NCBI RefSeq assembly: GCF_014697475.1
Contig: NZ_JACJRV010000054.1
Span: 1-48,050 of the forward strand
Direction: 5' to 3'
DNA: 48,050 bases
DNA from: Nostoc sp. FACHB-152
Lineage (GTDB): Bacteria; Cyanobacteriota; Cyanobacteriia; Cyanobacteriales; Nostocaceae
The position numbers and the translations under genes are program-made. Position 1 is the stretch's first letter. Each line of letters begins with the position of its first letter. Under the pieces are notes generated by a model that was given only the letters and a program-made list of their open reading frames with translations, was not told where the DNA came from and made no database searches. Below, piece after piece: positions 1-48,050 of the stretch.

Positions 1-99
1 CTGCAACTATTTTTTCGCGCAGATCGATTGAATATGCTTTCATAAAAAGATAATATTTTTATTCTTATTAACTGTACCCCATAACAGCAGGAAGTGCTG
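1..99 (-). mobile_element. Left end of an IS630-family insertion sequence with transposase start (cut by window edge)
   Basis: Read on the minus strand, an ATG at 43 opens a frame running off the window edge whose 14 complete codons give MKAYSIDLREKIVA. This is the typical N-terminus of cyanobacterial IS630/Tc1-like transposases, the DNA-binding start of a cut-and-paste enzyme. Upstream of it, from about 99, the sequence reads CAGCACTTCCTGCTGTTATG, which resembles an IS630 terminal inverted repeat. It abuts a TA at 100-101, the dinucleotide that IS630 elements target and duplicate. The neighbouring alcohol dehydrogenase loses all family similarity exactly here. Only one end of the element is visible, so the other terminal repeat and the intactness of the transposase cannot be judged. 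Confidence 0.75.
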
Positions 100-573
100 T
101 AATAGCGGTGCGACAGCTGGAAGATCCAACTTTTCAGAAACGTGTAGCACGTAATTTTCATCTACAACTATCTGATTAGAATAGCCACCATAAGTAATTT
201 TTCCTGTCTGTTTCTCTGGGCTGTTGTAGGTAAAAATAATTTCGTTATCACAGAATTGCTCGAAACCTGCACGGCAATTCGGACAGGTACGGCAAGAATC
301 TACCATACAACCAACCCCAGCTGCGTCGCCTACCTTGAATTTGGAAACTTGATCACCAACCTTAACTACACGGCCTACAATCTCATGTCCAGGCACGACA
401 GGATAAACCGTATTCTGCCATTCGTTACGGGCTGTATGCAAATCTGAGTGACACACACCGCAGTAAATAATCTCGATTTGTACATCGTGTGGGCCTGGCT
501 CTCTTCGCTCAAAATTAAATAAGCCCAGTGGTGTAGTTGCACTGGAGGCTGCATATCCAACGATCTTGCTCAT
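100..573 (-). pseudogene. Zinc-dependent alcohol dehydrogenase (YahK/cinnamyl-alcohol type), 3' half cut off by an IS
   Basis: The gene begins at 573 and encodes 158 recognisable residues of a medium-chain, NADP-type zinc alcohol/aldehyde dehydrogenase. The catalytic-zinc segment YCGVCHSD (C38) and GHE (H63, E64) are present, as are the four structural-zinc cysteines C94, C97, C100 and C108. Family members are about 350 residues, so the nucleotide-binding Rossmann domain is missing. After the codons for ..APLL the frame enters IS630 terminal sequence, adds 19 unrelated residues and stops at 40-42. That stop overlaps the transposase start. The gene is therefore interrupted and the product, if made, would be inactive. 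The remainder may lie beyond the IS outside the window. Confidence 0.85.
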
Positions 574-832
574 AGACTCAGATCCTTTTTACTTTTACTG
601 TGTTTCGCAGGTCAATAAGTAGTTATGTATTGTCAGGATAGAATGTAACGACGAACGGAATTATTACATAAATAAAAAAAAGAGACAGCTTGCTCTCGGT
701 AGAGTGATAATTAGCTTTTATTGTGTAAGTGTCTGGTTTTACAAATTGCTTGAGATCCAATGGCAATATTTGAGAAGTACTTATGTATTAATTTGATAGA
801 AAATAAGTATGAGCATTTAAAAACAATTTAAT

Positions 833-2160
833 ATGAAGCGATCGCAAGCGTATATTTATTTAGTACCAATACTCACGGCATTAACAATTAGTAATACTGC
901 GAACTTAGCATTAGCTGGCGGATTTACCTTAAATGAACAAAATGTCAAAAACATGGGCAATGGCTTCGCTGGAAGTGCAGCTAATGTTGATGATGTTAGT
1001 GCTATTTTTTCTAATCCTGCTGGGTTGACTCACTTAACAGGCAATTCATTTACTGGATCTACATTTGTAATTTTTCCTACAGTAAGATTTAAAAATCAGG
1101 GTTCGACAGTTTTCACCGGTGCGCTGTTGACAGGGGGTAATGGTGGAGAAGCTGGTGTTGATATTGTCGTCCCAAATCTCTACACAGCTTGGAGTCTTTC
1201 AGATACGCTGAAAGTCGGTATCGGCGTTAATGTGCCGTTTGGTTTGGCAACTAAATATCACAATGATTGGGTGGGACGTTACCAAGCTGTAGAGTCTAGA
1301 CTTGCCACAATTAATATAAACCCCACAGTGGCAGCTAAATTATCAGATATAGCGGTTCTCAGTTGGGTGCGGGTTTGAATGTACAGTATGCAGAGGCGAC
1401 ACTTTCTAACGCCATTGACTTTGGTTTAATCGGGCGGAGTGCAGGCTTACCTACTCAACCACAACAAGCAGATGGTTTTGTTAAAGTGACTGGTTCTGAT
1501 TGGAGTGTAGGTTATAACTTGGGGGTGATGTACGAACCCAGCAAACGCACCCGCATAGGTTTAAGTTATCGTTCTCCAATTACCCAAGACATTCGGGGGA
1601 ATGCAGACTTCACTGTTCCAACCAGCCTTCAGGTACTTAGATCTACGGGTCAGTTTACAGATACTGGTGCTAAGGCTGTTTTAAATCTTCCTGATACCCT
1701 ATCACTTGCTGTATACCAAGAATTGAGTCCCCGTGTTTCTGTTGTTGGCGATGTTACTTGGACAAATTGGAGTCGCTTTAAGGAATTACGCGTTGAGTTT
1801 GATAACCCTAGACAACCAGATAGTGTACAACCAGAGAACTGGCAAGATACCTATCGTTTTGGAGTTGGTGTAAACTACGCTGTGAACGATAATTTAACAT
1901 TGCGGACTGGTGTTACCTTCGACCCCAGTCCAATTAAAGACGAATTTGTTACTCCTAGATTACCAGGTGGCGATCGCACTGTGGTAGGGGTTGGTGCTAG
2001 TTACCGTCCTTCCAAGTCCTTCAGCTTTGATGTTGCTTATAGCCATGTTTTCTCGGAAGACAGCCCCATCAACCAGTCCAGCACAACCACTGGTACAGTC
2101 AAAGGTGAATTTGAAAGTTCAGTTGATGTTGTGGGAGTCCAAGTGAATTGGCAGTTTTAG
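833..2160 (+). pseudogene. OmpP1/FadL-family outer-membrane transport protein, split by a frameshift
   Basis: Two overlapping frames together make one FadL/OmpP1 (Toluene_X) protein of about 440 residues. Family members are outer-membrane beta-barrels that take up hydrophobic molecules such as long-chain fatty acids. The first part (833-1378) starts with a signal peptide ending in ALAGG and the family's N-terminal hatch region, including FSNPAGL. The second part (from about 1352 to 2160) continues with GAGLNVQY and barrel strands and ends in the outer-membrane signature WQF. The shift lies at about 1345-1352. Adding one A to make GATAATAGC would restore LSDNSGSQLGAGLN. All else looks conserved, so the lesion is recent or a sequencing error. 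The gene is monocistronic with AT-rich upstream DNA. Confidence 0.8.
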
Positions 2161-2249
2161 CCATATACTCAGAACAAGCGATCGCTTTGAATTGTCTCAT
2201 GAAATTATCAGGCGATCGCTATCTCGAAACTGACTGAGAATAACGAAAC

Positions 2250-2489
2250 CTACTGCTGAGTTTGGATTTTCTCTAATAATTCTTCATCCGAGTAAGTCGA
2301 ATACCATTCACCTTGTAGCTTCAACCTCACTGACTGTGCGCCGCCGCTTGGTGTACAAACAACCCAATAAGTATCGGGTTCACCTTTGACTTGCGCTGCA
2401 TCTTGATTTTCTGTGCTGTCAGAAAGTCCGGAAAATGCTTGGACACAATTCCAGGTAGTGCCATCGGCAGATGTAACTTCTCGTTCCAT
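2250..2489 (-). CDS. Small hypothetical protein (79 aa)
   Basis: A 79-residue acidic soluble protein with no membrane segment or signal peptide. It has several tryptophans and a C-terminal acidic helix-like stretch (DEELLEKIQ). I do not recognise a named domain. The start at 2489 lies 15 bases after the stop of the aspartoacylase gene on the same strand, so the two are likely co-transcribed with this gene second. Short conserved proteins of this kind occur next to metabolic genes in cyanobacteria, but no function can be given. Coding is supported by the tight spacing and by codon use like that of the neighbours. Confidence 0.65.
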   Translation of the reverse strand: MEREVTSADGTTWNCVQAFSGLSDSTENQDAAQVKGEPDTYWVVCTPSGGAQSVRLKLQGEWYSTYSDEELLEKIQTQQ

Positions 2490-2504
2490 ATCTCATTCCT
2501 AAAA

Positions 2505-3383
2505 CTAAATTTCCAGTATTTTCTGTTGGGTTAAACACATAGCGATGCCCTTTTCATAATAGGCAGCTTCGTTAATAAAAATGGGATAAACTGTAGATGT
2601 GCCTTCATAGGCTATCGCTTTCCCATCAAAAGTTAAAAATATCGGCTCACCAGGGTTAAGTGGCTCGTAATCTCGAAACTGAAGTTGCGGGTGAATCATT
2701 GCTTGAATCTCTCCATCTTCATTTCTCGGATAATCTATAACTTCCGTAGATTGATAAAATGTCAGCTTCCTGTTTTTTTGTTCGCTTAAACCTTGATTGT
2801 AACTTTCTATATAGTCTAAAACTTGATAAATTAAGGCTTCAGTTTTTTGAAATAACTCAGCATTTAAGACTGCCTGCGCTACAGGCCCTACTTCAATAGC
2901 AAAACCCAATTCAGATATAGAACAAAGATAGTTAAAGTTTTTTGTAGGTTGAGAATAACAAACTCTCACTTCGGGATTAATTGCACTTAATTCCGCAGCT
3001 AATTGTAATAAGAATGGATGTTGACTTTTTAAAATAATAGTTAACTGCATATTTGCAGTTGAACTATGCAAATCAATAATAACCTGCTGTTGATTTTGAC
3101 TTTCTTCTTTGAGCAAAGAATAAATATTTTTTGCCAAAACATCTTCATAACTAGCAAGTTGCGGATTTTGTAAGTCTGCCTTGGCAAAGCAACGATTTAA
3201 ATCTTTATCGATATACCTTCTAGCGGCTGCAAACGCTTTAGGATTACTCAAGAAAACGCGACTATCAAAACTGGAACGTTGAATCAGGTTTGGAAACTGA
3301 TCAAACTTTTTCCCCAGATATATACCTGTAAATTCATTGCCATGTGTGCCAGTAGCAATTACCACTGAATTGATATTTCCCAT
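2505..3383 (-). CDS. Aspartoacylase / succinylglutamate desuccinylase family
   Basis: A 292-residue zinc carboxypeptidase-fold hydrolase. Motifs in order are GTHGNE (H14 and E17, two zinc ligands), DLNR at 61-64 (substrate carboxylate binding), DLHSS with H106 as third zinc ligand, and IEVGP with E164 in the position of the general base. This pattern and the length match aspartoacylase (N-acyl-aspartate amidohydrolase), which splits N-acetyl-aspartate to acetate and aspartate. The physiological substrate in cyanobacteria is not established, and other N-acyl amino acids are possible. It is cytoplasmic with no signal peptide. It leads a probable two-gene unit with the 79-residue protein downstream. 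Confidence 0.85.
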
Positions 3384-3411
3384 AATTTTTAGAGATTGTT
3401 TAGAGCTATTA

Positions 3412-3725
3412 CCTTTCGTTGTAATTTAACTAGGAGTTCTTGAAGCTGGTTTTAAGTTTCTTCTAATTGCTGTTGTCGTGCAGGTGCGAATTCTTCTAGT
3501 GTGGAATATTGCTTCTTATTTTCGTCATGCCAATAAAACCATTCCTGTGTTATTCCTTAATCAGTTAGGCGATCGCATCAAATACTTAAATCAACTTCTG
3601 GTATCCAAATTTTATCGCCAGATTTTAAAACACATTTTCCATTAACTAGGCAATAAACTTCAAAATTTTGGTGCTTACGGCGCAATCTTGTTGGCGCGTA
3701 AACTACATAATATAATACTCTAACT
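3412..3725 (-). pseudogene. Uma2-family (DUF820) C-terminal remnant
   Basis: On the minus strand one frame reads VYAPTRLRRKHQNFEVY, then KSGDKIWIPEVDLSI, then after two stop codons GITQEWFYWHDENKK and a Gln/Glu-rich tail, all in the same frame. This is the C-terminal half of a cyanobacterial Uma2-family (PD-(D/E)XK nuclease-like) protein with its usual coiled-coil tail. No N-terminal half precedes it, there is no start codon, and at least three in-frame stops are present (after VDLSI, RLTD and LEET). It fills most of the otherwise empty gap between the aspartoacylase and the membrane protein gene. Confidence 0.7.
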
Positions 3726-3748
3726 AAGCATAATCTAAGTTTTTCTGT

Positions 3749-4492
3749 TTAACTAACCTGAGTTTGACGTTGTAAGCGTCTTTTTAAACTACATAAACCA
3801 ATAGCTGGTACAACTCCGAGAATAATTGCTGTAAATCCTTGTTGGCTGCCATACAATATTGCTTCAGGAATAAAATTCTGTACAAAAGATAGTAACCAAA
3901 CTAACAAACTAATCAATAAGAAAGCAACGGAAGGAACAAAAATCCACCACCAAGCTTTGATGGTATAACGTCGCAGTACTAACCATTGAATCAAACCCAA
4001 CCAAATGCCTGAAAAAATATAAGCAATTGTTGATAAAAATCCAAAGATAATCACTAACTCAGGAGATAAAGTTTCATTAAGAGAACTGGCAATTGCAGAA
4101 ATATAATTAATCCAAGCTGTAGCAACACAGTCAGCAGTTAGCCAACCTATGCTAGTAGCAATTGTCCATTGCCAACCAGATAGATAGCGACGTATAACCA
4201 GTGCTTGGTCAGCAGCAAAAACTACAGCAAACACAATATTGCTGAGTAATCTAATCCCATAGCTCCATGTTTGCAATTGTAAAGACCCAGGTGCAAAAAG
4301 ACTTTGTGTGAGAATTCTTTCGATCGCCAGACTAAAAACGCCACCCACCACCCAACCCAAAACTGTCATAAAAGTAAACAATAGAAAAAACCTGCGACGT
4401 TGGGAACGTGGTATTAATAATTTCCCTGGTGCGGAATTGCTATTAGTAGCTGCAACATTAGAAGGATTTGGATTATTAGAATCAGTTTGCAT
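3749..4492 (-). CDS. Polytopic membrane protein of unknown function (247 aa)
   Basis: A 247-residue protein with an Asn/Ser-rich soluble N-terminus of about 35 residues, including the basic stretch RSQRRR, followed by five or six hydrophobic segments (roughly 35-60, 80-100, 110-135, 145-175, 185-210 and 220-238). A basic C-terminal tail follows. I do not recognise the family; similar small multi-pass proteins are common in Nostoc genomes with no assigned role. It is transcribed alone, divergently from hemE with 95 bases between the two starts, so the two may share a promoter region. No catalytic motif is visible. Confidence 0.65.
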   Translation of the reverse strand: MQTDSNNPNPSNVAATNSNSAPGKLLIPRSQRRRFFLLFTFMTVLGWVVGGVFSLAIERILTQSLFAPGSLQLQTWSYGIRLLSNIVFAVVFAADQALVIRRYLSGWQWTIATSIGWLTADCVATAWINYISAIASSLNETLSPELVIIFGFLSTIAYIFSGIWLGLIQWLVLRRYTIKAWWWIFVPSVAFLLISLLVWLLSFVQNFIPEAILYGSQQGFTAIILGVVPAIGLCSLKRRLQRQTQVS

Positions 4493-4587
4493 ATTAAGTT
4501 AAGTAAAGCAAGCCTTCTGAAAAAGCGTAATCTCAGAATGATAAGCTAAACATTGACATAACAAAGTGACTTAGGATGAAGTGTTAA

Positions 4588-5649
4588 ATGGGTGTTTCCT
4601 CAACGGCTCCTCATCTCCTGCGGGCTGCTCGTGGTGAAATAGTAGATCGTCCCCCCGTATGGATGATGCGACAAGCGGGACGATATATGAAGGCGTACCG
4701 AGACTTAAGGGAAAAGTATCCTTCATTTCGCGATCGCTCCGAAATTCCTGAAGTAGCGATTGAAGTATCCCTGCAACCTTGGAAAGCCTTCCAGCCGGAC
4801 GGAGTGATTTTATTTTCCGACATCGTAACTCCATTGCCTGGTTTAGGCATTGATATGGACATTGCGGAAGGTAAAGGGCCAATCATTCATTCGCCCATTC
4901 GCACTCAAGCACAAATTGATAGCCTGCATAATTTAGATCCAGAGGCGGCTCTACCGTTTATTAAACCCATATTGCAGGCGTTGCGCCAAGAAGTGGGCAA
5001 CAAATCAACAGTATTAGGCTTTGTCGGTGCGCCGTGGACGTTAGCTGCTTATGCAGTCGAAGGAAAAGGTTCTAAAACCTATTCCATCATCAAAAACTTG
5101 GCCTTCTCAGACCCGGCAATTTTACACCAACTGCTGACAAAATTGGCAGATGCGATCGCTGTTTACGCCCGTTACCAAATTGACTGCGGCGCGCAAGTAG
5201 TGCAAATGTTCGATTCTTGGGCGGGACAATTAAGCCCACAAGATTACGATACCTTTGCCCTACCCTATCAGCAACGAGTATTCCAACAAGTCAAGCAAAC
5301 CCACCCCGACACCCCGCTAATTCTGTTGGTTAGCGGTAGTGCAGGCGTATTGGAAAGAATGGCTCAATCTGGTGCTGATATTGTCACCGTCGATTGGACT
5401 GTAGACATGGCCGATGCTCGCGCCAGATTAGGCAAGCACATGAAAGTGCAAGGTAATCTTGATCCTGGTGTACTCTACGGTTCCAAAGAGTTCATCCGCG
5501 ATCGCATTTATGATACCGTTCGCAAAGCTGGCAATTGGGGTCATATCCTCAACCTCGGTCATGGTGTACTACCAGATACACCAGAAGAAAACGTCGCTTT
5601 CTTCTTTGAAACAGCCAAGCAACTCAGTACCGCAGCACTGGTGAGTTAA
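4588..5649 (+). CDS. hemE: Uroporphyrinogen III decarboxylase
   Basis: HemE removes four acetate carboxyl groups from uroporphyrinogen III to give coproporphyrinogen III, in the shared path to haem, chlorophyll and phycobilins. The 353-residue length is normal for the family. Signature segments include [14 protein letters not shown] near residue 22, with the substrate-binding Arg, [12 protein letters not shown] (the conserved Asp that holds the pyrrole nitrogens), [11 protein letters not shown] and the C-terminal [15 protein letters not shown] with its conserved His. The ATG at 4588 starts directly at the conserved N-terminus. The gene contains internal HIP1 sites like its neighbours. It stands alone and is followed by a strong hairpin. 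Confidence 0.97.
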
Positions 5650-5658
5650 CTACCTTTG

Positions 5659-5694
5659 TGTCTTTGTGGTAACAATTTTTTAACCACAAAGACA
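5659..5694 (+). terminator. 12-bp stem hairpin after hemE
   Basis: A perfect inverted repeat, TGTCTTTGTGGT at 5659-5670 and ACCACAAAGACA at 5683-5694, encloses a 12-base AT-rich loop nine bases after the hemE stop. The stem is long enough to end transcription, though the downstream T tract is weak. The words resemble the CTTTGTG-type dispersed palindromes common in Nostoc intergenic regions, so it may be a repeat element serving as terminator. It separates hemE from the hicBA pair. Confidence 0.55.
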
Positions 5695-5726
5695 TAATAA
5701 TTGCATTGCTGACACATCTATTTTTT

Positions 5727-5936
5727 ATGAAAACTTTTACAGCAATCATAGAACGTGATCCCGATACAAATCTATATGTTGGGTACGTTCCTGGTTTTCC
5801 TGGGGCGCATTCTCAAGGTGAAACATTGGATGAGTTAAACGAAAATTTGCGTGAAGTAATTGAGATGCTACTGGAAGATGAAAATTTAGCTTTTGATACC
5901 GAGTTTGTCGGTACACAGCAAATTGTAATTCGATAA
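5727..5936 (+). CDS. hicB: HicB-family antitoxin
   Basis: A 69-residue HicB-type protein, starting at the ATG at 5727 (MKTFTAII); an earlier in-frame start would only add a non-conserved leader. The partly degraded RNase-H-like HicB fold is recognisable from the strand order, with YVGYVPGFPGAHSQGET and the following helix DELNENLREVIEMLL. HicB proteins neutralise the HicA RNase, and some also repress their own operon. This short form has no added C-terminal DNA-binding domain. The gene precedes the HicA gene by three bases, the antitoxin-first order common in cyanobacteria, which implies co-transcription. Confidence 0.85.
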   Translation: MKTFTAIIERDPDTNLYVGYVPGFPGAHSQGETLDELNENLREVIEMLLEDENLAFDTEFVGTQQIVIR

Positions 5937-5939
5937 ATA

Positions 5940-6164
5940 ATGAGCAACATTCCCGTTCTCAAACCTCAAGAAGTTGTTAGGATTTTGGAAAATCTTGGCT
6001 TTGTTGAGGTGCGTCAGAAGGGTTCACATAAACAATTCCGTCATTCGGATGGACGAGGTACAACAGTTCCATTTCATAAAGGTAAAGACATATCACCAAG
6101 GTTGCTAAGACAAATTGCTATTGATATTAATTTGACAATTGAGGAAATGTTAGAGGCACGATAA
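5940..6164 (+). CDS. hicA: HicA-family mRNA interferase toxin
   Basis: A 74-residue HicA/YcfA-type protein with the double-stranded-RNA-binding-like fold. The N-terminal helix and strand LENLGFVEVRQKGSHKQF carry the family's catalytic histidine (H30 in GSHKQF). The sequence continues with the strand TTVPFHKGKDISPRLLRQI, the usual ending of active HicA. HicA cleaves mRNA and arrests growth unless bound by HicB. Length is normal and no residue looks lost, so the toxin is probably intact. It is translated three bases after hicB, and the pair lies between hemE and an epimerase gene with AT-rich spacers. Confidence 0.85.
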   Translation: MSNIPVLKPQEVVRILENLGFVEVRQKGSHKQFRHSDGRGTTVPFHKGKDISPRLLRQIAIDINLTIEEMLEAR

Positions 6165-6219
6165 ACTCTAATGCGGAACAATTAATCTTATTTTTAAATC
6201 TTAAATTAAAAAACTTACT

Positions 6220-7176
6220 ATGAGTCAAAAAAGAATATTAGTCACAGGTGCAAGCGGTTGCATCGGTCACTATATCTCAGAAGCATTAATTCAAAATACA
6301 AATTACGAACTATTTTTACTAGTTAGGAACCCCAATAAACTGCAAGTTAATACGCAATATCGTCCAGGTGTCACCGTCTTGCAAGGCGATATGCAGGAAA
6401 TTAAACGCTTTGCGGATTTGTTATCCACCATTGATATAGCAGTTCTCACAGCAACAGCTTGGGGCGGCGACATTACTTATGATATTAATGTCACAAAAAC
6501 ACTAGAATTGCTCAGTTTGCTAGATCCAGAACGCTGCCAACAGGTAATCTACTTTTCCACAGCTAGTGTGTTAGATAACAAAAATCAACCACTCAAAGAA
6601 GCAGGAGAAATTGGAACAGATTATATTGGTTCAAAATATCAATGCTTGCATGAAAAAGAAAAATTAGCGATCGCACCTAAAATTACCACAGTCTTTCCCA
6701 CCTTAGTGTTAGGCGGTGATGCCAACAAACCCTATTCGCATCTCACCTCTGGTATACCCGAAGTTACAAAATATATTAACTTAATTCGTTTTTTGCAAGC
6801 AGACGGTAGTTTTCACTTTATCCACGGAAAAGATATCGCTACCGTGGTGCAATATTTAATCGAACATCCACCCCAAACAGAGGAACAACGCAAATTAGTT
6901 TTGGGTCAAGAAAGACTCACCGCCAACCAAGCAATAGAAGAAACCTGCGCTTATCTGGACAAAAAAATTTATTTTCGCATTCCGCTATCCATATCATTAG
7001 CCAATTTGATTATTGCCGTGTTCCGCATTCAAATGGCTGCTTGGGATAGATTCTGCATGAACTATCGCCATTTTACATATAAAAATGCCGTCAACCCTGC
7101 TAGTTTTGGCTTGCCAAATTATTGTGCAACTATGACTGATGTTTTGAAAATTAGTGGGGTGCCGAGAAAAAAATAG
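6220..7176 (+). CDS. NAD(P)-dependent epimerase/dehydratase (extended SDR)
   Basis: A 318-residue extended short-chain dehydrogenase/reductase. The dinucleotide-binding motif TGASGCIG occupies residues 9-16. An STAS-like active-site serine region (FSTASVL) and the catalytic pair in DYIGSKYQC (YxxxK) are present. The C-terminal half has FIHGKDIATVVQYLI, typical of the family's substrate-domain edge. Substrate cannot be predicted: members act on nucleotide sugars, steroids or flavonoid-like compounds. No glycosyltransferase or sugar-nucleotide genes are nearby, so context gives no help. The ATG at 6220 is preceded by AT-rich sequence without a clear ribosome-binding site. Confidence 0.8.
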   Translation: MSQKRILVTGASGCIGHYISEALIQNTNYELFLLVRNPNKLQVNTQYRPGVTVLQGDMQEIKRFADLLSTIDIAVLTATAWGGDITYDINVTKTLELLSLLDPERCQQVIYFSTASVLDNKNQPLKEAGEIGTDYIGSKYQCLHEKEKLAIAPKITTVFPTLVLGGDANKPYSHLTSGIPEVTKYINLIRFLQADGSFHFIHGKDIATVVQYLIEHPPQTEEQRKLVLGQERLTANQAIEETCAYLDKKIYFRIPLSISLANLIIAVFRIQMAAWDRFCMNYRHFTYKNAVNPASFGLPNYCATMTDVLKISGVPRKK

Positions 7177-7179
7177 AGC

Positions 7180-7468
7180 GAATCAGGTTATTGGGTAAAA
7201 TGAAGCCAGTTGAGGAATCAAAAGGTTTACCTGATTCACAAGCATTCCCCCACTACAGGTATAGTTCTCCAGTCATATTCGCATTGCTTCGCCCAGTTTC
7301 CCAGCCTGTTGGCGAATTCAGGATTAACTATCCTTTTGCGGTTCTTTCCAGTCGCCAATCTCGGTTAGCGGCGGCTAATGCGGCAAACTGTTCCTGGGTG
7401 ACATACAATGCGATCTCCTTGGGTAACTCAATCGATAAGGTTTCTGAGTTAGCAGGTATCTTTACCAT
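7180..7468 (-). pseudogene. Uma2-family (DUF820) N-terminal remnant
   Basis: On the minus strand an ATG at 7468 opens MVKIPANSETLSIELPKEIA, followed by YVTQEQFAALAAANRDWRLE and RTAKG, then a stop. The same frame continues with LILNSPTGWETGRSNAN, LYL, a second stop, and GKPFDSSTGFILPNN. This is the N-terminal part of a Uma2 protein with two in-frame stops. It ends beside the epimerase stop codon at 7176, so the C-terminal half is gone. A 133-codon open frame on the plus strand across this region is only its antisense shadow. A GAGG-like site precedes the start. Confidence 0.75.
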
Positions 7469-7660
7469 CTTGACCTCTTGCTTACATCATCAAGAATCGC
7501 GGGTCATCCTATTTTTTCAATCAGGCACACAATATTTTCTAGTTAATAATTGCACAGTCAAAACCATTAACGGTAAGCTAAAGCCAACATAGTAAAAAGT
7601 CAATAAGTAATTATTTTCGTTAGAGTGAGATAACAATCAAAGTGTGAGGATTGCTACTAC

Positions 7661-9250
7661 ATGAGAGTTTTATTAGTTTATCCAATCTTCCCTAAAACCT
7701 TTTGGTCTTATGAAAAGATTCTTGATTTAGTCGATCGCAAAGTTTTATTACCACCTTTGGGTTTAGTCACAGTAGCAGCCATTCTGCCCCAAGAATGGGA
7801 ATTTAAACTGGTTGATCGCAACATTCGCCCAGCCACAGAAGCAGAATGGGAATGGGCAGATGTAGTTATTTTCTCTGCAATGATTGTCCAGAAGCAAGAC
7901 TTACTCGAACAGATTCAAGAAGCAAAACGTCGCGGTAAGTTAGTTGCAGTTGGTGGCCCTTACCCCACTTCCACACCCCATGATGTTCAGAATGTTGGTG
8001 CAGATTTCCTCATTTTGGATGAAGGCGAAATCACCTTACCGATGTTTGTGGAAGCAATTCAAAGGGGTGAAAAATCTGGAACGTTCCGCACCGCAGAAAA
8101 ACCCGATGTCACAAGCACACCTGTACCCCGCTTTGAGTTATTAGAATTAAATGCCTACGATATGATGTCGGTGCAATTTTCGCGCGGTTGTCCTTTCCAA
8201 TGCGAATTTTGCGACATTATTGTTCTCTATGGACGCAAACCACGTACTAAAACCCCAGCCCAATTGTTAGCAGAGTTGGATTATCTCTATGAATTAGGTT
8301 GGCGGAGGGGTGTGTTCATGGTGGATGACAACTTTATCGGTAACAAGCGGAATGTAAAATTGTTGCTGAAAGAGTTAAAAGTCTGGATGGAAGAACACCA
8401 GTATCCTTTCCGGTTTGACACGGAAGCTTCGGTTGATTTGGCACAAGACCAAGAATTGCTGGATTTGATGGTTGACTGTGGGTTTTCAGCAGTATTTCTG
8501 GGAATTGAAACACCAGATGAAGATAGCTTGCAATTAACCAAGAAGTTTCAAAATACCCGTAGTTCTTTGATAGATGCAGTGCAAACCATTATCAAAGCTG
8601 GGTTGCGGCCAATGGCTGGGTTTATTATCGGGTTTGATGGCGAAAAAGCAGGCGCAGGCGATCGCATCGTCCGTTTTGCGGAACAAGCAGGGATTCCCTC
8701 AACTACTTTCGCCATGTTACAAGCACTACCAAATACAGCCCTGTGGCATCGCCTGAAAAAAGAAGGTAGATTGCGGGAAAATCAAGACGGTAATATCAAC
8801 CAAACCACGTTGATGAACTTCATTCCTACCCGTCCTTTAGAAGAACTGGCTAGGGAATATGTTGAGGCTTTTTGTGCTTTATACGACCCAGTACAATATT
8901 TAGATCGCACCTATCGCTGCTTTTTAATGATGGGTACACCAAAATGGAAAGCACCCTTCAAAATGCCAGAGTGGGTAGTAGTAAAAGCACTGCTAATTGT
9001 AATTTGGCGACAAGGCATTAAACGCGAAACCCGTTGGAAATTCTGGCATCACTTGTTCAGCATCATCAAGCGTAACCCTGGCGTTGTTGAACATTACATT
9101 GCTGTTTGCGCCCATAACGAGCATTTTCTAGAATATCGCCAAATTGTTCGTGATGAAATTGAAAGCCAACTAGCTACATATTTGGCGCAAGGTGCTGAAA
9201 AACCTTATGTCCCAGTAGTGGCAGAAAAAGCAGAGGCGATCGCTAGTTAA
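7661..9250 (+). CDS. B12-binding-domain radical SAM protein (DUF4070 type)
   Basis: A 529-residue enzyme with an N-terminal cobalamin-binding-like Rossmann domain (residues 1-140, with VGGPYPTSTP but no base-off DxHxxG motif). A radical SAM core follows, whose CxxxCxxC cluster motif is C177, C181 and C184 in RGCPFQCEFC, and then a C-terminal DUF4070 region from about 370. Such enzymes hold a 4Fe-4S cluster, cleave S-adenosylmethionine, and often methylate unreactive carbons. The hopanoid C-2 methylase HpnP belongs to the same broad family, but several paralogues exist in Nostoc, and this one cannot be assigned by eye. No hopanoid genes are adjacent. The ATG at 7661 follows GTGAGGA at 7643-7649. 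Confidence 0.85.
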   Translation: MRVLLVYPIFPKTFWSYEKILDLVDRKVLLPPLGLVTVAAILPQEWEFKLVDRNIRPATEAEWEWADVVIFSAMIVQKQDLLEQIQEAKRRGKLVAVGGPYPTSTPHDVQNVGADFLILDEGEITLPMFVEAIQRGEKSGTFRTAEKPDVTSTPVPRFELLELNAYDMMSVQFSRGCPFQCEFCDIIVLYGRKPRTKTPAQLLAELDYLYELGWRRGVFMVDDNFIGNKRNVKLLLKELKVWMEEHQYPFRFDTEASVDLAQDQELLDLMVDCGFSAVFLGIETPDEDSLQLTKKFQNTRSSLIDAVQTIIKAGLRPMAGFIIGFDGEKAGAGDRIVRFAEQAGIPSTTFAMLQALPNTALWHRLKKEGRLRENQDGNINQTTLMNFIPTRPLEELAREYVEAFCALYDPVQYLDRTYRCFLMMGTPKWKAPFKMPEWVVVKALLIVIWRQGIKRETRWKFWHHLFSIIKRNPGVVEHYIAVCAHNEHFLEYRQIVRDEIESQLATYLAQGAEKPYVPVVAEKAEAIAS

Positions 9251-9257
9251 TCTTAAC

Positions 9258-9385
9258 AGTTATCAGTCAGCAGTTATCAGTGAACAGTGATCTATTTATT
9301 CATAGATTAGAGTTCCCTATAAGATGGTGGTAGGCGTTGGAGCGATACAACACCATAAGCCTTGATAACTGATAACTGATAACTG
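9258..9385. repeat. Paired heptamer (STRR) arrays in opposite orientation
   Basis: Five heptamers run through 9258-9292: AGTTATC, AGTCAGC, AGTTATC, AGTGAAC, AGTGATC. Three perfect copies of GATAACT, the reverse complement of AGTTATC, occupy 9364-9384. The two arrays are inverted relative to each other and enclose about 70 bp, so they could form a stem in single-stranded DNA or RNA. They lie between the radical SAM gene and the broken Uma2 gene. Confidence 0.8.
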
Positions 9386-9401
9386 TTTACTGCTATATCC
9401 T

Positions 9402-9974
9402 ATGACATCCACTGCATCAGAAAAAGTCCGTTGGACAACTGCTGACTTAGAGTTATTTCCTGACGACGGCAAGCGTTATGAGATAATCGACTGAGAATTG
9501 TTTGTGACCAGAGCGCCTCATTGGAAACATCAAAAAGTTGGTGATAATGTTTGTACGCAGCTAAAACTTTGGTCTAGCGAAACAGAGTTAGGCGATGCTG
9601 CTACTGGTGTGGGAATTATTTTCAGCGATGCTGATAATGTAATTCCTGATGTAGTTTGGGTAAGTAATGAACGTTTATCAGAAATATTAGATGAAGCGGG
9701 ACATTTAACAGGTGCGCCAGAGTTAATTATAGAAGTGCTTTCTCCTGGCGAAGTGCAGGAAAAACGAGATAAGCAGTTAAAGCTAAAACTATACTCAGTT
9801 CAGGGCGTGCGGGAATACTGGATTTTTGACCGGGTAAGAGAAACAGTTGAAATTTACCGTCGGGAAAATGGCGTTTTAAAATTAGCGGCGACTTTGTATA
9901 AAGAAGATAATTTAACTAGTCCACATCACGAATGTTATGTTCAGGGCGGGTCAACTAACAATATTATGGAATAA
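9402..9974 (+). pseudogene. Uma2-family protein with nonsense codon 31
   Basis: From the ATG at 9402 the frame encodes MTSTASEKVRWTTADLELF and GKRYEIID, then TGA at 9492-9494, then ELFVTRAPHWKHQK. The expected residue at the stop is Gly (YEIIDGELF), so a GGA to TGA change explains it. The rest of the Uma2/PD-(D/E)XK-like core is intact, with VIPDVVWV, LIIEVLSP and REYWIFD. Near the 3' end the usual GF.C.V..LF ending is lost, suggesting a second shift after about 9920. A start at TTG 9498 would lack the first 31 residues. Its last 11 bases overlap the convergent toxin-like gene. Confidence 0.8.
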
Positions 9975-10356
9975 ACAGCCGACCGACACCCTTGTAATTA
10001 TCAATGTCTAAAACTATCTCAATGATACGTTCAACACAACGTTCTCGATAATCTGCTTCATCAAGGCGATCAAGACTTCCAATAGTTAATACAGGGAATG
10101 AATGTGCTGTATTTTCCTGACGTATAATCTGTTCAAGTGAATCCTCACCTTTCATATTTCGATTAGCTGTGAGTATCATCATCTGATTTTCTTGAGCATA
10201 ACGCCAAACGACTCGATCGCTACTTTCCATCGATAGCCCAACCTCTCTAAACGTGACAAACCGGATGGACACGAGTTCAAACCAGCCAGTTTTTGTCAAG
10301 ATACCAAGAAAAACGAGGGCGTAGCCATCTAGATTGTAGTCAACTAAAAAATTCAT
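9964..10356 (-). CDS. DUF5615-like (PIN-like) putative toxin
   Basis: A protein of about 130 residues starting at the ATG at 10356 (MNFLVDYNLDG), preferred over an upstream start because DUF5615 proteins begin with this strand and an acidic residue (D6 here). The motif order fits the PIN-like fold: N-terminal DYNL, a central VVWRYAQENQMMILTANR that resembles the family's ILTxD segment, and a C-terminal helix. This member is longer and more divergent than typical 110-residue ones. Its start overlaps the upstream DUF433 gene by 17 bases, indicating translational coupling. DUF433/DUF5615 pairs are treated as type II toxin-antitoxin systems, but the target is not known. Confidence 0.65.
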   Translation of the reverse strand: MNFLVDYNLDGYALVFLGILTKTGWFELVSIRFVTFREVGLSMESSDRVVWRYAQENQMMILTANRNMKGEDSLEQIIRQENTAHSFPVLTIGSLDRLDEADYRERCVERIIEIVLDIDNYKGVGRLFIP

Positions 10357-10729
10357 GTTTTTCAGCGTTGCGTCTTGCTTTTTGCTCCTCAAGTTTTGCC
10401 CAAAGAGTTTCTTGTCCTGGCTTGTGGGGCATTGCTGCAATTCGCGCATAGTGTTCGCGGTTACGCTCTTCCCAATACTGGCGAATTTCTTCTCTGTTTT
10501 GGAGAACTTCTTGATATTCAGCTTCTATCTGAGTTTTGTTTGTCTCAATATAAGACAATGCTGCGTTAATTTGTCCGTCAGTTAGGTTAAATTTATCACG
10601 AATTAGTTTAGATGGATACTGAGCTTTGAGGAGATCCATAACATCATAAAGGCTGGTGCGTGTGCCTGCAATCGTCAGTCCACGCTCAGTGCGAATAATC
10701 AAGGTTTGCTTATTAGATGTTGGAGTCAT
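10340..10729 (-). CDS. DUF433-type putative antitoxin
   Basis: A 129-residue protein with an N-terminal DUF433 helix-turn-helix-like domain. Its strand pair RTERGLTIAGTRTSLYDVMD is followed by helices ending DKFNLTDGQINAALSYIETN (to about residue 70). A long charged helix, Glu/Arg-rich and probably coiled-coil, continues to about residue 125. Paired with the PIN-like protein encoded downstream and overlapping it by 17 bases, it should act as the antitoxin and possibly as an autorepressor. The HTH half would bind DNA and the charged tail would bind the toxin; this division is inference. The start at 10729 lies just downstream, in reading direction, of a large palindrome. Confidence 0.7.
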   Translation of the reverse strand: MTPTSNKQTLIIRTERGLTIAGTRTSLYDVMDLLKAQYPSKLIRDKFNLTDGQINAALSYIETNKTQIEAEYQEVLQNREEIRQYWEERNREHYARIAAMPHKPGQETLWAKLEEQKARRNAEKHEFFS

Positions 10730-10773
10730 ACATATACCCCCTAGAATCTAGCTTTATGTTACCTCATGTTTAA

Positions 10774-10840
10774 ACCCGGATTTCTTACCATAATTCTCAA
10801 ACCCTGGCAGATTATGAGAAATATGATCAGAAATCCGGGT
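10774..10840. repeat. 67-bp near-perfect palindrome (hairpin/MITE-like)
   Basis: ACCCGGATTTCT at 10774-10785 pairs perfectly with AGAAATCCGGGT at 10829-10840. The pairing continues inward for another 14 positions with three mismatches, leaving a loop of about 15 bases. It lies 20 bases after the 3' end of the cup gene and upstream of the DUF433 gene, so it could terminate the CO2-uptake operon. The long arms look more like a dispersed palindromic element than a simple terminator, as no T tract follows. Confidence 0.7.
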
Positions 10841-10859
10841 CAATATCCTCGCTATTTAA

Positions 10860-12185
10860 TTAACGATAATCTGGAGTTTGAATATTCCGCAGACGGGCAG
10901 CATCACGCATACCATAATCAGCACGAGTGAAGCGATTTAATTGTTGTTCAAAAAACTCACGATTGGCTTGCAAATGTTTAGGATTCGGGTCATCTAACGG
11001 ATATAAAAGTGCAGTTCTCAATGCTTGAATTACCGCAGAAGTAACGTTATACATTGAGCGTTGGAAACTAACACCCAACTGAATCAACATATCATCTTCA
11101 CCACGGCAATGTTGTTTGTAGTAATCAACAAGATATTGTGGTAAGAAGTGCAACATATCTTGCATTAATAATGTTGGTGGAATACCAGCTGTTCCCACAG
11201 GAAAGACATCGGCGTAGAGAATGCCGTAGTGGAAATCTTTTTGGTCATCTGGTACTTGTCCTGCTTGGGCGTTGTATGATTTTGTACCTCTAAATGGGGC
11301 AGTACGATAGAAGACAGCTTCGACGTAGGGTAACGCTGCTTCGTACAGCCAAGTGAAGCCTTTTGATTTGGGGATAATTTCGTAGCATTCGCCACGGATA
11401 TAAACATGATGGTAAATCGGACGACCTGCGATCGCAAATATTCCATTCACCAAAAAGTTCATCGCATCAGGTACGCCCTTAAACCCGCCTTCATCGTAGA
11501 TGTCGGACATTTCAAAGAACACCGGGGCCATGACTTCCCAGAATAAGCCGAGGTTAGAGTAGTACGACATCTGGCGGCACTGTTCCAAAAACATATCAGG
11601 GAACAGTTTGTACAGTCCTAGCATTACGGGGTTGCCTTGGAAGAATGCTTTAATTGCCCTGTCAGCGTTGGCTTTGTATTCTTCCGAGTCGAGATATGCG
11701 TCAAATTGATTAACTGGCGCATACATATGCCGATGCCAAAGCATTGCCCGCATACAAGCTTCCGCAAATTCCATATTTATGCGATCGTGGGATAAGTGAT
11801 GCAATAACTTTGGCATTTTGAAGGTTTCACCTTTTTCCATAAATGCCAAAAGTTCAGGATGGGCTGTTGCTTCACCGCGCCAAATTCTTAAATCAGCAGT
11901 ATCGCCAGCATAATGATTATGAAGGTCTAAATACTCTTGAGGTAAGAAGTATTTAAAAAAAGCAAATGGCTCTAAAAATACTTGTTCAGCTATATATAAT
12001 AAGTCACGCCAGTAAAAATCCATCGGTACAGCATAAGCTTTATAAATACCGATAATTTGCATCAAGTTTTCTGGCGTGTCTGGTAACATTGAACCGCCAG
12101 CTTCTAAACGATGAATTACTTCGGCAAATTCATGGCAAGAAGGTGGAAGTTTAGTAGTAACAGTTTTTTCTGGAGTCTGTACCAT
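10860..12185 (-). CDS. cupB: CO2 hydration protein CupB/ChpX (NDH-1MS' subunit)
   Basis: A 441-residue member of the ChpXY/Cup family. These proteins cap the distal end of specialised NDH-1 complexes on the thylakoid membrane and turn CO2 into bicarbonate inside the cell. The conserved segment KLLHHLSHDRINMEF contains H130 and R135, which match by position the zinc ligands reported for CupA (from memory). No signal peptide or membrane helix is present. It is the last gene of the ndhF-ndhD operon, 27 bases after the CDP-alcohol transferase gene, with AGGA before its ATG. I chose CupB over CupA because no CupS-like fasciclin gene follows and the operon differs from ndhF3-ndhD3-cupA-cupS; CupA remains possible. 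Confidence 0.75.
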   Translation of the reverse strand: MVQTPEKTVTTKLPPSCHEFAEVIHRLEAGGSMLPDTPENLMQIIGIYKAYAVPMDFYWRDLLYIAEQVFLEPFAFFKYFLPQEYLDLHNHYAGDTADLRIWRGEATAHPELLAFMEKGETFKMPKLLHHLSHDRINMEFAEACMRAMLWHRHMYAPVNQFDAYLDSEEYKANADRAIKAFFQGNPVMLGLYKLFPDMFLEQCRQMSYYSNLGLFWEVMAPVFFEMSDIYDEGGFKGVPDAMNFLVNGIFAIAGRPIYHHVYIRGECYEIIPKSKGFTWLYEAALPYVEAVFYRTAPFRGTKSYNAQAGQVPDDQKDFHYGILYADVFPVGTAGIPPTLLMQDMLHFLPQYLVDYYKQHCRGEDDMLIQLGVSFQRSMYNVTSAVIQALRTALLYPLDDPNPKHLQANREFFEQQLNRFTRADYGMRDAARLRNIQTPDYR

Positions 12186-12212
12186 GTTATTTCCTGGATG
12201 TTAAATGTATTT

Positions 12213-12809
12213 TTAGACAGTAGAAATATTGGTTGTTTGTAATTGCTGACGTATCTTTAAAGCATGAAAAATACTCAAAACATCATGTGTCCAAACTGGC
12301 AATATTAATGTCATTGCAATTTCTTCCACACTGTAGATAGTTCCAGCAGTACAAGTTAGCCATAAAGTTATGCCAGCGTAATTAAATCCGAACAGTGCCA
12401 CAATGGCAATAAATAATGTAATTCCCCAAAATTTGGCTGAATAAGTGTGATAGCTTGCGGGTTTGCCATACTTGATTAAATTAACTATCCACCACACGAT
12501 TTGAGCAAAAATTACCATCAACAAAGGTAGTTTGTAAGCTATCAAAATATCCCGATATCCCAGCCAAGCACTGAAAAATATGCAACTGAAAAGGCAGGTA
12601 TCAGCCCAGCTATCAGCTTGTCGCAATTTAGCATTGCTAACACCAAGTCGCCGGGCAATAATGCCATCAAAAATGTCGGAAAGAAAAGCAGCAGTAAAAC
12701 CTACTAAAAACCAAATACTCGTATCACCATCCCAAGCATCCCACAGGAGGAAGGGCGCTATTAAAAAGCGAAATAGTACAAGACCACTGGGAATTAAGGT
12801 GAGATTCAT
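12213..12809 (-). CDS. CDP-alcohol phosphatidyltransferase family protein inside the NDH-1MS' operon
   Basis: A 198-residue membrane protein with five or six hydrophobic segments. The CDP-alcohol phosphotransferase motif D-x2-DG-x2-AR-x8-G-x3-D-x3-D is nearly complete: D45, D48, G49, A52, R53, D66 and D70 are present, but Leu62 stands where Gly is usual. Members join CDP-diacylglycerol or another CDP-alcohol to a small alcohol in phospholipid synthesis. The four Asp that bind metal and substrate are kept, so activity is plausible. It lies 36 bases after ndhD and 27 before cup, with AGGAGA before its ATG, so it is clearly part of the operon. Its substrate and any link to CO2 uptake are unknown. 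Confidence 0.8.
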   Translation of the reverse strand: MNLTLIPSGLVLFRFLIAPFLLWDAWDGDTSIWFLVGFTAAFLSDIFDGIIARRLGVSNAKLRQADSWADTCLFSCIFFSAWLGYRDILIAYKLPLLMVIFAQIVWWIVNLIKYGKPASYHTYSAKFWGITLFIAIVALFGFNYAGITLWLTCTAGTIYSVEEIAMTLILPVWTHDVLSIFHALKIRQQLQTTNISTV

Positions 12810-12845
12810 ATTTTCTCCTGTATCGGTTGCGTAAATCTATTGTTA

Positions 12846-14348
12846 CTATTTCAACGCAACTTCAGGAATTACGGTTTTTTCCGCTGGGATAATTGCCGCT
12901 ACCATTGCTGTGGTAGTAGGTTCACTCCAACGCACTAACCAAGTAGGTTGGACTCCTAAAAAGATGATTAAGCTTGCCAAAATGAGTGCTGGAACTTTCT
13001 CAGACCACAATACCTTGGGATAGTAGGCTAAATCATTGTCGAGTCTGCCAAAACAAGTGCGGTTCAGCAGGATAACGAAGTACACCGCAGTCAAGCCACT
13101 AGCGACGACACATAATATTGTCGGGATGGGGAAGACTGAAAAACTACCTTGAAAGACGATAAATTCAGCGATAAATCCTGTTAAACCGGGAATACCAGCA
13201 CTAGCCATACCACTTAATACAAGTAAGGCACTAATTAAAGGTATGCCACGAATCGGACTCATTAAACCGTTGAGTTTATCTAACTCTCTTGTGCCGGCTT
13301 TGGCTTCAACAACTCCTACCAAATGGAAGAGAATGGCAAGGATGATGCCGTGGCTAAACATTTGGGAAACTGCACCGACTAGTGCAAGGGTGGTACTAGC
13401 AGCACTGGCAAGCAACACATAGCCCATGTGACCGATGGAACTGTATGCTACCATGCGCTTGATATCGTTTTGCGCGATCGCCACCACTGCCCCATAAATT
13501 GCACTAATTGCGCCCCAAATGGCCAAGGTTGGTGCCACAATACTCCAAGCGTTAGGGAACATTCCCATACCAAACCGTAATAGTCCGTAGGTTCCCAGCT
13601 TGGCTAACACACCACCTAACAGAATAGCGATAGGTGCAGAAGCTTCAACGTAAGCATCAGGTAGCCATGTATGGAAGGGAACTAAAGGAATTTTGATACC
13701 AAAACCCAGGATGATTCCGGCTAGCAACAGCAGTTGCAGTCCAGCCGAGAGGGTTTGAGTAGAGACAGCATCAAAGGCGAAGCTTGTGGAACCTGTCAGC
13801 CACACCATACCCAAGAAGGTGGCTAAAATTAATGCGCCGGAAACAGCAGTGTAAATTAAAAACTTAATTCCTGCATAAGCCCGTTTTTCGCCGCCCCAAA
13901 TCGAAATTAACAAATAGAAGGGGATTAATTCCAATTCGTAGAACAGGAAAAACAGGAGTAAATTTTCTGCCAGGAATGCCCCAGCAACGCCACCACTAAC
14001 TAATAAAATCAGTGAATAAAATAGCCGTGGGCGTTCAGTGTTTTGACTACTGCTGTAAATAGCAATCCAAGTGAGGAGGCTATTTAAAACCAACATTAAT
14101 ATTGATAGCCCATCTACTCCTAGTTGATAGCTTAAACCTAGGGTTTCATTCCAAGGTAAATATTCTTGAAACTGCATCCCAGGAGTGCTGAGGTCAAATT
14201 TCAACAGGATGAATAGATTCCACAACAGGACTAAACCAGATATGGTGAGGGCTACCAAGCGCACGCGATTCGGGGGAATGGAATTACTAGGCCAAAACCC
14301 AATAATTAAAGCAGCGATGATTGGTGTCCAGATTAAAACACTCAGCAT
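12846..14348 (-). CDS. ndhD4: NAD(P)H-quinone oxidoreductase proton-pumping subunit NdhD (NdhD4-like)
   Basis: A 500-residue, 13-14-helix antiporter-like subunit of photosynthetic complex I. It is recognised by the segments LLLFFLFYELELIPFYLLI (functional Glu in TM5), GFGIKIPLVPFHTWLPDAYVEA (TM7/8 region with the conserved Lys and the HTWLPDA motif) and NDIKRMVAYSSIGHMGYV. Specialised NdhD3/D4 subunits replace NdhD1 in CO2-uptake NDH-1 complexes, and the adjacent cup gene shows that this is one of them. The 4 type is inferred from operon structure. A 292-bp gap containing a MITE and a heptamer array separates it from ndhF, so it may also use its own promoter. Confidence 0.85.
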   Translation of the reverse strand: MLSVLIWTPIIAALIIGFWPSNSIPPNRVRLVALTISGLVLLWNLFILLKFDLSTPGMQFQEYLPWNETLGLSYQLGVDGLSILMLVLNSLLTWIAIYSSSQNTERPRLFYSLILLVSGGVAGAFLAENLLLFFLFYELELIPFYLLISIWGGEKRAYAGIKFLIYTAVSGALILATFLGMVWLTGSTSFAFDAVSTQTLSAGLQLLLLAGIILGFGIKIPLVPFHTWLPDAYVEASAPIAILLGGVLAKLGTYGLLRFGMGMFPNAWSIVAPTLAIWGAISAIYGAVVAIAQNDIKRMVAYSSIGHMGYVLLASAASTTLALVGAVSQMFSHGIILAILFHLVGVVEAKAGTRELDKLNGLMSPIRGIPLISALLVLSGMASAGIPGLTGFIAEFIVFQGSFSVFPIPTILCVVASGLTAVYFVILLNRTCFGRLDNDLAYYPKVLWSEKVPALILASLIIFLGVQPTWLVRWSEPTTTAMVAAIIPAEKTVIPEVALK

Positions 14349-14423
14349 GGTAGTTTAGGGATTTATAACCACAGATGATTAGCAGAGAGCCAGAAGAGAA
14401 ACAAGAATTTACAAATGACTATT

Positions 14424-14564
14424 AGACCTCTTGCATAAATATTTTTTTGTCTCACGCATAGACGCGGTAGCGGCTACTCTTAGACAACGCCTAACGGCGA
14501 ACCCGCAGGGTAGGCGCAAAGGCGCAAAGAAAATAGTGCAAGTAACGACTTTTGCAAGAGGTCT
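14424..14564. mobile_element. 141-bp MITE-like element between ndhF and ndhD
   Basis: Terminal inverted repeats AGACCTCTTGCA at 14424-14435 and TGCAAGAGGTCT at 14553-14564 bound a non-coding 141-bp segment. ATT directly flanks both ends (14421-14423 and 14565-14567), consistent with a 3-bp target duplication. The interior holds a palindrome-rich repeat (CCCGCAGGGTA followed by GGCGCAAAGGCGCAAAG) that recurs in altered form near 36,985-37,028. It carries no transposase and would depend on a related IS elsewhere. Confidence 0.7.
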
Positions 14565-14580
14565 ATTGACTCTTAATTAT

Positions 14581-14643
14581 GGAGCATTAAGTCTTGAGCA
14601 TTGAGCATTAATCATTGATCATCGACCATTGACCGTTGACTTA
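14581..14643. repeat. Degenerate heptamer array abutting ndhF
   Basis: Eight or nine 7-bp units of the form TGAGCAT/TGATCAT/CGACCAT/TGACCGT run head to tail and end with the last unit providing the ndhF stop codon (TTA on this strand). The pattern is an STRR-type array of Nostoc kind with base changes between units. Confidence 0.7.
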
Positions 14644-16500
14644 AAACATCAACTCTAAAAACTGTATGCCCCAGTATGGCCATGTAACCCACATTCCTAA
14701 AAGACCTACGCCTAAGAGGACGGTGAAAGCATAAGTTTGAGTTTGACCAGAGGTGCTGTATTTCAAACCTTCTCCACCCAGTAAGGAGAACAACCCAACG
14801 AAGTTAACAATGCCATCAACTACGAAGCGGTCAATCATATCAGCGAATTTAGCAAGTTGGGCAACGCTGAAAATGATGGTCATACGATAGAGTTTTGGAG
14901 TGTAAAAGTCGTAAGCCAACAAATCTTGCAAACCTTTCCAAGGTAGGCGAACTGGTTTGGGAATATTGCCAAGATAAATTACGCCACCGACGCTACAACC
15001 AAAAATACTCGACCAAATTAGTAAGAGTGCGACATCTTTATTCAGGGTTGCCCAGTTAGGTAAGAGTGATAAGCTTTGCAACACTAAAGGCAGATGTAGG
15101 ACAAATCCGAATAAAATTACCATTGGCAGTACCATTGGCCAGTGAACTTCAGGCGATCGCTCACTCATTTGCTTAGGTTTACCACCAAAAATCAAGCCAA
15201 ATTCTCTAGATAAACTAACGGCTGTTAAAGCATTAACTGCTATAACTATCCCAACTAGCCAAGGCTGAGTATCCCATAACCCATCAGCTAATTCCATCAA
15301 TGCCCAAAAGCTACCTAAAGGTGGGAACCCAATCAATCCTAATGTCCCAACAATAAAAGCTAAACCAGAAATGGGACGGCGTGACCAAAGTCCGCCTAGT
15401 TGAGTGACATCTTGGCTGATGCTGTTCCAGATAACGCCGCCTGTACTCATCACCAACAGTGCAGCAGATAAAGCATGAGTAAGTACTAGTAACAGTGCTG
15501 CATCATCTTGCCGTGTGCCTACAGCAATAAACACCAAACCCAGGTAAGCACTAACAGAATAAGATTGGCAGCGTTTAACGTCAATTTGGGCGATCGCAAT
15601 TAAAGAAGCACCAAGTGCTGTAAATGCACCTATCGCTACCATTGCGGCAGAAACTACAGGCGACAGAGTTAACACAGGTTGCAGTTTTATCAGCACCCAT
15701 GCGCCACTCGCAACTACTACCGAGTTCCGCAAAATGGTACTGGGAACTGGGCCTTCCATTGCTTCATCCAACCACAAATGTAGAGGGAATTGGGCGCATT
15801 TACCCATCGGCCCGGCAATTAAGGCTAAACCAACTAAGGTAATTACTGTAGGATCAACTTCGGCAGTTTTTGCCCATACAGCTAGTTCGTTGTAATCCCA
15901 TGTTCCTGCTAGAGGCCACAAACCTAAGACCCCAATCAACAAAAACAAGTCTCCTACACGTTTAGTTAAGAAAGCATCTCTCGCCCCACTAACCACCAAC
16001 GGCTGACTAAACCATAAGCCAACTAGCAGGTAGGTTCCTAAAGTGAGGATTTCGAGAATTACATAACTAAAGAACAAATTATTACATAGAGCTAAGGCAC
16101 ACAATCCCGCTTCAAATAAACCTAATAAAGAATAGAAGCGACCCCAACCCCAATCCATTTCCATGTAGCCAATGGCATAAATTTGCGCTAGCAAATTTAA
16201 CCCCGCAATTACTACCATTGCGCCTACACTAATTGACGAAATTTCTATGGCAATGGTCAGGTCTAAACCTGCTGTTGATAGCCAATGAATAAATACTTCT
16301 TGGGGTGGATGATTCCAAGTTGCTTGTAAGGCGATCGCGCTATGGAGAAACGCCAAAAAGGTCATCACTAAATTTACATAACCAGCGGGTCTTGGCCCGG
16401 TCTTACGAATGATCCCTGGCGACCAAGGTACGGCTAATAATCCGCCAATTAAGGCATATAAAGGAACTAGCCAAACAGTCTCTAGGAGAAACTGAGCCAT
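14641..16500 (-). CDS. ndhF4: NAD(P)H-quinone oxidoreductase subunit NdhF (NdhF4-like)
   Basis: A 619-residue distal proton-pumping subunit of NDH-1, with about 15 membrane segments. Recognisable parts are LFFSYVILEILTLGTYLLVG (TM5 Glu), FLTKRVGDLFLLIGVLGLWPL, MGKCAQFPLHLWLDEAMEGPVPSTILRNSVVV (the usual HxWLxDAMEGPTP motif with small changes) and a C-terminal lateral-helix region. It is shorter than respiratory NdhF1 (about 670-700), as expected for the NdhF3/F4 type that forms the CO2 channel to Cup. It is the first gene of the operon, with AGAGGTAA before the ATG. The 348 bases upstream carry an inverted repeat that may be regulatory. Confidence 0.85.
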   Translation of the reverse strand: MAQFLLETVWLVPLYALIGGLLAVPWSPGIIRKTGPRPAGYVNLVMTFLAFLHSAIALQATWNHPPQEVFIHWLSTAGLDLTIAIEISSISVGAMVVIAGLNLLAQIYAIGYMEMDWGWGRFYSLLGLFEAGLCALALCNNLFFSYVILEILTLGTYLLVGLWFSQPLVVSGARDAFLTKRVGDLFLLIGVLGLWPLAGTWDYNELAVWAKTAEVDPTVITLVGLALIAGPMGKCAQFPLHLWLDEAMEGPVPSTILRNSVVVASGAWVLIKLQPVLTLSPVVSAAMVAIGAFTALGASLIAIAQIDVKRCQSYSVSAYLGLVFIAVGTRQDDAALLLVLTHALSAALLVMSTGGVIWNSISQDVTQLGGLWSRRPISGLAFIVGTLGLIGFPPLGSFWALMELADGLWDTQPWLVGIVIAVNALTAVSLSREFGLIFGGKPKQMSERSPEVHWPMVLPMVILFGFVLHLPLVLQSLSLLPNWATLNKDVALLLIWSSIFGCSVGGVIYLGNIPKPVRLPWKGLQDLLAYDFYTPKLYRMTIIFSVAQLAKFADMIDRFVVDGIVNFVGLFSLLGGEGLKYSTSGQTQTYAFTVLLGVGLLGMWVTWPYWGIQFLELMF

Positions 16501-16693
16501 GAAATTACCTCTAGATTAAAACAAAACTTAGGTGTACTAAATCAAATCGCTTTGATCCCAGTGCTATCTGCTATTTAAAAGCGCAAGTTTATATTTATTT
16601 AATTTTATTAAATTTAAGCTTACCTTTATCTGAAGCAAAATGGAATTAGTTGATTAGATAAATCAGCGATAATTACTCTAATTAATTCTTATA

Positions 16694-16756
16694 TATCTAT
16701 GGATTGGATTAACAGATACTATGTATTGATTAATATCTATGACAAAACTATAGATA
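16694..16756. promoter_or_regulatory. Direct and inverted TATCTAT repeats upstream of ndhF
   Basis: The 348-base stretch 16501-16848 has no gene. Within it, TATCTATG occurs twice, at 16694-16701 and 16734-16741, exactly 40 bp apart. The second copy forms an inverted repeat with ATAGATA at 16750-16756, with nine bases between arms. It lies about 230 bp upstream of the ndhF start. It could be an operator for a dimeric regulator of the CO2-uptake operon or a fold downstream of the GNAT gene. No known consensus (NdhR, CmpR) was matched with confidence. Confidence 0.35.
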
Positions 16757-16848
16757 AATTTAAATAGTAATCATTATTCATATCCGCGGATAGTTGCAGT
16801 TAATCATTGAAACTGATAAAGCAAAGATTCTCCCTGGTGTTTCACACT

Positions 16849-17358
16849 TCACACTTTACAATTTTCACCAATTCGCAGCCCCATAATTACTAAGTCACGT
16901 TCCACCTCATCAAGTTCAGCGATTTGAGGTAAATGTCCCCAGCGTTGAAAACCTAATGATTCAAATAAATTCAAACTTGGTTGATTATGGGCAAAAATAA
17001 AGCCTAAAAGCGTTTTTAACCCTAAATTCGGGCTTTCATGAATTGCTAGGTCTAAAAGTTTGTGTCCCAAACCGCAACGCTGAAAGGCTGGGGCAATATA
17101 AATACTGATTTCAGCAGTAGAATTGTAAGCTGGTCGCCCATAGAACGATTGAAAACTTAACCACCCTGCAATTACTTCCTGTTGTTCAACTACCCACAGA
17201 GGACGTTTAGAAGGCGATCGCCCATTAAACCAAGCGCGGCGACTTTCCACAGACACAGGTTCTAAATCAGCAGTGGCGAGACGGCTGGGAATTGCAGCAT
17301 TGTAAATAGCCACGATTGCAGGTAAGTCAGTTTCAGTCGCATGGCGGATAGTCATCAA
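16849..17358 (-). CDS. GNAT-family N-acetyltransferase (phosphinothricin-acetyltransferase-like)
   Basis: A 169-residue single-domain acetyltransferase. The N-terminal MTIRHATETDLPAIVAIYN and the acetyl-CoA pyrophosphate loop APAFQRCGLGHKLLD (QRxGxG) are clear, followed by the strand GFIFAHNQPSLNLFESLGF typical of the PAT/bar subgroup. Members of that subgroup acetylate small amines such as phosphinothricin or methionine sulfoximine, or have unknown substrates. It is cytoplasmic. Two adjacent ATG codons open the frame at 17358 and 17355; the second is closer to the family start. It is transcribed alone. Confidence 0.8.
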   Translation of the reverse strand: MMTIRHATETDLPAIVAIYNAAIPSRLATADLEPVSVESRRAWFNGRSPSKRPLWVVEQQEVIAGWLSFQSFYGRPAYNSTAEISIYIAPAFQRCGLGHKLLDLAIHESPNLGLKTLLGFIFAHNQPSLNLFESLGFQRWGHLPQIAELDEVERDLVIMGLRIGENCKV

Positions 17359-17564
17359 TGCCGTCTCAGAAAAAATACTTCAGAAAATATTCAAAAATCA
17401 TACAGTGTTCATCAACAGAATTCTATGCCTGCTTCATCTGTAGATTAAGTAATAAAAAATACCATTACATCAACAGTATCAGAGCAGGACTTACGCACCC
17501 TGATAATGGTTGAAAAGAAAAGATAATTATAAAGATTACCTGCAATGGACAATTTCAATGAGAT

Positions 17565-18065
17565 TTACATTGAATTAGATTGAATTGCTTTCTTTTTGGG
17601 TGTTTCAACAAGCACAGAAAGCAAAAGCAAACTTAATCCCATAATTTTGATCACAGCGTTGATTGCGTGTGCGTACTCCCATTGATTACGATAACGTGTC
17701 CAGTTTTGTGGCACAGGATTTGTCAACCATTTGGCAAATTCAGCATTCATCGGTGCGACAAAAACTATCCAACTCACTAACGCCAACACTAAAAGAACCG
17801 TTCCGCCTACAGTCAAATAAAAACTTGCACCATGTCTACGAACAAGAAACGCTAATACAATTGCAGACAGAATCGCGCCAACTTCAAATAATGCACCGAC
17901 TGAGCCAAAAAGTCGATAAACATTTTCAAAGACTGTGACTCTAACCCAAAGTTGCTGGTCAAATTGCATTCTTCGCGGCAATTCAAATAAATGCGCCATA
18001 GATAGGCTGAGACTAAACGCAGTCAGCATAATTGTGATGAATCGCCAGGTTCGTGTGAGTGTCAT
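17565..18065 (-). CDS. DUF1772-like four-helix membrane protein
   Basis: A 166-residue protein with four hydrophobic segments (about 9-27, 56-77, 82-104 and 134-152). The loop APMNAEFAKWL and the later RNQWEYAHAI resemble the N..L..W and W...H motifs of the DUF1772 (anthrone-oxygenase-like) family. Members are small integral membrane proteins; a few fungal ones oxidise anthrones, while bacterial ones are uncharacterised. No neighbour suggests a pathway. The gene is monocistronic, separated from the GNAT gene by about 200 bases and from tRNA-Ser by about 180. Confidence 0.6.
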   Translation of the reverse strand: MTLTRTWRFITIMLTAFSLSLSMAHLFELPRRMQFDQQLWVRVTVFENVYRLFGSVGALFEVGAILSAIVLAFLVRRHGASFYLTVGGTVLLVLALVSWIVFVAPMNAEFAKWLTNPVPQNWTRYRNQWEYAHAINAVIKIMGLSLLLLSVLVETPKKKAIQSNSM

Positions 18066-18241
18066 TTTGCCTTACCTCACAACAATAGCCATTATGCTCT
18101 AAGATATACCTGCCATAAAATCTTGCGTCACTACCAAATGGCGTACCTAGTTTTAAGAAATGAAAAGGTTTGAGAGCGATCGCTTTTTGTAACAGAATGC
18201 TATGATCACAAAGAGACTTATTTGCCTTGAAATCCCTACCT

Positions 18242-18328
18242 GGAGAGGTGGCAGAGTGGTTGAATGCGACGCACTCGAAATGCGTTTTGGCGGCAACGTC
18301 AACGTGGGTTCAAATCCCACCCTCTCCG
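18242..18328 (+). tRNA. tRNA-Ser (anticodon CGA)
   Basis: An 87-base sequence folds as a class II tRNA. The acceptor arms are GGAGAGG and CCTCTCC with discriminator G, the D-arm region is TGGCAGAGTGGTTGAATGC, and the anticodon stem CGCA/TGCG encloses loop CTCGAAA (anticodon CGA, reading UCG). A long variable arm follows (TTTTGGCGGCAACGTCAAC), then GTGGG TTCAAAT CCCAC for the T arm. The long variable arm is the serine identity feature. The 3' CCA is not encoded. Open frames crossing it on both strands are artefacts. Confidence 0.95.
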
Positions 18329-18373
18329 TTTTTGTTGAGTTGCAGTAAACTATTACCAACTTGCGAGGAGTGC

Positions 18374-18583
18374 ATGATGGTAAATCAGAGGTTGGTGCAA
18401 TTATTTTCGTTTGGTTTTATTAGTTGTTGTTTTTGTCTTGGCTTGGGTATTGGCATTTTTATTCGCTTTGGGCAGTTGCAACCATCAAACGCTGCTACTA
18501 CTGCCGAACCGGAGAGAATTCCATTTGCTATTCCTATGCCCAATCCATCTCCAAATGATGACATTTTAACGTTAAGTCCATGA
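18374..18583 (+). CDS. Small single-pass membrane peptide (69 aa)
   Basis: Starting at tandem ATGs (18374 and 18377), with GAGGAG at 18365-18370 as ribosome-binding site, the frame encodes 69 residues. A short N-terminus leads into a hydrophobic, cysteine-containing segment at residues 10-31 (FSFGFISCCFCLGLGIGIFI). A Pro-rich, exposed tail follows with PFAIPMPNPSPND. It could be a membrane anchor or a secreted peptide; no family is recognised. The start lies 45 bases after tRNA-Ser. A hairpin follows the stop, supporting a discrete transcription unit. Confidence 0.5.
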   Translation: MMVNQRLVQLFSFGFISCCFCLGLGIGIFIRFGQLQPSNAATTAEPERIPFAIPMPNPSPNDDILTLSP

Positions 18584-18592
18584 CAAACTATG

Positions 18593-18617
18593 AGAGACGC
18601 TGCCCGGCAACGTCTCT
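18593..18617. terminator. Hairpin between convergent genes
   Basis: AGAGACG at 18593-18599 and CGTCTCT at 18611-18617 form a 7-bp stem around an 11-base loop, placed between the stop of the small peptide (18583) and the stop of the kinase gene on the other strand (18622). The symmetry would let it act for both transcripts. No strong T tract is present. Confidence 0.45.
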
Positions 18618-18621
18618 AACC

Positions 18622-20229
18622 TTAATTATCATCTGAAGGGGTTGCTTGTGGCTTTTCATCCTTTTGCGATCGCACTTCCGCAGCAGAATTTTGCTTATTC
18701 TCCACAGTTGGGACAACCACAGGTGAAGAATCAGAACTTTTTGATTCAGTTTTTGGTGGTGCGACTGGAATGACTACTGAGTCTGGACGTTGACTAGGCT
18801 GAGTTTGAGGAACAACAGGCGTAGAATTTTCTGCCGATTGCTTGCGAGAATTTTTGCGAGATGCACGATATTCTCTTAACTTATCCACAAGTGATGCTGA
18901 AGGGGAAGTAGTAGGAGAGACAGCAGCTTGTTCAGCATTTTGAGGTGCAGAGGTTTCTAAGGTGGCTGGAGTTGTATTTTCTAAAGCAGTGCTGTTGTTA
19001 GAACTGACGGGTTCCGCAGTGGGTGCAGGACGGTTGCGCTTGCGCCGCCTAGAAGGAGTATATGCAGAGGTCGTTTGAGTATTTTGAACCTTATTAGTTT
19101 CTGTAGCAACAGGTGAGGGAGAATTCGGCGGTGATACACTTTTTTGTGCCTCAGTTACAGGGTTCTCAAACAGTGGTTTTGTAGATGACTGCGGCTGTGG
19201 CCCAGATGAAAGCATATTTGTAATGCCAAAACCAGCAGTAGCTGCAACTAAGGCTACACCTGCGCCGAGTAATACTTTCGGGTATGGCAGTTTTTTATAA
19301 ATTGATGTGACAGGTTGTAAAAGCGATCGCTTCGGCTTTCTTTTAAAAATCGTCTGCTGTGAAGATAAATCGATGGTGGCAACTGTCTGAGTTGCTACAG
19401 GTTGAGGGCTGAAACTCGTAGCACCACCTGGTAAAAGTTGCAGCCACTCTGCTACTGTTGCTGGGCGAAAACGCGGATCAACAGCCATCCCACGCATGAC
19501 TGCTTGATTTACGGCTGCACTTAGGTGGGGTTGTAATTCCTTCGGGGAGGGCATTTTTTCGCGATCGCGCAACAATGCTGGCATAGGAACCTGTGCTGTT
19601 AACAAAGCATACAAGGTTGCAGCCAAACCATACACATCTGTAGCTGGTGTGCGCGGTGCTTGTGTTAAATATTGTTCAATCGGTGCATAGCCTTCAGAAA
19701 CCATGCCTGTGTGAGTTTGTTTCACATTGTTATTAAATTCTCGCGCAATGCCAAAATCAATTAATATTACCTCCTGCGTACCTTCACGGAGGATAATATT
19801 CTCTGGTTTCACATCCCGATGTAGCAAACCATTGTTGTGAACAACCTGTAATGCCGCGCCAATTTGACGGATATAATGAATGGCTGTGGCCTCTGGCAAG
19901 GGTATAGCTGGCAGTACATAGGCATTGCCTAAAGTTTCGCCAGGAATGTATTCCATCACCATATAAGGCAGCCCATCTTCCACAAAAAAGTCGCTAACCC
20001 GGACAATATTGGGATGAATACAAGTAGCTAGCCGTCTGGCTTCATCTTGGAATTGACGCTCAAATTTGGCAAAATCTGGGTGTTGCCGCAGTTTTTCATT
20101 AATGGTTTTCATCACTACTTCATGACCTAAGTAGTGATGCGTAGCCTTAAACGTAATGCCAAAGCCACCGCGTCCGATTTCTTGGATCAGGGTATATTTT
20201 CCACCCTGCAAAATTGTGCCTGCTAACAT
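18622..20229 (-). CDS. Ser/Thr protein kinase with transmembrane anchor
   Basis: A 535-residue Hanks-type kinase. The glycine loop GRGGFG is at 19-24 and the ATP lysine K41 in VVMK. The helix-C Glu is E63, the catalytic loop HRDVKPEN has D139, K141 and N144, DFG is at 158-160, and the activation-loop end YAPIEQY is complete. All catalytic residues are present, so it should be active. The kinase domain ends near residue 270. One membrane helix at about 319-338 is followed by a 190-residue Pro/Ser/Thr-rich region without a recognised sensor domain, presumably outside the membrane. The substrate is unknown. The gene is alone, convergent with the small peptide. Confidence 0.9.
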
Positions 20230-20383
20230 AGTAAAGTTTTGCGTCCTGAGTCCTGAGTGAGCGGATATTATGGATACCCTGAAGTTGCACAGCCTCCCAA
20301 TGAAAGTTACAACTTGTTTTTTTAATAATACTGTAGGCTCTTAGTCATAACTCTTGAAAATTAGGTGAAGAAACAGAGGGAAT

Positions 20384-20575
20384 AGAGGCTAGAGGCTAGC
20401 GGTTAGGGGCTAGAAAATAGTATTTTTACTCAGCACATTCAAGTTAGGAGGCAGAAGGGAAGAGGGTTTGACTTGGTTTATTCGTAGCAGGTAGTTCGCA
20501 ACCAGTACGCCTGTAATAAAAATATTTTTATCTAGCCTCTAATCCCTAATCTCTAGTCTCTTGCCCCTAGCCTCT
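20384..20575. repeat. Inverted pair of heptamer (STRR) arrays upstream of the kinase gene
   Basis: The 350-base gap 20230-20579 contains no gene. AGAGGCT, AGAGGCT, AGCGGTT and AGGGGCT run from 20384 to 20411. Six units of the reverse kind (AGCCTCT, AATCCCT, AATCTCT, AGTCTCT, TGCCCCT, AGCCTCT) fill 20534-20575 and stop just before the Omp85 stop codon. The arrays face each other across about 120 bp. Confidence 0.75.
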
Positions 20576-20579
20576 CATT

Positions 20580-22739
20580 CTAAAATCTCTGACCTATACC
20601 TAAATGCACCTTACTTTCTCCTTGGTCGTTAATGCCATAGTCAGCGCGAATTAACCCAAGGGGCGAATCTAACCGCACTCCTGCACCGTAACCAAACCCG
20701 TAACCGGGTTTATCACGCACGCCTGCGGGATCGCCTAAGACGGTGTTACCAGAACCTAAATCTGTGCCGAAGTCAGCAAATAATACACCCCCAACTATCG
20801 GCAAAATGGGAAAGCGGTATTCTGCGGAAGCTACAACATAACTGCGTCCACTGCCAACCTTTCCACCATCATAACCACGCACAGAGTTGGAACCACCTAT
20901 ATTAAAGGCTTCGTAAGGTGGTAAATCACCAATAACAGTCCCAGCTTGGACGTTGAAAGCAAAGACTTGTGGCAGCTTACTGTTATATAAGTTTACCGGC
21001 AGATATTGGCTGTAGTTAGCTGTGACCCGATTGAGGGAAATATTTCCTTGACCAACGGGTATGGATTGTTCTGTACTCAGTTTCAGCAAGGAACCTTGAG
21101 TAGGGTTGAGAGGATTATTTCTTTTATCTTTGGCGGCGGTGAAGGAGACGGTAGTTAAGTCATCAATACCTGTACCACTGGCAGATAGGGGATTTCCTTG
21201 AGCATCTTTGGGCGTAATATTACCTTGGCGATCGCGGATTGTCGTTCTTGTATAATTCAATCCTAAAGAAGCGTCCCAGCCGTCAATCGGTCTTTGCAAG
21301 CTAACACTACCGCCAATCTGACCTTCTCGGACTTTATCGCCGTTAGCCAGCTTGATAGTATCATCAAAGGTTTCCGAAAGTTCTTGGCGACGGAAGCCGT
21401 TGACAGTGTAACCTAGGCGGTCAGGGTTATTCTCACGATAAGGGCTAATAAATTTGCCATCAAATTGCAAATCACGAGAACTTAAACCCACATTGGCATT
21501 AAATATATTGTTCTGACCGCCAACATTTTGGTCTTGATAATTGACAGTTCCAATTATCCCTTGATCGGCATTGTAACTACCGCCTAAGTTAATGGCACGC
21601 GCGCCATTCTCTTTGAGTTCGTAGACTAAATCTAGATTTGTTGCATCTCCTTCTAAAGCTACGTTGACGCTAGAAAATAAGCCTGTACCATATAACTTTT
21701 GAATATCTTGCTGTACCAGCTTTTCTTGAAAGATTTGTCCTTGTTTGAGTTGAATTTGCTGGCTGAGAAACTCTGGTTTGGTGCGCCCAGTAACAGGATT
21801 ACCTTTACTATCAACGGTTTGACCTTCATCGTTGACAAAGCGAAACTTAATCTCACTTACCAAGCCTTCCGCGATGTTAATGTTGAGAATTCCCTCACGA
21901 CTGGGTTTAATTGATAATACTCGCGCCAAGTTATAACCGTTGTCGGCGTACCATTTGTTTACTTGTTCTACAGCTTGTCGCAACCCCGCCGGACTGATGG
22001 CTTTACCAAATTGCGGTTGAAAACGTTCTAACGCTACTTGATAAGTCAGTGCTTTTGCGCCGGAAAGTTGCAGCGATCGCACTACCACAGGTTGCACCTG
22101 ATAGACTACACTCAATCCTGCTGCTGTACTGCGACTATTGACATTAGCACTGGTAAATAAATCAGTATTCAAAATTGCTGCAACATCCTGTTGTAACTGG
22201 TTTTGGCTAGTTTCTGCGCCAGTTTGAGTTTTAATAACTTTGCGTATGACTTCTTGCAATTCAGGAGTCGCGCCTACTATTTGTACATCCGTAGCTGTGA
22301 CTACTAAGTTGTTATTTGTCGGTAGGGAGTTTGGAGGTGATAAAGGGATGACGTTACTATTTCCTGGCTTTACCTGTGTTAGTACAATTGGGGTTTTATT
22401 AACTTCTGGTTTCACCTGACTTTGCAATATATTTACTAAACTTCTCACCTGTGAGGAGAGAGGTTTTAATGTCTCCCCCTTCCCTACTAGGGAAGGGGGC
22501 TGGGGGGTTAGGTTTTCCCCAAGTGATACAGGCTTTTGTGAAAATTGCGGGACAGCTACGGTTTCGGGGGATGCAATAGTCTCTACCCTTGTAGGCGTTT
22601 CTTCAATTACAGGAACTACAAAGTCTTTAACTTTTTTTGTTTCGGTTGTCGGGGTATTTGGCGCGGCTAATGCTTGTTGAGTGACGTTACTAGCAGCTAA
22701 AGTAGCTAAAGTTAAAATTGCTGTTTTAGAAATTTGCAT
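20580..22739 (-). CDS. Omp85/BamA-family outer-membrane assembly protein
   Basis: A 719-residue protein when started at the ATG at 22739, which opens the signal peptide MQISKTAILTLATLAASNVT ending near ALAAP. The longer frame upstream only translates heptamer repeats. A low-complexity linker (about 25-145) precedes POTRA domains (about 150-390), which include the segment with WYADNGYNLARV. A C-terminal 16-stranded Omp85 barrel carries NIGGSNSVRGY (the conserved VRGY/F loop) and ends in IGQRF. It should insert or export outer-membrane proteins. Nostoc has several Omp85 paralogues and this one is not next to lpx/fabZ genes, so I do not name it BamA itself. Confidence 0.9.
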   Translation of the reverse strand: MQISKTAILTLATLAASNVTQQALAAPNTPTTETKKVKDFVVPVIEETPTRVETIASPETVAVPQFSQKPVSLGENLTPQPPSLVGKGETLKPLSSQVRSLVNILQSQVKPEVNKTPIVLTQVKPGNSNVIPLSPPNSLPTNNNLVVTATDVQIVGATPELQEVIRKVIKTQTGAETSQNQLQQDVAAILNTDLFTSANVNSRSTAAGLSVVYQVQPVVVRSLQLSGAKALTYQVALERFQPQFGKAISPAGLRQAVEQVNKWYADNGYNLARVLSIKPSREGILNINIAEGLVSEIKFRFVNDEGQTVDSKGNPVTGRTKPEFLSQQIQLKQGQIFQEKLVQQDIQKLYGTGLFSSVNVALEGDATNLDLVYELKENGARAINLGGSYNADQGIIGTVNYQDQNVGGQNNIFNANVGLSSRDLQFDGKFISPYRENNPDRLGYTVNGFRRQELSETFDDTIKLANGDKVREGQIGGSVSLQRPIDGWDASLGLNYTRTTIRDRQGNITPKDAQGNPLSASGTGIDDLTTVSFTAAKDKRNNPLNPTQGSLLKLSTEQSIPVGQGNISLNRVTANYSQYLPVNLYNSKLPQVFAFNVQAGTVIGDLPPYEAFNIGGSNSVRGYDGGKVGSGRSYVVASAEYRFPILPIVGGVLFADFGTDLGSGNTVLGDPAGVRDKPGYGFGYGAGVRLDSPLGLIRADYGINDQGESKVHLGIGQRF
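22471..22522. repeat. In-frame palindromic repeat inside the Omp85 linker
   Basis: CCCCCTTCCCTA at 22475-22486 and TAGGGAAGGGGG at 22488-22499 form a 12-bp perfect palindrome about one base. With flanking bases it encodes NLTPQPPSLVGKGE within the Omp85 linker. This peptide is the translation of a dispersed cyanobacterial palindrome seen in many unrelated proteins, so it is a repeat carried as coding sequence. Confidence 0.75.
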
Positions 22740-22754
22740 AACAAAATAATTACT

Positions 22755-22910
22755 AATTCGTAATTCGTAATTCGTAATTGAAGAATGCAAGCCTATTTTG
22801 GGAATTTTCCAAAACCGTAGTGATTCCCTCAATTTACTAAGGGAAATAATTAGCTTTAAACCTTTAGCTATTTTCTCTGGGTAATTACGAGTTACGAATT
22901 ATCAGTTACA
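22755..22910. repeat. Inverted pair of heptamer arrays between divergent genes
   Basis: Three copies of AATTCGT occupy 22755-22775, and AATTACG, AGTTACG, AATTATC, AGTTACA occupy about 22883-22910 in the opposite sense. They bracket about 107 bp in the space between the divergent Omp85 and LpxB-related genes, where both promoters must lie. Confidence 0.7.
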
Positions 22911-22947
22911 AATTCTGTTGACACTGAATTTTGATGTTTTGTTTCTT

Positions 22948-24306
22948 ATGAGTAATGTATCTCGCGTATCTCAAGCCTCTGGTTCTCGATTACGGTTACT
23001 TGTTCTGAGTAATGGTCATGGAGAAGATATAATTGCAGTCCGAATTTTGCAAGCACTACAACAACAATCAAACCCACCAGAAATTTTTGCTTTGCCTCTG
23101 GTGGGTGAAGGACACGCTTATCAACAGTTAGGTATTCCCTTGATTGGTTCAGTACGCACTATGCCTTCTGGTGGCTTTGTATATATGGATGGCCGTCAAC
23201 TAGTGAGGGATGTGCGCGGCGGTTTGGTACAGCTGACTATCAGCCAAATTCAATCTATGCGGCGTTGGGTGAGTTCGCAAAAAAAATTAGGCAATCAACG
23301 AGCGATTTTAGCTGTGGGCGATATTGTACCTCTGTTGTTTGCGTATTTTAGTGGTGCAAACTATGCTTTTGTAGGCACTGCGAAGTCAGAATACTATGTG
23401 CGAGATGAAACGGGATTATTGCGACGCAAATCAAAATCTGCCCGTTGGGAAAATTTTTCTGGTTCAATTTACCATCCTTGGGAACGCTGGTTAATGAGTA
23501 GTCGCCGTTGTCAGGCGGTGTTTCCTAGAGATAGCTTGACTACAGAGATTCTCAAACAATGGCCGATTCCGGCTGTTGATGTGGGGAATCCGATGATGGA
23601 TGGTTTGTCACCGAGTTTCCCGCGAAATCAATTTTATACTGCTGATTTCCAAAAACAAGAATTAGCAAGACCATTAGTTGTGACGCTTTTACCGGGTTCT
23701 CGTCCTCCAGAGGCTTATGAAAATTGGCAAGTAATTATGGAGGCTGTGTCTGCGTTGCTGGCTAGTTTTCAAGAACGAGATTCAGTAGTGCATACTTCTG
23801 GCAATGTCGTATTTTTAGCTGCGATCGCTCCTAGCTTAGATACCAACCAATTCATCCCAGTTCTTCAAGCCCAAGGATGGCAACCGCACACTCAATCTCC
23901 GATTTCCCTACCTGATCCCAATGTCTTAATTTTTAAGCAACGAAACGCTTATTTGCTGCTTTCTCAACAAGCTTATAACGATTGTTTACATCTGGGAGAT
24001 GTGGCGATCGCAATGGCAGGCACAGCTACTGAACAATTTGCTGGTTTAGGCAAACCTGCGATCGCTATTCCCGGACAGGGGCCACAATACAATCCTGGTT
24101 TTGCAGAAGCCCAAAGCCGCCTTTTAGGAGACTCTCTAATTTTAATTGAGCAGCCAAATAAAGCAGCGAAGGTGATGCGATCGCTACTACAACACCCCGA
24201 CAGATTACAAATCATTGCCGAGAATGGTTTACGGCGTATGGGTAAACCAGGCGCAGCACAGCGCATTGCCGATTGTTTACTAGAAAGGATGAAGTCTGAA
24301 GAATAA
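22948..24306 (+). CDS. Lipid-A-disaccharide synthase-related protein
   Basis: Starting at the ATG at 22948 (MSNVSRV), this gives a 452-residue protein. It belongs to the cyanobacterial and plant family annotated as lipid-A-disaccharide-synthase-related: a GT-B fold with N-terminal VLSNGHGEDIIAVRIL (the NGHGED motif), LVGEGHAY, and C-terminal donor-site segments MAGTATEQFAGLGKPAIAIPGQGPQYN. It probably transfers a sugar, but the true substrate is not known and it is separate from LpxB proper. It lies head-to-head with an Omp85 gene, which hints at an envelope role. Two HIP1 sites lie in its last third. Confidence 0.85.
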   Translation: MSNVSRVSQASGSRLRLLVLSNGHGEDIIAVRILQALQQQSNPPEIFALPLVGEGHAYQQLGIPLIGSVRTMPSGGFVYMDGRQLVRDVRGGLVQLTISQIQSMRRWVSSQKKLGNQRAILAVGDIVPLLFAYFSGANYAFVGTAKSEYYVRDETGLLRRKSKSARWENFSGSIYHPWERWLMSSRRCQAVFPRDSLTTEILKQWPIPAVDVGNPMMDGLSPSFPRNQFYTADFQKQELARPLVVTLLPGSRPPEAYENWQVIMEAVSALLASFQERDSVVHTSGNVVFLAAIAPSLDTNQFIPVLQAQGWQPHTQSPISLPDPNVLIFKQRNAYLLLSQQAYNDCLHLGDVAIAMAGTATEQFAGLGKPAIAIPGQGPQYNPGFAEAQSRLLGDSLILIEQPNKAAKVMRSLLQHPDRLQIIAENGLRRMGKPGAAQRIADCLLERMKSEE

Positions 24307-24388
24307 AGTATGAAATATGAAGTGTCTATTTCAACCTAACCTGTGGGTTTTGCTGTGCAGTACACCCTTCAACCTCCAACCTTCATCC

Positions 24389-25111
24389 TCATGCGACTAA
24401 CCCAGAACGTAAGGCGCGAACAGCAGCTTGAGTACGGTCATCGGCGCACAGTTTGTTTAAGATATTGCGAACGTGGGTTTTAACTGTGCCAACGGTGATG
24501 TATAGTTTCTCAGCAATTTGACCATTGCTGCACCCAGCGACGATTAATTCTAGAATTTCTAATTCCCGTTGGGTTAGGGGATAAGTTTCTAAAACTTGCT
24601 CGTATTCTGTGGCTAATGCTTCGATTTTCACAGTCTTGGGTTTGTCGCTGCCTGCGGCTTCACCAGGTATACCTTGGCGCATTTTGCGTAATACCACATT
24701 AGCGATCGCTGGATCAATCCAAGAGTTACCACCAAAGGTTGCTTGTATCGCTTCTGTTAGCTTGCTGATACTGGTTTCTTTCATGTAATAAGAGTCTGCA
24801 CCTGCGGCAAACGCTGCCAATACCGCATCCTCTGTGTGATCCATTGTCAAAATGAGAATTTTGGTAGCTGACTGCCCAGACTCCGCTTGGTAGCGTCTAA
24901 ACTTACGGGTGAGTTCAATACCATCCATATCTGGCAAGCCAATATCTACCACTGCCACATCCGGCTTTGCCGTTTCTAAAAGTTTCAGTCCTTGAGTGGC
25001 ATTTGCTGCTTCACCAATTACTTTTAAACCGCTATGAGCCTGTAATGCTGCTTTCAGACCCATTCTGGTTAAATCGTGATCCTCAATTAAAATAATGCTT
25101 ATTTCGTTCAT
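24389..25111 (-). CDS. NarL/LuxR-type response regulator
   Basis: A 240-residue regulator starting at the ATG at 25111 (MNEISIILIEDHD). The receiver domain (1-125) has the acidic pair E10/D11, phospho-acceptor D56 in VVDIGLP, T87 region TMDHTED and K109 in YYMKE. The C-terminal LuxR helix-turn-helix (about 175-235) contains LTQRELEILELIVAGCSNGQIAEKL. It resembles cyanobacterial Rre1/Ycf29-type regulators, but that cannot be confirmed by eye. It is convergent with the LpxB-related gene and divergent from the PAS kinase, a likely functional partner by position; the 300-base gap between them would hold both promoters. Confidence 0.85.
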   Translation of the reverse strand: MNEISIILIEDHDLTRMGLKAALQAHSGLKVIGEAANATQGLKLLETAKPDVAVVDIGLPDMDGIELTRKFRRYQAESGQSATKILILTMDHTEDAVLAAFAAGADSYYMKETSISKLTEAIQATFGGNSWIDPAIANVVLRKMRQGIPGEAAGSDKPKTVKIEALATEYEQVLETYPLTQRELEILELIVAGCSNGQIAEKLYITVGTVKTHVRNILNKLCADDRTQAAVRALRSGLVA

Positions 25112-25418
25112 TGCTAACTCACTCTTCTTTAGATTGCGCTTTCTCAATTATGCGCTTTTGTAAGCTACTTTATGTAATTTTCCCAAACCAAAGATAGATG
25201 ATTTTTCAATCAGCTTGCATCCACCGATAGAAGTAGGAATTTCAATTTTTTTTAAATAGGTAGATGTAAAAATCTAGCCGAGGATATATGGCTATTCTAC
25301 AACAAAATATGAAATATTTGTGAAAAATCTTCCTCTAGATCGCTGTTTAATCATTATTTTAGGAGTTGTAACTTATTGTCAAAATTAATCATATTTTAAA
25401 GCTTAAAAGCTGCTAAAA

Positions 25419-27467
25419 ATGAACAAATTACAACAAATTAAAGTTCTACTAAGAGAAACTAAGCCAGATGTAAAAGCTATCTTGAACCCAAGTATTAAAT
25501 TCATCGGATTAATGCAGGCAGATGGCAAGATCTTGGAAATCAATCCGTCAGCTTTAGAATTCAGTCGATTTACTAGCAGCGACACAATTGGTCGTCCACT
25601 ATGGGAAGTTTGGTGGTCAAATGGGTCAAGGCTAACCCAGGCAGAATTACAAACTGCCGTGGCGCGTGCTGCCGCAGGTGAATATATACATTATGTGGAT
25701 TTTTTAGGGACAGGCGATCGCTTACAAACTTTTGCATTTTCGATTAAGCCCATTAGCAACCAACAAGGGAAAGTCATTTTTTTAATTTTAGAAGGTCACA
25801 ACATTCCTGATCGTGAATTTACTATCTCTGGCAGTGTAGAACAGGTAATAGGCAATAGGCAACAGGCAATAGGATATAGCGAACAGTCTCACCAGCAAAA
25901 CCCACTTTTGCCTGTTTCTGGTTCCCTCTTCTCTCCTCAAGCAGAGCAAGCCTTACTTGAAAGTGAAGAAAGGTTCCGTGCTACCTTTGAACAAGTCGCT
26001 GTTGGTTTAGCCCATGTTGGGTTAGATGGGCGTTGGTTACGCGTTAACCAAAAGCTGTGTGAGATATTAGGTTACACCCGTGAAGAGTTGTTAAATCTCA
26101 CATGGGTTGAAATTAGCCATAGTGATGATTTAAGAATTGATTTGCGTAACATTTGTCAACTATTAGCAGGTAAAATTTCTACTTACTCTTTAGAAAAACG
26201 TTATATCCGCAAAGATGGTTTACCTGTTTGGGTAAATTTAACGGTTTCATTACTGCGAGAAACCACAAAAGCATTACCAGAGCCTAAATACTTTATCGCA
26301 GTGATTGAGGATATTACCAAACGCAAACAAGTAGAAGTGAGTATCAGAGAAACGGAAGCTAGATTCCGCATCATGGCAGATACTGCACCTGTGATGATTT
26401 GGATGTCTGACTTAGATAAATTATGTAACTTCTTTAACAAAGGTTGGTTAGAATTTACTGGCCGCACAATGGCACAAGAGCTAGGTAACGGCTGGAGAGA
26501 GGGAGTACATCCAGAAGATTTAGAGCGTTGTATCTATACTTATACATCGTCGTTTGATACGCGATCGCCTTTTGTTATCGAGTATCGGCTGCGGCGATTT
26601 GATGGCGAATATCGCTGGGTTTTAGACAAAGGTTCGCCCAGATTTGCTAGTGATGGTGACTTTGCTGGGTTTATTGGCTCATGTATTGATATTAGCGAGC
26701 GCAAACAAGCAGAACTAGCACTTCAACAACGAGCCGAAGAACTCACCTACTTAAACACCATCCTGACGCAAACTACAGCTATGTTGCAAAAGCGGAATCA
26801 GGAATTAGATCAGTTTGCTTATGTTGCTTCTCATGATTTAAAAGCACCACTCAGAGCAATTGCTAGCCTCTCACAATGGTTAGAAGAAGACCTTGCAGGT
26901 CAACTTTCAAAAGAAAACCAGCATCAATTAGATTTGTTGCGTGGTCGAGTACAACGGATGGAAGGTTTAATTAACGGCTTGCTAGAATACTCGCGCATCG
27001 GGCGTAATCACACAGACCAGTCTTTGGTAAATGTTGGCGATTTACTTCAAGAAGTGATTGATTATTTAGAAGCACCTTTAAGTTTTAGGATTGAGGTGGC
27101 ATCGGAAATGCCTACTTTCATGACTAAGCGAATTCCTCTGCAACAAGTATTCACGAACTTGATTGAAAACGCCATTAAACATCACTCGCACCCTGATGGA
27201 AGAGTAAAAATTTCTGTCAATGAGCAAGGGAAATACTACAAATTTACTGTTGCTGATGATGGCCCTGGTATCCCCGCCCAATATCATCATAAAGTTTTTA
27301 CTATCTTTCAAACTTTAGAAGCTCGCGATCGCAAAGAAGGCACAGGTATCGGTTTGGCGATCGTCAAAAAAATTATAGAAACAGAAGGGGGTACGATAAA
27401 TTTAGATTCAAGCTCAGGAGTTGGCAGTAGTTTTCACTTCACTTGGCCTAAACAATTAGGAGAGTAA
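25419..27467 (+). CDS. PAS-domain sensor histidine kinase
   Basis: A 682-residue soluble kinase. Three PAS domains occupy about 20-125, 185-305 and 310-430; the last two carry PAC endings (FIAVIEDITKRKQ and FIGSCIDISERKQ). A HisKA dimerisation domain follows, with phospho-acceptor H472 in YVASHDLKAPL, then an HATPase domain with N, G1 (DDGPGIP) and G2 (GTGIGLAIVKK) boxes. The linker between PAS1 and PAS2 contains a translated heptamer array (25840-25874). The SHDLKAPL form and downstream neighbour (a single-domain regulator) are typical of cyanobacterial phytochrome-like kinase and Rcp1 pairs, though no chromophore domain is present. The signal is unknown. Confidence 0.9.
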   Translation: MNKLQQIKVLLRETKPDVKAILNPSIKFIGLMQADGKILEINPSALEFSRFTSSDTIGRPLWEVWWSNGSRLTQAELQTAVARAAAGEYIHYVDFLGTGDRLQTFAFSIKPISNQQGKVIFLILEGHNIPDREFTISGSVEQVIGNRQQAIGYSEQSHQQNPLLPVSGSLFSPQAEQALLESEERFRATFEQVAVGLAHVGLDGRWLRVNQKLCEILGYTREELLNLTWVEISHSDDLRIDLRNICQLLAGKISTYSLEKRYIRKDGLPVWVNLTVSLLRETTKALPEPKYFIAVIEDITKRKQVEVSIRETEARFRIMADTAPVMIWMSDLDKLCNFFNKGWLEFTGRTMAQELGNGWREGVHPEDLERCIYTYTSSFDTRSPFVIEYRLRRFDGEYRWVLDKGSPRFASDGDFAGFIGSCIDISERKQAELALQQRAEELTYLNTILTQTTAMLQKRNQELDQFAYVASHDLKAPLRAIASLSQWLEEDLAGQLSKENQHQLDLLRGRVQRMEGLINGLLEYSRIGRNHTDQSLVNVGDLLQEVIDYLEAPLSFRIEVASEMPTFMTKRIPLQQVFTNLIENAIKHHSHPDGRVKISVNEQGKYYKFTVADDGPGIPAQYHHKVFTIFQTLEARDRKEGTGIGLAIVKKIIETEGGTINLDSSSGVGSSFHFTWPKQLGE

Positions 27468-27726
27468 AACTGCTTAAGCTTATGGTACAAAATGTTTATT
27501 GATAACTATCACTAATGACTGAGGACGGGCATTAGTAGGCTCATTTACAATAATGGTGAGCTTAATAAAGTCTTTGCTACTTTATTGCTTAGTTTAGAAG
27601 TGATTATTTAAGTAAGTAATTACTATTTATAAATTAATAATAAGTAATTAGCTGTGAATAATCAACTTTTTTTGATAATTAATTTATATAATTAACTTCA
27701 AAAAACTGAATTAATAAATTTATAAA

Positions 27727-28158
27727 ATGCTGGAAAAACTAATAAATATACTACTAGTGGAGGATGATGAAGTTGATATTATGAATGTCAAACGGGCATT
27801 CAAAAAAGTTAATATTAATAACCCACTTTATTTGGCTAGTAATGGGATAGAAGCTCTAGCAATGTTGCGTAGTAAAAATGGGCAACCCCCACAAGTACCA
27901 ACCCAGCGACGCTTAATCTTATTAGATTTAAATATGCCAAGAATGGGTGGAATTGAATTCCTCCAAGAATTACGTTCTGACCCACAATTGCGGGGAACTC
28001 CTGTAGTGATCATGACGACCTCAAATCAAGACCAAGACAGGGTAGAAGCATACAACTTGAATGTTGCTGGCTATATCCTGAAGCCCGTAACATTTAATAA
28101 TTTTGTCGATATGATGGCAACATTAAATAAATACTGGCTACTGTGCGAAATACCTTAA
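27727..28158 (+). CDS. Rcp1-like single-domain response regulator
   Basis: A 143-residue stand-alone receiver. The acidic pair is E12/D13/D14, phospho-acceptor D67 sits in LILLDLNMP, T97 in MTTSNQDQD, and K119 in YILKPV. The extended loop between beta-2 and alpha-2 (MLRSKNGQPPQVPTQRR) and the length match the Rcp1 class used by phytochrome-type kinases. It has no output domain, so it should pass phosphate on or act by protein contact. It lies 260 bases after the PAS kinase and upstream of two REC-kinase fusions, suggesting a phosphorelay. Confidence 0.88.
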   Translation: MLEKLINILLVEDDEVDIMNVKRAFKKVNINNPLYLASNGIEALAMLRSKNGQPPQVPTQRRLILLDLNMPRMGGIEFLQELRSDPQLRGTPVVIMTTSNQDQDRVEAYNLNVAGYILKPVTFNNFVDMMATLNKYWLLCEIP

Positions 28159-28397
28159 GTTGCCAGACATCTAATAGAATCAGTGTACCAGTATATCAGG
28201 GGAAGAATATAAGAAGGTTGACAGAATTTCCAACTCTGTTTGGGTAAAAAACAGGATATATTAATAATATTAAAATCTGTTAAATTATCAATTGCTCTAT
28301 TCAAAAGTCTATCTAAAATCTAAAATTGTTTAGTTGGATAGTTTGAAACTAGAAATGATATACATCAACACCCATAGGACAGTGAAAAGAAAAGCAG

Positions 28398-29732
28398 ATG
28401 GAAGAGACCTTAAGAATTTTGGTTGTAGACGATGATGACGTAGACCGGATGGCAGTACGTCGTGCCTTGACTCAAGCAGGTGTCAAGATGGAACTGTCAG
28501 AGGCTGGGAATGGTAATGAGGCATTATTAGCTTTAAAAAATACTGCCTATGACTGTATTTTCCTAGATTATCGCTTACCAGATCAGGACGGTTTGACACT
28601 GCTCAACAGACTACGTGCATCAGAAATCAAAGTTCCTTTAGTCGTTCTGACTGCCCAAGGAGATGAACAAATTGCTGTCGAATTGATGAAAGCTGGTGCT
28701 ACAGACTATCTTTCCAAATCTCGTGTATCTTCAGAAACTTTAGGCCAAATTTTACGGAATGCTCTACGGGTATACCGTGCTGAAATGCAAGCTGAAATAG
28801 CACTCCAGCAATTAAAAGAAAGTAATGAGCAATTAATTCGCAAAAACCAAGAATTAGAAAGACAACGGCAACAAATTCAACTACAAAACTTAAAGTTATT
28901 AGAAGCATCCCGCTTAAAATCTCAGTTTTTAGCCACTATGTCTCATGAATTGCGAACACCAATGAATGCCATCATTGGGTTTTCGCAAATATTGTTGCGT
29001 CCCAAATTTGGGCAATTGACAGATCAACAAAAAGATATGGTGGAACGGATTTTAAATAATGGCAAGCACTTACTGATGTTATTAAACGAAGTTCTTGACT
29101 TTTCTAAATTGGAAGCAGGAAGACTAGAGCTAAAAGCCGAACTATTTGATTTAACAACAGTAGTAAATGCTACCGTCGCGGAAATGCATTCTCTGGCAGA
29201 ATCTAAACAGCTTTCATTAGCAGTAGAAGTAGATTTACAAAATCCCTGGATATTTAATGACTCAATGCGTTTGCGGCAAATTTTAGTCAATTTGCTATCA
29301 AATGCGATTAAGTTTACAGAAACAGGTGGTGTCTGGGTAGAAGTTAAAGAACTACCAGAGAGTATGATTGCGATCGCAGTTCGGGATACAGGTATTGGTA
29401 TAGCTCCTAAAGATTCTAAACATATTTTTGAAGCCTTTCGCCAAGTTGATCAAAGTATTACCCGCAAATATCCTGGTACAGGACTGGGCTTGGCAATTAT
29501 CGATTCCTTGGTGCGAATGATGAATGGCACAATCTTTTTAGAGAGTCAGTTGGGAGTTGGTTCTTTGTTCAAAATAGAAATACCACGACACATATCACTC
29601 AAAAAAGGAGCCGGAGAAGTCCCGGCTTTAAACATGGACGGGGAAAATATTTTTTTCTCGGCTCATAACCCTCATCACCCTGCTCCTCAACCCCGCCACG
29701 CTTCAATGAGGCATCCCAATTTAAAACTATAA
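28398..29732 (+). CDS. REC-histidine kinase fusion (receiver first)
   Basis: A 444-residue protein with an N-terminal receiver (1-125; D57 in FLDYRLP), a coiled-coil of about 40 residues rich in Gln/Glu (130-170), HisKA with H183 in TMSHELRTPMNAI, and HATPase (G boxes DTGIGIAP and GTGLGLAIID). The receiver-first order means the kinase is controlled by phosphorylation from another kinase rather than by its own sensor. After the kinase fold ends at about residue 398 there is a 46-residue His/Pro-rich tail unlike other family members, probably encoded by repeat sequence. It is followed by the second fusion gene 23 bases later, so the two form an operon. Confidence 0.88.
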   Translation: MEETLRILVVDDDDVDRMAVRRALTQAGVKMELSEAGNGNEALLALKNTAYDCIFLDYRLPDQDGLTLLNRLRASEIKVPLVVLTAQGDEQIAVELMKAGATDYLSKSRVSSETLGQILRNALRVYRAEMQAEIALQQLKESNEQLIRKNQELERQRQQIQLQNLKLLEASRLKSQFLATMSHELRTPMNAIIGFSQILLRPKFGQLTDQQKDMVERILNNGKHLLMLLNEVLDFSKLEAGRLELKAELFDLTTVVNATVAEMHSLAESKQLSLAVEVDLQNPWIFNDSMRLRQILVNLLSNAIKFTETGGVWVEVKELPESMIAIAVRDTGIGIAPKDSKHIFEAFRQVDQSITRKYPGTGLGLAIIDSLVRMMNGTIFLESQLGVGSLFKIEIPRHISLKKGAGEVPALNMDGENIFFSAHNPHHPAPQPRHASMRHPNLKL

Positions 29733-29755
29733 ATTCTTATTGAAATTGATAAATT

Positions 29756-30883
29756 ATGTCTGTAGTTGAAAACCATAAAAATAACCGGATTTTAGCTGTT
29801 GATGACACTAGAGATAATCTCATTTTGGTTCAAACTATTCTAGAAAGTGAAGACTATGAGATTGATATAGTCTCAGATGGCATCTCAGCTTTGAAGTACG
29901 TTGAAAAAACTCCCCCTAAATTAATTTTGCTGGATGTGATGATGCCTGGGATAGATGGTTATGAAGTCACTCGGCGCATTCGAGCTAACCCGGCTTTCAG
30001 TAAAAACTACATTCCAATTCTGTTAATCACAGCCTTTCATGAATCCAGCGTTGTCGAAGGATTAGATGCTGGTGCTGATGATTTTATTCGCAAACCATTT
30101 GATACAGATGAACTATTAGCGAGAGTGCGATCGCTAATGCGACTCAAGGACAGTTTGGACGAACAGCAAAAAATGGCACGTCAACGGGAAGACTTTGTAT
30201 CACGTCTTACCCACGATTTACGCACACCCTTAGTTGCCGCAGATCGAATGCTGGATTTGTTTCAACAAGAAACATTCTGCAAAATTTCGCCAGAAATGAA
30301 ACAAGCGATTTCTGTCATGATTCGCAGCAATCAAAACTTGATGCAAATGGTCAATACCTTGCTCGAAGTGTATCGCATGGAAGCAGGGAAAAAGACCTTT
30401 AATGATGAAGTGTGCAATTTGCCAGAAATAGTTCAAGAAGTAGTCAGCGAACTCTCACCACTAGCTGACGAGAAGAATATCTATGTAAAAGTTGATACTA
30501 GCAGTTTAGCACACAACCAAAAAGATCCTGGGGTAGTCATGGGCGATGCCCTAGAACTGCGCCGCATATTTAACAACCTCCTGGGTAATGCGATAAAATT
30601 TACCGATACAGGCGGGATTAAAATTAAACTCGAAGAATCAGCCAATTCTACAGGAAAAACTTGGGTCAGCATTGCCATAGAAGATACAGGTTACGGTATC
30701 GCCCCCGAAGACCAAGCAACCATTTTTGAGCGGTTTCGCCAAGGCAGAAATAAACGCTCTGGTAGCGGCTTAGGGCTGCATCTTTCACACAGAATCGCTG
30801 AAGCTCATGGTGGTAATATTACTTTGAAATCTGAACTTGGTAAAGGCAGTGTATTTACAGTCCAGTTACCAAAAAATATGTAA
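29756..30883 (+). CDS. REC-histidine kinase fusion, second copy type
   Basis: A 375-residue protein with receiver (1-125; D60 in LILLDVMMPG, K112 in IRKPFD), a short helix, HisKA with H153 in RLTHDLRTPL, and HATPase (DTGYGIAP; SGSGLGLHLS). The HDLRTPL acceptor and G boxes are complete, so it should be an active kinase. It is 23 bases downstream of the other fusion and differs from it in sequence, so the two are not a recent duplication. Phosphate could flow between the upstream single-domain regulator and these receivers. No sensor or DNA-binding domain is present. Confidence 0.88.
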   Translation: MSVVENHKNNRILAVDDTRDNLILVQTILESEDYEIDIVSDGISALKYVEKTPPKLILLDVMMPGIDGYEVTRRIRANPAFSKNYIPILLITAFHESSVVEGLDAGADDFIRKPFDTDELLARVRSLMRLKDSLDEQQKMARQREDFVSRLTHDLRTPLVAADRMLDLFQQETFCKISPEMKQAISVMIRSNQNLMQMVNTLLEVYRMEAGKKTFNDEVCNLPEIVQEVVSELSPLADEKNIYVKVDTSSLAHNQKDPGVVMGDALELRRIFNNLLGNAIKFTDTGGIKIKLEESANSTGKTWVSIAIEDTGYGIAPEDQATIFERFRQGRNKRSGSGLGLHLSHRIAEAHGGNITLKSELGKGSVFTVQLPKNM

Positions 30884-30931
30884 GGGAATTAGAGGCTGGA
30901 GGCTAGAAATTGCTCCTCTCTGCGGCTCGCT

Positions 30932-31396
30932 TCAATTGCTTGAATCTTGACATAATTCATAGGTTGAATGAGGTTCAAGTTTTCCCAATAATAGACGGCG
31001 AACAACTGCCTCTAAATCATCCAGCAGATATGGTTTGCTGATATAGTCGTTGAACCCTGCTAACAGAATCCGTTCTCGATCCTCTCTAGCGGCTAAAGCA
31101 GTCACAGCCAGCACAGGAATTTTATAAGTTAGTGGATCATGTTTAAGACAACGTACAACATCAATGCCATTAAAAGTAGGTAACAAAATATCTAGGATAA
31201 TTAGGTCTGGCTGATACTCCTTGGCAACCAAGACCGTTGAGAAACTATCTGTTTGGCAGATGAATCTACAGCCAAGTGACTCTAGCGCATAACTCATGAG
31301 CAAAAGATTATCATCGTTATCTTCTACTACCAAAATTAACGGCTGCTGAGAGGTGTGCTGCTTTGCATCGCTGATGAATGAATGTGCTAAATACAT
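30932..31396 (-). CDS. Single-domain response regulator
   Basis: A 154-residue CheY-like receiver with a 17-residue variable N-terminus. The acidic pair is E25/D26, phospho-acceptor D69 sits in LIILDILLP, T97 region VTALAAREDRE, and K120 in YISKPYLLDDLE. The C-terminal tail has no output domain. It is convergent with the second REC-kinase, whose stop is about 50 bases away, across a short AGAGGCT heptamer remnant at 30891-30904. It closes the signalling block and is a natural partner for the kinases, but this is inferred from position only. Confidence 0.85.
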   Translation of the reverse strand: MYLAHSFISDAKQHTSQQPLILVVEDNDDNLLLMSYALESLGCRFICQTDSFSTVLVAKEYQPDLIILDILLPTFNGIDVVRCLKHDPLTYKIPVLAVTALAAREDRERILLAGFNDYISKPYLLDDLEAVVRRLLLGKLEPHSTYELCQDSSN

Positions 31397-32522
<1,126 letters not shown>

Positions 32523-33297
32523 TTATCAATTATTAATAAAATTTGCAGACGTGCTACTTGAAACTTAACTCTTTACTTGCAAATTTTAAAACCCTGCTAC
32601 AGGAAGGTTTTGAGAAATATTAAAAAATGTGCGTGTTGAATTAATCCAACTATTACAAAGAAATTATAAATGTTACGAAAACTTTGCTTTATCTTGAAGA
32701 AAAATTCCCCATTCTCAATTTTAACTTAATTGATATTTACAACCAAAACCAAAAAATTTAACTCAAAACTTCTTAAGAAAGGGACGAATTTCATTATTTA
32801 TGCTACAATGTAGTATAAATAATAGAAAATTAAGACACTGTGCTTAGTATTAAATTTCAATCTGTGGAAAACAGCGTATTTGTACTATATAAAGTCAATT
32901 CTAACCAGTGTTAGAAAAGTTTAATTATTGTAACAAAATAATATATAAAATTATGTAAAGATTCAGGGCTAAAAAAATTGGTACTAGTTTACTTAGCTGC
33001 TATAACAAAGTAGTAAAACCAAATTCATTGTTGGATAATATGAATTATCAGGTTATTGTTAACATAAATAAAAAAGAAAATTTCCTATTCTTTAGAAGCA
33101 GATTAACTAGCCGTCAATAGATATTGCCCACTATATAAGCTACGGTAAGCATCGGTATACAACAAATCTTTTCAGTAACATTAGCCTAAGGATAAAAACT
33201 TTTAGACAAATAGTTTATAGCACAAGAAAACTTTTTCAAATCCCTTATTCTTCACCTCATTGTAGATTTACTTCCAACTGCCGCATAAAGAAAAAAT
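32523..33297. other. Gene-free AT-rich region
   Basis: This 775-base, very AT-rich stretch has no open frame of note, no tRNA and no strong repeat. It includes a second copy of the 12-mer AATGTAGTATAA (32808-32819), similar to a -10 region. I see nothing else that can be named. The promoter of the AAA protein gene at 33298 should be near its 3' end. Confidence 0.5.
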
Positions 33298-34494
33298 ATG
33301 GAATTTGATTATTTTAGAAGCGACAACACATCCAATAATAAACCTCAAAACTTACTTACGAGCGGCTGGCGACCATTTCAAAGAGATTTAGACTGGGATT
33401 TTTTATGTGAATTATTACAGAATGACACCAAGGAATTAACGCAGAAAACTTTTAATATAGCTAGTACTTTTGCAGAAGTTTTAGGTAGAAATAATTATAC
33501 TTGGTGGGCTAATTTATTAAGCGTTGCTTCTGATAATACGCGCTACGAATTAGAAAAATTCTGGAACTATATTACACCTGACCCTCAATCACCTGATCAT
33601 CGGTATAAAGATGTTTTGACTACCGAAACCCCAATATTACAATTTGTCAGCCGTAATAGTATTCCTATTGACTATGTTTTAAATCGTTTACAAGAAATTG
33701 CTGTTTTACGGGTATTACAAATTTTAGACCGTCCCGATGTGATTACTCAGTATTATTCAGAAAGGGATTTTTATTTTCCGGTGGAAAAGTTTATCAACTG
33801 GGAACGTCTAGATGTGATTAATACTGTTTATGCTTACTGGTCATCTTATGATATTTGGCTGCAAATTGAGCCATACGATCGCGGGCGGCGACAATATACT
33901 TTAATGGCGAAAGACTTAGCACCCTTAATCAACAAAGCTACCTATGATTTAGCCGTTATGCTAAGTGGCTATCAAAGCCGTGTGGGCAAAGTTCACAGCC
34001 AATACCCAATTCGCACATTCCCCCAAGAGATTCAAAGTTTCACTGACGCATTACAGCAAGCGGTACTAAATCAAAATCAGTTAGCAGTAGTAGTTCACGG
34101 CGAACCAGGAACAGGTAAAACCGCCTGGACACAAGCAGTTGCCAAAGAAATTCTCATGCCTTTGGGGTATGTGATATTTATTTTGGATCATGATGCGATC
34201 GCTAACTTTGTCCCACCAACTTATTTAGAAAAAATTTGTATCATCATTAACGAAGCTGACAATCTAGCTCAAAATCGTGCTTCCGAAATCGCCCAATCTA
34301 ACAATAAAACCGAACATATCTTAAGTTTGTTAGATGGCACATTGTACCAAAGTGTTATTGATGACTCTGGTATTCAAATTAAGCAGCGATTAGTTGTGTT
34401 GATGACTTGCAACACCACAGAAAGATTAGACCCAGCCATGTTGCGTAAGGGAAGAGTAGATTTGATTGCCGAATTTACACAGCGTTTTGTTTAA
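33298..34494 (+). CDS. AAA-family ATPase with unusual Walker B (Asn-Glu)
   Basis: A 398-residue protein. The N-terminal 250 residues are helical, Trp/Tyr-rich and of no recognised family. The C-terminal AAA module has Walker A GEPGTGKT at 268-275, Walker B as IIINEAD (N318, E319) where Asp-Glu is normal, and a second region of homology with CNTTERLDPAMLRKGRVD (371-388), close to BCS1/FtsH-type AAA sequences. Asn in place of the Walker B Asp would weaken magnesium binding, while the catalytic Glu is kept. The module ends just after RKGRVD without the usual C-terminal helical lid. Its stop overlaps by four bases the stop of a convergent gene. Function unknown. Confidence 0.8.
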   Translation: MEFDYFRSDNTSNNKPQNLLTSGWRPFQRDLDWDFLCELLQNDTKELTQKTFNIASTFAEVLGRNNYTWWANLLSVASDNTRYELEKFWNYITPDPQSPDHRYKDVLTTETPILQFVSRNSIPIDYVLNRLQEIAVLRVLQILDRPDVITQYYSERDFYFPVEKFINWERLDVINTVYAYWSSYDIWLQIEPYDRGRRQYTLMAKDLAPLINKATYDLAVMLSGYQSRVGKVHSQYPIRTFPQEIQSFTDALQQAVLNQNQLAVVVHGEPGTGKTAWTQAVAKEILMPLGYVIFILDHDAIANFVPPTYLEKICIIINEADNLAQNRASEIAQSNNKTEHILSLLDGTLYQSVIDDSGIQIKQRLVVLMTCNTTERLDPAMLRKGRVDLIAEFTQRFV

Positions 34495-34835
34495 TTGTCT
34501 GGGAAATTTTGCTCTATTTTCAATTGGCGATCGCAAGTGTTGATAATCCTCATCACACTCCTGTACAAACTAATCATAGAAATCCCTAAAGGGCTACGTT
34601 CTCCATACTTTATTTCCATGCTTTCAAACCAATGTTGAAATTGTTGGTCAGACCAGCTATGTGCTTCGTCTTCCAGACATCCCCTCAGCATTTCTAACCC
34701 ACACTCTGCTGGAAACTCAGCTGCGATCGCCGCTTGCTTGCACTCTTGAATAGATTCAACTACGGCAATCATTACAGTAGTACGCGTTCTTTTAGGTATT
34801 TTTCTGGGTTGATTTTCCGTAGAAGCTGCGTGCAT
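34491..34835 (-). CDS. Hypothetical protein (114 aa), convergent with the AAA gene
   Basis: A 114-residue soluble protein with a basic N-terminus (PRKIPKRTRTT) followed by helices containing ECKQAAIAAEF, CGLEMLRGCLEDEAHSW and QFQHWFESM. It has four cysteines and no recognised domain. It overlaps the 3' end of the AAA gene by four bases, so the two are convergent, not an operon. A start at 34835 is the only good ATG. Function unknown; codon use resembles the neighbours. Confidence 0.55.
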   Translation of the reverse strand: MHAASTENQPRKIPKRTRTTVMIAVVESIQECKQAAIAAEFPAECGLEMLRGCLEDEAHSWSDQQFQHWFESMEIKYGERSPLGISMISLYRSVMRIINTCDRQLKIEQNFPDN

Positions 34836-35006
34836 AATAATTAAGATATTATTAAGATAATATCAGCATTGTTTTTCATCCATTTACATTTATTAACCTA
34901 AATAGAAAATTTTTCTAGCTCCTAGAGAAGCATTTGTATTTCTTTCTAGTAGTAGATGAAGTAATGGTAGGGTAAATAAGAACCCTTAACTTATCAGAAC
35001 ATCCTT

Positions 35007-35849
35007 GTGAAAGTCCGTAAATTTCAGGATGCTAAAGAATTTTACGCAAGAATCCAAGAATACTTACTGCAACAAGAAGCGTTGCACAATTTGCTGTTAG
35101 GAATTTGCCACACGTTGATTCATCACCCAGAACGCTTTGATGAAACACCTTACTTAGCAACAGTAGAGTCAGATGGAGAAATTGTGGCAGTAGCCATGAA
35201 AACGCCACCTCGACCTTTGTTGCTGTCAAAAATCACAGATTTCCAGGCAGTTGATTTACTTGCCCAAGACTTATATTTGTCTGATAAATTACTGTCTGGG
35301 GTAAATGCACCCACAGAAGAATCACAAGCCTTTGTTGCGGCATGGCATTCTTTGACGGCTCAATCCTACCAGTTAGCATTAGCATTGCGAACCTTTCAAT
35401 TACAAAAGGTGCAAAACATCTCGCCAGTCACAGGCTATTTGCGCCTAGCCACAGAGAATGACAAAGAATTACTGGTGAAGTGGCATGAAGCTTTTAGTTT
35501 AGAAGCTTTAGGTAAGATTGAAACCGACTCACAACGCTGGGCTGAGTGGATATTCAAACAACAAAAAGCTTACCTTTGGCAAGATGAAGTACCTGTTTGC
35601 ATTGCTTGTTGGAGTGAAGTTACACCTCATAGGGCGCGTATTGGTATGGTGTACACACCACCAGAGTACCGCCGCCGAGGTTACGCCAGTGCTTGCATAG
35701 CAGCATTAAGCCAAACTTTACTCAACCAAGGAAATCAATTCTGCTTTTTATTCACAGATTTGGCAAATCCAACCTCTAACCATATATATCAAGAGATTGG
35801 CTACCAACCAGTGGGTGATTGGCAGCAATATTCTTTTGTTTCAGACTAA
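35007..35849 (+). CDS. GNAT-family acetyltransferase (two-part)
   Basis: A 280-residue protein that starts with GTG at 35007. The N-terminal half (1-135) is a degenerate GNAT-like part. The C-terminal half (about 145-275) has a proper acetyl-CoA site in GMVYTPPEYRRRGYASACI (R-R-G-Y-A loop) and the later strand FLFTDLANPTSNHIYQEIGY. Family members acetylate unknown small molecules. No signal peptide is present. It is 38 codons longer than average for single-domain GNATs because of the N-terminal part. It stands alone and is followed by a nested inverted-repeat element. Confidence 0.8.
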   Translation: MKVRKFQDAKEFYARIQEYLLQQEALHNLLLGICHTLIHHPERFDETPYLATVESDGEIVAVAMKTPPRPLLLSKITDFQAVDLLAQDLYLSDKLLSGVNAPTEESQAFVAAWHSLTAQSYQLALALRTFQLQKVQNISPVTGYLRLATENDKELLVKWHEAFSLEALGKIETDSQRWAEWIFKQQKAYLWQDEVPVCIACWSEVTPHRARIGMVYTPPEYRRRGYASACIAALSQTLLNQGNQFCFLFTDLANPTSNHIYQEIGYQPVGDWQQYSFVSD

Positions 35850-35944
35850 GTACAACTTCGCGTAAAATCTTAGCGAATTGAGGGTTGAAATCTAAACGCA
35901 AAGGTACGCAGAGAATTCGCTACGAATTAATGAAATGTTGTACT
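35849..35944. repeat. Nested inverted-repeat element (about 96 bp)
   Basis: AGTACAAC at 35849-35856 and GTTGTACT at 35937-35944 bound the element. Inside, AGCGAATT and AATTCGCT form a second inverted pair. It fills the gap between the GNAT stop and the dehydratase start and includes an ACGCAAAGGTACGCAGAG segment resembling the repeat near 36,985-37,028. It may be a MITE-like element or a terminator fold. Confidence 0.6.
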
Positions 35945-35958
35945 AAGACTTAATCATA

Positions 35959-36933
35959 ATGTTACAAAATAGCACCGTCACAATAGACTATATAAAAGCT
36001 GCACTAGCACGTCTTGAGGGGATCGCCCACCGTACACCCGTGCTAACTTCAACAACTGTTAACGATCGCACCCATAGCCAAGTCTTCTTTAAATGCGAAA
36101 ATTTTCAACGCACAGGCGCATTTAAATTTCGTGGCGCTTACAATGCCCTAGCACAGCTATCCCCAGAACAAAAACAAAAAGGTGTAATCACCTTCTCTTC
36201 AGGAAATCATGCCCAAGCGATCGCCTTAGCGGGAAAGTTACTCAATATTCCCACCACTATTGTCATGCCTGACGATGCCCCAGCCGTCAAGCAACAAGCT
36301 ACTCGCGGTTATGGTGCAGAAGTGATTTTATACAATCGCCAAGAAACAGACCGCGAAGAATTAGCCAAAACCCTAGCAAGCGATCGCCACCTTACCCTAA
36401 TTCCTCCTTACGATCATCCCCACATCATCGCCGGACAAGGAACCGCAGCCTTAGAACTTATCCAAGAAGTTGGTCAATTAGACCTGCTATTAGTCTGTTG
36501 TGGTGGCGGTGGGCTAATTTCTGGTTGTGCGATCGCCACCAAAGCCCTATTACCCAATGCTAAAGTCATCGGTGTCGAACCAGAACTCGCTGATGATGCG
36601 ACTCGTTCCTTCCACAGCAAAACCTTGCAAACCGTCACAAATCCTCAGACAATTGCCGATGGTGTTCGCACCCCCAGCCTGGGTAAACTCACCTTTCCCC
36701 TAGTCCTAGACTATGTTGATGATATGGTCACAGTCTCAGAAACCGCCATTATCAGCACCATGTTTTTCATCTGGGAACGCCTCAAAATTGTTGTAGAACC
36801 CACGGGTGCATTAGCCGCCGCCGCCTTACTTGAAGATGTAGTGCAAGCACCAGACAAGAGAGTTGGTGTAATTATTAGCGGTGGTAATGTGGATTTAGCA
36901 CAAATCAGTAAGAGGCTAGAGGTTAGTTTATAG
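35959..36933 (+). CDS. Threonine/serine dehydratase family (PLP-dependent)
   Basis: A 324-residue fold-type II PLP enzyme. The cofactor lysine is K56 in GAFKFRGA, SSGNHAQA is the substrate loop, and CCGGGGLISG binds the phosphate. The C-terminal ISGGNVDL is typical of the short, non-allosteric class that includes catabolic threonine dehydratase, serine racemase and threo-3-hydroxyaspartate ammonia-lyase. It lacks the regulatory ACT-like domain of biosynthetic IlvA (about 500 residues). The exact substrate cannot be told from sequence. The ATG at 35959 follows the repeat element; the gene is monocistronic. Confidence 0.88.
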   Translation: MLQNSTVTIDYIKAALARLEGIAHRTPVLTSTTVNDRTHSQVFFKCENFQRTGAFKFRGAYNALAQLSPEQKQKGVITFSSGNHAQAIALAGKLLNIPTTIVMPDDAPAVKQQATRGYGAEVILYNRQETDREELAKTLASDRHLTLIPPYDHPHIIAGQGTAALELIQEVGQLDLLLVCCGGGGLISGCAIATKALLPNAKVIGVEPELADDATRSFHSKTLQTVTNPQTIADGVRTPSLGKLTFPLVLDYVDDMVTVSETAIISTMFFIWERLKIVVEPTGALAAAALLEDVVQAPDKRVGVIISGGNVDLAQISKRLEVSL

Positions 36934-36983
36934 GTCACTCCTTCAAACTTAAGCCAGAACTCTGTGAAACCTTATCCTTGTCT

Positions 36984-37028
36984 CTGCGCCTCTGCGGTAC
37001 CCTGCGGGAATACGCTGACGCGTCTACG
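36984..37028. repeat. Dispersed palindromic repeat
   Basis: The segment with CTCTGCGCCTCTGCGGTACC, then CTGCGGG and GACGCGTCTACG, reads on the minus strand as a close relative of the core inside the MITE-like element at 14424-14564 (CCCGCAGGGTA, then GCA.AGGCGCA.AGA). It is a common Nostoc intergenic repeat without coding capacity. Confidence 0.5.
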
Positions 37029-37086
37029 TTTCCATCTCCTAGTTTTTGCTAAGATAAATAGTCACATAACTTAACATCTACTCAGC

Positions 37087-38397
37087 ATGACCACAATCAA
37101 GACTGCTTTTCCAGCACATCAAAAAGAAGTCACACGATTGTTTTCTCACCTGAAAGTTGATGGCAACCAGGTGACTCATCAACCCGGTAGTGTGTTAGGA
37201 AGTACAGCCTTAATTGCAGGCACAACCGTTGGCGCAGGGATTTTAGCATTACCTGCCGTCACATTGCCTTCTGGTGTCATACCTTCCACAGTTTTACTAA
37301 TTGCTGTGTGGTTATATGCCTTAATTTCAGGTCTGTTGATTGCCGAAGTAAGTATTAACACCATGCGTTTAGCAGGTCGTCCGAGCATAGGCTTGTTAGC
37401 AATGGTTGAAAACACATTAGGTCAAGCAGGAGCAAGAATCTTTGGTGGTGCATATTTATTTCTGCACTATGCTTTACTAGTAGCTTATATCACCCAAGGT
37501 GGAGATATTCTAGTCTCTGCGGTTTCCCATGTGTGGGGTATGCAAAACATCCTACCTAGCTGGGTGGGGACTGTGGCTTTTACGCTGCTATTTGGCGGCA
37601 TTATGTATGTAGGACGAGAAAAGTTGATAGAAAAATTGAATAACGCTTTTGTAGGAATTGTCCTTGCTTCTTTTCTCGGACTATTGTTTTTAGGAATCAC
37701 CCAAGTTAAAACTGTACATTTCTTGTTTCAAGACTGGAATGCTTTAGGAACTGCCATCCCAGTCATGTTAGTAGCATTGTTTTATCATAACGTTGTGCCT
37801 GTTGTCGTCACCCAGCTAGAAGGAGATAGCCGCAAAATTCGTCAGTCCATCACTATTGGTTCTGCAATACCTTTAATCATGTTCTTGGCTTGGAATGCGG
37901 TGATTTTGGGTAGCGTCAGTCCAGATATATTGAAAGCTGGTAGTCAAGCTGTTTTCGATCCCCTGCAAGTGCTGCGGGCTGGTGGCGGTGGACAATGGTT
38001 AGGAGTATTAGTATCTATTTTTTCAGAGTTTGCGATCGCCACATCTTTTATCGGCTTTGTGTATGGCTTGCTAGATTTATTTAAAGATATTTCCCCAAAT
38101 ACACAAACTCAAACAGCTAATCGCTTACCTTTATATTCATTGATTTTATTACCGCCGATGAGTTTGGGTGCAATCAACCCCAATATTTTCCTTACTGCCT
38201 TAGATTTTGCTGGTACTTTCAGCATCTCCATCTTGGGCGGAATTATCCCAGCATTAGCAACCTGGAAACAACGTCAACAACTGCAACACACAAATAGGCT
38301 TGTTCCTGGCGGTAAGCTAACACTAATTATTATGATTGGCGTAGCATTAGGCCTGATTTTGAAACAGATTATTTTCTTATGGATACTGCGCGCCTAG
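37087..38397 (+). CDS. Aromatic amino acid permease (HAAAP family, TyrP-like)
   Basis: A 436-residue polytopic permease with about 11 membrane helices. It begins with a soluble N-terminus and the family signature GSTALIAGTTVGAGILALP in TM1, followed by TM6 FYHNVVPVVV and later conserved helices. The hydroxy/aromatic amino acid permeases (TyrP, Mtr) import Tyr or Trp with protons; homologues are frequent in cyanobacteria and chloroplasts. Substrate is inferred from the family only. The last 19 bases overlap the start of the KptA gene, so the two are translated from one message. Confidence 0.85.
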   Translation: MTTIKTAFPAHQKEVTRLFSHLKVDGNQVTHQPGSVLGSTALIAGTTVGAGILALPAVTLPSGVIPSTVLLIAVWLYALISGLLIAEVSINTMRLAGRPSIGLLAMVENTLGQAGARIFGGAYLFLHYALLVAYITQGGDILVSAVSHVWGMQNILPSWVGTVAFTLLFGGIMYVGREKLIEKLNNAFVGIVLASFLGLLFLGITQVKTVHFLFQDWNALGTAIPVMLVALFYHNVVPVVVTQLEGDSRKIRQSITIGSAIPLIMFLAWNAVILGSVSPDILKAGSQAVFDPLQVLRAGGGGQWLGVLVSIFSEFAIATSFIGFVYGLLDLFKDISPNTQTQTANRLPLYSLILLPPMSLGAINPNIFLTALDFAGTFSISILGGIIPALATWKQRQQLQHTNRLVPGGKLTLIIMIGVALGLILKQIIFLWILRA

Positions 38398-38924
38398 TCA
38401 AAATTAGTAAATACTTAAGCAAACATTTGCGCCACCAACCAGAACACATTGGAATTACACTGGCTGCTGGTGGTTGGGTAAAAGTTGATGAACTTTTAGC
38501 AGCTTGTACTCAACATCAGTTCCCTATCACCCGTGAAGAATTAGCCCAAGTAGTTGCCACCAATGAGAAAAAACGCTTTTCGTTTGACTCTACAGGGGCT
38601 TTAATTCGTGCCAACCAAGGACATAGTGTAGAAGTTGATTTACAATTGCAACCTGCTGTCCCACCAGATGTTTTATATCATGGTACAGGACACAAATCAG
38701 TCGAGTCTATTTTACAAACAGGACTATGCAAAATGTCTCGTCATCACGTGCATTTGTCACGAGATATTGCTACAGCCGAAACTGTAGGCGCACGACATGG
38801 TAAACCTGTAGTGTTTGCTGTGGATGCAACCGCTATGCATCAAGCAGGGTATACTTTCTACTGTTCAGATAATGGCGTTTGGTTAGTAGATGCCGTACCA
38901 CCTGAATATCTGCATAGACTTTGA
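38379..38924 (+). CDS. kptA: RNA 2'-phosphotransferase (KptA/Tpt1 family)
   Basis: A 181-residue protein of normal KptA length. The N-terminal part has ISKYLSKHLRHQPEHIGI, with the conserved Arg, and the C-terminal ADP-ribosyl fold has LYHGTGHKSVESIL, MSRHHVHLSRD and GKPVVFAVDA, holding the catalytic His and Arg set. In eukaryotes Tpt1 moves the tRNA splice-site 2'-phosphate to NAD; bacteria lack that splicing path, so the natural role is not known (RNA repair or toxin-like chemistry has been suggested). It overlaps the permease gene by 19 bases, an unusual pairing. Confidence 0.92.
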   Translation: MDTARLVKISKYLSKHLRHQPEHIGITLAAGGWVKVDELLAACTQHQFPITREELAQVVATNEKKRFSFDSTGALIRANQGHSVEVDLQLQPAVPPDVLYHGTGHKSVESILQTGLCKMSRHHVHLSRDIATAETVGARHGKPVVFAVDATAMHQAGYTFYCSDNGVWLVDAVPPEYLHRL

Positions 38925-38973
38925 AAGATGATTGATACTAAAAATTTATTATTTGGTTAGGTTCATTGCGGAT

Positions 38974-39312
38974 TCATTCACCTCTGCCTAAATCGCAGCA
39001 AGAAATCGCAGGCGAAATTACACTATTATGGCTAAATCCCGCGAGATACTTCTCTAAAACCTGAAATTGCGGAATATTCAAACTGTAGTAAATCCATCTC
39101 CCTTCTTGGCGGGAGTTAACTAAACTCGCTTCTTTCAGAGTTTTGAGGTGAAACGAAAGTTTTGATTGACTTACCTTTAAAGCATCACACAAATCACACA
39201 CACAAAGTTCTCGCTGTCGCAGCAGTTCTATCACATGAATCCGCAGAGGATCGGAAAGTGCGTGAAAAGCGGCTGCAATTAAATGTGGAATGGTCGAAGT
39301 AGAAGCTTGCAT
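38974..39312 (-). CDS. ArsR/SmtB-family metal-responsive repressor
   Basis: A 112-residue winged helix-turn-helix repressor. The recognition region VSQSKLSFHLKTLKEASLV and the wing RQEGRWIYYSLN are clear. The metal-site segment ELCVCDLC provides three cysteines in the alpha-3 position typical of ArsR sensors of arsenite, antimonite or cadmium; more cysteines (SCCDLG) lie at the C-terminus. No arsenic-resistance gene is adjacent, so its target lies elsewhere or is itself. It starts at 39312 with short upstream AT-rich DNA. Confidence 0.85.
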   Translation of the reverse strand: MQASTSTIPHLIAAAFHALSDPLRIHVIELLRQRELCVCDLCDALKVSQSKLSFHLKTLKEASLVNSRQEGRWIYYSLNIPQFQVLEKYLAGFSHNSVISPAISCCDLGRGE

Positions 39313-39372
39313 GAAGGTTGGTGTTGCTTAAAATACGCCATTTCTATTGTGAACTATAGATTTGTGGTAGGG

Positions 39373-39400
39373 AACAGGTAACAGGTAATAGGTGACAGGT
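39373..39400. repeat. Heptamer array (AACAGGT type)
   Basis: Four head-to-tail heptamers (AACAGGT, AACAGGT, AATAGGT, GACAGGT) run from 39373 to 39400, with a degenerate fifth after. The same AACAGGT/AATAGGC family occurs inside the PAS kinase gene at 25840. It lies upstream of the ArsR gene. Confidence 0.7.
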
Positions 39401-39541
39401 TACAGAGTGAAAAGTTTTTGAGAATCTAAGTTTTATTAGCTACCGATGTCCTAACTATCTTAACGATTGTTATGGTACAGCATTGCAGAGTAAAACTTTG
39501 ACATCAGCAATGCCGTAACACAGAATTTGTGATTTGCCAAC

Positions 39542-40741
39542 CTAAACCAAGGCTTCTGATTGATAGCGGATACCAGCTTGTTTAAAGCGATTTAAAGCTT
39601 CACCCAAGCGATCGCAATCTGCAATCAAACTTAGCCGCACATAGCCTTCACCAGCAACCCCAAAGGCATTACCTGGGGTGACAACTACGCCTGTTTGTTG
39701 TAAGACATTCAAGGCAAAATCAGTGGAACCGATGCCTACAGGACATTTCACCCACAAATACATCGTGGCTTTAGTTTTAGGAATATCCCAACCCAACTGT
39801 CCTAAGCCTTGAATGAGAAAATCGCGGCGGGTACGATAACGTTGTTGGACTTCATGCAAATATACATCTGGCAATTGCAAAGCGGTTTCAGCAGCTGTTT
39901 GTAAAGCCGCAAAAATGCCATAATCCAAGTTAGTTTTGAGTGTCCGTAAACCTTGGATAACTTGATTATTCCCTACCACAAAACCCACACGCCAACCAGC
40001 CATGTTATAGGTTTTTGATAAGGTGTGAAATTCTACGCCAATTTCTTTCGCGCCAGGAATTTCTAACAAACTGGTAGGTTGATAACCATCAAAAGCCAAC
40101 TCTGCGTAACACAAATCATGCACCAGCAGAATTTCATATTTCCGGGCAAAGGCGACAATTTCTTCAAAAAATTCTCGCGGAGCAGTGGCAGCTGTGGGAT
40201 TACTGGGATAGTTAAAATAGAGAATTTTGGCTTTTTGGGCAACTTCTTCAGGAATCGCCGCTAAATCAATCAACCAGTCATTCTCTGGTTTGAGAATCAA
40301 GCTGTGGATTTGCGCCCCAGCAATTACAGGCCCGCGAAAATGAGCAGGATACGCTGGAGAAGGAACTAAAACTACATCCCCAGGGTTAATGTAAGCCATT
40401 GCCAAATGGCCTAATCCTTCTTTAGAACCGAGTAGCGGTAGGGCTTCGCTATCAGGATCAAGCACCACTCCATAGCGGCGATTATACCAATCGGTGATGG
40501 CACGGCGAAAACTAGCAGTGCCTTCAAATGGCGGATAACCGTGATTGGCTGGATTTTGCAAAGCTGCGATCGCAGCTTCTACCACTGGTTGTGGTGTCGG
40601 GCCATCCGGGTTGCCCATACCCAAATCAATTAAATCCAAACCTTGTTCCCGCGCTTTAGCCTTAAGCTCATCTAGACGGGCAAATACATAAGGAGGTAGT
40701 TTTTGTATGCGTTCTGCTGGGGCGATCCAATTAGATGTCAT
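39542..40741 (-). CDS. Class I aminotransferase (aspartate / LL-diaminopimelate type)
   Basis: A 399-residue PLP enzyme started at the ATG at 40741 (MTSNWIAPAERIQKLPPYVF). An upstream in-frame ATG would add 22 residues with no family similarity. Key parts are DLGMGNPDGPTP at the substrate-binding N-terminal end, PLLGSKEGLGHL, NYPSNPT, the PLP lysine in HTLSKTYNMAGWRVGF, and the C-terminal RLSLIAD with the carboxylate-binding Arg. It belongs to a cyanobacterial family annotated both as aspartate aminotransferase and as LL-diaminopimelate aminotransferase; the sequence alone does not separate them. Monocistronic, with an AT-rich gap before the next gene. Confidence 0.85.
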   Translation of the reverse strand: MTSNWIAPAERIQKLPPYVFARLDELKAKAREQGLDLIDLGMGNPDGPTPQPVVEAAIAALQNPANHGYPPFEGTASFRRAITDWYNRRYGVVLDPDSEALPLLGSKEGLGHLAMAYINPGDVVLVPSPAYPAHFRGPVIAGAQIHSLILKPENDWLIDLAAIPEEVAQKAKILYFNYPSNPTAATAPREFFEEIVAFARKYEILLVHDLCYAELAFDGYQPTSLLEIPGAKEIGVEFHTLSKTYNMAGWRVGFVVGNNQVIQGLRTLKTNLDYGIFAALQTAAETALQLPDVYLHEVQQRYRTRRDFLIQGLGQLGWDIPKTKATMYLWVKCPVGIGSTDFALNVLQQTGVVVTPGNAFGVAGEGYVRLSLIADCDRLGEALNRFKQAGIRYQSEALV

Positions 40742-40936
40742 TGATGTACCACTTCTTGATACAGTTGATTTGTGAGTAAAATTTCTCCAATCCACCACAG
40801 CTGCCAACTGTGGATAAATTTGGTCAAAGAACTAGGAAACCAAATATGAAATTGCCCAAAATTCCAGTTTTGGATATGGGCAATGTAACTAGAAAACACT
40901 AAAAGATCAGGATTCATACTGCAAAGTTGAAGTAGT

Positions 40937-42121
40937 TTATTCCTCTATCTCATCAATTGCCTTAGCAGAAACTCGGTTGTTGGATTCTCTGCTATCTGTA
41001 GGCGCAGTTGTTGACACCATAGCTGCCATCAACTGTTCTAATGCCACCTTAAAAGGTAGCCGATGAATATCTGAATTAGGGGCTAAGGCAATTTCCGCAG
41101 CTGTTTTTAGCTGACTTAATGTAACGTTGCCAAGTCCCAAATCATCTAATTTTTGTGGTAAACCAATCTCTGCGTAGAACTTCAACAACTGTTGCCGAGA
41201 AGTAGTTGCTAATTGATTGCCTTGAATCATTTCTTCTAAACGCAGTTGTACCAAAATGCCAAATGCGACTTTTTCGCCGTGGATACTGCTATGTCCGGCG
41301 ATGTGAGTTAAACCGTTGTGTACAGCATGGGCAGCTACAGTCCGGCACTGCGCCCCACCCAGTCCGCCAATAACTCCTGCGAGTAAAACTGTGGCATCAA
41401 CAACTTCTTGCCAAACTTCACTACCTGGTTTTTGCAAAGCGACGGTTGACTTTTGGAATAAAATATCACGCAAAACTCTTGCTTGTTGCACTGCGGCAAT
41501 AATCAAAGTTTGCTCTAAGTGTCCACTGCTAACAGAGGCTTCGTACCACTTAGCGATCGCATCACCAATTCCTGCTACCAATGTATGTTGTGGTGCAGTT
41601 TGAATTAAATCATAGTCGAGAATCAATAAATCAGGACAGCGAGACAACGCCACATCATATAAAAATGCTCCTTCCTCAGAGTACACATTAGAAAGGGCAG
41701 TCCAAGCTGCACAGGTAGCCGCCGAGGTGGGAACTGTCACCACTGGTAATTGCAACTGATGGGCGACTAATTTAGCTGTATCCAAGGCTTTCCCACCGCC
41801 AACACCAATGATGACATCGGCTTTATGTTCTTTAGCTGCCTTTCTTAAAGATTTCAGGCTACTTTCCGAACAATCTGCACCATAAGAAGCTTGGGCAGTG
41901 TGCAATTGTTGCTGTTCTAGAATTGGTTGTAAACTTTTTTGGGTCAGAGCCAGCGTGCGATCGCCTGCAATAATTAAAGGACGACTACCCAAACGGGCAA
42001 TCTCTGCTGGTGCTGCTTGCAACACCCCTACACCACGAATTACCTTGGCAGGTGCGATCGCTAGTGCTAGTAATGAACTAGATGTTTGAGTAGATAATGT
42101 AGTAGTAGATTGATCCGGCAT
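40937..42121 (-). CDS. Iron/zinc-containing alcohol dehydrogenase family (glycerol dehydrogenase-like)
   Basis: A 394-residue protein with a variable Ser/Thr-rich N-terminus of about 20 residues. The dinucleotide-binding DVIIGVGGGKALDTAK follows, then the metal site: the Asp in GIGDAIAKWYEA and two His in HNGLTHIAGHSSIHGEKVAFG. Members reduce or oxidise polyols such as glycerol with NAD. The substrate is not defined here. A short acidic C-terminus (AIDEIEE) is unusual. It lies 130 bases upstream, in transcription, of the aminotransferase gene on the same strand. Confidence 0.82.
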   Translation of the reverse strand: MPDQSTTTLSTQTSSSLLALAIAPAKVIRGVGVLQAAPAEIARLGSRPLIIAGDRTLALTQKSLQPILEQQQLHTAQASYGADCSESSLKSLRKAAKEHKADVIIGVGGGKALDTAKLVAHQLQLPVVTVPTSAATCAAWTALSNVYSEEGAFLYDVALSRCPDLLILDYDLIQTAPQHTLVAGIGDAIAKWYEASVSSGHLEQTLIIAAVQQARVLRDILFQKSTVALQKPGSEVWQEVVDATVLLAGVIGGLGGAQCRTVAAHAVHNGLTHIAGHSSIHGEKVAFGILVQLRLEEMIQGNQLATTSRQQLLKFYAEIGLPQKLDDLGLGNVTLSQLKTAAEIALAPNSDIHRLPFKVALEQLMAAMVSTTAPTDSRESNNRVSAKAIDEIEE

Positions 42122-42796
42122 ATAAGCTAGTTAGGCAAAACCTTGATTTTTCTTGATCCTAGTAAATTTAGCTATAGCGCAGAAAGCTAAGAAGATGAAG
42201 ACTGCATAGCAACACAGTATAAAATTTCATACTTCATACTTTCTTACTTGTTTGTGTTGACGACGAGGCGTGACTTGAATGTTGCCCATTAGTCTAAAAT
42301 TATGAAATATCAAAGTTTTGAATAACTGTATAAGTAATTCACGATATCATTCACTGACACGCAGTAAACGCCTCGACAATTACTAATTGAGAAATGGTCT
42401 TAGGGCAAATAATCAGTTTCCCTGTCACCATCAGCTATGACTAGTGCTTACTCAGCATTTTTTCACAAGTTTAATTAGTAAATCATATCTTAATCTAAAA
42501 ATAATCCTTATTGTATATTGAAATACAAAAAAATGGATGTGATTCTGAAGTCCTTCAGGTAGCAATGGGAAACAGGCCATAGTTCAAGCTGTTTTTCTGT
42601 TTAACACTGAAAAAATATGCACTTATATTTAAAACGAGAGGGCTTGCACCTTCTCGTTTCAACACTTCATTATCCAAATCCCCATAACAGTCAAGGGATT
42701 TACCTACTTCCTAAACATGGGGCAGGCAATAGGGAAGAGGCAATAAGCAATAGATTTGTTTGCTACTGATTGAGGATTGCTATATTCTCTTCTAGA
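42122..42796. other. Intergenic region with hairpins; possible small RNA
   Basis: No gene is visible in these 675 bases. CTGAAG-TC-CTTCAG forms a small palindrome at about 42546-42559. AAACAG and CTGTTTTT at about 42571-42597 form a weak stem with T residues, and AAACGAGA (42632-42639) with TCTCGTTT (42652-42659) makes an 8-bp hairpin. A degenerate GGCAATA heptamer run follows at about 42,720-42,755. Stacked folds like these fit a small RNA transcribed rightwards, but there is no direct support. Confidence 0.35.
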
Positions 42797-43318
42797 TTAA
42801 GCAGTTGGTTTGGGCAGTTGAGCAAATTTATCTGCATAAATTTCAATTGCCATCTCTGCATCTTCGCGTGTGTCTAGCGTGCGTTTAATTTGGCCAAGGT
42901 AAAGTGGTACAGTTACCCCAGGTTCGGGATGTATAAGGGTACGCGCACGAATTGTCAAATAGTTGTCTCCGCGTTGGCCTAAGCGACCATAAGAGTACAG
43001 ATTACTAGCTGCTTGCCGCAGAGTAGCTTCTAGTGCTGTGGGTGAAATTTTTGGAGAAATGGCAATTACTGCCTGTGTAGAACCATTATCATAAACCAGC
43101 GTAAATTTTTCTGCTCCTGGAATTACCGTGCGACTCAATGGTACTAACGAGAGAGCGAATAAACCGCCTGTTAGCACCAGCATAAAGCCAGTTGTACCTA
43201 CCAGCCGAAAGCGGATGCCCCATTTTAAAATAAAAGCCAGCACTGCTAAAGCCGCAAATACTAATGTGGCTATACCCGACCATTGGGTGTATTGAAGAAA
43301 GTCAGCTGTTGAGAACAT
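42797..43318 (-). CDS. Ycf51-family membrane protein
   Basis: A 173-residue protein with two N-terminal membrane helices (about 16-33 and 38-60) and a soluble C-terminal domain containing FTLVYDNGSTQAVIAISPKI and NLYSYGRLGQRGDNYLTIRAR. This fits the Ycf51 (DUF2518) family found in cyanobacteria and some plastid genomes. Its function is unknown; thylakoid association is often assumed. It is convergent with the intergenic region and divergent from the rhomboid gene by 152 bases. Confidence 0.85.
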   Translation of the reverse strand: MFSTADFLQYTQWSGIATLVFAALAVLAFILKWGIRFRLVGTTGFMLVLTGGLFALSLVPLSRTVIPGAEKFTLVYDNGSTQAVIAISPKISPTALEATLRQAASNLYSYGRLGQRGDNYLTIRARTLIHPEPGVTVPLYLGQIKRTLDTREDAEMAIEIYADKFAQLPKPTA

Positions 43319-43470
43319 ACAAATTGGCTAATTAGGTGTCTTCGTGTTCTTTACAAACACACCCATTTTACCGAAATGGTTAGTGTTCGTTTTAACTAAT
43401 TTGTCATTAATATTTCTTGGTGGGTTTGCTGATGTTACTCTAACTGAGAAATAAAAAACGATTAATTCCG

Positions 43471-44169
43471 ATGATTCCTATTAGCGATCGCATCCAAATT
43501 ACTAGCAAGCCAATTATCAATTATTGGCTAATTGGTATTAATATTGCTATATTTTTCTGGGAACTGCAATTAGAACTGAGTGGAGCATTAGGAAGTTTTG
43601 TTAATAATTGGGGTATCATTCCAGCCCAGATAACAGCAGCGATACATAATGCAATTTTTATCAATTCTGCCGCTTGGGTAGTTTTGGCTTGGCGATCGCT
43701 TTCACTAATTTCAGCACTATTTATCCATGCTAGTTTTAGTCAGATATTAGGTAACTTAATTTTTTTATGGGTTTTTGGCAAAACTGTCGAAAACTTTCTG
43801 GGGCATAGACGCTATTTGGGATTATATTTATCTGCTGGGATTTTGACTGGGATCATCCAAGTGATAGCTGAACCAACTTTGACAGTGCCGTTAGTTGGGG
43901 CTAATAGTGCGATCGCCGCAATTTTAGGAGCATACTATATAAAGTTTCCTCAAGCAAAAGTCTACAGTGTTTTGCCATTATTATTAATATATATTCCTAC
44001 AGAAATCCCTGTGATTTTTTATCTATTTTGGTGGTTTACTCAACAGGTATTTTACGGCATTGGCAGTTTAAATATACCACCATCTCGTGCAAATTCACCT
44101 AGCCTAGCTTACGGGTTGCAAATCGTTGCTGGCGTAATTGGTGCAGCTTACATAAAAATCCAGAAATGA
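43471..44169 (+). CDS. Rhomboid-family membrane protein lacking the catalytic Ser-His pair
   Basis: A 232-residue rhomboid-fold protein with six membrane segments. The L1/TM2 region LFIHASFSQILGNLIFLWVFG keeps H86 and the family Asn N95. At the active-site loop the usual GASGAI is GANSAI, so N145 takes the place of the nucleophilic Ser (S146 is at the following Gly position). In the last helix the expected His is Q217 (SLAYGLQIVAGVIG for the usual A..H.GG..G). Both catalytic residues are thus replaced and the protein should be proteolytically inactive, like iRhom or Derlin pseudoproteases. It may bind or sort membrane partners. Monocistronic. Confidence 0.75.
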   Translation: MIPISDRIQITSKPIINYWLIGINIAIFFWELQLELSGALGSFVNNWGIIPAQITAAIHNAIFINSAAWVVLAWRSLSLISALFIHASFSQILGNLIFLWVFGKTVENFLGHRRYLGLYLSAGILTGIIQVIAEPTLTVPLVGANSAIAAILGAYYIKFPQAKVYSVLPLLLIYIPTEIPVIFYLFWWFTQQVFYGIGSLNIPPSRANSPSLAYGLQIVAGVIGAAYIKIQK

Positions 44170-44342
44170 AGTTCCAACTTCTGCTAAAAGAAATAGGTCA
44201 ATTATAGACTGAACAATTTAACATATATCTTGCGGCAGAATACTTTATATATAAAGTGAGAGATCGTAGGTTATAAGAAAAAAATCCATATTTACTCAAA
44301 CTGTGGAGTATCTGCCGTTTCTAGGATGATTTTTTATTGCTA

Positions 44343-46925
44343 ATGGTTTTCAAGATGCTAGACCAGGATAAACATGAATTAGCAGCTTTACGGCAGCGTG
44401 TTGCAGAGTTAGAAGAATTAGAAATTCAGTATCAGTACAGACAGTTAGAACTAGAGGCGCAACTGACTGAACTCAAAGCACAAGGGCAAACAGCACACAA
44501 AAATCCTCATAGTCAGGCAGATATGGCATTTACACTGCAACAACTCCAACAAGAAAAAGCGGAACGGCAGCAAATTGAACTTGCCCTTCAAGACAGCGAA
44601 CAATTGCTGAAACTTGCAATAGACGCTGCGTGGATGGGTTTTTGGGACTTGGATGTTGCCACCAATAAATTAATCTGGTCTGAAAGTCAGGAACTGCTGT
44701 TCGGCTTAACTCCAGGTAGCTTTAGTGGAACTTATGAAGCTTTTCTATCCCGTATACATCCTGATGATAGAGAAAGTGTGAGAGAAAGGATTGCATCTGC
44801 TTTGGCAGACAAGATTGACTACAAAGATGAATTTCGAGTGATTTGGCCTAACCAAAGCCTGCATTGGATCTCGGCTCGCGGAAAATTTTACTATAACCAG
44901 CAGGGGCAGGCGCAACGAATGTTAGGCGTATGCATGGATATTAGCGATCAAAAGCAGACAGAAGAAAACACCCGTCAACTCACAACCCAAGTTCAAGAAC
45001 AAGCAAATCTCTTAAATACTATTTTGGCTGCATCCGTAGATCATATTTATATTTTTGACCGCGCAGGTCGTCATAAGTATGTAAGTCATGGTGGTGCTGC
45101 TATTTTGGGCTTAAAATCCCAGGATCTCCTGGGTAAAGCACTGCAAGAACTAGATTTGCCCGGAGACTTTACCGCACAGGTACAGATGCAACAAAAAACG
45201 GTGATTGCAACTGGCGAACCCATCAAGGATGAATGTAAATTAGTCACAGTAGATGGCATCCGTTATTACGAATATATTGTCACGCCATTACGCGATCACA
45301 ACCAAAGCATCGAGGGTGTAATTATAGTCTCTCGTGATATATCGGAACACAAAAAGGTAGAACAATCATTACGCGAAAGTGAAGCCAGATTCCGACAATT
45401 GTCTGAGTCTAACTTAATCGGTGTAGCTTTTTGGAATATGGAGGGTTATATCACTGATGCTAATGATGCTTACTTAAACTTAGCGGGTTATACACGTGAA
45501 GAGTTTGCTGCTTTAGGTAAAATTGATTGGCGAAAATGCACTCCAAAAGAGTATTTGCATTTAGACGAATGCGCGCTTGCAGAAGTTCAAGCAACTGGAG
45601 TTTCGCAGATCTATGAGAAAGAGTATATCCACCGCAACGGTAAGCGAGTACCAGTTGTTTTAGGGATAGCTTTATTAAATGATTCTCAAGATAACGGGGT
45701 AGCTTTTGTTCTAGATATTAGCGATCGCAAGCGGGCTGAACAAGAACGCGATCGCCTCCTCGAAAAAGAACGCTTGGCCCGTAGAGAAGCAGAAGTTGCT
45801 AACCGCATCAAAGATGAATTTTTAGCAGTTCTCTCTCATGAACTGCGAACTCCACTCAACCCGATTTTGGGTTGGGCGAAATTGCTGCGTAATCGCAAAT
45901 TTGATGAAAAAACAACCAAACAAGCATTAGAAACAATTGAACGTAACGCCAAACTACAAACCCAATTAATTGAAGATTTACTAGATGTCTCCCGAATTCT
46001 GCAAGGCAAACTAAGCTTAAATGTCTGTCCTGTTAGCTTAAATATGGTAGTTGAGGCAGCATTAGATACAGTACGCTTGGCAGCCGAAGCCAAGTCAATT
46101 CAGATTTATACCCTCTTTGACCACAGTATCGGGCAAGTCATGGGCGATCCTAATCGCTTGCAACAAGTAGTTTGGAATCTGTTGTCGAATGCAGTTAAAT
46201 TTACGCCAGCAGCAGGCCAAGTAGAAATTCAAGTTCAAGAAGTTGATGGCCAAGCGCAAATTAGAGTCAGCGATACAGGCAAAGGAATTACACCAGAATT
46301 TTTGCCCTACGTATTTGATTATTTTCGTCAGGCTGATGGCACAACAACCCGCAAATTTGGCGGCTTAGGTTTAGGGCTGGCGATTGTGCGTCAAGTCGTA
46401 GAAATGCATGGCGGAACAGTCAAGGCAGAAAGTCCAGGCGAAGGATTGGGTGTAACTTTCATTGTCAGAATACCGTTATTGGTAACTAATCAACAGGTCA
46501 AACGTGATCAGCAAGAATTACCCCCTGATGTTTCTGAAACTCCAGATCTTTCTGGTGTGAAAATTTTAGTGGTAGATGATGAACCGGATATCCGTGACTT
46601 AGTGACCTTCATTTTGCAAGATTATGGTGTGGATGTCACCGCAGTCACATCAGCAGGGGAAGCTTTAGAAGAAATATCGCAGTCGCTACCGGATATTTTG
46701 ATTAGTGATATTGGGATGCCAGAAGTAGACGGTTATATGCTGATACGTCAGTTACGCCAGCAGCCGCCAGAACAAGGAGGAAATATACCGGCGATCGCCC
46801 TAACAGCTTATGCTGGAGAAATGAACCAGCAGCAAGCACTAGCATCTGGTTTCCAGATGCACGTATCAAAACCAGTAGATCCAGATGTTTTGGTGGATGC
46901 GATCGTCAGCTTAATTAAGCACTAA
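44343..46925 (+). CDS. Hybrid PAS sensor histidine kinase with receiver
   Basis: About 860 residues, starting at the ATG at 44343 (a TTG two codons earlier is possible). A coiled-coil of about 70 residues at the N-terminus is followed by a PAS_3-type domain (about 85-200, WMGFWDLD), a second PAS (about 220-335), a third (about 345-465), HisKA with H499 in LAVLSHELRTPLNPILGW, HATPase (DTGKGITP, GLGLGLAIV), and a C-terminal receiver (D789 in LISDIGMPEVDG). The receiver makes it a hybrid kinase that must pass phosphate onward. It is soluble, with no membrane helix. The signal is unknown; the gene stands alone. Confidence 0.9.
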   Translation: MVFKMLDQDKHELAALRQRVAELEELEIQYQYRQLELEAQLTELKAQGQTAHKNPHSQADMAFTLQQLQQEKAERQQIELALQDSEQLLKLAIDAAWMGFWDLDVATNKLIWSESQELLFGLTPGSFSGTYEAFLSRIHPDDRESVRERIASALADKIDYKDEFRVIWPNQSLHWISARGKFYYNQQGQAQRMLGVCMDISDQKQTEENTRQLTTQVQEQANLLNTILAASVDHIYIFDRAGRHKYVSHGGAAILGLKSQDLLGKALQELDLPGDFTAQVQMQQKTVIATGEPIKDECKLVTVDGIRYYEYIVTPLRDHNQSIEGVIIVSRDISEHKKVEQSLRESEARFRQLSESNLIGVAFWNMEGYITDANDAYLNLAGYTREEFAALGKIDWRKCTPKEYLHLDECALAEVQATGVSQIYEKEYIHRNGKRVPVVLGIALLNDSQDNGVAFVLDISDRKRAEQERDRLLEKERLARREAEVANRIKDEFLAVLSHELRTPLNPILGWAKLLRNRKFDEKTTKQALETIERNAKLQTQLIEDLLDVSRILQGKLSLNVCPVSLNMVVEAALDTVRLAAEAKSIQIYTLFDHSIGQVMGDPNRLQQVVWNLLSNAVKFTPAAGQVEIQVQEVDGQAQIRVSDTGKGITPEFLPYVFDYFRQADGTTTRKFGGLGLGLAIVRQVVEMHGGTVKAESPGEGLGVTFIVRIPLLVTNQQVKRDQQELPPDVSETPDLSGVKILVVDDEPDIRDLVTFILQDYGVDVTAVTSAGEALEEISQSLPDILISDIGMPEVDGYMLIRQLRQQPPEQGGNIPAIALTAYAGEMNQQQALASGFQMHVSKPVDPDVLVDAIVSLIKH

Positions 46926-47268
46926 TACTGCAAATAGGTATATCTGAATTATTTAAGAATATTTTACTTGTATCCAATACGATAACAAGATATACTCACG
47001 AATTGCTTGTTTACAATCAAAAACAGGCAAAATTGCCCATTTTTAAATTTAGTAATAAAAACTTTCCATTTATTTGCCTTTTTACTAAAATTCCTTCAGA
47101 TTTACAGTCTCTTGTTTCAAAAAATCATAGAGCATCATCTTTGCGTTGATGCTTGCATGACTCTGCATGGGTTTGAACTACTCAGTCATAATAAGTATCC
47201 AAATATACTTGTTAAAGCTAATAATTACAAATGTTTGGAATTACTAGAAATATTGGGAAGCTTTGATT
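46926..47268. other. Gene-free AT-rich stretch
   Basis: These 343 bases lie between the hybrid kinase and the secreted-protein gene. A 103-codon frame from 47007 crosses them, but it has no start motif or conserved composition and overlaps the secreted protein, so I take it as chance. I see no repeat or RNA gene here. A promoter for the secreted protein is likely near its end. Confidence 0.5.
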
Positions 47269-47988
47269 ATGATCAGACACATACTTGCGTGTTTGCTTTG
47301 CGCTACTTCTATGAGTAGCACTTCGTTCCTTTCTTTAGAAGCAGCATTTGCTCAAGAGAAGATTCCACAAACTTCATTAACAAAAGTTCCAGAACCAACA
47401 ACCAAACAGCTAAACCTGTATGGTGGTAATATCATACCACCAACTACAAAGGTGCTAGGTTATTCACTAAATGATGTAGCTAAAGCGATCGCTTACTTCA
47501 CTGCAAGTGGAAACAATTTAGCTTTTTTACCTCAAACACCCTTCCAAATCCTTTATATTCAAGATTTCACTAACAACACAGGCACTTTTACTGTACGTCC
47601 TGGCACAATCTTATTCGTTCCCCTCGGTGCTAGCGATAACTCACCTCCTGTGGTTGGTAATTATCCTAATAATTCACAAGCAGCAGCTAATTACGTTTTT
47701 GGTTCCCAACAGCTAGGAGCAACTTTTGAAATTGTAGTTGATGGTGTAAAAACCACTATTGATGACCCTCGTTACATCGGCGGGCCAGTGTTGACTCCAG
47801 GGCTACCGAATGGTGGCTCTAATTTTCTCCAAGTTGGTGTTTTTCTGACTCCTTTATCTCCGGGTGAGCATACTATTTCAGGTAAATTTTCTGCAAACGG
47901 TCAAGCCGTTATTAACATTCTTGGACAGCCGTTGTCAGTTCCGTTTACTTATAGAACCCATTTGACATCTTATGAGGTTTTGAATTAA
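47269..47988 (+). CDS. Secreted protein of unknown function (239 aa)
   Basis: Starting at the ATG at 47269 (an upstream TTG is less likely), the product has a signal peptide MIRHILACLLCATSMSSTSF and then a cleavage region AAFA-QEK. The mature part is about 210 residues, Asn/Gly/Pro-rich and probably beta-strand, with phrases PQTPFQILYIQDFTNN, TVRPGTILFVPLG and FLTPLSPGEHTISGKF. It has no cysteine in the mature part and no recognised domain. The sequence resembles single-domain surface or periplasmic proteins. It is the last gene of the window. No lipobox was seen. Confidence 0.6.
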   Translation: MIRHILACLLCATSMSSTSFLSLEAAFAQEKIPQTSLTKVPEPTTKQLNLYGGNIIPPTTKVLGYSLNDVAKAIAYFTASGNNLAFLPQTPFQILYIQDFTNNTGTFTVRPGTILFVPLGASDNSPPVVGNYPNNSQAAANYVFGSQQLGATFEIVVDGVKTTIDDPRYIGGPVLTPGLPNGGSNFLQVGVFLTPLSPGEHTISGKFSANGQAVINILGQPLSVPFTYRTHLTSYEVLN

Positions 47989-48050
47989 GGTACTCCTCAG
48001 CATCTAAAATCCAATGCTAATGGCGTATTCCAGCGACTTCACTGATGCAG

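Follow-up and report, generated by a model that had tools for sequence, protein, structure and literature searches.

The CDP-alcohol phosphotransferases carry the signature D-x2-D-G-x2-A-R-x(7,8)-G-x3-D-x3-D (PROSITE PS00379, quoted in PMC9385802), and its eight residues have been called absolutely conserved (PMC4634129). Published structures place the motif Gly position in the cytidine cleft (PMC6506517, PMC4634129), this second Gly of the signature being assigned to the cleft wall (PMC6506517). On TM1, the Thr/Ser that closes the motif P(D/N)xx(T/S) is said to contact the pyrimidine (PMC4634129), and the residue after the fourth Asp is described as always Lys or Arg (PMC6506517).

The CO2-uptake complex NDH-1MS has been described as a structure with the 50 kDa CupA (PMC6981117). 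In Nostoc PCC 7120 the three operon genes alr4156, alr4157 and alr4158 were up 2.5-, 2.0- and 5.3-fold after CO2 stepdown (PMC7699953). Because they are reported as consecutive, PCC 7120 appears to lack at that place the transferase gene described here. In Synechocystis, CupS and CupAR are extra genes of the cupA operon (PMC11456788). They have in common with the transferase gene that a cupA operon carries them; they differ in being located after cupA, and the word lipid does not occur in PMC11456788. An extra CDP-alcohol transferase has also been described in Nostoc, in the phosphonolipid cluster of a lichen Nostoc (PMC5987646), but that is another gene cluster, and the two are likened by description, not by sequence. 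In the open-licence Nostoc/Anabaena literature the term CDP-alcohol occurred, among the matches listed, only in that paper. The open-licence literature gave no description of a transferase gene in the ndhD3/ndhF3/cupA operon; among the matches listed, no ndhD3/ndhF3/cupA paper held the term CDP-alcohol and none paired it with ndhD4. No open-licence paper pairing a CDP-alcohol transferase with TVP38 was found.

The window analysed here is the whole stretch of 48,050 nucleotides from Nostoc sp. FACHB-152 (contig NZ_JACJRV010000054.1). On its minus strand the order is ndhF, ndhD, transferase gene and chpXY/cup (Table 1), with 36 bases separating the transferase gene from ndhD (end 12846) and 27 bases separating it from cup (start 12185). 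The open reading frame, its own ribosome-binding site and both distances agree with the initial annotation, which had given no strand. In the 30 of 45 in-operon loci for which an ATG could be assigned, a sequence with AGGA stands ahead of the start codon. Predicted promoter and terminator sites were no more frequent than in shuffled sequences.

Table 1. Features of the transferase locus in the window. The 3 in ndhD3 was assigned from the position of the gene between ndhF3 and cupA.
Feature	Position	Strand	Length or form	Basis
CDP-alcohol phosphotransferase-fold gene, divergent subfamily	12213..12809	minus	198 aa, ATG start	ORF, PF01066, AlphaFold2, Foldseek
Signature D45xxD48GxxAR...L62xxxD66xxxD70	12600..12677	minus	Leu replacing the usual Gly	translation
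Ribosome-binding site of the transferase gene	12814..12819	minus	AGGAGA	sequence
ndhF3	14641..16500	minus	619 aa	TIGR01960 ndhF3_CO2, 1027 bits (cut-off 588.7)
ndhD3	12846..14348	minus	500 aa	NDH-1 subunit M model NF005611, 918.7 bits
cupA / chpY	10860..12185	minus	441 aa	TIGR01964 chpXY, 763 bits; 732 bits to 6tjv_P

Other elements of the locus were noted. Two overlapping genes after cupA on the same strand (9964-10729), DUF433 (PF04255) and DUF5615 (PF18480), resemble a toxin-antitoxin pair. Degenerate 7-base tandem repeats occupy part of the ndhF-ndhD gap (14582-14640). The fasciclin model PF02469, which we take to be the fold of CupS, had six matches in the own genome and none on the window's contig.

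The type of operon was assigned from its Cup protein. The window Cup matched chain P of 6tjv (437 aa, 'Tlr0906 protein', from Thermosynechococcus) with 732 bits, versus 367 bits for a second cup gene of the same genome (376 aa), which has its own ndhF and ndhD and, from the translations, neighbours that we presume to be sbtA-sbtB-like. The identification of 6tjv as the NDH-1MS structure rests on a single mention of 6TJV in PMC6981117, and chain P is probably CupA, given its length, the 50 kDa CupA described there and its ChpXY match. Judged by this Cup comparison, the window operon is therefore of the high-affinity, low-CO2-inducible ndhF3-ndhD3-cupA type (NDH-1MS) and not NDH-1MS', the label it had carried in the initial annotation.

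The window protein matched the Pfam model CDP-OH_P_transf (PF01066) with 56.4 bits against a cut-off of 22. Its AlphaFold2 model (75 sequences; pLDDT 89.4, pTM 0.81) supports the six-helix fold of the superfamily, and the top Foldseek match was PgsA 7drj_A (probability 1.00, TM 0.62, 17% identity, E 0.0078). DIPP synthase, PIP synthase and AF2299 were also on the Foldseek list, with acetate permeases mixed in at lower probability, and no Foldseek match was at or below E 0.001. A PDB search with the single sequence gave no significant match; with the alignment, PgsA came up at E 0.57 and a carotene monooxygenase at E 0.026, the latter regarded as a chance match. By profile and predicted fold the protein is assigned to the CDP-alcohol phosphotransferase superfamily, with the exact signature failing.

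No curated enzyme model accepted the window protein. It was absent from the matches to the PgsA model TIGR00560 at E 0.01, and the same genome holds a separate PgsA (170.1 bits, cut-off 109.1). The scores against ClsA, the CDP-alcohol-type cardiolipin synthase (NF053678), and PssA (TIGR00473) were 20.5 and 19.3 bits, under the cut-offs of 240 and 107. Weak profile similarity to these two models was nevertheless common among the 75 aligned members, with matches at E 0.001 to ClsA in 62 (best E 1.4e-07) and to PssA in 56 (best 4.2e-08), versus three to PgsA (best 4e-06). Identity with PgsA, PssA or ClsA was rejected on the curated cut-offs and on residue checks. A phosphatidylserine synthase feeding a PS decarboxylase was likewise rejected, since PF02666 was found in five of 60 relatives and not in the own genome. 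Among these five carriers only G050 holds the transferase gene, and in G019, G033 and G050 another CDP-alcohol transferase lies within ~4 kb of the PS decarboxylase.

Residues D45, D48, G49, R53, L62, D66 and D70 are identical in 75/75 aligned copies, so that two earlier readings, that the metal-binding Asp residues are kept and that the motif Gly is Leu, extend to every member of the alignment. Six of the 80 named copies are excluded from it: four damaged ones and L100 and L108, whose match overran the stop. The latter two are intact and also have Leu at the Gly position, as do three plasmid copies. The motif Gly is kept in 39 of 40 other CDP-alcohol transferases of the same 60 genomes. It was found in all 30 PgsA controls examined (60 were found in these genomes); ten other CDP-alcohol transferases were fetched, nine of which show the motif, always with Gly, and L240, a 27-bit match, has no visible motif. 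The Leu is the reason that PS00379 is not matched in any of the 75 copies. The window protein and 74/75 copies overall match the remainder of the pattern, the exception having Asp for Ala.

Two further positions differ from the described enzymes. The TM1 Thr/Ser position, with a register based on Pro-Arg spacing and one profile alignment, is Val or Ile in 75/75 copies versus Thr or Ser in 30/30 PgsA controls. At the position following the fourth Asp, 72/75 copies have a non-basic residue (Val, Ile, Thr, Asn or Leu) and 3/75 have Arg, versus Lys in 30/30 controls. With the Asp residues kept and these three positions changed, the metal site appears to be intact and the contacts to the donor base and acceptor altered. 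Activity on CDP-lipids is therefore not assured, as the Gly-to-Leu change falls in the published cytidine cleft (PMC6506517, PMC4634129). The window protein thus shares with PgsA the predicted fold, the four Asp and D-x2-D-G-x2-A-R, and differs from it in the motif Leu, in P-S-x-x-V in place of P(D/N)xx(T/S), in lacking Lys after D4 and in its absence from the TIGR00560 matches. With the known structures of PIP synthase and AF2299 / DIPP synthase it has the fold and the metal-site residues in common, but identity is 13-17%, the nucleobase-pocket residues are changed here and the post-D4 residue is mostly non-basic.

The transferase gene is held by 21 of 60 relatives (own genome included). In 15 of them, again counting the own genome, an intact copy immediately precedes the long cup gene; G022 retains fragments at that site, and the other five carry the gene elsewhere. 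Two genomes of the same genus, G002 and G005, are without it. In the phylum sample, 21 of 386 cyanobacterial genomes (own genome included) have the gene: 11 intact between ndhD and cup, one as a remnant there (G347) and nine elsewhere. A scan of named genomes with two short peptide patterns found 104 relatives, of which 80 were kept, all cyanobacterial by title. The gene adjoins ndhD and/or cup at 45 of these 80 loci and does not at 35, and at all 45 it is on one strand with the operon genes. Carriers include Calothrix brevissima NIES-22 and Nostoc carneum NIES-2107. Thus, as first proposed, the gene of a lipid-type CDP-alcohol transferase does lie within a CO2-uptake NDH-1 operon, and this arrangement recurs. 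The survey of related operons that had been suggested gave a mixed answer: the gene does recur intact before cupA in 15/60 relatives, but it is no general part of the complex, as an NDH-1MS subunit would be. Its lack in many relatives makes it look like an optional addition and not a core component of NDH-1MS. Viral origin was rejected, since none of 80 viral contig stretches with a pattern match encodes a relative.

Compared pairwise with 14 of the 45 in-operon loci (dS > 1 in some pairs), the window gave dN/dS values of 0.056-0.126 for the transferase gene and 0.03-0.08 for ndhF, ndhD and cup over the same pairs. The gene is under purifying selection. Its value was low yet the highest of the four genes in 10/14 pairs, so it is kept less tightly than its neighbours. 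Over 43 loci its divergence correlated with that of ndhF (r 0.86), ndhD (r 0.83) and cup (r 0.80), with 0/999 permutations as high, which is compatible with inheritance together with the cupA operon. The same ndhD-cup gap is occupied in several families. An NdhD+CupA tree, built quickly from 85 rows (45 carrying the gene and 40 lacking it, drawn from two different searches), implies no fewer than 14 gains or losses, and well-supported branches force 11 of these. Remnants of the gene remain in two further genomes, G022 and G347, and some of these events are therefore losses. Damage was seen in four of the 80 named copies: the front part is missing from L094 and L099, and the frame is interrupted by an internal stop in L095 and by a shift in L121.

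On the tree of the gene itself, at least five changes between in-operon and other locations are needed, and branches with good support force two of them. One clade of 22 rows (clade B) never occurs in the operon. Residues that mark clade A versus clade B (e.g. W106, W107, A118, G156) are common to the in-operon copies and nearly all non-operon copies of clade A. Comparing 41 operon with 12 non-operon copies of clade A, the operon set being mostly of one order, no position was fixed differently. At some positions (e.g. 20, 78, 136, 150, 153) the 12 non-operon copies have another commonest residue or looser conservation: Trp150 is present in 41/41 operon versus 6/12 non-operon copies, and Phe20 in 39/41 versus 3/12. 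Operon-specific residues were considered and rejected, because the residues at the 11 positions separating operon copies from clade B are for the most part also found in the 12 non-operon clade A copies. The shared clade markers and the lack of a fixed difference indicate a conserved protein core independent of operon location, and since members exist outside the operon, the function needs no operon.

Among the neighbours of non-operon copies, only a VTT-domain (TVP38 type) gene recurs directly adjacent, in clade B. It follows the transferase gene at six of 22 clade-B loci, four identified by Pfam and two damaged (tblastn); at L110 and L111 the contig ends just past the transferase gene. The same pair is present on a plasmid of Nostoc NIES-3756. 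VTT-domain (TVP38/TMEM64) genes were seen downstream at L112, L118, L119, L126 and L200, a possible lipid-related pair. On plasmid pMIC7113.04 of Allocoleopsis franciscana PCC 7113 (L199:247-6567) a relative follows a Tn7-like tnsA, Mu-type transposase, tniB and tniQ set; the family may therefore travel as cargo. Outside cyanobacteria the one relative found, 32% identical, is carried by a Thiothrix plasmid; it too has Leu in place of the motif Gly but keeps Thr on TM1.

Other genes occur within the operon. A carbonic anhydrase-like gene stands between ndhF and ndhD in 24/44 in-operon loci and in 11/40 relatives without the transferase gene, one of them weak; three were checked with Pfam, one being partial. 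At L054:5400-6131 and L067:5533-6258, for example, such a gene (PF00484) between ndhF3 and ndhD3 has a twin-arginine-like start. The window's 292-base ndhF-ndhD gap holds no carbonic anhydrase-like gene. Two of nine large ndhD-cup gaps in relatives without the transferase gene hold another plausible open frame; stop-to-stop open stretches of 139 and 127 aa were seen in this gap at L193 and L195. The gap inserts are compatible both with an operon gathering related functions and with permissive gaps.

The reading we tentatively prefer, at not quite an even chance, is that the gene encodes an accessory membrane enzyme that makes a minor lipid and is read with the low-CO2 operon, and is no NDH-1 subunit. 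From sequence and predicted fold, the protein would be a six-helix membrane enzyme that retains the four-aspartate two-metal centre, with changed nucleobase-pocket residues and mostly without the basic residue found after the last Asp in PgsA and PIP synthase. The altered pocket and the loss of that residue suggest that a nucleotide-activated lipid would donate a phospho-alcohol group to a small alcohol that carries no phosphate. The product would probably be a minor membrane lipid, neither phosphatidylglycerol phosphate nor phosphatidylserine. Gene order, strand and spacing, with the known induction of the operon elsewhere (PMC7699953), suggest that in the window's lineage the gene is read from the ndhF3-ndhD3-cupA transcript and the lipid made when CO2 is scarce. 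The transferase would be an optional accessory that NDH-1MS does not need. The idea of the initial annotation that the gene might supply a special lipid for the complex, or anchor it in a membrane domain, is likewise hypothetical. The preferred reading has against it the Gly-to-Leu change in the cytidine cleft, decay in some relatives, absence from the cupA operon of most relatives, the members outside the operon, the weak Foldseek E-values and the unrelated permeases among the matches. A more specific proposal, which we regard as rather unlikely, is that a hitherto unrecognised branch of the fold with a rebuilt pocket uses a non-cytidine donor and makes its lipid on demand with the CO2-uptake complex; the change of the motif Gly to Leu, together with that of the TM1 Thr/Ser to Val/Ile in the cyanobacterial members, would point to a donor other than a cytidine-activated lipid. 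The main rival, less probable than the accessory enzyme and still to be taken seriously, is a mobile gene, useful elsewhere, that sits in a permissive gap of a well-expressed operon and borrows its promoter with no tie to CO2 uptake. Such a gene would explain the patchy presence in both genome samples, the many gains or losses on the operon tree, the plasmid copies with one beside a Tn7-like set, the other open frames in large ndhD-cup gaps and the finding that no residue is fixed differently in operon copies and their close kin elsewhere. It accounts less well for the use of the same gap in several families, the co-divergence with the operon and the strong purifying selection, and the frequent carbonic anhydrase-like gene in the ndhF-ndhD gap may mean that the operon collects related functions.

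That the protein is instead a structural or assembly accessory of NDH-1MS, placed like CupS or CupAR and using the transferase fold as a membrane scaffold, seems improbable. Its position between ndhD3 and cupA, the precedent of CupAR, which is operon-encoded and found with the complex in Synechocystis (PMC11456788), and the tighter Trp150 and Phe20 of an operon set of mostly one order would fit such a role, but the catalytic Asp residues are kept in every aligned copy and the gene is intact next to cupA in only 15/60 relatives. The absence of any fixed difference between operon and close non-operon copies also counts weakly against an adapted subunit. We give very little credence to a second phosphatidylglycerol-phosphate synthase that raises the phosphatidylglycerol supply at low CO2: PgsA is the closest solved fold, but the pgsA model is matched by only 3/75 members at E 0.001 or better, the window protein not among them, the TM1 Thr/Ser, motif Gly and post-D4 Lys of the controls are all changed, and the genome has its own PgsA. 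A pseudoenzyme or decaying gene, to which the lost motif Gly, the four damaged copies and the two remnants could be attributed, is hardly to be expected with catalytic Asp identical in 75/75 and dN/dS well below 1.

Phosphatidylglycerol is regarded as the only major phospholipid of cyanobacteria. Many filamentous species maintain by selection, within their low-CO2 operon, an additional transferase outside all named enzyme models, which suggests an undescribed lipid. The invariant Leu puts to the test how strictly the eight signature residues are required in the CDP-alcohol phosphotransferase fold. The presence of the transferase in a low-CO2 operon suggests that the composition of the membrane and the uptake of CO2 may be linked and, if the proposal of a rebuilt pocket were true, there would be a thylakoid lipid tied to carbon acquisition.
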